A stretch of DNA of 32,775 nucleotides, taken from the NCBI GenBank assembly GCA_035765895.1, contig DASTWL010000021.1, positions 1 through 32,775 on the forward strand. Reading direction: 5' to 3'. The notes under the pieces were generated by a model. It was not told the DNA's origin, did no database searches, and worked only from the letters and a program-made list of their open reading frames with translations. Origin of the DNA: Verrucomicrobiia bacterium (GTDB taxonomy: Bacteria > Verrucomicrobiota > Verrucomicrobiia > Limisphaerales > DSYF01). This document shows positions 1-32,775 of the stretch, in pieces. The position numbers and the translations under genes are program-made. Positions within the stretch are counted from its first letter, which is position 1, and each line of letters begins with the position of its first letter.

Positions 1-471
1 GAATGTGCCGGCCTGTTCGATGGGGTTTTGCGTGGCGATGACGAGGAACGGCACGGGCAGGGGATAGCTGGTGTTGCCGATGGTGACCTTGCGTTCCTGC
101 ATGGCTTCGAGCAACGCGCTCTGCACCTTGGGTGCCGCGCGGTTGATTTCGTCGGCGAGCAGCAGGTTGGTGAATACCGGGCCTTGATGCGTGCGAAATT
201 TGCCAGTGGCTTGGTCGAGCAATTCGGATCCGAGGATGTCCGACGGCAGCATGTCGATCGTGAACTGCACGCGGCTGAACTTCAAATCCACGGCCCGCGC
301 GACGGCGTTCACGAGCAGGGTCTTCGCGATGCCCGGCACGCCCAGCAGCAGCAAATGGCCGCCGGTCAGCAGCGCGATCATCATGCGCTCGACCACAACG
401 TCCTGCCCGACCACCACCTCGGCCACGCGTTCGCGCACGGCTTGAACAAAATTCCGGTTTGCGTCTTTCAT
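1..471 (-). CDS. MoxR-family AAA+ ATPase, N-terminal part (runs off window start)
   Basis: The visible 157 residues are the N-terminal half of a MoxR-type AAA+ ATPase; the rest lies beyond base 1. The Walker A motif GVPGIAKT is at residues 44-51 (MoxR proteins often have Ala or Leu-Ala before the Lys), Walker B LLLADEINRA at 103-112, and the sensor-like segment ATQNPIEQAGT at 146-156. MoxR ATPases act as chaperones that help assemble or activate partner proteins, often with von Willebrand factor A proteins encoded next to them; any such partner would lie outside the window. The ATG at 469-471 begins 5 nt after the stop codon of the upstream comEC gene on the same strand, so the two are probably co-transcribed. 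There is no clear Shine-Dalgarno sequence, which fits translation coupled to comEC. Family assignment is firm; the client is unknown. Confidence 0.93.
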   Translation of the reverse strand, partial: MKDANRNFVQAVRERVAEVVVGQDVVVERMMIALLTGGHLLLLGVPGIAKTLLVNAVARAVDLKFSRVQFTIDMLPSDILGSELLDQATGKFRTHQGPVFTNLLLADEINRAAPKVQSALLEAMQERKVTIGNTSYPLPVPFLVIATQNPIEQAGTF

Positions 472-476
472 GGGTT

Positions 477-2948
477 TTAGGGAATGCCTGCCGCCGCAGT
501 ATGCGGGGCGTCCGCGAACGTGTCACTGATTACTCGTTCGGCTGGTGGTTTGAACGCCGTGGTCACCTGCCAGCCCTCGGGCCGGAAGCGCAATGTGACG
601 GCCCCGGTTTCGCGGGTGCACAACACGCGAACGCCGGACGCGGCCAGGCGCTGGCGCAATCCCAGGCTCGCGCGTTTGGTGGCGGGGAACTGCGAATCTG
701 CCACGACGATGAGTCGCGGCTGGATCGCGGTGATCAAGCCGTCGCACAGGGCTTCGCCCTGCTCGGGCAGGCCGGCGACCACGATGTCTGCGCGGAGGTC
801 GGCCGCCCGCCGCAGCAACGCTTCCTGCCCGGGCCGGCCCAAATCCGCCAGCAACAGCACGCGGGTGCCGAAAAATTCCCCCCGTAAAACGAGCCCGGCA
901 TCGTCGGCCTGTGCGAATTTGTCGTCGGCTGCCGGGTGCAGCACGGTCCAGCAGCTCGAGCGGTCGCCGGAGCACAACGTCACGTGTTGCTCCGGCGCTG
1001 CCGCCAGTTCGTCCAGAATGGCGCGATACGCGGCCGAACGAAAGCGCACTGGACTCGTGTAAACCGTCGGCGCCTGGAAATCCGCCCGGATGAGGTCGGC
1101 GCCGCCAACGTGCTGGAGGTCGCCATGCGTCAACGCCAGCCGTGGCAGGCGGTTGACGCCAAGCGCGTGCAGCAGCGGCTCGGTGACGAACGTGACCGCG
1201 TTCGAATTCCCGCAATCGATGAGCCAGTCATCCGCGCGTCCCGGTCCGTCCACCCACGCCGCGTGGCCGCCGCTCAACGGCACAACAGTGACATCGAACT
1301 GCGTTCGCGCCCGCTGCCATTCCCAGGCCACGCCCGCCAGCGTGAGAGCGGCGGCGAGTCCGCCCCAACGCCAGTTGGGCCGCTTCCAGAACCAGCCGCT
1401 CAGGGCTCCGATCAGCAGCGTGTAGTAAGCGACGTAACCCCACGCCGGCGGTGACGGAACATAGCAAAATGCGCCCGGCAACGTTGTGGCCCAATGACTG
1501 GCGTGAACCATCGTGGACATCCAGAACCACGCGCTCTGGTTGAACAGTTCACCCACCCCCGGCAGCCAGCCGCCGCACAGCAGGCTGCCCAGCGCCGAGG
1601 CCAGCGCGCAGCTGCTCATCGGCACGATGACGAGGTTGGCCAGCAGGGTCACGGGGCTGAACAGGTGGAAGTAGTGCATCGTCAGCGGCAGCGACCCCAG
1701 CCACGCCGCGAGCGATGTGGCAAAACTCATCGTCGGCCAGCGCAAGGCGGTTTCCAGCCAGCGTCGCCAGCGCGGGAGCACCTCCCGGGGCAGGAGCGGA
1801 TCGTGTGCCAGCAGCCGATCAGCGAGACGCTGCAACGGGGGGACGAGCAGCGCGATGCTCAACACGACAAAGAACGACAGTTGGAAGCTGGCCTGGAAGA
1901 GTTGTTGCGGCTGCCAGACCAGAATGATGAGCGCAGCGGCCGCGAGGGAATTGAGCAGGTCGGATGGGCGCCCGAGCGACCAGCCGCCGATGATGATGGT
2001 CATCATGATGGTGGAACGGATGGCCGAGGGCTGCCAGCCCGTGGCCGCGGTGTAGAACCAGATCAGTGGAATCACCACGGCGCCGCACCAATGCCGTGGG
2101 ATTTGCAGAACGCGCAAAATGGCGACGAGCAATCCGGCGATCAACGCGATGTGGAGCCCGGAAATCGCGAAGATGTGCATCGTGCCGGACTTCATGAACG
2201 GCGCATACACCTCGTTGGTGAGGCCGGTTTTCCAGCCCAGCGTCATGGCGTAGAGCAGACGCAGGGGCTCGTCCACGGCCGGCTGACCCCGGGCCAGCGT
2301 ATGCTTGGCCCACGCGATGAAGCGATCGGCCAGCGGAGGGGTCGCGGGCGAAAGTGCCCGCCACGCGTTGGTGGAATACGTCTTCAACTGAAAATAAATC
2401 CCCTGCCGGGCGAGATGGACGCGGTAGTCGAACAGTCCGACGGCCACCGGTTCCGGCGGCGGGGCGATGACACCGCGCACTTCCACGGCGGTGCCCCGAT
2501 ACAAATCGTCCAGCCGGTCAGGCGTGGTCGTCAGAATCCGGCCCGTGACCGGAAGCCACGTGGCGCCGCGCTGGAGCGCGGTCAGCCTCACCACGGCGAG
2601 CGTGCGAAAGGATTCTTCGTCATCGCGGAGGAACACACGCACGGACGGGGTTTCTTCCAACGTCCCGCGCACGATGACCTCCGCCGGGTCCGACGACACC
2701 ACGGCGCGGACATCGCGGGGCGAGAGCGTGACCGTGTGCGAGAGCAGATTGATCCAGCCCAGGAGCAGGACGAGGGGCATCAGGAGCCACGGGCGGCCGC
2801 GCGGGCAGGCGAGCGCGAAACCCAGCAACGGCCCGGCGATGGCGAAGAGCCAGATCAGGGGTGGTTGCGCCGTTTCCGCCAGCAGCAATCCGGCGGCATA
2901 CAACAAGGCCACAATCACCAGCGGTCGGCGCATGCAGAATGCGACCAT
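477..2948 (-). CDS. comEC: ComEC/Rec2-family DNA internalization protein
   Basis: This 823-residue protein has the usual ComEC layout. It has N-terminal membrane segments, a soluble OB-like region (about residues 80-200), the polytopic ComEC core with the hallmark FAISGLHIALIAG at about 260-272, and a C-terminal metallo-beta-lactamase-like domain from about residue 550. ComEC forms the inner-membrane channel that brings single-stranded DNA into the cytoplasm during natural transformation. In the C-terminal domain the metal motif reads THGDLQH at about 607-613. The usual DxDH is therefore DxQH and one predicted metal ligand is missing. I chose the ATG at 2946-2948, which has AGGGTGA upstream and leads straight into a hydrophobic segment; a longer reading from a TTG at 3003-3005 is possible. 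The gene ends just before the MoxR gene. Family is firm; catalytic activity of the C-terminal domain is doubtful. Confidence 0.93.
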   Translation of the reverse strand: MVAFCMRRPLVIVALLYAAGLLLAETAQPPLIWLFAIAGPLLGFALACPRGRPWLLMPLVLLLGWINLLSHTVTLSPRDVRAVVSSDPAEVIVRGTLEETPSVRVFLRDDEESFRTLAVVRLTALQRGATWLPVTGRILTTTPDRLDDLYRGTAVEVRGVIAPPPEPVAVGLFDYRVHLARQGIYFQLKTYSTNAWRALSPATPPLADRFIAWAKHTLARGQPAVDEPLRLLYAMTLGWKTGLTNEVYAPFMKSGTMHIFAISGLHIALIAGLLVAILRVLQIPRHWCGAVVIPLIWFYTAATGWQPSAIRSTIMMTIIIGGWSLGRPSDLLNSLAAAALIILVWQPQQLFQASFQLSFFVVLSIALLVPPLQRLADRLLAHDPLLPREVLPRWRRWLETALRWPTMSFATSLAAWLGSLPLTMHYFHLFSPVTLLANLVIVPMSSCALASALGSLLCGGWLPGVGELFNQSAWFWMSTMVHASHWATTLPGAFCYVPSPPAWGYVAYYTLLIGALSGWFWKRPNWRWGGLAAALTLAGVAWEWQRARTQFDVTVVPLSGGHAAWVDGPGRADDWLIDCGNSNAVTFVTEPLLHALGVNRLPRLALTHGDLQHVGGADLIRADFQAPTVYTSPVRFRSAAYRAILDELAAAPEQHVTLCSGDRSSCWTVLHPAADDKFAQADDAGLVLRGEFFGTRVLLLADLGRPGQEALLRRAADLRADIVVAGLPEQGEALCDGLITAIQPRLIVVADSQFPATKRASLGLRQRLAASGVRVLCTRETGAVTLRFRPEGWQVTTAFKPPAERVISDTFADAPHTAAAGIP

Positions 2949-3360
2949 TGAACCAAGATCACCCTGAAAGGCACGCAAAAATCCGGGGCTAACCAACGCT
3001 CCCAAACAGTGCGGGAATTCTTACAGCCGTCGGCCAGGAATCCGCCCGGGCGCGATTTTGCAAATTCATGACAACGTCGCCTGGCCGGCCGGGCAGCCTG
3101 GACGCCGTGGTGCCAACGCCGCCCGCGGTCAGTTTTTCGTTTCGCGAAAAATTCTTCGTAACAAACCGGGCATAACCGTGTCTGTATGGGATAAGCCGGG
3201 GCCAATTTGGTGGGGTGGTTGGGGCGGGGTGACGTGCATGCGTCACCCCGTCTTTGCCCTTGGCGGCACCGGACAGTTCGGGATGGCATTAATTTGCGGG
3301 CACGGAGATGAATATTTGCGGCGCGGCACGGTCCAATTCTCCGTCACAAGCGGGGTCGTC
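2949..3360. other. Divergent intergenic region with a perfect hairpin
   Basis: This 412-nt stretch separates comEC (minus) from the membrane-anchored protein gene (plus) and must hold both promoters. I see no convincing -35/-10 pair and no convincing gene. Its one clear structure is the 10-bp inverted repeat at 3225-3250, listed separately. Confidence 0.5.
3225..3250. promoter_or_regulatory. Perfect 10-bp inverted repeat in a divergent promoter region
   Basis: The arm CGGGGTGACG (3225-3234) and its exact reverse complement (3241-3250) flank the 6-nt spacer TGCATG. There is no T-tract on either side and both flanking genes start away from it. A simple terminator is therefore unlikely; an operator or a 5'-leader hairpin is more plausible. 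The function is inferred from position only. Confidence 0.45.
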
Positions 3361-3840
3361 ATGAACAGGAAGGAATTTTTTCTGGTGGGGTTGGTCGTGG
3401 TCCTGATCGGGGTTTATGTGATTTGGTTTACCGACTGGTTCCGCGCCAAAGTGCTCCACATCGAACACTCGCAGCGTTCGCTGCGGGAGGCGTGGAGCGG
3501 CAACCGCCGGCTCGATCCCTCTGGCCGGCAGACGCTGGGCAACGTGACCTTTTCCCTGCACCCAAAATGCCGGCTCACGGAGATCAAGGTGGTGCCGCTA
3601 GCCGAGTATCGCACCAACAAATATGCCCGGGCCCTGTGGGAGCTGGTTTCCCCGTCGGGTTCGCCGCCCATGGAGGGATTTGCCTACGGCCTGCCGGTCG
3701 CGGGGATGCAACCCGCTCAACCCGGACTGGAACCGGAGCCGCTGACGCCGGGCGCCGAGTATCGGCTGGTGGTCAAAGCGGGCAAGCTCACCGGCGAGCA
3801 TGATTTCAACCTCGGCGGCAGTCCGGCCGCCGGCCCTTAG
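3361..3840 (+). CDS. Small membrane-anchored protein of unknown function
   Basis: I do not recognise this 159-residue protein. Residues 5-23 form one hydrophobic segment after a short basic start (MNRKEF), giving a signal anchor with the remainder outside the cytoplasm. The soluble part carries evenly spaced hydrophobic strand-like stretches and a Gly/Pro-rich tail, which suggests a small beta-sandwich domain. The ATG at 3361 was chosen because it places the membrane segment at the N-terminus; the open frame extends further upstream without protein-like composition. The next gene, a pseudopilin-like protein, starts 25 nt downstream on the same strand. Joint transcription with the two pseudopilin genes is likely, and the protein may be an accessory of that secretion or pilus-like assembly, though this rests on position alone. 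Confidence 0.6.
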
Positions 3841-3865
3841 GCAGCGACAATCAGGCAGCGACAAC

Positions 3866-4777
3866 ATGAACGCCAATCAAGCCCCCACGACGGATGTCCC
3901 GCCACGGGCGTTCACGCTCATCGAACTGCTGGTGGTCATCGCCATCATCGGCATTCTGGCGGCGCTGTTGATGCCGGCGTTGTCGCACGCCAAACAGCGT
4001 GCGCAGGGCGTGCTGTGCTTGAACGACGGCAAACAGTTGATGGTGGCCATGATGCTTTATGGCAATGACAACGACGACTTTTTCCCGCCCAATCCGGATG
4101 ACGGCAACACGGTGCCGGGCCACAACTGGTGCAGCGGCAACGCCCAGATTGGCGGGCCCAACGAGTTTGACCCGGATGTGTTGAAGGATCCGTCCCGCAG
4201 CCTGCTCATCAGCTACCTCTCGGGCAACGCCTCGTTGTTTCATTGTCCGGGCGACCGGCGGACAGGCGTGTATCAGGGCAGCGACCCGGCGATGCGGGGG
4301 CGAACCGTGCCGGCGGCACGCACGTTTTCGATGAACCAGGCCGTGGGCACCATTTGTTCCGGCTACAATCAAGTCAGCCTGGGCGGACCGGCGAACCACA
4401 CGGGGTCGCCCAAAATGTCGGTCAACGGACCGTGGCTGAACAACCAGCACAATCACCAGCGCAACGCGCCGTGGTCCACCTACGGCAAGTTTTCCGCCAT
4501 CAACGCACCCGGCCCGGCCATGCTCTGGGTGTTGTTGGACGAGGACGTCGCCCGAATCAACGACGCCGCTTTTGCCTTTGGCATGGAAGAGCCGGCGTGG
4601 TTTGATGTGCCCGGCACCTACCACAATTCCGGCGCGGGCTTTGCGTTCGCCGACGGGCATTCGGAGGCGCACCGGTGGAAAAAGTCCGGCCGCAAGGTGG
4701 GCGCCGGCACGCCGATCACCGATCCGCACGACCGGTTGGATTGGGAATGGATGCGGCAACGCACGTCGGCCCGATGA
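3866..4777 (+). CDS. Type II secretion/pseudopilin-like H-X9-DG protein
   Basis: This 303-residue protein begins with a short basic leader followed by the prepilin motif [17 protein letters not shown]. That is the signature for cleavage by prepilin peptidase before the Phe and for N-methylation, and the adjoining helix forms the pilin core. The C-terminal region contains a histidine in GTYHNSG followed nine residues later by Asp-Gly (AFADGH), the H-X9-DG motif of the processing-associated pseudopilin family that is greatly expanded in Verrucomicrobiota, Planctomycetota and Lentisphaerota. The start ATG at 3866 sits 25 nt after the previous stop. A short direct repeat (GCAGCGACAA) at 3841-3865 covers the ribosome-binding region and no strong Shine-Dalgarno is seen. 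The substrate and assembly partner cannot be read from the sequence. A second, related gene follows. Confidence 0.88.
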
Positions 4778-4809
4778 ACTGAAACCACCCCATCGTCTGC
4801 GAGGCAATC

Positions 4810-5550
4810 ATGAAAAAGCAGCGCGCGTTCACCCTGATCGAACTGCTCGTGGTCATCGCCATCATCGGCATTCTGGCGGCGATGCTGCTGCCCACGCTGG
4901 GGAAGGCCAAGGCGCAGGCGACCAAGATTTCCTGCGTGAACAATCTGCGCCAGCTCGGGCTCGCGATCCGGATGTATCTGGACGACAACGGCGATTTATT
5001 CCCGCCGCGGAGCGCCTTCAACACGTGGCCGTCCCGGTTCCATGACGGCTACAAGGACAACCGGCTGCTGCTCTGCCCAAACGACAAGGCCAACCCGCAA
5101 AGCTGGGCGGGGGCCGACCCGGCGCACTATCCGAACGACGGCCTGCCCCGCAGCTACATCATCAATGGGTGGAACGATTACATGAAGGACACGCTCACCC
5201 GCCCGCAAATGGACGCCTACATGGGCTCGACCTATCCGGGCTCCATGAAGGAGTCGGCCATCGCGTTGCCGGTGGATACCGTGGTGCTGGGCGAGAAGAA
5301 AAACACCTCGCCGCACTTTTACATGGATTTGCTGGAGGCGGAGCCAGGCGGCGTGGTGGGCAATGATTTGTTTGAGCTGGATCGCAGCCGGCACAGCGGC
5401 ACCGGGACAGAGAACTCCGGGACTGGTGGCGCCAATTACCTCTTTGGCGACAGCAGCGTGCGGTTTGTGCGCTTCGACCGCATCCTTGGTCCGCTCAACC
5501 TCTGGGCGGTGACGCCGGCGGGCCGCATCAATTACGCGGCCGCGCCCTGA
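4810..5550 (+). CDS. Pseudopilin-like protein, second copy
   Basis: This 246-residue protein has a very short leader (MKKQR) and then the prepilin motif [17 protein letters not shown], identical over that stretch to the gene upstream. The helix continues into [19 protein letters not shown], which is typical of this family. The C-terminal end has [14 protein letters not shown], so the usual Asp-Gly is Asp-Ser, and an insertion separates it from the preceding histidine. GAGG at 4801-4804 lies 5 nt before the ATG, a good Shine-Dalgarno that supports this start. It lies 32 nt downstream of its paralogue and faces the AsmA-like gene, with only 20 nt between the two stop codons. The two copies differ in length and C-terminus, so they are diverged paralogues and not a recent duplication. 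Confidence 0.88.
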
Positions 5551-5552
5551 AC

Positions 5553-5570
5553 GCCGGCCGTTCGGCCGGC
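5553..5570. terminator. Hairpin between convergent genes
   Basis: GCCGGCC (5553-5559) and GGCCGGC (5564-5570) form a perfect 7-bp stem with a GTTC loop. It fills almost all of the 20-nt gap between the convergent stop codons. No T-tract follows on either side, so if it terminates transcription it does so bidirectionally by structure or with a factor such as Rho. Confidence 0.45.
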
Positions 5571-8500
5571 TCACGGTTCGAGCGGCTCAAAGACCGGCGC
5601 GTTGGTGTCGGAGTTCGGCTCCTGCATCATCTCCTTCAGTGACTTCATCGGGTGCAACGGCGCGAGGAACATGCGCGGAAGGAAATAGATGGGCTCGGCC
5701 TTGGGGTTGGCGAGCGTGCCGGTGACCCGGTATTCAAACAGCTTGCTGACGGGCCACAGGGCGGTGCTCATCAGCCGGCCGAAGAACCAGGTGTCCCGCA
5801 GCAATTCCGCCTGGACGCGCGCATCGATGCGCATGCCGAAATCCACCGTGCCGGCGTATTGCAGGCGCATGGCTGAGGCGCGGATGTCCAGATCCTTCGT
5901 ATAAATGACGCTGTTGGTGATCGTGTAGGTGCCGCGTGCTTCGCTGGCGCGGCTGTTGCCGATGCCGGGCACCACGCTGTTCATCACCGAAGACATGATG
6001 CCAAACACCGGCGTGTCCCAAATCAGCCCGTTGAGCAGGCTGGCCTCACCGTGACCGTTCCACGAATGGAAATCATGCGTCTCGGCATTGGTGATGACCA
6101 GCGTGCCGGACAACGCGCCTTCGAGCCGGTTGGTCGGTGAATGCAAATCCACCATCAACGCGTGCAAATCCGTGTTGGTGATGGCCACGGCAAACCGGAA
6201 GGGGGTCCGGTCGTGCTCATGCACGTCGAACCACGCATCACCCCGCGCCTGACCGCCGTAGAACGCGGCCGTGATGTTCGTCAGGGTGACGCTTTCGTGG
6301 GCCCAGTCGATGTGCCCGGCGATGTGCGGCAGGTTGAAGCGCAGCCAGCGGAACGGCCCGCCTTCCAGGTCGAAATGCAGGTCGGCGTCAGCCTCGCCTT
6401 TCAGCGGAATCACGCCATGGACGCGGGCCACGGGCGGCTTCAGAAATTGATAATGCTCCACGGCCGCCGCGGTCTTGGGGCCAATGGCCGTGGCAATGAC
6501 CATCGGGTCGGTGTCGCTGAAACCGTTCGTCAGGTAGGCCCGGTTGTTCGCAAAATCAAACCGCAGGCCGTCCGCCTCGGCGCGTTCGGTGCCACGCCGG
6601 ACGAGCGGATGAATCACATTCAGCACCTTGTTTGTGTAATCCAGCGAGGCTTCAAGCCAGTCGGCATGCTGCGCGCGGAAGCTGAAATTGGTCCACGTCA
6701 CCTGACCACGCGCGGCCAGCCGGTCGTGATCATACCAGCGGCCGAGGACTTCCACGTCCAGTTGCGGCGCCGTGGTGTATTCCAAATATGCGAGCCCGCG
6801 CCGGCCCTTCTCGCCCAGTTGATCCTGGAGCAGGCGCGGATCAAACGGCCCGCGCAATTTGATGTTGAAGTCGTGGCTGATCTCGTCGGACTGGAGGTTC
6901 ACGAGCAATGTGCCCTCCGGCCGGGTCAGGGCGAGGTCGGGCAGATGCCAGACGCGGTTGGAGTAGGTCAAATGCGTGACGGCCGTGAGCGCGCTGATGC
7001 CGCGATACGCTGCGTTGGTGACCTGCACCGAGCCTGCCAGCACAATGCCCGGCTGCACTTCGCCGCGCCAGTCGGGCGTGCGGTTGGTCCATGCGGGCAG
7101 CGTCAAATGTCCCGCCAGCTCCAGAGCCGGCGGTTGGTGCAAGGTGAAATGATCCAGCCACGCCCGGCTTTTCTCGGTCAGCACCGGATCCAGCTGGCGC
7201 AGGTCAAAGTGCGTCTGGCCGGCGAACTCCAGCCGCCGGGACTGCACGTTCGCCGTTGCGCGTGCCGCAAAACCACCCTGCGGCAGGCGGACTTGCAGGT
7301 TGGACAAGGTCACTCCCGGCGCTTCCCACTGGAGGGCGACGCCGAGTTGGGGGAGGGCGATGTCGTGCACGGTGGCATTGGTCAGGGCGGCCGTCACCTC
7401 CAGGGCGTAGGGCAGCAGCTTGGACCACGGCCCGAGCGCGGGATCGGGTGGTATGTTGTTCGACGCGGGCCGGAAGTGAACCACCGCGGAGCCGCTTCCG
7501 GTTTTCGCCCAGCGCGAAGTCATGTTCTCGCCGTGCAGGTCAATCTCGCCCGCGACCGGCACGGCGTTGGTCTGGCTTTGAATCCAGTCCGCGTGGGCCC
7601 GCAGCGAGCCCGCGGAGGCCCACTCGGTTTTCACCTCCCCGGCCTGCAGCGTGCACCAGCAGCGCAGCCGGTTGGTGTCATCCATGAACCGGGCGACGTT
7701 CAGGTCGAAATTCAAATTGCGCAGCGCTGCCCACCGCGTGCTGGCGCGTTCGGCAACCAGGCTGAGTTCCGCGGCATGCGGCGCATTGGTTTGGGCGGGC
7801 AGCAACTGCGCCAGCAGGACGCCGTTTTGCAGCTCGCCCCACGGCGTCAACGCGCCGGCGGCGTTCAGCGAGAGCGCGCCGCCGAAGCTTTCCGGATCCT
7901 TCGCGTCGCCGGTCAGGCGCAGTTCAAACTCCGGCGGCCGGATGAAGTGAATCTGCTGCAACAGGTCGTGGAAGGCGCGCAGACGTGCGGCCGCGCCGCG
8001 GGACGGGCGTTTGCCCTGGCCGTGAAACACCGGCCATTCGCGGAGCGCCGAAGCGTTGAAGATCTGGCCCGTGGCCTGGAAGTGCGCCCCCGCAAAATCG
8101 GCCTGCAAATGGTCGAGACGCCATTCATCGTCCGGGAGGAATCGCAGCGTTCCCGTGAGGTTGGTGAGGCTCAGTTCGCGCGCGGGTTCATTGGTTCCGC
8201 CGAGGTTCCACACCACATTGCCGCCGCGCAACGTGATGCCGCGCACCTCCGCCTTGAGGTGGACCAGCGCGGCATAGTCCAACTGCACGTCGGCGGAGCG
8301 GGCAGAGAAGCGCGGGAGGGTTGTGGCATTCGTGCCCACCACGCGGACATCGTCCGCCACAATGCCGCGATACCAGCGCAGCCGCAGGCGGGAGAACTGC
8401 ACGTCCACACCGCGGGCGCGCAGGTTTTCAAGCACCGGGCGCTTGACGAAGCCGGGCAGGCCGATCTGGTTGAGATACGCGCCGGCGCAGACCAGCACCA

Positions 8501-8597
8501 GCAGCAGCACCAGCACGGTGATGCGGCAGCGCCGGAAATAAACGCGGAGTCGCTGCCAACCGGTGCGCCGGCGTTTGCGGTGGGAATCAGAGCTCAC
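5571..8597 (-). CDS. AsmA-like large envelope protein
   Basis: This 1008-residue protein has a basic N-terminus, one membrane segment (about residues 27-44, ending near GAYLNQIG) and a very long periplasmic part rich in beta-strand repeats. The C-terminal section, with FGMRIDARVQAEL and then GTLANPKAEPI, matches the AsmA-like C-terminal pattern. AsmA/TamB/YhdP-type proteins form bridge-like grooves that carry lipids between inner and outer membranes. The gene begins with GTG at 8595-8597. Its first 11 nt overlap the end of the DUF4340 gene upstream, so translation is probably coupled. It is the last gene of the minus-strand Gld-type ABC cluster, and its stop lies 20 nt from the convergent pseudopilin gene. 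The AsmA-like call is good at the level of architecture; the cargo is unknown. Confidence 0.78.
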   Translation of the reverse strand: MSSDSHRKRRRTGWQRLRVYFRRCRITVLVLLLVLVCAGAYLNQIGLPGFVKRPVLENLRARGVDVQFSRLRLRWYRGIVADDVRVVGTNATTLPRFSARSADVQLDYAALVHLKAEVRGITLRGGNVVWNLGGTNEPARELSLTNLTGTLRFLPDDEWRLDHLQADFAGAHFQATGQIFNASALREWPVFHGQGKRPSRGAAARLRAFHDLLQQIHFIRPPEFELRLTGDAKDPESFGGALSLNAAGALTPWGELQNGVLLAQLLPAQTNAPHAAELSLVAERASTRWAALRNLNFDLNVARFMDDTNRLRCWCTLQAGEVKTEWASAGSLRAHADWIQSQTNAVPVAGEIDLHGENMTSRWAKTGSGSAVVHFRPASNNIPPDPALGPWSKLLPYALEVTAALTNATVHDIALPQLGVALQWEAPGVTLSNLQVRLPQGGFAARATANVQSRRLEFAGQTHFDLRQLDPVLTEKSRAWLDHFTLHQPPALELAGHLTLPAWTNRTPDWRGEVQPGIVLAGSVQVTNAAYRGISALTAVTHLTYSNRVWHLPDLALTRPEGTLLVNLQSDEISHDFNIKLRGPFDPRLLQDQLGEKGRRGLAYLEYTTAPQLDVEVLGRWYDHDRLAARGQVTWTNFSFRAQHADWLEASLDYTNKVLNVIHPLVRRGTERAEADGLRFDFANNRAYLTNGFSDTDPMVIATAIGPKTAAAVEHYQFLKPPVARVHGVIPLKGEADADLHFDLEGGPFRWLRFNLPHIAGHIDWAHESVTLTNITAAFYGGQARGDAWFDVHEHDRTPFRFAVAITNTDLHALMVDLHSPTNRLEGALSGTLVITNAETHDFHSWNGHGEASLLNGLIWDTPVFGIMSSVMNSVVPGIGNSRASEARGTYTITNSVIYTKDLDIRASAMRLQYAGTVDFGMRIDARVQAELLRDTWFFGRLMSTALWPVSKLFEYRVTGTLANPKAEPIYFLPRMFLAPLHPMKSLKEMMQEPNSDTNAPVFEPLEP

Positions 8598-10365
8598 GGA
8601 CGGGAATGCTCAAGTAGGTCTGGATGTATTGGTAGGTGTCCCACGGGAATTCGAACACCCACGGCTGGCCGTCAATGGTGGTGGTGGCGTAGGGAAACTG
8701 GGAGGGGGCGGTGCCGCCGAATTCCAGCGTGTGCTGCGAGCCGTCCTTCATTTCAAACGTCAGCCGGTGCACCGGATTGGTAAAGCCATACGTGGCGCGG
8801 TTGAAGTCGCCGTGGGCCGTCCAAAAAGCGGCGTTCAAATCGCCCACGCGATGGACGGTTTCCTCCACGGCAAAGGGGTTGATGCTGCCGAACGAGTTCG
8901 TGCCGAGCGACCAGGTGCTGGTGCCGTTGCGAACCAGCTCGCGCGTGCGGCCGCCCTGTTCGATGCGCACGCGGGCGACGTCGCTTTCATTGAAGTGCCA
9001 GATGCGGCGCGGCCGCAGCTCCCAGCTGGCCCGCGGCAGGATCTCAAAGTCAGCCCGGCGAATGGCGTAAACCGACTTCTCGTCGGTGCGTTTGCAGTAA
9101 ACACGGTCGGCTTCGTTGGTGCCGAACAACAGCCCGAGCCGGGTGGCGTTCGTGCCGCTGCCCGTCACGAGCGTGCAGGTCACGCGCGGGGGCGCCAGTC
9201 CGTAGGAAGGCAGATCGGGTTCGGCGACCACGTCCTTGACAAATTGCACCACCTCGGCGCGGGCCAGGGTGGTGAGGATCAGGTTCATGTAGTTGGTGTC
9301 CGCGACGAAGCCCTGGGGTTCCACGCGCCAGTTCTGATTGGTCTGGCGCACCAGCGTGAACTGGTCCACGCCGCGAACCTCGAGGGCGTCCGGCAGCGCC
9401 GTGAAATCCACGAGATGCCGGTCGCGGAAATCGTCCGGCCCCAGCCGCCACTCCGCCAGGGCTTCCTTCGGCACGGCCAGCACATTCTCGTGGCCGGAGC
9501 GTCGGGCGTAGATGAGCTTGGCGTTGTTGGTCGGGCTGCGGCCGAATTGCAGTGCGGCCACCGGATTGGTGCCCTGGGCCAGGGTGATTTCAAGGTCCGG
9601 CGGCTGCAAACCGTAGGCGTCCAGATCGGCGCGCGGATCGTCGGTGACGAATTCCTCGGCGCGAAGCGTTTCGAGATTGGTCAGCATGCTGTCGATCAAC
9701 GCGCTGTTCGCCCGCGACTGCAGCCGCACCAGCCGCCACAGTTGGTTGGTCCTGTTGCGGGCGAGTTCGAGCGTGCGTGAACCGTTGTTGACAAGGAGGC
9801 GGTCAAAGTGGAGCGCCGGCCAGTTGAGCAGGGCGGTGTCCCGCCAGTCGTCCGGCTTCTGGGGCAGGGCGGTGAGGAGGTTGGTCGAGACGAGGTGAAT
9901 GCCCGGCACACCGACGACTTCAACGAACACCTGGTCGCCCGGGCTGGTGCGGGCGCCGATGAGCACCTGCCGCCGTTCGGCACCGCTGGACAGGATCAAG
10001 GTGGCCAGCGGGTCGTCGAAGCCAAACTCGGTTTCCGCGTTGGGATGGTCCAGCAGCTCCCGCGGTGTGAGCGTGGAATCGGGCGAAAGCCGGGCCAGGG
10101 TGGTGAGCAGACCTTCCACCGCCTCGGTGCGGGCCGGATAGGCGAGCGGCCTGGTCAGTTCCCAATTGTCATTGGTGCGGCGGACCATGATTTCCGGCTG
10201 TTTGGCGGACCGCACCTGGACGGCGGTGATGGTGCCGGGCTTGAATCCCGGGAGCACCAGCTTCGGGGCCCGTTGCGGGCCGGCCACGAACTTGTCGTAG
10301 CCCAGAATGAACCCGAAGAGCAACGCGGCCACTGCCAGAAGAAGCCAGGTGTTTTTCGTGTTCAT
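8587..10365 (-). CDS. DUF4340 domain-containing protein
   Basis: This 592-residue protein has one N-terminal membrane segment (about residues 7-24, NTWLLLAVAALLFGFILG) followed by repeated, strand-rich modules in the periplasm. Recurrent motifs include the FGF-D and L-x-FG turns typical of DUF4340 proteins. The family is nearly always encoded downstream of a GldG-like protein and an ABC-2 permease, as it is here, and is regarded as an accessory of that transporter; its biochemical role is not established. I chose the ATG at 10363-10365. A TTG at 10396-10398 would add 11 residues without a better ribosome-binding site. The 3' end overlaps the AsmA-like gene by 11 nt, and the gap to the GldG-like gene upstream is 46 nt. 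Confidence 0.85.
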   Translation of the reverse strand: MNTKNTWLLLAVAALLFGFILGYDKFVAGPQRAPKLVLPGFKPGTITAVQVRSAKQPEIMVRRTNDNWELTRPLAYPARTEAVEGLLTTLARLSPDSTLTPRELLDHPNAETEFGFDDPLATLILSSGAERRQVLIGARTSPGDQVFVEVVGVPGIHLVSTNLLTALPQKPDDWRDTALLNWPALHFDRLLVNNGSRTLELARNRTNQLWRLVRLQSRANSALIDSMLTNLETLRAEEFVTDDPRADLDAYGLQPPDLEITLAQGTNPVAALQFGRSPTNNAKLIYARRSGHENVLAVPKEALAEWRLGPDDFRDRHLVDFTALPDALEVRGVDQFTLVRQTNQNWRVEPQGFVADTNYMNLILTTLARAEVVQFVKDVVAEPDLPSYGLAPPRVTCTLVTGSGTNATRLGLLFGTNEADRVYCKRTDEKSVYAIRRADFEILPRASWELRPRRIWHFNESDVARVRIEQGGRTRELVRNGTSTWSLGTNSFGSINPFAVEETVHRVGDLNAAFWTAHGDFNRATYGFTNPVHRLTFEMKDGSQHTLEFGGTAPSQFPYATTTIDGQPWVFEFPWDTYQYIQTYLSIPVREL

Positions 10366-10411
10366 GCCGGTTCGTCGTTTCGCCGTGCCGTGGGCCAACC
10401 CGTCCGTGTTC

Positions 10412-11893
10412 CTAACTGCGCCGCCGCAGCCAGACCAGGAGCCCGGCCAACAGCACCGCGCCGGGCAGGGCGGCGAGCAGCAACAGCTCCGCCGATTTCA
10501 TCTGCGTCCGCGTCATGACCACGGTGAATTCCTTCACCGGGCGCGGCCCCAGCCCCTGCAACATTTCCGTCCGGTCGAGCAGCCAGTTCAGGGCGTAGCT
10601 GGCGAAGTCGCGATTCCCCGCGGAATCAATCATCAGGTTGCTGAGAAACAGCGAGTCGCCCGTGACCACGATGCGGGTGGTGCCGCGCTCGGACGTCACG
10701 CCGGTGACGGCGCCCTTCTCGACGGCGACCGCCACGGAATAGGAGCGCGGCGGCAGGTTGGTCTGGCCGACGACGATGGACTTCGGCCCGGTGAAGGCGA
10801 GTTCTTCGACCTTGGGCGCGTCGGCCGCCGCCGTGGCGGAGTCGATGCGCGACACGGCGCGCGGCAGAATCATGTGGATGCGCGAATTCAAGAGGGCATT
10901 CACCACGGGATGTTTCGAGAACCGGCTGATCAGGATGTCCTGGCCGCGGAGCGAATTGTCGTCGTCCTGAATGATTTTGCCGGTGACATCGACGCCCCAT
11001 TTGGCCAGCAATTTTTCCAGGCCCAGTTCCTTGTTCACGGAGGTGCAGTCAAACAACGCGAACAGCCGGCCGCCGGATTCGAGATATTTTTCAATCTTGT
11101 CCAGTTCCACGTCCGGAATCGGGCTTTGCGGGCCGGCGATGATGAGGACGCTGCATTCGGCGGGGACGGTGTTCGTGCCGAGCAGACTGATGGCGGCCAC
11201 CTGCAAATAGTTTTGCTGGACCACGGAAATGAACTTCATGTAGCCCATCTGGTCGTCCTCCTTCTGGGCTTCGCGTTCGCCGTGCCCGACAAGGTAGCCG
11301 GCCAGCAGCGGCTTGGGATTGATCACTGCGCGCAGGATGGCGGAGAACATCATTTCGCCCTTGAAGGCCACCGGCTTTTTGCGGAACTCGCGTTCCTTTT
11401 CGTTCGGCACGGATTCAAGGGAATACTCCGTGAGTGCATCGCCGTTCACGACGCGGACATGATTGTTGCAATCAAAAATGACCAGATCCTTGTCGGTTGG
11501 TGCGGTGAAGAAGTCCTTGTATTTGGTCTTCACGGCCTGGGCGCCGGCGGTGTCGCGCGTGTAGTCCACGGTGTTGACCGTGATCTTGGGATTGTGCAGG
11601 TGATACTCGTTCACCAGCGCCGCCACGGTGGTGAACATGGGCTCCTCCTTGTCGTAATACAGCGTGACCTTGACGTTGTTGGTCACCGACTTGAGGAGGC
11701 TGAGCGTTTGCGCTGACAACTCGATGCGGGTCTGGGAACTGAGGAACAGCCGGCGGAAGAAGAAATTCCGGCTGATGTAATTCAGCATGACGACGATGGC
11801 CAGCGTGGCGGCCAGGCCCACCAGCACGCTGAACCCGATGCCCCATTTGCGTCCCGGCGAAAAGCTGGGGGTGTGTTGAGATTTGGCGGCCAT
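10412..11893 (-). CDS. GldG-like ABC transporter auxiliary protein
   Basis: This 493-residue protein has a membrane segment at about residues 17-38, a large periplasmic part, and a second membrane segment at the extreme C-terminus (about 470-488) ending in WLRRRS. The periplasmic part contains the DUF4350/ABC-type uncharacterised domain: a Rossmann-like section with strand-turn motifs such as LLIAGPQSPI-like ILIIAGPQ and a later GGRLFALFD. In Bacteroidota, GldA, GldF and GldG make up an ABC transporter needed for gliding. In Verrucomicrobiota and Planctomycetota the same trio occurs without evidence of gliding. The ATG at 11891-11893 follows the permease stop codon after one base, so the two are certainly co-translated. 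Function here is most safely stated as a subunit of an ABC-2 type exporter. Confidence 0.85.
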   Translation of the reverse strand: MAAKSQHTPSFSPGRKWGIGFSVLVGLAATLAIVVMLNYISRNFFFRRLFLSSQTRIELSAQTLSLLKSVTNNVKVTLYYDKEEPMFTTVAALVNEYHLHNPKITVNTVDYTRDTAGAQAVKTKYKDFFTAPTDKDLVIFDCNNHVRVVNGDALTEYSLESVPNEKEREFRKKPVAFKGEMMFSAILRAVINPKPLLAGYLVGHGEREAQKEDDQMGYMKFISVVQQNYLQVAAISLLGTNTVPAECSVLIIAGPQSPIPDVELDKIEKYLESGGRLFALFDCTSVNKELGLEKLLAKWGVDVTGKIIQDDDNSLRGQDILISRFSKHPVVNALLNSRIHMILPRAVSRIDSATAAADAPKVEELAFTGPKSIVVGQTNLPPRSYSVAVAVEKGAVTGVTSERGTTRIVVTGDSLFLSNLMIDSAGNRDFASYALNWLLDRTEMLQGLGPRPVKEFTVVMTRTQMKSAELLLLAALPGAVLLAGLLVWLRRRS

Positions 11894-11894
11894 G

Positions 11895-12647
11895 TTATTT
11901 CCAGCGTCGGCTTTCGACGACCCGCAGCGTCAGGAACAGGAAGAACGCCGTGAAACTTGCGAAGAAGACCACGGACCGCGTGTCCACCACACCCCGGGCA
12001 AAGTCATGCATCTGATCGAACAGGGCCACGCTGGAAAGCAGTTGCGCCGCCCAGCCGGCCGAGATGGGCAGTTGCGTCGGCAGGAAGCTCAGCAGGAACA
12101 GGCTCGTGCACAGCGCAAAACTGATCATGGCGGCTATGGTCTGGCTGTGCGTCAGCGACGAGGCAAAACAACCCATCGACAAGAACAGCGCGCCCACGAG
12201 CAGGATGCCCAGATACGTGCTGCCCAGCGCGCCCCAGTCCACCGGGCTGTGATCACCGGTGAAGTGGCGGATGATGGCGAGGCACGCGAGCATGGGCAGC
12301 CACATGACGAGGTAAAACAGCAGGGCGGCCGTGAATTTGGCCAGCACCACCTGGCCGTCGCGCACCGGCGCCGTCATGAGGGTTTCGTAGGTGCCGGCAA
12401 ATTTTTCCATCGCGAACGTCCGCATCGTGATGACCGGCGCCGCCAGCAGGAGGATGATCCAGAAGAACGGCGTGACGTAGAACATTTCCGTGATCGGCAT
12501 CGGCGACGGCTCGTTGATCAGCTGCGTCAGCATCATGACAAAGCTGAACCCGGTCAAAAAGGTGGCCGCGGCCACGATCACGTAGCCGGAAAGGGAAACC
12601 AGATACGACGCCAGTTCACGGCGCGTGAGCGAAAGAAAAACCTGCAT
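11895..12647 (-). CDS. ABC-2 type permease (GldF-like)
   Basis: This 250-residue polytopic protein has about six membrane segments and begins MQVFLSLTRREL, the usual amphipathic start of ABC-2 permeases. The segment ITMRTFAMEKFAGTYETLM, with its conserved Met-Arg and Glu-Lys-x-x-Gly-Thr, marks the coupling region of the GldF/NosY-like family. It would form the membrane channel served by the ATPase encoded just upstream. Its ATG shares one base with the stop codon of that ATPase gene (TGATG at 12645-12649), and its own stop is one base before the GldG-like start. This tight packing shows a single translational unit. The transported substrate cannot be inferred. Confidence 0.9.
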   Translation of the reverse strand: MQVFLSLTRRELASYLVSLSGYVIVAAATFLTGFSFVMMLTQLINEPSPMPITEMFYVTPFFWIILLLAAPVITMRTFAMEKFAGTYETLMTAPVRDGQVVLAKFTAALLFYLVMWLPMLACLAIIRHFTGDHSPVDWGALGSTYLGILLVGALFLSMGCFASSLTHSQTIAAMISFALCTSLFLLSFLPTQLPISAGWAAQLLSSVALFDQMHDFARGVVDTRSVVFFASFTAFFLFLTLRVVESRRWK

Positions 12648-13594
12648 CAGCCCTCATCCTCCTCGTTTGGCCGCGTCACCTGCACGTAAATGTCCTCCAG
12701 CGAATGCCGGTTCCGGGTCAGTTCCCGCAGCGCCCAGTCGCGGCTGCGCGCAATCTGAAAAATCGCCGCCCGCAAATCCGCGCCGTCCCGCGGCGTGATG
12801 GCGCACCGGAAAAACGCGCCGTCCAGCGGGGAGACGTCGAACTGCTCGATCTCGGGCATGGCCGCCCAGCATTCCCGCAGCTGGGCCTCGGGCGCGGCCA
12901 GTTCGGCGATGATCTGGCTGCTGCTGTTCATCCGGTGCTGCAATTGTGCCGGGGTGTCGGCCGCCAGAATCTTGCCATCATACATGATGAGCACGCGGTT
13001 ACAGGTCATCTCCACTTCGGGCAGGATGTGCGAGGAAATCAGCACCGTGTGATTGTCCGCCAGGCTCTTGATGAGCTGCCGCACGGCCCGGATTTGATGC
13101 GGGTCCAGCCCGATGGTCGGTTCGTCAAGAATGATGAGGTCCGGTTCATGGAGCAGGGCGTCCGCGAGGCCGACGCGCTGCCGGTAGCCTTTCGACAAGG
13201 TGCCGATGATCTTCCGCGCCACGTCCGTCAAGCCGCACTGGGTCAGCACCGTGTCCACCCGCTCCCGCGTCCGGCTGCGGCTCATGCCCTTGATGCGCGC
13301 GCGAAACCGCAGGTATTCCCGGACGCGCATTTCCGTGTGGAGCGGATTGTTTTCGGGCATGAACCCGATCCGGCGCCGCACTTCCAGGGAATCCCGGAAG
13401 ACATCGAGCCCGGCGACGCGCACCGTGCCGGCGGTGGCCGGCAGGTAACTGGACAACACGCGCATGGTGGTGCTTTTGCCCGCGCCGTTGGGACCGAGCA
13501 GGCCGACGATTTCGCCCCGCTCGACGGTGAATGAAATGTCATCCACCGCGGTATGGCCGGCATACCGCTTGGTGAGATTGGCGACTTCGATCAT
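12647..13594 (-). CDS. ABC transporter ATPase (GldA-like)
   Basis: This 315-residue ABC ATPase has Walker A GPNGAGKST at residues 34-42, the signature LSKGYRQR at 133-140, Walker B LIILDEP at 153-159, and an H-loop in SSHIL. The LSKGYRQR form of the signature is usual for ABC-2 exporters of the drug, copper and gliding groups. A C-terminal extension of about 80 residues beyond the nucleotide-binding domain is also typical of that group. I chose the ATG at 13592-13594 (MIEVANLTKRY), which aligns with the family start; a longer reading upstream is not protein-like. The gene overlaps the permease by one base and lies 69 nt after the HtrA-like gene on the same strand. Confidence 0.92.
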   Translation of the reverse strand: MIEVANLTKRYAGHTAVDDISFTVERGEIVGLLGPNGAGKSTTMRVLSSYLPATAGTVRVAGLDVFRDSLEVRRRIGFMPENNPLHTEMRVREYLRFRARIKGMSRSRTRERVDTVLTQCGLTDVARKIIGTLSKGYRQRVGLADALLHEPDLIILDEPTIGLDPHQIRAVRQLIKSLADNHTVLISSHILPEVEMTCNRVLIMYDGKILAADTPAQLQHRMNSSSQIIAELAAPEAQLRECWAAMPEIEQFDVSPLDGAFFRCAITPRDGADLRAAIFQIARSRDWALRELTRNRHSLEDIYVQVTRPNEEDEG

Positions 13595-13632
13595 AAGCCT
13601 AAAGGCATTGTCAGAACGCGCCAAGGGTATGC

Positions 13633-13646
13633 AACCGCCGGCGGTT
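13633..13646. other. 14-bp perfect palindrome between htrA-like and ABC ATPase genes
   Basis: AACCGCCGGCGGTT is a perfect palindrome in the 69-nt gap between the htrA-like stop and the ATPase start. It has no T-tract. It could be an operator for the ABC genes or simply a chance GC palindrome. Confidence 0.3.
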
Positions 13647-13663
13647 CGGGCGAACAAAAATTG

Positions 13664-15058
<1,395 letters not shown>

Positions 15059-15158
15059 TATCAACAGTCAAAATGCCGGGCGGTTGCGTTCAATCATTTT
15101 CCGGTCCAGCCGGCCGGTGGCTTGACTTTGCGCAGCGCCTGGCCCAAAAGCAATTCGC

Positions 15159-16631
15159 GTGTCCCTCGCCGGCAACAGTTTCTACGCCAGTTGGCGCCGC
15201 CCGGCCGGCCTCCCGCCTGCGTTGCGGGAAGGCGGAGCGCCGCCGGAGCAACTGCTGCAACACATCTGGCAGCAACAGCGCCTGCGCCGCGAGCACCTGA
15301 GCACCTTGGACGGGCGGCCCGTGCGAATCCTTCACCCCGGCTTTCACAATCGCGAGGGCGGCCCGGATTTTCGCGGCGCCGTGGTGCAGTTCGGGGAGGC
15401 CCTGCCGGTGAACGGCGACATTGAAATCGACCTGGAGGTCAACGGCTGGCACGCGCACGGCCACGACCGCAACCCGGCGTTTCGGTCCGTGATTCTGCAT
15501 GTGGTCTGGTCGGCCCGGAAAACGCCCTCGTCCGGTCCGCCGGTGTTGTCCGTCGGTGCGGTGCTGGATTCGCCCCTGGCCGAACTGGCGATTTGGCTGG
15601 GCGGCGCACCGACCGGCGGCCTGCCTGAAGCGCTGCAAGGCCGTTGTGCTGCGCCGCTCCGGGAATTGGACCACGAACCAATGCGGGCGCTGTTGCAACA
15701 AGCCGCGCAGGTTCGTCTGGCCGCCAAAGCCGCGCAGTTGGCGGCGCGCGCCCGTGACGCCGGCTGGGAACAAAGCCTGTGGGAAGGTTTGTTCCGCGCG
15801 CTGGGTTACAAGCACAACTCCTGGGCAATGCAACGGCTCGCCGAATTGCGTTCGCGCTGGTTTGCCGGGGCCGACTCTGTGGCCGGCCTGCAAGCGCGCC
15901 TGCTCGGCGTTGCCAACCTGCTGCCGCTCGACCTCACCCGCGCCCGGCCGCTGGCGGACGGCTTTGTGCGGCAGCTTTGGGACCGCTGGTGGCGCGAGCG
16001 AGACGTCTTTACGGATTGCCAGTTGCCGCGCCCGCTCTGGCGCCTGCACGGCATTCGTCCGGTGAACCATCCGCAGCGTCGCCTGGCGCTGGCGGCGCAC
16101 TGGCTGATGGACGACGGCTTTGTCGGCCGGCTCGAACAATGGTGCGCCGATCAGGTTGTGGGGACCGCGGCGTCAGGCGCGGGCAGGGAGGCGCGAAGCA
16201 ATGGAGGCACGCCCGCGCAACGGGTTCATTCGCTGGCCCGCGTGTTGCAACCGGCGCGGGACGATTTCTGGACGCATCATCTCACGCTGCGTTCGGCGCG
16301 AGCGCCGCGGCCGCAGCCGTTGCTGGGCGAAGCGCGGGTGACCGACCTCGCCGTGAACGTCATTCTGCCGTGGCTCTGGGCCCGCGCGGCGGAGGGCGGC
16401 AACGCCGCCTGGCGGAACGCGCTCGAAACGTGTTATCACACCTGGCCCGCGGGCGAGGACAACGCGACGCTCAAGCTGGCCCGGCAAAGGTTGCTCGGCG
16501 GCGCCCCGAGGTTCCGCACCGCGTCGGCCCAGCAAGGCTTGCTGCAAATCGTCCGCGACTTCTGCGATCATTCCAACGCGATCTGTGCCGATTGCCGCTT
16601 CCCGGAACTGGTGCGGAGTTTTGTGAGCTGA
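15159..16631 (+). CDS. DUF2851 family protein
   Basis: This 490-residue protein matches DUF2851 along its length. It has ELLQHIWQQQ-like sequence near residue 30, the block HPGFHNREGGPDFRGA at about 58-73, the acidic-His stretch GDIEIDLEVNGWHAHGHD, the VILHVVW strand near 120, and a C-terminal Cys/His region FCDHSNAICADCRFPE. The conserved Glu, Asp and His residues and the strand order recall a PD-(D/E)XK nuclease fold, but no reaction has been established. The Cys/His end could bind a metal. The start is a GTG at 15159; there is no ATG nearby that would keep the conserved N-terminus. The gene is divergent from the HtrA-like gene and is followed by the accessory strip. Confidence 0.85.
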   Translation: MSLAGNSFYASWRRPAGLPPALREGGAPPEQLLQHIWQQQRLRREHLSTLDGRPVRILHPGFHNREGGPDFRGAVVQFGEALPVNGDIEIDLEVNGWHAHGHDRNPAFRSVILHVVWSARKTPSSGPPVLSVGAVLDSPLAELAIWLGGAPTGGLPEALQGRCAAPLRELDHEPMRALLQQAAQVRLAAKAAQLAARARDAGWEQSLWEGLFRALGYKHNSWAMQRLAELRSRWFAGADSVAGLQARLLGVANLLPLDLTRARPLADGFVRQLWDRWWRERDVFTDCQLPRPLWRLHGIRPVNHPQRRLALAAHWLMDDGFVGRLEQWCADQVVGTAASGAGREARSNGGTPAQRVHSLARVLQPARDDFWTHHLTLRSARAPRPQPLLGEARVTDLAVNVILPWLWARAAEGGNAAWRNALETCYHTWPAGEDNATLKLARQRLLGGAPRFRTASAQQGLLQIVRDFCDHSNAICADCRFPELVRSFVS

Positions 16632-16981
16632 GAAACGGCCCAAAAACCTCCGCACGTCATGACTCTCGATGTCCAGCTCCAGCCCTGCCCCTCGCCCGCG
16701 GGAATCCCTTCTCCGCTCTGGGGAGACCCGAGCCGTTCGGGGGACGCCGAGGGGAATTCGCAGCAGCGAAGGCCGGGAGGCCGAACGAGTGGGGACGTGA
16801 GGGAGTCAACGTGGCCGCAGGCCGGAGAAAGCGCTGTAATGGCATCAAGCGTGGTTGGTTTGGAAAGTAACACGCTTGCGCTTTGAGTAAAAAATCCTTT
16901 TGGCATAAATTTTCCCTCCCTCTCAGCTATCAACCAAAAACCATCAACACCGCCAGCGGTTGCGCCGCAACGATGCGGTGA
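16632..16981. other. Non-coding stretch before the transposase remnant
   Basis: I find no credible gene here. The first 200 nt are GC-rich with short inverted words. An 8-bp inverted repeat (CAAGCGTG at 16846-16853, CACGCTTG at 16871-16878, 17-nt loop) is followed by a more AT-rich run, GAGTAAAAAATCC, near 16883. The AT-rich patch at 16885-16945 contrasts with its surroundings and may be the old left junction of an insertion. Confidence 0.4.
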
Positions 16982-17311
16982 CGCGCGTTGAAGTATTACC
17001 GGGCCAGAGGCTGCAAGGCCTGCCCGCTGAAAAGCCAGTGCACGCGGAACCAACAAAACCGCACGCTCACGCGGGAGGCGAATGAACACCTGATGGAAGC
17101 GATGGCGCTGCGGATGAAACAACAGCCGGCGAAGTTCCGGTTGAGGAAGCAACTGGCCGAACATCCGTTCGGCACGCTCAAGCGCTGGTTCGGCGACACG
17201 CACATCATGTTGAAAGGACTCGCCAAAGTGCGGACCGAATGGAGCCTGATGACACTGGCCTATAACGTCAAACAAGTTGTGGGACTCACGCCCCAAACAA
17301 CGCAGGAATGA
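16982..17311 (+). pseudogene. IS1182-like transposase, C-terminal remnant
   Basis: Only about the last 105 residues of a DDE transposase remain. The sequence has a zinc-knuckle-like CKACPLKSQC, then TREANEHLMEAMALRMK, then EHPFGTLKRWFG with the final catalytic Glu, and ends with a helix containing AYNVKQVVGL. This is the C-terminal organisation of the IS1182 group, whose proteins are normally several times longer. An in-frame stop at 16979-16981 lies directly upstream, and the catalytic Asp residues and N-terminal domain are absent, so the gene is dead. I do not see terminal inverted repeats. Its last 30 nt fall inside a diverged repeat that recurs at 18374-18500. Confidence 0.85.
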
Positions 17312-17401
17312 AGAGCAGCCACCATGAAGACCTATCTACTCCGCCACCCCAAACCTGTCGAGCCGCGAAACGAACGCCAGAACTCAGCCACGCCCGGCCG
17401 G
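17281..17401. repeat. Diverged 120-bp repeat, copy 1
   Basis: This stretch resembles 18374-18500 in the same orientation. Shared blocks are GGGA--CACG, GGAATGAAG, the identical 15-nt CCTATCTACTCCGCC (17331-17345) and a closing CGCCCGGCC. Copy 1 starts inside the transposase 3' end and finishes inside the attC-like site, so it joins both. Confidence 0.6.
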
Positions 17402-17467
17402 CGACGTGAACCGCGAAAGCGGAACTGAATGCGCCATCCGGCGTGGGCTGCAGTGATCTGGTTCGGC
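17369..17467 (-). repeat. attC-like imperfect palindrome after the TPR protein gene
   Basis: Read on the minus strand, this 99-nt site starts 10 nt after the stop of the gene at 17478-17888. It opens with GCCGAAC, close to the integron core RYYYAAC, and closes with GTTCGTT, near GTTRRRY. The arms CAGATCACTGCAGCCCACGCC (one base short of the whole arm is quoted as CAGATCACTGCAGCCCACGC) and, from the far side, CAGAACTCAGCCACGCC pair with unpaired bases on one side only, the extrahelical-base pattern of attC. Plus-strand arms are 17376-17396 and 17439-17460. The GTTCGTT end departs from consensus. Confidence 0.5.
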
Positions 17468-17477
17468 AATGTCGGTC

Positions 17478-17888
17478 TCATTTGGTCAGCAGTTTGAAAT
17501 CTCCACCCGCCGCTTTCCGCTTCCGAACCGCTGCCAAATCCTTCTCGCTCTCCTCATTGGGGAACAACTCATATGCCCGCGAATACTGTGCCTCCGCATT
17601 CGTAACGTCACCCATTGCCAAGTAGATCGCTCCCAAGCAGGCATGCCCGTAGTAATAATTCGGTTGGCTGGCGACCAGAGTCTGCCCCATGGATACCGCC
17701 TTCGGAAAATCCTGGCGTCTCATTGCCGTCGTGACCTGGTCCCATGAATCTGCCTTCGATAACCCTCGTATAAATCCAGCATAGAAGGGAGGCACCGAGC
17801 CCAAGGTGATAAAGATCAGAATCACGTAAAACACGTGCTTGAGCTTGCGAAGCTCAACCAAAATCTCCCGATTGATGTCCTCACTCAT
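17478..17888 (-). CDS. Small membrane protein with TPR-like tail
   Basis: This 136-residue protein has a polar start (MSEDINREILVELRKLKH), one membrane segment at about residues 19-41 (VFYVILIFITLGSVPPFYAG), and a soluble tail. The tail carries one to two TPR-like helix pairs, with ACLGAIYLAMGDVTNAEAQY and then RAYELFP matching the TPR consensus at its Ala/Gly/Tyr positions. It probably serves as a protein-protein interaction module tethered to the membrane; no function can be named. Codon and base use are slightly less GC-rich than in the flanking housekeeping genes. It is bracketed by attC-like palindromes on both sides. Its first 12 nt, ATGAGTGAGGAC, are identical to those at the start of the small gene upstream. 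Confidence 0.7.
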   Translation of the reverse strand: MSEDINREILVELRKLKHVFYVILIFITLGSVPPFYAGFIRGLSKADSWDQVTTAMRRQDFPKAVSMGQTLVASQPNYYYGHACLGAIYLAMGDVTNAEAQYSRAYELFPNEESEKDLAAVRKRKAAGGDFKLLTK

Positions 17889-17905
17889 GTGACGTGCGAT
17901 TTGTT

Positions 17906-18029
17906 GCCGAATACCCCAGGCTCAGCGACGGCCGCGGCGGCGGCGATGGAGCGCACGGTGCGCTCACGCACTCCCGCAATGCTCGAATGCACGGCGGAGA
18001 GGCCGTTCGCGGCAGCACGCTGGTTAGAC
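17906..18029 (-). repeat. attC-like imperfect palindrome between two small genes
   Basis: On the minus strand this 124-nt site begins 14 nt after the stop of the gene at 18044 with GTCTAAC, a perfect match to the integron core RYYYAAC (plus-strand GTTAGAC, 18023-18029). It ends 17 nt before the ATG of the next gene with GTATTCGGC. The arms end in CGAACGGCC and GGCCGTCG and pair imperfectly with bulges; the middle is GC-rich and self-complementary (GCGCACGGTGCGC). The distal core is degenerate, so this is attC-like and not a proven site. Confidence 0.45.
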
Positions 18030-18043
18030 ATCGTCATAAAATC

Positions 18044-18244
18044 TCAACGTCCATGCTTCCGAAGCGGCAAGACGAAAATACCGAGGACAGCGCCGGCGCA
18101 ACCCGCAACAAGAGCACGCACCCAAAACAAATCGAACTCTCCTCGCATTCCCATCAGAACTCCGAAAAGAACGATGCCACAAATGAAACGCGCAATCTGT
18201 GCTGGCTGAAATTTCGGCGCTTCTTGCTTCTGGTCCTCACTCAT
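18044..18244 (-). CDS. Small two-helix membrane protein
   Basis: This 66-residue protein starts MSEDQKQEAPKFQPAQ and has two hydrophobic segments, about residues 20-34 (ARFICGIVLFGVLMG) and 42-58 (WVRALVAGCAGAVLGIF), ending in basic LRKHGR. I do not recognise a family. I chose the ATG at 18242-18244, with AGGAG 11 nt upstream; an ATG at 18266-18268 would add eight residues. It shares its first 12 nt with the TPR-like gene downstream. Together with that gene it looks like one of two small cassettes with attC-like sites at their 3' ends. Confidence 0.6.
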   Translation of the reverse strand: MSEDQKQEAPKFQPAQIARFICGIVLFGVLMGMRGEFDLFWVRALVAGCAGAVLGIFVLPLRKHGR

Positions 18245-18268
18245 GGATTCGTGTGCTCCTGTGGGCAT

Positions 18269-18676
18269 CGCCGCCTAGCCCGTATGGCTTTCGTTGAAAG
18301 TGGAAGCGGTGTCTGCTTTCCGGAGCAAACGTGGGTTGCGACCTGCGGTGCAGGTTGCCGGGCCACCGGTTAAGGGATGCACGTCCCAGACAACACCGGA
18401 ATGAAGTTCCGCGGCCATGCAGCCCTATCTACTCCGCCCGACCCCGTCCGTCCAGCGCTAAACCGGCCGCGAGCCGGAATGCCGAGCCTCGCCCGGCCCG
18501 CTGTTTCAACCTGACCAACCATCCGCGTCCCCCTCACGTGTGCCCCGGTTGAACAAGTGTCCGGCTCAGTGGTTATCTGGCGTGCTCTGCGATGGCTGGC
18601 GGCGTGACCGCCTTCGCGGACTCGGTGCGGGCTAAACTTGCCGGCGCTTCCGCGGGTTCGGTTTCATCGGGCGAAC
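18269..18676. other. Accessory non-coding stretch with repeat copy 2
   Basis: No convincing gene is visible. A 47-codon open frame on the minus strand (18275-18418) starts M-A-A-E-L-H-S; a similar peptide start can be read on the minus strand inside repeat copy 1, but this only reflects the shared repeat. The stretch 18480-18590 has a weak attC-like look, with ATAACCACTGAGCC on one side and GAGGCTCGGCATTCC on the other, 97 nt or more from the HetC-like stop. Confidence 0.4.
18374..18500. repeat. Diverged 120-bp repeat, copy 2
   Basis: This is the second copy of the repeat at 17281-17401, same orientation, with the identical 15-nt block at 18424-18438. It lies about 1.1 kb from copy 1, and the two copies bracket the two small membrane-protein genes. 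The similarity includes the bases that encode the end of the transposase in copy 1, but no transposase reading frame survives here. Confidence 0.6.
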
Positions 18677-20112
18677 TCAAGCGCGGTGCCGGGCCTGCCA
18701 GTCCAGAAACAGGGCGCGCACATGTCGCTCGGCAGCGCTCTTGCGCAGATCGAATTGCTGATTGTAAGCCGTCCGGGTGGGATACAGATGCTTCGGATTG
18801 TCCTTCGTGCTGCGGGCATCCACCGCCAGCAGATCGTGGTCCGGCAGGCAGCGGCGCGGAGCCAGCTCCGCCTTGGACTGAATGTCATCCGGATAGGTCG
18901 TGAACCAGCGCCACCATTGCCCGCTGATCAATTTCCCCTGCCAGCGCACCCGCGTCTCCGCCTCCGTTAACGCTGGCTTGCGGTTGTTGATGTCGAAGCG
19001 GGCACGATCAAAGACCGCGTCCTGGTTCATGCCCGGATCCAGCGGATGCGCCGGATCGTAGAGCGGCAATGCGTCGGACTTCGGCGGAACGACATGCGCG
19101 TAAAGCGTGTGCGCGTAGAAATCGGCCACCGTATGACAGGCGCGCCCCAGATCGCTCACATCGCCGCTGTTCAGCCGGTCCTGAATGCGCCGCCAACTCT
19201 CCTCAATGTAGGCGAAATCGCAGTGGTCGCGCGGGTCGTAGCTCAGGACATTCGCGTCCAGCGCAAGGCTTGCCGCTTTCACCGTGAACCGCTCCAGCCA
19301 GGAGAGCTCCTTCATCTGGTTGTCAAAGATGTCGTTGTGGACCCCATGGCGAAGGCGGGATCGTAGTTCTTCCAAAACCGGCGCCGGCCAAGATAGGTAT
19401 CCAGCTCACTAACGGACTTTTCGCTTTTGGGCCCATGCACCTGCCAGAGGTGATCGCGATTGAAGACGAACAAGGGTTGATATTCGTAGGTGGCGCCCGC
19501 CACCGGTGCGGCGGGCTTGACCGGTGATTTCGCGCGCAGGTGCTGGTCCACCCGTTCCATGGGATCCAGAATCATCCACGCGCCGCCCTCCAGTTGATAC
19601 ATCACCCACGCATGCGCGTGCCGGCGTGGCCGCCCGTTCGGATGGGTTTCCACCAGGTGACCGAACGCCAGCCGCAGGCAGCTCTGGCTGATGCCGGCTT
19701 CGCCCAGTAGCGCCACCAACAAGAACGCCAGATCCTCGCAATCGCCGCCGCCGTTCGCCAGTGTCTCGGCCGGCAGCAGCCACGCCTCCCGCCCGCGTTC
19801 TTTGGCGGGCCGGTGACTGAACCGGCCGAACGCCTCGATCACGCAGCGCATGCGCCAGTCAAAACTGCCCGGGCGACCGACGAAGAACCTTTCCCGTTCC
19901 GGAACCGGCCGGCGGTCCACGATGCTGTGAAGAAAGAAATGCCGCACCTCCGCGCTGTGCTCGATGGCCAGGAACTCGCGCACATCCATGTTCAACGACG
20001 TGCGTTTGCTGCCCGGCACCTGGCGCGCCGCCGTGACAAGCGGCGGGACGATCTGGTCACCGGCCCAATTGTAGGCGAACGTCCGTTCAACCCGGCTGAT
20101 CTTCAGGCACAT
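18677..20112 (-). pseudogene. Transglutaminase-like / HetC-like two-domain gene, split by a frameshift
   Basis: Two overlapping frames make one gene. The 5' frame (20112 down to 19312) encodes a transglutaminase-like domain with Cys125 in GGGDCEDLAF, His168 in RRHAHAWVMY and Asp183 in WMILDPM, the Cys-His-Asp triad of the fold. The 3' frame (to 18677) encodes a helical domain with GVHNDIFDNQM, then LGRACHTVADFYAHTLYAH. That is the H-x3-D and following His pattern of HetC and zinc-dependent phospholipase C proteins. The first frame reads DPAFAMG then goes off into STTTSLTTR; the second becomes protein-like from GVHNDIFD. Adding one G to the GGGG run (plus-strand CCCC at 19342-19345) gives DPAFAMGVHNDIFDN without a break. 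This could be a mutation, a sequencing error in a homopolymer, or slippage. The start is ATG at 20110-20112. The role is unknown. Confidence 0.7.
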
Positions 20113-20133
20113 GAGAGTTTGGGGTTGTTGGTT

Positions 20134-20310
20134 TCAGAGACTTACCATTCTCCCTTGATTTGAGCGCAATGGGAATGCGGGAAAAGAATTCTGCGCGGCA
20201 GAAGGGCAAAGACGATCCAAATCCCCGCTCAAACCTTTGTCTTTCCGCATAATATCGCGGGCCGACTTGAGCAACGCTCCGAGTGACGGTGCTGTAGTTG
20301 GCGAAGGCAT
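20134..20310 (-). pseudogene. hsdM 5' fragment, copy 2
   Basis: The first 34 codons match the start of type I restriction methyltransferase subunit HsdM: LGALLKSARDIMRKDKGL then SGDLDRL, just before the point where an intact protein continues with its LTWIMFLKFL-like segment. After codon 34 (near base 20209) similarity ends and the frame runs through unrelated sequence to a stop at 20134-20136. The ATG at 20308-20310 lies 2 nt from the repeat arm 20313-20338, which also holds the stop codon of the GxxExxY gene upstream. The methyltransferase domain is entirely absent. Confidence 0.8.
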
Positions 20311-20312
20311 TG

Positions 20313-20338
20313 GACAGGATAAACCGGATTTACAGGAT
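20313..20338 (+). repeat. Solo arm (type B) of the 9-nt-period palindromic element
   Basis: The 26-nt arm follows the 9-nt period ACAGGATKW, with two changes in the middle unit. It covers the last codons and TAA stop (20330-20332) of the GxxExxY gene and sits directly before the second hsdM fragment. Confidence 0.75.
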
Positions 20339-20731
20339 AAAATCTTTTGGCAACGGTTTGGGGCGATAAGTCCGCGTCTTGCGTTTAAATTCCAGCCGCT
20401 CCGCGCCGAAATTCAGCAGCAGCCCAATCTCAATGCCCGTGGCCGTGAGATAATTGACCAGTTGCACCTCGTTGGCTGGCGCGAGCGCCTGGTTGGCCTT
20501 CAATTCCAACATGACCCGGTCTTCCACAAGCATGTCTGCCGAAAATTCGCCCACGGCGACGCCATCGTAGTGAACCGTGATGGCCTTCTCACATTCGACC
20601 TTCAATCCCGCCTTGCCTAGTTCGTGTGCCAGTGCCTTTTGATACACTGATTCGAGAAAGCCCGGCCCAAGTGTAGAGTGGACTTTCATTGCACAGCCGA
20701 TGATTTTTTCTGTCAGCGCTTGATCTTCCAT
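20330..20731 (-). CDS. GxxExxY protein (PDDEXK-like)
   Basis: This 133-residue protein carries the defining motif GFLESVY (residues 24-30) and the downstream block with Asp66 (SADMLVED) and Glu76-x-Lys78 (LELKA). The spacing fits the D...ExK core of the PDDEXK_3 nuclease-like fold. GxxExxY proteins are widespread, often multicopy, and lack a proven function; a nuclease role is inferred from the fold. The frame is intact and full length. I chose the ATG at 20729-20731 (MEDQALTEKI), the usual family start. A palindromic element arm ends its inner side 8 nt upstream, and another arm supplies the last codons (F-I-L) and stop. The gene lies between two hsdM 5' fragments. Its integrity among broken neighbours suggests recent arrival or selection. 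Confidence 0.92.
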   Translation of the reverse strand: MEDQALTEKIIGCAMKVHSTLGPGFLESVYQKALAHELGKAGLKVECEKAITVHYDGVAVGEFSADMLVEDRVMLELKANQALAPANEVQLVNYLTATGIEIGLLLNFGAERLEFKRKTRTYRPKPLPKDFIL

Positions 20732-20738
20732 AGTTTTG

Positions 20739-20835
20739 GACGGGATTAACAAGATGGACAGGATGACGGCCGGATGAGGTTTCCCGCGCTGCTCGGCCTC
20801 TGTTTTGAAATCCTGTAAATCCTATTCATCCTGGC
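20739..20835. repeat. Palindromic element E1 (arm A, 45-nt centre, arm B inverted)
   Basis: Arm A (20739-20764) and inverted arm B (20810-20835) are each 26 nt and built from the 9-nt unit ACAGGATKW. They face each other around a 45-nt centre that ends CTCTGTTTTGAA. E1 lies 8 nt upstream of the GxxExxY start codon and 9 nt before element E2. Confidence 0.85.
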
Positions 20836-20844
20836 TTTGCTTTT

Positions 20845-20939
20845 GACAGGATTAACAAGATGATCAGGATGCAAATATTTGAAATCTCCATCGCCGGTGC
20901 TTCTCCGGTTTGAATCCTGTAAATCCTGTTCATCCTGTC
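20845..20939. repeat. Palindromic element E2
   Basis: Arm A (20845-20870), 43-nt centre, inverted arm B (20914-20939). Inverted arm B is the exact reverse complement of the arm B in E3. The centre ends TCTCCGGTTTGA, similar to the end of the E1 centre, so E1 and E2 are tandem copies in the same orientation. E2 ends 10 nt from the break point of the hsdM fragment at 20950. Confidence 0.87.
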
Positions 20940-20949
20940 TCTTGTTTCC

Positions 20950-21051
20950 GCCATTGAGCCCCTTGTCCTTGCGCATGATGTCGCGCGCGGATTTGAGCAA
21001 TGCGCCGAGGGATTGGGCGGTGGTCGGGGCTTGAGGTGCTGGTTTTGCCAT
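20950..21051 (-). pseudogene. hsdM 5' fragment, copy 1
   Basis: Thirty-four codons from the ATG at 21049-21051 match the start of HsdM, the modification subunit of a type I restriction system: LGALLKSARDIMRKDKGL followed by NG. The match stops where an intact protein would continue with DLDRL; from there the frame passes into palindromic element E2 and runs on without meaning to 20746. The start lies 64 nt after the stop of an hsdR 3' fragment, which is the spacing of an intact hsdR-hsdM operon. The two hsdM starts in the window differ in their first 14 residues, so they come from different parental genes. Confidence 0.82.
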
Positions 21052-21115
21052 CGGCTAAGCCGCCTACAGCAGTGATTGGAGTCTGTTGTTCAGGCTGGTT
21101 GATCGTCGATAGCCC

Positions 21116-21205
21116 TTAAGCACAGAGCAAAGACTGAAGTTGGTTTATTGCACACGGCAACCGTTCGGCGCCGCCAAATTCGTCGATGATTTCGTTCACG
21201 GAAAG
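21116..21205 (-). pseudogene. hsdR 3' fragment, copy 2
   Basis: Twenty-nine codons and a TAA stop remain, including VNEIIDEFGGAERL and INQLQSLL. The pattern V-x-EI-x3-FGG...LQ-x-LL-x-A-stop is shared with the other tail at 21315-21460, where more of the protein is visible. I assign both to the C-terminus of the type I restriction subunit HsdR. Upstream the frame breaks off at element E3. The next feature downstream is the hsdM start. Confidence 0.65.
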
Positions 21206-21211
21206 GCCGTT

Positions 21212-21304
21212 GACAGGATGAACAGGATTTACAGGATGGGTTTTCATCCAAACAGTTCCTGTGGCGGTCTGCTTTTTTATCCTGTTCATCTTGTTAATCC
21301 TGTC
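21212..21304. repeat. Palindromic element E3 (inverted orientation)
   Basis: Arm B (21212-21237), 41-nt centre, inverted arm A (21279-21304). Relative to E1 and E2 the element is flipped. It starts 10 nt after one hsdR 3' end (stop at 21315-21317) and butts against the break point of the other hsdR tail at 21205. Confidence 0.87.
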
Positions 21305-21314
21305 TGCTGTTGTT

Positions 21315-21526
21315 TCAGGCGTGGAGCAATTCCTGCAACCGGCCCGCCGCCGACCACGGTTCGTCCGGGCCACCGAACACGCTCACGATTTCACCGACCG
21401 AACCACGCTGCGAAATTGGCGGCAATTTTAATATATCCGGCAGAACGAACTGTAATTCACCGTCCAGCCTGCCGCATGCAGCTTGGGCAGGATCAGCGTC
21501 CGGCAGGTGTCAGCCTCAGTCGCCAT
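21315..21526 (-). pseudogene. hsdR with its interior deleted (head joined to tail)
   Basis: The ATG at 21524-21526, preceded by AAGGGA, begins MATEADTCRTLILPKLHAAG and a Trp, which resembles the first residues of HsdR, the ATP-dependent restriction subunit of type I systems. About 21 codons in, near 21460, the frame goes out of phase and stops at 21428-21430. In another frame the sequence resumes as LPDILKLPPISQRGSVGEI, then FGGPDEPW and LQELLHA, ending at 21315-21317; this looks like the HsdR C-terminus. The helicase and nuclease domains between are gone. So both true ends of one gene survive within 212 nt and everything else has been lost. HsdR identity rests on memory of the family's termini and is less certain than the hsdM call. 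Confidence 0.68.
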
Positions 21527-21778
21527 TTCCCTTGGGTTCCTTTGACGGGCGAGTGTGCCAGCCGGCGTTGGCGAGGGCAAGTGGCGCTGCCGGGTGCGAT
21601 GGGTGACATTCCAAGGCTGCGTTGCGGGAGCAGTTCCATGCGGCGGCCCCGCGTCGTTGGTCGAAGGTTTGAGGGGCGAGGCTTAACTGGCTTTGCTGGA
21701 TTAGCGCTCATCCAACGGGCCAGGGGGAGCGTTGGACGGATGGGGCGCGAGGTCACGTCTGCGCGGCTTCGAATTCGA
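21527..21778. other. Non-coding stretch between restriction remnants and terminator
   Basis: No gene is visible. The only structure noted is a 7-bp inverted repeat (TCCAACG at 21711-21717, CGTTGGA at 21730-21736). It probably contains the former promoter of the hsdR gene on the minus strand. Confidence 0.4.
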
Positions 21779-21779
21779 C

Positions 21780-21819
21780 AAAAAAAAACGCGCCGGGCAC
21801 GGGGAGCGCCTGGCGCGTT
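21780..21819 (-). terminator. Intrinsic terminator of the secreted-protein gene
   Basis: On the minus strand a 12-bp stem (21808-21819 with 21787-21798, one G-T pair, 9-nt loop) is followed by a run of nine T (plus-strand A run 21780-21788). It begins 18 nt after the stop codon at 21838. This is the clearest intrinsic terminator in the window, and it shields the restriction remnants from read-through. Confidence 0.9.
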
Positions 21820-21837
21820 GCCAATTTCGTTCGCTGG

Positions 21838-22524
21838 TCAGTTGTTTGGCACCGTCCAGACGGCGCGGTAGAAGCGCGCGTTGACGTCTTTGGCCGGGGT
21901 GTCCGTGAGCAGGAAGCGGCCATTGCCATCCGCCGTGGCGCTGGCCAGCGGCGACCACACCGGATGGGCGAGGTCCGCAGTGATTTCGATTTGATAGGTG
22001 TTGCCGGAAACGCCCAGGCCGCGCAACTGCATGGCGCCGTCGGGCAGGGCTTCCAAGGTCAACGTCGGTCCGGCGGCGGGCGCGGCGGGTTCATAGGTGC
22101 CGGGCGTGACGGTTGCCGTGACGGTTTCGCGGCGCGCCGTGCCGGTGACGGTGAGCGACGCGAGGTCGGCGGGCGTGAGGTCGTTGCCGGTGATGGTGAG
22201 CGTGGTGGTTAGCGTGAGCGGTTCGCGGCCGGTGAAGCGCAGCGAATTGGTGTCGAAAGTGGCGGTGGCGCCGGCCGGCAGGCCGTCGGCTTTGAGGATG
22301 ACGTTCAGCATGCCCTCGCCGATGCGGGTGACGGTCACCGTGTAGAACATGGCGCCGCCCGGGGCGTTGGTGGTCGGTTCGGCCGGGCTGACGGAAATGG
22401 CAGTGAGGTGCGACATCGCCAGGCAGGCATGGGTGGCCGCCGTGAACAAGGCCGCGCTCAACAGCCACCGGCGCGCAGCGCGGAAGGAGGTTTCAACGGT
22501 CTGCAGCGATTTCGTAACGTTCAT
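21838..22524 (-). CDS. Secreted protein with Verrucomicrobia-style C-terminal module
   Basis: This 228-residue protein has a signal peptide (basic RAARRW, hydrophobic LLSAALFTAATHACLA, cleavage near residue 34) and then an immunoglobulin-like beta domain of about 110 residues with many Thr/Val strands. A C-terminal module contains YQIEITADLAHPVWSPL and ends in RFYRAVW. The latter module, with its strand-D-L-x-W-x-P-L and final FYRA, is common at the ends of secreted proteins in Verrucomicrobiota; its role is not known. The ATG at 22522-22524 was chosen because it starts the signal peptide; upstream codons are not protein-like. The gene is single, with a strong terminator behind it and 311 nt in front. 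A similar C-terminal module occurs in the nuclease-like gene upstream. Confidence 0.75.
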   Translation of the reverse strand: MNVTKSLQTVETSFRAARRWLLSAALFTAATHACLAMSHLTAISVSPAEPTTNAPGGAMFYTVTVTRIGEGMLNVILKADGLPAGATATFDTNSLRFTGREPLTLTTTLTITGNDLTPADLASLTVTGTARRETVTATVTPGTYEPAAPAAGPTLTLEALPDGAMQLRGLGVSGNTYQIEITADLAHPVWSPLASATADGNGRFLLTDTPAKDVNARFYRAVWTVPNN

Positions 22525-22835
22525 GTCACGAGAGTAACCGGGGGAAACACCGGGACAATCGGGGCAGAGGCCGGACCGGGGCTCAGGCCGAGCTACGGAG
22601 CGGGTCCCGGGGCGTTCCCGGGGTGGGATTTCTCCGAACCCACCATTTGCGCGGTGAACCGCCAAGCCTCCGGAATCCGATTCCGCAATGGGACAGGCGT
22701 CCCGCAGGTCCGGTCGCGCAGGAAGTTGGCAGGCTCACTGGACAGGCGAGACGTCCGTCCCACTACAAGTTCAGGGTGAGCGAAGCGGCGGTTCCGCCCG
22801 GCCCGGTTCGCGGATCGGATCACCGGTGAGCGCGG
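22525..22835. other. Intergenic stretch with short GC-rich repeated words
   Basis: No gene is visible in these 311 nt. GGACAGGCG occurs twice (near 22692 and 22740), each followed by a GTCC-type partner (GGGAC-AGGC-GTCCC is a small hairpin). This resembles the dispersed imperfect repeats found between genes in Verrucomicrobiota genomes, but I cannot check copy number. It should contain the promoter of the secreted-protein gene. Confidence 0.4.
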
Positions 22836-24809
22836 TCAGCGCGCCTGACCGCGGAAGAACTGTTGGGGTGCCTGCAACGGATTGGTGATCCAGAACGGCG
22901 CGGCGTTGGTTTGCAGGGGAAGCCAGCCGCTGGCGAGGTTGGTGGAGGACTGAATGATGTAGTTCGAGCCCGTCGTGCCGGTGAGCTGGAAAACGATCTG
23001 GTTGCCGATCCGGGCCGGACGGGACAGGACCGGCGCGGCGGGCGGCGGATTGGTGGTGCCGTTAAGAGGCGCTACCGTGCCGGCGATGACGAGGTCCGGC
23101 GTGGGGTTGTTGGCGAGATCGAACAGATACCAGTTTCCGCCCAAACTGCCCGCGCCGTAATTGACGAAGCGGAAGGTGACGTTGGTGCCGGCGCCCACGT
23201 TTTGCAGCGCGGGAATGGCGGACAAATCAATCGGCGCCAGCGAGGCGCCGTCCGTGGAGGTGTAAGCCAGATTCGTGATGTCGATGAAGGCGCCGTTGCC
23301 GATCTGGAATTGCAACACCCCGTTCGGCGGTCCGGAATTGGACCGTTTGTAATCGAGCTGGCTCACGGCGCTGAAGGACACGCGATAACCGGTCGCGGCT
23401 GCGAGGGCGAATGTGGCAACGTCGCCGGCGATGATGGCCGCGTTCGCGTCGGCGGCATCGAAGCCATTTCCGCCCCACGTGCGTGCCGCGGCGGTGCTTT
23501 GGGTGGTCACGCCGAAGCCGCGCGTCAATCCGGCCACCATCAAATGATCCGCCGTGGCGGTTGGCGCCAGGGGCGAAGGGCCGTAACCGCTCAGGCCGCT
23601 GAAATCCCAGCCGGCCAGCAAATTGGTGAATGTGTTCGTGCTGGGGATGGTCACGGTCAGCACGGCGGGCGCGCTCGTGACGGCGCCGGCGTCGTTCGTG
23701 ATGATGACGGAATACGCGCCCGCGTCGCCGGGCTGAACATTGGTGCGGGCACAGGTGTCCGTCGTGGACCCGGTGAGGTTTGTGCCGTTGAACCGCCATT
23801 GATAGGCGAGGGGAATGTCCCCGCTGGCCGTCACCGTGAAGAGCGCGAGGGTGCCCACGGTGTTGGTCCGATCCTGTGGTGCGGCCAGGATGACCGGCGG
23901 GGCGTTCGTCTGGTTCAACGGCAGCAGAAAGTCCTTCACAATGCCCATGTGCTGCATGCCGGCGGCATGCGAATCGCCCGCCGTTACGGGCGGAATGTCA
24001 TCGAGCGAGGCGTTGGTGGCGAACACGCTGGAGTCGAACACCAGCCCGTTGGCGTAGGTCTGCGAGGGAAACGCGACCGACGTTTGAAAACTGCGGAGCG
24101 GGAGCGAGGGAAACAAATAGTCGTAAGGTTTGCTGCGCGGTTCATTCGTGTCGGGATTGCCGCCGACGGCGGAATCCGTCGGCACGGGATCATCGCTGAG
24201 AAAGCTTTTGAACGTCGTGATGGCGGCTTCGGTGCGCGAACCCGTGTTGCAGTCGCCGGCGACCACGACCCAGGCATTGGTGGGAAACGTCGCGAGAAGG
24301 TTGCTCTTGATCAGCGTGGCCTCCGTGTTGCGATCCGTGGGCGTGCCGCCGCTGTAAAGGTGCATGCTGACCATGTAAAGGTCGTTCGACCCCGGCAACG
24401 CGATGTGCGCCCAGGCGAATCCGCGATCGCCAATCAGCGGATCGTCCCAGGAGCCGGCCTCCACGATGGGCCAGCGGCTGACGATGCCGTTAGGGATGTT
24501 GTAGCCGGCGGCGTATTCCTTGAAGAAGTAGAAGTTCGTTCCGAATGCCGTGTCCACGAGGGTGCGCACGGCCGCGTCGTTGGTGCTCGCGTTGTAACGA
24601 AACTCCTGCAGGGCGACGATGTCCGGCTTGAGGCCTTGAAGGATGCGAATGCCCGGCGCTTCGTAGCTCTGGTAATTTCCTGAGGTCAGGTTTGCCGCCA
24701 TGACACGAACGGGCAGGGCGCCCGACTGCGCCGCCAAACGCGCCGCGACCATGTCCAGAGCCAGGATGATGAGGGGAACGAGCAGGGCGGCGGCGGGCCG
24801 GTTTGACAT
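22836..24809 (-). CDS. Secreted endonuclease/exonuclease/phosphatase-fold protein with Ig-like domain
   Basis: This 657-residue protein has a signal peptide (MSNRPAAALLVPLIILALD, cleavage after AAQ near 28) and then an EEP domain to about residue 300. The EEP motifs are DIVALQEF (catalytic Glu), MVSMHLYSGG, VVVAGDCNT (Asp/Asn) and KPYDYLF; the final usual SDHxP is changed to GDSHAAG. Next come an immunoglobulin-like domain (PLAYQWRFNGTNLTG), a jelly-roll-like domain beginning LLAGWDFSGLSG, and a C-terminal module SNYIIQSSTNLASGWLPL. EEP enzymes cleave phosphoesters in nucleic acids, phospholipids or inositol phosphates; this one is likely an extracellular nuclease or phosphatase. I chose the ATG at 24807-24809 because GAGGA sits 8 nt upstream and the signal peptide begins there; ATGs at 24818 and 24824 are alternatives. 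Confidence 0.82.
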   Translation of the reverse strand: MSNRPAAALLVPLIILALDMVAARLAAQSGALPVRVMAANLTSGNYQSYEAPGIRILQGLKPDIVALQEFRYNASTNDAAVRTLVDTAFGTNFYFFKEYAAGYNIPNGIVSRWPIVEAGSWDDPLIGDRGFAWAHIALPGSNDLYMVSMHLYSGGTPTDRNTEATLIKSNLLATFPTNAWVVVAGDCNTGSRTEAAITTFKSFLSDDPVPTDSAVGGNPDTNEPRSKPYDYLFPSLPLRSFQTSVAFPSQTYANGLVFDSSVFATNASLDDIPPVTAGDSHAAGMQHMGIVKDFLLPLNQTNAPPVILAAPQDRTNTVGTLALFTVTASGDIPLAYQWRFNGTNLTGSTTDTCARTNVQPGDAGAYSVIITNDAGAVTSAPAVLTVTIPSTNTFTNLLAGWDFSGLSGYGPSPLAPTATADHLMVAGLTRGFGVTTQSTAAARTWGGNGFDAADANAAIIAGDVATFALAAATGYRVSFSAVSQLDYKRSNSGPPNGVLQFQIGNGAFIDITNLAYTSTDGASLAPIDLSAIPALQNVGAGTNVTFRFVNYGAGSLGGNWYLFDLANNPTPDLVIAGTVAPLNGTTNPPPAAPVLSRPARIGNQIVFQLTGTTGSNYIIQSSTNLASGWLPLQTNAAPFWITNPLQAPQQFFRGQAR

Positions 24810-25114
24810 GGACGACATCCTCATTTCGTGCGGACGTGATACTCCAGGCCCCCGGATGGACGCAAGATTGGCGCCGGCCCGGACGCGATTATGCACGCGC
24901 ACCGGAGCGCCGGCGTCCTCGCCGGCATGGGATGTTCAATGTCCTGGGTGGGAATGCCCGGCGCGTTGCGAAACGGCGACGCGGCCAAGCCGACGGGACG
25001 TCGGCGCGCCAATGCTGAGAGGATGGTGCAGGCGACCAACTGCGCCCGCCTCTTCGCGGAGGCGGTTCACCGCTTGTCAAGCGGGGTGCGTTCTGCTTGA
25101 TTCGCCTGCGTCGC
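24810..25114. other. Divergent intergenic region before the metal-uptake locus
   Basis: These 305 nt lie between two divergent genes and must hold both promoters. A perfect 7-bp hairpin GCCGGCG-TCCT-CGCCGGC is at 24909-24926 and a 5-bp one, CCGAC-GGGAC-GTCGG, is near 24983-24997. I looked for an AT-rich Zur- or Mnt-type palindrome and saw none. Confidence 0.45.
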
Positions 25115-25423
25115 ATGCGACATGTCCGCGTCATTCGGGCCGTTAAAGCGTGGGGCCAGCCGGTGCTGGGCCTGCTGCTGGCGTTGATGCTGCTCGTGCT
25201 GGGCGTCGGCGCGGCGGCGCACGCGGCCCGGCATGCCAATGATCCGGCGCATCACACCTGCGCCACCTGTTCGCTCGCGCACGGGAATTTTCTCGCGAAT
25301 GGCGCTGTAGGCACGATCATTGTTTCCCTGTCGGCCGGCTTGATGCTGGTTTGCCGGCGCGAATTTGTCTCCGTTTCCCTCTCCGATGTGCGGCTGGAGC
25401 ACGGCCGCGCCCCGCCGGTCTAA
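25115..25423 (+). CDS. Small His/Cys-containing membrane protein at the metal-uptake locus
   Basis: This 102-residue protein has a basic start, a membrane segment at about residues 16-36 (VLGLLLALMLLVLGVGAAAHA), a short external loop and a second hydrophobic segment at about 66-80. The loop is rich in possible metal ligands: HAARHANDPAHHTCATC then SLAHGN. It resembles small DUF2946-like proteins found near metal transport genes. A role in sensing or handling metal at the membrane is an inference from the loop and the neighbours. I chose the ATG at 25115-25117; a TTG at 25097 would add six residues. The porin-like gene follows after 110 nt that include a hairpin. Confidence 0.62.
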   Translation: MRHVRVIRAVKAWGQPVLGLLLALMLLVLGVGAAAHAARHANDPAHHTCATCSLAHGNFLANGAVGTIIVSLSAGLMLVCRREFVSVSLSDVRLEHGRAPPV

Positions 25424-25462
25424 ACGGTCCCTTCACCCTTCCGTTCGTTTTGTTTGAGCTGA

Positions 25463-25481
25463 CTCCAGCCGGTGGCTGGAG
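25463..25481 (+). promoter_or_regulatory. Perfect 8-bp hairpin upstream of the porin gene
   Basis: CTCCAGCC and GGCTGGAG pair around a GGT loop, 40 nt after one stop codon and 52 nt before the next ATG. No T-tract follows. It may be a partial terminator or leader structure that adjusts expression of the porin relative to the small gene upstream. Confidence 0.45.
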
Positions 25482-25533
25482 CCTTAACCTCAATCTCTGG
25501 ATTTAACTTTTGGACCGTTGGATTTTTACGTTT

Positions 25534-26982
25534 ATGAAAGCTTTGACCCGTTTTGGTCTGGCCTTCGCCTTGAGTGCGGTGGCCATTTCCGTGCCGGCCC
25601 AGGAAACCGGCGAGGTGCAGCAACTGCACCAGCAGTTGCAGGAGATGAAGGAGAACTTCGAGCGCGTGCAAAAGGAGCAACGCGCACAGATCGAAGCCTT
25701 GCAGAAACAATTGGATGCCCTTCAACGGCAGCAGCAGGCGGCCGTCACACCGGCCACGTCAGCCCCGCCGGCCACCGCCACAGCGGAACAGGTGCAACAA
25801 TTGCAGGACAAGGTGAATGAGGTGGTGGAAGCGCAGAAAAAGATTCTGCCGGGCGAATTCAACCCCGCCATCGGCGTCGTCGGCGAAACGATCTTCTCCT
25901 ACCACAGTCGTGGTGCCGACCAGACCGGCAGCGACCGGCCCGGCGGCTTCGATGCGTTTCAACGTTCGGTTGAATTGAATGTGTCCGGGTCGGTCGATCC
26001 GTTTGCGAAGGCCTGGGTGGTGGCGAACGCGTCGGCCGACGCGCAAAGCGGCGAGGCCAATTTCGGCATTGAAGAGGCCGCTTTGGAAACCACCTCGTTG
26101 CCGGCGAATCTGACCCTGACCGCGGGCCGGTTCTTCGGGGAATTCGGCCGGCTGGGTTACATTCACGATCACGAGCTGCCGTTCGTGAACCGGCCGCTGG
26201 CGCTGGACGAATACATCGGCGGCGAATCCCGCACGGACGGTTTGCAGCTCAACTGGCTGCCGCCGCTGAACCAGTTTGTCAGCTTGACGGTTGGGGTGGG
26301 CGATTCGTTCGGGGGCGACAGTCCGCTGGCCAATCCCGGCAACTATCGTGTCTTCAGCGAGGCCAACTTCTGGGGCCGGCTCTCGACTTACTTCGACCTG
26401 ACGCCAGACTGGCAGCTCGAAGCGGGCGTGTCGGGGCTGTGGAATCCCAACACCGACGACCGCGGTGGCGTGAATGCACTGACGGCCGCGAACGGGGATC
26501 CGATGACCGAGCACGAACGCCGGCTTGCGGGGCTCGATTTCAAGGTGAGTTACGTGCCGCTGCGCAACAATGAGTTCCGCAGTCTGACCTGGGGGACGGA
26601 ACTGCTCTACAGCGACAACCGTTATCTCGTGGACCCGGACAACAGTTTGAACCCGGCCAGCCCCGTTCCCGGTCTGACCGGCGACGAGTTCAATGCCGGC
26701 GTGGGCTCGCTGGGGTTGTATTCCTACGTGACCTACAAATGGCACCGCCAATGGAGCGGGGGATTCCTGTTCGACTGGGTGCAGGATCCGCAGAACCACG
26801 ACAACCAGGCATTTGCGTATTCGCCCTACCTTACGTGGGCGCTCAGCCATTGGAACCAGCTCCGGCTGCAATACACGCACACGGACCACAGCGCGGCGTC
26901 GGGATTGCCCGCCGATGATGCCGTGTATCTCCAATGGGCCTGGATCATTGGGGCGCATTCACATGGCTGGACCCAGCGTTAA
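25534..26982 (+). CDS. Outer-membrane porin-like protein with N-terminal coiled coil
   Basis: This 482-residue protein has a signal peptide (MKALTRFGLAFALSAVAIS, cleavage near VPAQ-E), a Gln/Glu-rich coiled coil at about residues 30-75, a Pro/Ala/Thr linker, a second short coil, and from about residue 110 a beta-barrel. The barrel is indicated by alternating strands, GEFNPAIGVVGETIFSY at its start and aromatic girdles. The closing part contains histidine-rich QYTHTDHSA and a final YLQWAWIIGAHSHGW. Similar barrels are found beside zinc ABC transporters and are thought to admit metal across the outer membrane. The ATG at 25534 starts the signal peptide. The substrate-binding protein gene begins 31 nt downstream. 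Confidence 0.78.
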   Translation: MKALTRFGLAFALSAVAISVPAQETGEVQQLHQQLQEMKENFERVQKEQRAQIEALQKQLDALQRQQQAAVTPATSAPPATATAEQVQQLQDKVNEVVEAQKKILPGEFNPAIGVVGETIFSYHSRGADQTGSDRPGGFDAFQRSVELNVSGSVDPFAKAWVVANASADAQSGEANFGIEEAALETTSLPANLTLTAGRFFGEFGRLGYIHDHELPFVNRPLALDEYIGGESRTDGLQLNWLPPLNQFVSLTVGVGDSFGGDSPLANPGNYRVFSEANFWGRLSTYFDLTPDWQLEAGVSGLWNPNTDDRGGVNALTAANGDPMTEHERRLAGLDFKVSYVPLRNNEFRSLTWGTELLYSDNRYLVDPDNSLNPASPVPGLTGDEFNAGVGSLGLYSYVTYKWHRQWSGGFLFDWVQDPQNHDNQAFAYSPYLTWALSHWNQLRLQYTHTDHSAASGLPADDAVYLQWAWIIGAHSHGWTQR

Positions 26983-27013
26983 CACCGTCAGCAACCAAAT
27001 GACTCACCTGTTT

Positions 27014-27937
27014 ATGAAAATGAAATGCCTTCGCTCGTTGGTTTGGGCCGCCGTCGCGGCCGTCACCCTGACCGGTTGGTCCGCTCAGGCCGCTCCGATT
27101 CGCATCGTCACCACGCTCACGGACCTCGCCGATTTTGCCCGCAACGTGGGTGGCGATCATGTCGAGGTCTTCAGTCTCGCCACCGGCATCGAGGACACCC
27201 ATGGCGTGCCGATGAAGCCCAGCTTCCTGCCGCGGCTGAATCGTGCCGATTTGCTGCTGCTCATCGGCTTTGGCTGCGAGCACGCCTTCCTGCCGGCGTT
27301 GATCGAGGCCAGCAAGAATCCGCGGATCGAATACGGCCATCCGGGCTATGTGGATTGCTCCCAGGGCATCGATCCGGTGGGCGTGCCCAAATCCACCGAT
27401 CATTCGCAGGGGGACGTGCATCCCTATGGCAATCCCCATTACCTGCTGGATCCCGTGCTGGCGCGAACGGCCGTCAGCAACATCTGCGCGGCGCTGGTGC
27501 AAAATTTTCCGCAGTATGCGGCGGATTTCACCCGCAATCGCGATGCGTATCTGGCGCAGCTTGATGCCAAAATCGCCGCGTGGGAGCAGGCGGCGGCGGT
27601 GCTCAAAGGAGTGAAGTTCGTCTCCTACCACGAGCATTGGCCTTATTTCGCCAAACGGTTTGGCCTGGACTACATCGGGACGATTGAATTGAAGCCCGGC
27701 ATCGACCCCACGCCCCGGCATATCGAAGAACTGGTCAACGAGATGAAGGCCCAGCACGTGCCGATTGTGGTCCGCGAGCCGCAGTTCCCGGAGAAGGTGC
27801 CGGCGCTCATCGCCAAGCAGACCGGCGCGACACTGGTCAAGCTGCCCATCATGCCCGGCGGAGTGCCGCACACGGGCACCTACATTGAAATGATGGACTA
27901 CCTCATCCGCACGATGGTGGGGGCCGTCGCCAAATAA
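27014..27937 (+). CDS. znuA: Metal ABC transporter substrate-binding protein (ZnuA/TroA type)
   Basis: This 307-residue periplasmic binding protein has a signal peptide (cleavage after SAQA, residue 26) and the cluster A-I fold that binds Zn or Mn. Likely ligands are His63 (EDTHGVP), His142 (GNPHYLLDP) and His206/His208 (SYHEHWPYF), with an acidic residue in the C-terminal lobe. There is no long His/Asp loop of the ZnuA kind, although a short HSQGDVHPYG segment precedes His142. I chose the ATG at 27014 (MKMKCLRSLVW), which begins the signal peptide; ATGs at 26999 and 27020 are possible. It sits between the porin and the ATPase and is the periplasmic carrier of the system. Zinc is the likelier metal by family; manganese or iron cannot be excluded. 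Confidence 0.9.
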   Translation: MKMKCLRSLVWAAVAAVTLTGWSAQAAPIRIVTTLTDLADFARNVGGDHVEVFSLATGIEDTHGVPMKPSFLPRLNRADLLLLIGFGCEHAFLPALIEASKNPRIEYGHPGYVDCSQGIDPVGVPKSTDHSQGDVHPYGNPHYLLDPVLARTAVSNICAALVQNFPQYAADFTRNRDAYLAQLDAKIAAWEQAAAVLKGVKFVSYHEHWPYFAKRFGLDYIGTIELKPGIDPTPRHIEELVNEMKAQHVPIVVREPQFPEKVPALIAKQTGATLVKLPIMPGGVPHTGTYIEMMDYLIRTMVGAVAK

Positions 27938-27987
27938 ATCCTGCGGCCCGCCGGTGTTCCTGACGTCGGCGGGCCGCGTTGCACACC

Positions 27988-28704
27988 ATGAACGACGCTT
28001 TCATTTCCTTCGACCGCCTGGCGATTGGTTACCACAACGTGCCGGTGTTGTCAGACATCACACTCCGCATCGCGCGCGGCAGTTTCACGGCCCTGTTGGG
28101 GGCCAACGGTTCGGGCAAATCCACCTTGCTGAAAACGCTGCTCGGATTGCAGCCCCCGGTGGCGGGGCAATTTCACGTGCAGGGCGCCAATGGAAAACCG
28201 GTGGTGTTCGGCTACGTGCCGCAAACGATCCAGTTTGATCCGTTGTATCTGCTCACCGGCTTCGAGGTGGCGCTCATGGGCGTGTATCAGCGCGTCCGGC
28301 CCGGGCGGTTTGTGCCGCGGGAAGAGCGGACGTTCGTGCATGAGTGCCTGGCTGCCACGGGCGCGGACGGCTTCGCGCGCCAGCGGTTCAGCGATCTTTC
28401 CGGCGGTCAGAAGCAGCGGGTGCTGATCGCCCGCGCCCTGGCCACGCGGCCGGACGCGCTGGTTCTGGACGAACCCACCGCCGGCGTGGACACGGCCGCC
28501 ACGCACGCGCTGCTGGAGTTCATCTCCCAGATTCACCGGGAACAAAAACTGACCATTCTGCTCGTGACGCACGACCTGCCGCTGGTGCGCCGCCACGCGC
28601 AGCAGGTGATCTGGTTGCACGAGGGGAAAGTCCTGAATGGAACTGCGGCGGAGTTGCTTTCCCCCGAACACCTCGCGGAAATGCTGGAAATGGAGATCAG
28701 TTGA
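27988..28704 (+). CDS. znuC: Metal ABC transporter ATPase (ZnuC type)
   Basis: This 238-residue ABC ATPase has Walker A GANGSGKST at residues 38-46, signature LSGGQKQR at 137-144, Walker B LVLDEPTAGVD from 158, and the H-loop LLVTHDLPLV. It powers import through the permease encoded 2 nt downstream, so the two are translationally linked. The start ATG at 27988 fits the family N-terminus; a TTG three codons earlier is less likely. The 50-nt gap from the binding protein gene contains no terminator-like hairpin, in keeping with a single operon. Confidence 0.93.
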   Translation: MNDAFISFDRLAIGYHNVPVLSDITLRIARGSFTALLGANGSGKSTLLKTLLGLQPPVAGQFHVQGANGKPVVFGYVPQTIQFDPLYLLTGFEVALMGVYQRVRPGRFVPREERTFVHECLAATGADGFARQRFSDLSGGQKQRVLIARALATRPDALVLDEPTAGVDTAATHALLEFISQIHREQKLTILLVTHDLPLVRRHAQQVIWLHEGKVLNGTAAELLSPEHLAEMLEMEIS

Positions 28705-28706
28705 TT

Positions 28707-29600
28707 ATGGAAACGCTGCACCAAATTCTTTCGCCGGACTTCCTCCTGCGCAACTCGGTTTACACGAGCGTGCTGATCGGTTTTGCCTGTCCGCTGGTCG
28801 GGGTGTTTCTCGTCCTGCGCCGGCTGGTGTTCATGGGCGTGGCGCTGCCGCAGGTTTCCTCGACCGGCGTGGCGGTGGCGCTTTCGATCCCCATGTGGCT
28901 GGGGGTTCTGCCTGGCAGTCACAGCGCGCATGAAGAACACGTGCTCGCCTTTGCGGGCGCCACGATTTTTTCGCTCGTCGCGATTCTGTGGCTGGCCTTT
29001 TTGGAACGGCGCGGGCGCGGGCTGCCCGAGGGCCGGCTGGGAACGACGTATGTCGTCGCCGCGGCAATGAGCATTTTGCTGCTGTCCAAGAACCGTTACG
29101 CGGAGGTGGGCTGGCTCGATTTGATGAAGGGCGAAATCATCACGGTGGACAACTTCGATCTCGCCTTTACCGCCGGGTCGCTGGCCACGGTGCTGCTCGT
29201 GTTGGGGCTGTTTTACAAGGAACTGCTGCTTGTTTCGTTTGACCGCGTCATGGCCGCGACGCTGGGGCGGAACGTGGTGTTCTGGGATGCGCTCCTTTAT
29301 CTGCTGATCGGATTGACCGTCTCGATGGCGGTCTTGAGCGTGGGGCCGCTGATTTCCTTTGGCTTTCTCCTGATTCCGGCGCTGACCGCGCATTTGTTCG
29401 CCCGCAACATGCGCCAATTCACCATCCTGGCCTCGCTGCTGGGCGGCGTGGTTTCGTTTGTTGGCTTCTGGCTGGCCTACCAATGGGACTGGCCGATTGG
29501 TCCGACGGACGTGGTCCTGCTCGGCGGCGTGTATGCCATGGCGTTTCTGCTCCGGTCCATCGTCCGCTGGAGCGGTTCCAAACGGGCGGCCGCGGCGTGA
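28707..29600 (+). CDS. znuB: Metal ABC transporter permease (ZnuB type)
   Basis: This 297-residue protein has eight or nine membrane segments and belongs to the ABC-3 permease family. Family marks are the N-terminal LVGVFLVLRRLVFMGVALPQ, in which the Leu-Arg-Arg and the later Gly-x-Ala match the consensus, the coupling segment SFDRVMAATLGRN, and SVGPLISFGFLLIPALTAHL. It forms the inner-membrane channel of the metal importer. Its ATG lies 2 nt after the ATPase stop. The long loop GSHSAHEEHV between segments 2 and 3 has three histidines, which may help pass the metal. This is the last gene of the locus; a candidate terminator follows at 29676. Confidence 0.92.
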   Translation: METLHQILSPDFLLRNSVYTSVLIGFACPLVGVFLVLRRLVFMGVALPQVSSTGVAVALSIPMWLGVLPGSHSAHEEHVLAFAGATIFSLVAILWLAFLERRGRGLPEGRLGTTYVVAAAMSILLLSKNRYAEVGWLDLMKGEIITVDNFDLAFTAGSLATVLLVLGLFYKELLLVSFDRVMAATLGRNVVFWDALLYLLIGLTVSMAVLSVGPLISFGFLLIPALTAHLFARNMRQFTILASLLGGVVSFVGFWLAYQWDWPIGPTDVVLLGGVYAMAFLLRSIVRWSGSKRAAAA

Positions 29601-29675
29601 ATTTTTGCGGCCGCAACCGGGGCGCGGCGGCGGGGCGGATTCGTCCAGGTGATGCTGTTCAGCGATGCGGCTAAT

Positions 29676-29697
29676 CGGCCCATAAAATGGGCCGTTT
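29676..29697 (+). terminator. Candidate terminator after the metal-uptake operon
   Basis: CGGCCCAT and ATGGGCCG (29676-29683, 29687-29694) form a perfect 8-bp stem with an AAA loop, followed by only TTT. It lies 75 nt after the znuB stop and 166 nt before atpB, which suits the end of one operon, but the T-tract is weak. Confidence 0.55.
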
Positions 29698-29863
29698 CCA
29701 CCGGTCCGTGGTTGTTTTGGTGGAGGCAAAAAATCTCCAAAAACTGCTTGAGCAACCGGGCGGCGTTGGGCATTCTCCGCGCCTCCAACCTTCCCGGTTG
29801 GTTTCTTGTTGCACTGATTCAGAAGGGCGTGAAGTTGCCCGGACACAGCTTTGATTTGTCGCA

Positions 29864-30808
29864 ATGCGCTTGCTGAAGTTATTGATGGTGGTGGCCGTTC
29901 TCGCCGTGGCTCTCCCTTCGGGTTGGGGAGCCGAGGGCGAGGCCGTGGTTGCGCCGGTGGCAACGGCGGAGGCCGCGGCCGCAGTGACGGAGACGGCGCC
30001 CGCGGCGGCGGAACATCACGGCTTGCCGCAAAAGGCGGTCATCGTCGGTCACGTGTTTGGCCTGCCCATCAGCAATTCCATGGTGGTCACCTGGATTGTG
30101 GCGGCGGCGCTGATTCTGTTTGCGCGCATCGCCACGCGCAAAATGCAGGCGGTCCCGAGCGGCGCGCAGAACTTCTGGGAATGGCTGGTCGAGTCCCTCT
30201 ACGAATTCCTTGAAGGCATCATCGGACACGATCTCGCCAGGAAGACCTTCTGGTTCTTCGCCACGATCTTCATCTTCATTCTGTTCACGAACTGGTTTGG
30301 ATTGATTCCCGGCGTGGGCACCATCGGCTGGGGGGTGCAAGGCGAGCACGGCTTTGAAATGGTCAGCCCGCTGCTGCGCGGCGGCAACGCCGACCTGAAC
30401 ATGACCCTGGCCATGTCCATGGTGTTTTTCTTCTTCTGGACCGTCTGGGCTTTTCAGGCCAATGGCGCCAAGGGCTTCTTCCTGCACCTCTTCGGGGTGA
30501 AGGGTGATTCCACCGGGCTCCTCAAGCTGCTGCTCGTGGTGATTTTCTTCCTCGTCGGTTTCCTGGAAGTGTTCTCGATTTTGTTCCGGCCGGTTTCGCT
30601 GAGCTTCCGTCTTTACGGCAACATTTTTGCCGGTGAAAACATGCTGGAAGCCATGGCCAAGCTGGTGCCGACGCTGAGCTGGCTGCTGCCGGTGCCGTTT
30701 TATTTCATGGAGTTGCTCGTGGGGCTGGTGCAGGCGCTCGTGTTCATGCTGCTGACGGCGGTGTTCACGATGCTGATCTGCATGCACGAAGAGGGGGAGC
30801 ATCATTAA
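29864..30808 (+). CDS. atpB: F1Fo ATP synthase subunit a
   Basis: This 314-residue protein is the static half of the Fo proton channel. The essential arginine is Arg249 in SLSFRLYGNIFAGE, and FTNWFGLIPG (141-150) is the conserved second-helix segment. The first 23 residues look like a signal peptide (LLMVVAVLAVALPSGWGAEG) followed by an Ala/Glu-rich stretch, an N-terminal extension seen in several bacterial a subunits of this phylum and others. Five or six membrane helices follow. The ATG at 29864 has no clear Shine-Dalgarno. No atpI gene is present upstream: the 263 nt before the start hold no credible gene. atpE follows after 79 nt. Confidence 0.95.
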   Translation: MRLLKLLMVVAVLAVALPSGWGAEGEAVVAPVATAEAAAAVTETAPAAAEHHGLPQKAVIVGHVFGLPISNSMVVTWIVAAALILFARIATRKMQAVPSGAQNFWEWLVESLYEFLEGIIGHDLARKTFWFFATIFIFILFTNWFGLIPGVGTIGWGVQGEHGFEMVSPLLRGGNADLNMTLAMSMVFFFFWTVWAFQANGAKGFFLHLFGVKGDSTGLLKLLLVVIFFLVGFLEVFSILFRPVSLSFRLYGNIFAGENMLEAMAKLVPTLSWLLPVPFYFMELLVGLVQALVFMLLTAVFTMLICMHEEGEHH

Positions 30809-30887
30809 GCTTTAACACTTTTCAACGGTTTGACCGTGTTCAATCGCGGGAGCCGCTGAGAAAAACGCAAGACAAAAGGACAAACGT

Positions 30888-31109
30888 ATGACAATGCCCC
30901 TGTTGGCAGAAATGAGCGGCAACCTGCACGTCGGTCTGGCGGCGCTGGGTGCGGCGCTCGGTGTAGGATTCATCGGCATGAAAGCCTCTGAGGCCGTGGG
31001 TCGCAACCCCGGCGCTTCGACCAAGATCCTGGTTCAATCCATCTTGGCCATCGCGTTCGCGGAAGCGATCGTGTTCTATGCCCTGTTCCTCGTGAAGCAA
31101 GGCGGTTAA
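30888..31109 (+). CDS. atpE: F1Fo ATP synthase subunit c
   Basis: This 73-residue hairpin protein forms the rotating ring. It has two membrane helices, the polar loop at GRNPGAS (38-44), and the ion-carrying Glu59 in AFAEAIVFY. The residue after the glutamate is Ala, where sodium-binding rings have Ser or Thr, so proton coupling is the likelier reading. AAGGA at 30876-30880, 7 nt before the ATG, is a strong Shine-Dalgarno. That fits the high copy number needed for the c subunit. atpF follows after 57 nt. Confidence 0.96.
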   Translation: MTMPLLAEMSGNLHVGLAALGAALGVGFIGMKASEAVGRNPGASTKILVQSILAIAFAEAIVFYALFLVKQGG

Positions 31110-31166
31110 CACGTCGGGCGCAGGGCCGTCACAGCCCTGCGCCCTGTCATTCATCGCAGATTTGTC

Positions 31167-31718
31167 ATGAACCAACTATTCTTTCTGGCGAGCATTGGCG
31201 GCGACTTGGCGCAAACGGCCCGGGAAACCGGCGAGCGTTTCGGGGTCGAGAAGTCGCTGTTCATCGCGCAGGTGATCAGCTTCCTGATTGTTGCGGGCCT
31301 GCTCTACAAATTTGCCTACAAGCCGATTCTGAACGTCCTGGAAGAGCGCAAGCAGAAGATCGCCGAGAGCCTCGCCAACGCCGAGAAGATCAAGGCGGAG
31401 CTTGCCAGCGCGCAGGTCAAGGCGCAGGAAATTCTGGGCCAGGCCGGCCAGCAGGCGAACAAGATCATTGAAGAGGCGCGCACGGCGGGTTCGCGGGAAA
31501 TTGAAAAGGCCAGCCAGCAGGCCATCGCCACCGCGAATCAAATCATCGCGAAGGCCAGGGAAGCCAACGAGGCCGAGCTCGCCCGCATGAAGGCGGAATT
31601 GCAGCGTGAAGTCGCCCGTCTGGTGGTGCAAACTTCGGCGCGGGTCACCGGCAACATTCTCACCAGCGATCAGCAGTCACGCCTCGCGGAGGATGCGGCC
31701 AAACAGCTGGCCGCCTGA
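31167..31718 (+). CDS. atpF: F1Fo ATP synthase subunit b
   Basis: This 183-residue protein has one membrane helix at about residues 31-49 (SLFIAQVISFLIVAGLLYKF) and then the conserved YKPILNVLEERKQKI, followed by a long charged helix rich in Ala, Glu and Lys that makes the peripheral stalk. The 30-residue segment before the membrane helix is longer than in the E. coli protein. Length and helix register otherwise match the family. One b gene is present, so the stalk is probably a homodimer unless a second b-type gene lies outside the window. Confidence 0.95.
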   Translation: MNQLFFLASIGGDLAQTARETGERFGVEKSLFIAQVISFLIVAGLLYKFAYKPILNVLEERKQKIAESLANAEKIKAELASAQVKAQEILGQAGQQANKIIEEARTAGSREIEKASQQAIATANQIIAKAREANEAELARMKAELQREVARLVVQTSARVTGNILTSDQQSRLAEDAAKQLAA

Positions 31719-31744
31719 GATTCGCTTTCCGAGCTCCCCCACGA

Positions 31745-32137
31745 ATGAAGATCAGCAAACAATCCCGGCGCGAAGGCAAGTTGTTGTTCAACGCCTGCCG
31801 CCTCAATGGCGTCCTTGATGAAGGCAGGGTGCGCCAGGCCTTGGCCGAAGTGGTGGCGCGCAAGCCGCGCGGTTACGTGGCGACGCTGCATCATTTTCAC
31901 CGGCTGGTGAAACTGGACCTGGCGCGGCGCACGGCCGTCGTGGAGAGCGCCGCTCCCCTGGCGGCGTCCATTCAGGACAGCGTGCGGTCGCACCTGACCA
32001 GCCGCCACGGTGCGGGGCTCGATCTTTCGTTCAAGGTGAATCCGGGGGTGATCGGCGGCCTGAAGGTCCGCGTGGGCAGCGATATTTATGATGGCACCGT
32101 GGCCGGGCGCCTGGCCGCGTTGGAAGCAAGTTTATAA
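31745..32137 (+). CDS. atpH: F1Fo ATP synthase subunit delta, short form
   Basis: This 130-residue protein sits at the delta position and has the C-terminal delta pattern: [16 protein letters not shown], then [18 protein letters not shown] and [12 protein letters not shown]. Delta connects the peripheral stalk to the top of F1. Typical bacterial delta subunits are about 175-180 residues; here the N-terminal helical domain is reduced to roughly half. The frame is intact, with an ATG at 31745, and no upstream extension has delta-like sequence, so the shortness appears real. It lies 26 nt after atpF and 38 nt before atpA. Confidence 0.9.
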
Positions 32138-32175
32138 GCAGCAGGCAGAACAGAATTCAGCAACGATTTTTTCCG

Positions 32176-32775
32176 ATGAGCAACATTCTCCAGGAAATTG
32201 AAGCCCAGATCGCCGGCGTAAAAGCGTCGGTCCAGAAACAAAACGTCGGCATCGTCCGCGAAATCTCCGACGGCGTCGCCAAGATCGAAGGTCTCACCGA
32301 TGCGATGCTCAACGAGATGCTCGATTTCGGCAACGGCGTCATCGGGCTGGCGCTGAACCTCGAAGAAACCGAGGTGGGCGCGATCATTCTCGGCGATTAC
32401 CTCGGCATCAAGGAAGGCGCCGAGGTCAAGACGACCGGCAAGCTGCTCTCCGTTCCCGTGGGCAAGGGCCTGCTGGGCCGCGTGGTGGACACGCTGGGCC
32501 GTCCGGTGGACGGCAAGGGGCCGATCCAGGCCGACAAGTTTTATCCGGTGGAAAAGATTGCGCCCGGCATCGTGAAGCGCAAATCCGTCAGCCAGCCGGT
32601 GCAGACCGGCATCATGGCGATTGACGCGATGATCCCGATCGGCCGCGGCCAGCGTGAGCTCATCATCGGCGACCGTTCGACGGGCAAGACCACCATCGGG
32701 GTGGACACGATGATCAACCAGGCCCGCATCAACAAGGTGGGCCGCGCCTCGGGTGACAAGGATTTCCGCCCCGTT
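32176..32775 (+). CDS. atpA: F1Fo ATP synthase subunit alpha, N-terminal 200 residues (runs off window end)
   Basis: The visible part has the N-terminal beta-barrel domain (residues about 25-95, [17 protein letters not shown]) and the start of the nucleotide-binding domain. The P-loop GDRSTGKT is at 165-172, where alpha subunits more commonly have GDRQTGKT, so Gln is Ser here. The preceding [11 protein letters not shown] and [14 protein letters not shown] match the family. Alpha binds a non-catalytic nucleotide and alternates with beta in the F1 hexamer. The remaining about 300 residues and atpG, D and C presumably follow outside the window. Confidence 0.96.

What the first reader, a model, noticed from the sequence alone, without database searches (positions are those of the whole stretch)
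17369..18244. Two small genes each followed by an attC-like site: a possible integron cassette pair without an integrase
On the minus strand the 66-residue gene is followed after 14 nt by a palindrome opening with GTCTAAC, a perfect RYYYAAC core. The 136-residue gene is followed after 10 nt by a palindrome opening with GCCGAAC, whose arms pair with extra unpaired bases on one side only. Same orientation, small orphan membrane proteins and tight gene-site spacing are all cassette features. The distal cores (GTATTCGGC and GTTCGTT) deviate from GTTRRRY, so the sites could be decayed or belong to a divergent integron lineage.
Basis: partly seen in the sequence, partly recalled or inferred. Interest (0 to 1): 0.6.

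Follow-up and report, generated by a model that had tools for sequence, protein, structure and literature searches.

The report
Two stray integron gene cassettes
Two small genes here are genuine integron cassettes with recognisable recombination sites, stranded in the middle of a bacterial chromosome segment away from any integrase and bordered by remnants of jumping elements that attack such sites; this is a real but known kind of structure.

Summary
Both palindromes are attC sites. A covariance model trained only on attC sites of other genomes of the same bacterial order finds exactly these two stretches in the window (42.8 and 30.5 bits, E 1.2e-9 and 2.8e-6), and only four more sites in the 4.64 Mb genome. 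Homologues of the 66-aa gene are cassettes between attC sites in two other genomes. The 136-aa gene has homologues at unrelated loci, one followed by an attC. The genome has an intact integron integrase on another contig (C40) and a truncated second one. The site lies mid-contig, so this is a CALIN (attC cluster lacking an integrase), not an assembly break. The 'deviant' distal cores have ordinary readings: each R' borrows its last bases from whatever lies next. New here: the pair is bordered by left-end remnants of IS1111/IS110-family elements that insert exactly into attC cores. At least 25 such remnants occur in the genome, most directly preceding a different small gene. Integrons in Verrucomicrobiota, CALINs and attC-targeting IS1111 elements are all known, so this is a new member of a known kind. 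How it was stranded (IS fragmentation or off-target insertion) is unproven.

The parts
17912..18276 (-). Gene cassette 1: 5' end (AGGC...) at the IS left-end remnant, 66-aa gene, attC1
   Evidence: Boundary from IS left-end alignment and attC1; 5'/3' ends only weakly complementary (run 2)
18044..18244 (-). 66-aa small hydrophobic (probable membrane) protein gene, no Pfam or NCBIfam family
   Evidence: homologues with the same start lie between attC sites in G162 and G085
17906..18029 (-). attC1, R'' GTCTAAC, R' (A)TTCGGC
   Evidence: R1 33.1 bits E 4.6e-7; R2 30.5 bits E 2.8e-6; arms match clean attC of G187 and G192
17369..17911 (-). Gene cassette 2: starts TTCGGCAA, 136-aa gene, attC2 with R'' ...TTGCCGAAC; exact 3' limit (within R') uncertain by a few bases
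   Evidence: After GTT/ATT the 5' end CGGCAA matches the reverse complement of its own 3' end over 6 nt (0.06% of comparable ATT/GTT-AAC pairs in the window reach 6)
17478..17888 (-). 136-aa protein gene, N-terminal hydrophobic stretch plus one weak TPR
   Evidence: Pfam TPR_2 E 1.5e-5, below the family cut-off; homologues 62% and 57% identical at unrelated loci
17369..17467 (-). attC2, R'' GCCGAAC, R' GTTCGTT
   Evidence: R1 59.5 bits E 2.6e-14; R2 42.8 bits E 1.2e-9; homologous attC at C89 and C33
18277..18466 (+). Left-end remnant A of an IS1111/IS110-family element (5' noncoding region and antisense of the transposase start), abutting cassette 1
   Evidence: Repeat family of about 26 copies in the genome; same sequence is the left end of full elements in G087 and G187
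17276..17368 (+). Left-end remnant B of the same IS type, directly after attC2, truncated
16988..17311 (+). C-terminal fragment of a DDE (IS1182-like) transposase that cuts into remnant B
   Evidence: Pfam DDE_Tnp_1_6 E 2.3e-17, 107 aa only

Best explanation
The stretch is a two-cassette CALIN. Each unit is a small gene plus an attC site. In a working integron the bottom strand of attC folds into a hairpin, and an integron integrase (IntI) recombines it with attI or another attC, so that the gene moves as a circle. These two cassettes were probably captured that way, by the genome's own IntI (contig C40) or a lost one. They were then stranded: attC-targeting IS1111/IS110-family elements inserted into cassette boundaries and were later deleted down to left-end remnants, and a DDE-transposase insertion damaged the downstream end. 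attC2 looks intact; attC1 has a changed R' (ATT for GTT) and is probably weakened. Shown: attC identity, cassette structure, homologues as cassettes elsewhere, IntI in the genome, IS remnants at the borders. Inferred: which integrase captured them, that they can still move, and the order of events. The confidence given is for the identity (integron cassettes with attC, a CALIN); for the fragmentation history alone it is about 0.55.
For: Covariance models R1 and R2 (R2 from other genomes only) pick exactly these two sites and four others genome-wide. The attC consensus shows 13 of 20 pairs kept by changes on both sides. Homologues of the 66-aa gene lie between attC sites in G162 and G085. The 136-aa gene's homologues occur between unrelated genes in G028, 3' of tRNA-Pro in G101, and before an attC in G013. 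Across 36 cassettes of this genome and relatives, 5' and 3' ends are complementary as expected of circularising cassettes: summed run 221 against 110 +/- 7 in permutations, maximum 146 of 20,000; 213 without the window's two. IntI on C40, 436 bits against a cut-off of 265. IS ends sit exactly at attC cores in full elements of relatives, with IS110-type transposase domains over cut-off. The window is the whole contig C21 with the CALIN 14 kb from either end, so it is not an assembly split.
Against: Cassette 1's own two ends are poorly complementary (AGGC against GTCT, run 2), so its 5' end may have been altered or exchanged at the IS junction. attC1's R' has ATT instead of the usual GTT. No empty site was found: in the same-genus relative only the left flank (trypsin-DUF2851) is syntenic. 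Activity was not tested.
Confidence: 0.93

Rival explanations
1. Off-target origin: the cassettes were inserted one by one by IntI acting in trans at a secondary chromosomal site, rather than being a fragment of a larger array. This is a rival for the history, not for the identity.
For: Cassettes are scattered over many contigs of this genome; the 136-aa gene's homologue in G101 sits directly after tRNA-Pro with no IS remnant in between. CALIN formation by off-target insertion has been proposed (PMC8618304).
Against: The 5' border of cassette 1 is an IS left end, not host DNA, and the 3' border is another IS remnant.
Confidence: 0.3
2. The repeated 190-bp element before cassette 1 is a dedicated dispersed landing pad (attI-like promoter with a 46-aa leader peptide) that captures cassettes.
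For: At least 25 copies, most of them followed by a different small gene starting at the same CTAGRY boundary; the 46-aa frame is open in most copies.
Against: In G087 and G187 the same sequence is the left end of complete IS110/IS1111 elements, antisense to the transposase start; several copies have frameshifts; the probable attI region beside intI on C40 and its copy on C89 have a different sequence.
Confidence: 0.04
3. The palindromes are ordinary terminators or REP-like repeats after two unrelated small genes.
For: GC-rich inverted repeats after genes are common; attC1's hairpin is not exceptional in stability.
Against: Specific match to a covarying attC model trained on other genomes, and to no other window position at E below 0.1; the genes are cassettes elsewhere.
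Confidence: 0.02

Closest known systems
CALIN (cluster of attC sites lacking integron-integrase; IntegronFinder class, PMC9024848)
   Same: At least two attC sites, small orphan genes in one orientation, no intI nearby
   Different: Both borders are IS left-end remnants; only two cassettes; intI present on another contig
Chromosomal integrons of Verrucomicrobiota (phylum listed among integron carriers in PMC8618304)
   Same: Same attC sequence family and IntI family in many genomes of the order (65 of 196 over cut-off)
   Different: This locus has no integrase and no attI
IS1111-family elements that target attC (ISKpn4, ISPst6; PMC11187229; also Post and Hall 2009, cited in PMC11208160)
   Same: IS110-type DEDD and Transposase_20 domains, insertion exactly in attC cores, short subterminal inverted repeat TATGGC/GCCATA read by eye
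   Different: Only left-end remnants here; very high copy number next to cassettes in one genome; guide RNA not identified

Membership tests
Integron gene cassette (attC) | Site fits a structure-based attC model | tested here: met
   both sites, E 2.8e-6 or better with a model from other genomes
Integron gene cassette (attC) | R'' RYYYAAC and R' GTTRRRY cores | tested here: inconclusive
   R'' GTCTAAC fits, GCCGAAC fits except the fourth base; R' ATTCGGC and GTTCGTT deviate. GCCGAAC and GTTCGGC cores occur in clean attC sites of relatives
Integron gene cassette (attC) | Cassette 5' end complementary to its own 3' end | tested here: inconclusive
   Met for cassette 2 (run 6), not for cassette 1 (run 2)
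Integron gene cassette (attC) | Gene found as a cassette in other contexts | tested here: met
   Gene 1 homologues in attC arrays of G162 and G085, gene 2 homologue followed by attC in G013
Integron gene cassette (attC) | Recombined by IntI | not testable with these tools
   Needs an assay
CALIN | Two or more attC sites without intI close by, not caused by a contig end | tested here: met
   TIGR02249 hits lie on C40, C23, C3 and C39, none on C21; the CALIN is mid-contig
Complete integron | intI plus attI at the array | tested here: not met
   upstream border is an IS left end
IS1111/IS110 family (border remnants) | DEDD transposase with Transposase_20 domain in the full element | tested here: met
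   Met in the homologous elements of G087 (both domains) and G187 (Transposase_20); the window holds only the left end
IS1111/IS110 family (border remnants) | Guide (seek/bridge) RNA in the noncoding region | tested here: inconclusive
   Left noncoding region folds with 6 of 26 pairs changed on both sides; no Rfam match

The most novel reading that the evidence does not exclude
In this genome attC-targeting IS1111/IS110 elements and their short deletion derivatives act as vehicles: cassettes that have lost the attC body and are flanked by IS right and left ends (GCCT|RE ... LE|AGGC) are moved as IS cargo, guided by an RNA, which scatters single cassettes over the chromosome independently of IntI.
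Probability: 0.1. Interest if true: 0.65.

Novelty: new member of a known kind. Interest (0 to 1): 0.35.

Why it matters
It adds a firmly documented CALIN in a lineage where integrons are known but little studied, with an attC model specific to that order. It shows that cassettes can be recognised even where the attC body is lost, from the complementarity of their two ends. The unusual density of IS left ends at cassette borders makes one question testable: how much of cassette scattering and CALIN formation is due to RNA-guided, attC-targeting insertion sequences rather than to off-target integrase activity.

Tried and rejected
(1) DNA folding statistics alone: too weak for attC1. (2) The 190-bp repeat before cassette 1 as a dedicated platform with a leader peptide (like ORF-11 of attI1, from memory): pursued seriously, dropped when the same sequence proved to be the left end of complete IS110/IS1111 elements. 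(3) The palindrome GAACCAAGATAGCTTTGGC... after some other cassettes of the genome was first taken for attC; it is not found by R1 and is probably an IS right end. (4) In the end-complementarity test C33 and window cassette 2 were first scored in a wrong register and corrected by placing the boundary at AAC/GTT; C51, of doubtful register, was left as it was and counts against the effect. (5) Empty-site search: only one flank is syntenic in the same-genus relative. (6) Rfam gave nothing for the window or the IS ends.

Full report
What was claimed.

The sequence is as described. The 66-codon gene (18244-18044) is followed after 14 nt by GTCTAAC, the 136-codon gene (17888-17478) after 10 nt by GCCGAAC; the distal ends read GTATTCGGC and GTTCGTT. 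As single-stranded DNA the second site folds significantly better than shuffles, the first only slightly, so folding alone does not decide.

The sites are attC. A search of the window's own genome (4.64 Mb, 96 contigs; the window is the whole of contig C21) with the DNA of site 2 found homologous palindromes at C89 and C33, the C89 one a textbook attC, GCCTAAC...GTTAGGC. Clean attC sites were collected from genomes of the same order, many of them near an integron integrase. Their alignment gives the expected structure, R'' pairing with R', with 13 of 20 pairs kept by changes on both sides. Model R1 (20 sites, three of them from this genome, none from the window) gave the window's two sites 59.5 and 33.1 bits. 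To remove circularity, R2 was built from 15 sites of other genomes only: 42.8 bits, E 1.2e-9, and 30.5 bits, E 2.8e-6; the next window position has E 0.14. In the whole genome R2 finds six sites at E 0.01 or better: C89, C33, C28, C42 and the two here.

The genes behave as cassettes. Homologues of the 66-aa gene lie between two attC sites in G162 and G085, starting at the same codon about 15 nt after GTTAGGC or GTTCGGC. Homologues of the 136-aa gene (62 and 57%) occur in G028 between unrelated genes and in G101 directly after tRNA-Pro, and a more distant one in G013 is followed by an attC. Neither gene is found in the same-genus or same-family genomes searched. G101's contig is QHNT01000265.1, a Verrucomicrobia MAG, so the window belongs to an order of Verrucomicrobiota (inference from shared order).

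The deviant distal cores have ordinary readings. In an array the last bases of R' belong to the next cassette. TTCGGC after site 1 is the start of cassette 2, and its extension CGGCAA is the reverse complement of cassette 2's own 3' end TTGCCG. Such end complementarity is general: in 36 cassettes of this genome and relatives the summed run is 221, against 110 +/- 7 in 20,000 permutations (maximum 146); without the window's two cassettes it is 213. GTTCGTT after site 2 runs into an IS remnant. The one real defect is ATT instead of GTT at site 1. Cassette 1's two ends match poorly.

The integrase. TIGR02249 gives one hit over the cut-off, C40:740-1681 (436 bits, 348-aa open frame), and a truncated copy on C23; 65 of 196 related genomes have one over the cut-off. 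No hit is on C21, and the CALIN lies 14 kb from either contig end, so it is not an assembly split, which is a known cause of false CALINs (PMC9024848).

The borders. A 190-bp repeat precedes cassette 1 (18466-18277) and a truncated copy follows attC2 (17368-17276). About 26 copies or fragments exist in the genome; most intact copies stop at the same CTAGRY boundary, directly followed by a different small gene. I first took this for a dispersed attI-like platform with a leader peptide. It is not: in G187 and G087 the same sequence is the left end of complete or near-complete elements inserted into an attC R' box (attC...GTT|IS|AGGC...), antisense to the transposase start, and the transposases there carry IS110-type domains. 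The ends show a short subterminal inverted repeat TATGGC/GCCATA (read by eye), as in the IS1111 group, members of which (ISKpn4, ISPst6) are known to target attC (PMC11187229). Other IS right ends in this genome sit exactly in R'' (RYCT|CGTAAGAAAC). A 107-aa C-terminal fragment of a DDE transposase (16988-17311) cuts into the second remnant. Genomes with the left end have intI more often than the rest (10 of 14 against 65 of 183, Fisher p 0.01; relatedness not corrected for).

Most likely history. IntI assembled an array; attC-targeting IS elements entered cassette borders; deletions left this two-cassette fragment with IS left ends on both sides. Off-target insertion in trans remains possible. 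Both kinds of route to CALINs have been proposed (PMC8618304).

Novelty. Integrons in Verrucomicrobiota, CALINs, and attC-targeting IS1111 elements are each known. This is a new member of a known kind. The density of IS left ends at cassette borders is the unusual part; no paper in the held library holds bridge RNA, IS110 and attC together except one that mentions attC only in its reference list. The function of the two proteins is unknown: a small hydrophobic protein, and a protein with an N-terminal hydrophobic stretch and a weak TPR.

Noticed in passing
G000 contigs C79, C69, C15, C87, C76, C42, C14, C81, C51, C74, C28, C30, C24, C10 (loci L007, L082-L094): About 26 copies or fragments of one IS1111/IS110 left end, most directly preceding a different small orphan gene; many lie at contig ends, so the true number is probably higher. 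Relatives show the same, with 10 copies in G187.
   Followed up: partly
L083, L087-L091: cassettes on C69, C81, C15, C76, C28, C74: Several cassettes have lost the attC body: an IS right end sits in R'' and another IS left end begins the next cassette, as if the attC had been replaced by the IS.
   Followed up: partly
L022 (C23:5100-5400): Truncated integron integrase gene with an attI-like stretch and one cassette, whose attC is interrupted by an IS end: a second, dead integron.
   Followed up: partly
L005 (C89, last 1 kb) and L020 (C40:560-690): The region beside intI on C40 (probable attI) has a second copy on C89 next to an ExbD-like gene but without intI, leading into a cassette with a perfect attC.
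   Followed up: no
L096:7007-7108: In G101 the homologue of the 136-aa gene begins 25 nt after a tRNA-Pro gene, with CTCTAGGC at the junction: possible insertion of a cassette at a tRNA 3' end.
   Followed up: partly
window 20299-20953: Cluster of GACAGGATTAACAAGAT-type direct and inverted repeats around a PDDEXK_3 (GxxExxY) gene.
   Followed up: no
window 18278-18418 minus: A 46-codon frame open in most copies of the IS left end is antisense to the IS 5' noncoding region; its conservation probably reflects the IS end and possible RNA hairpins (6 of 26 pairs with changes on both sides), not a peptide.
   Followed up: partly
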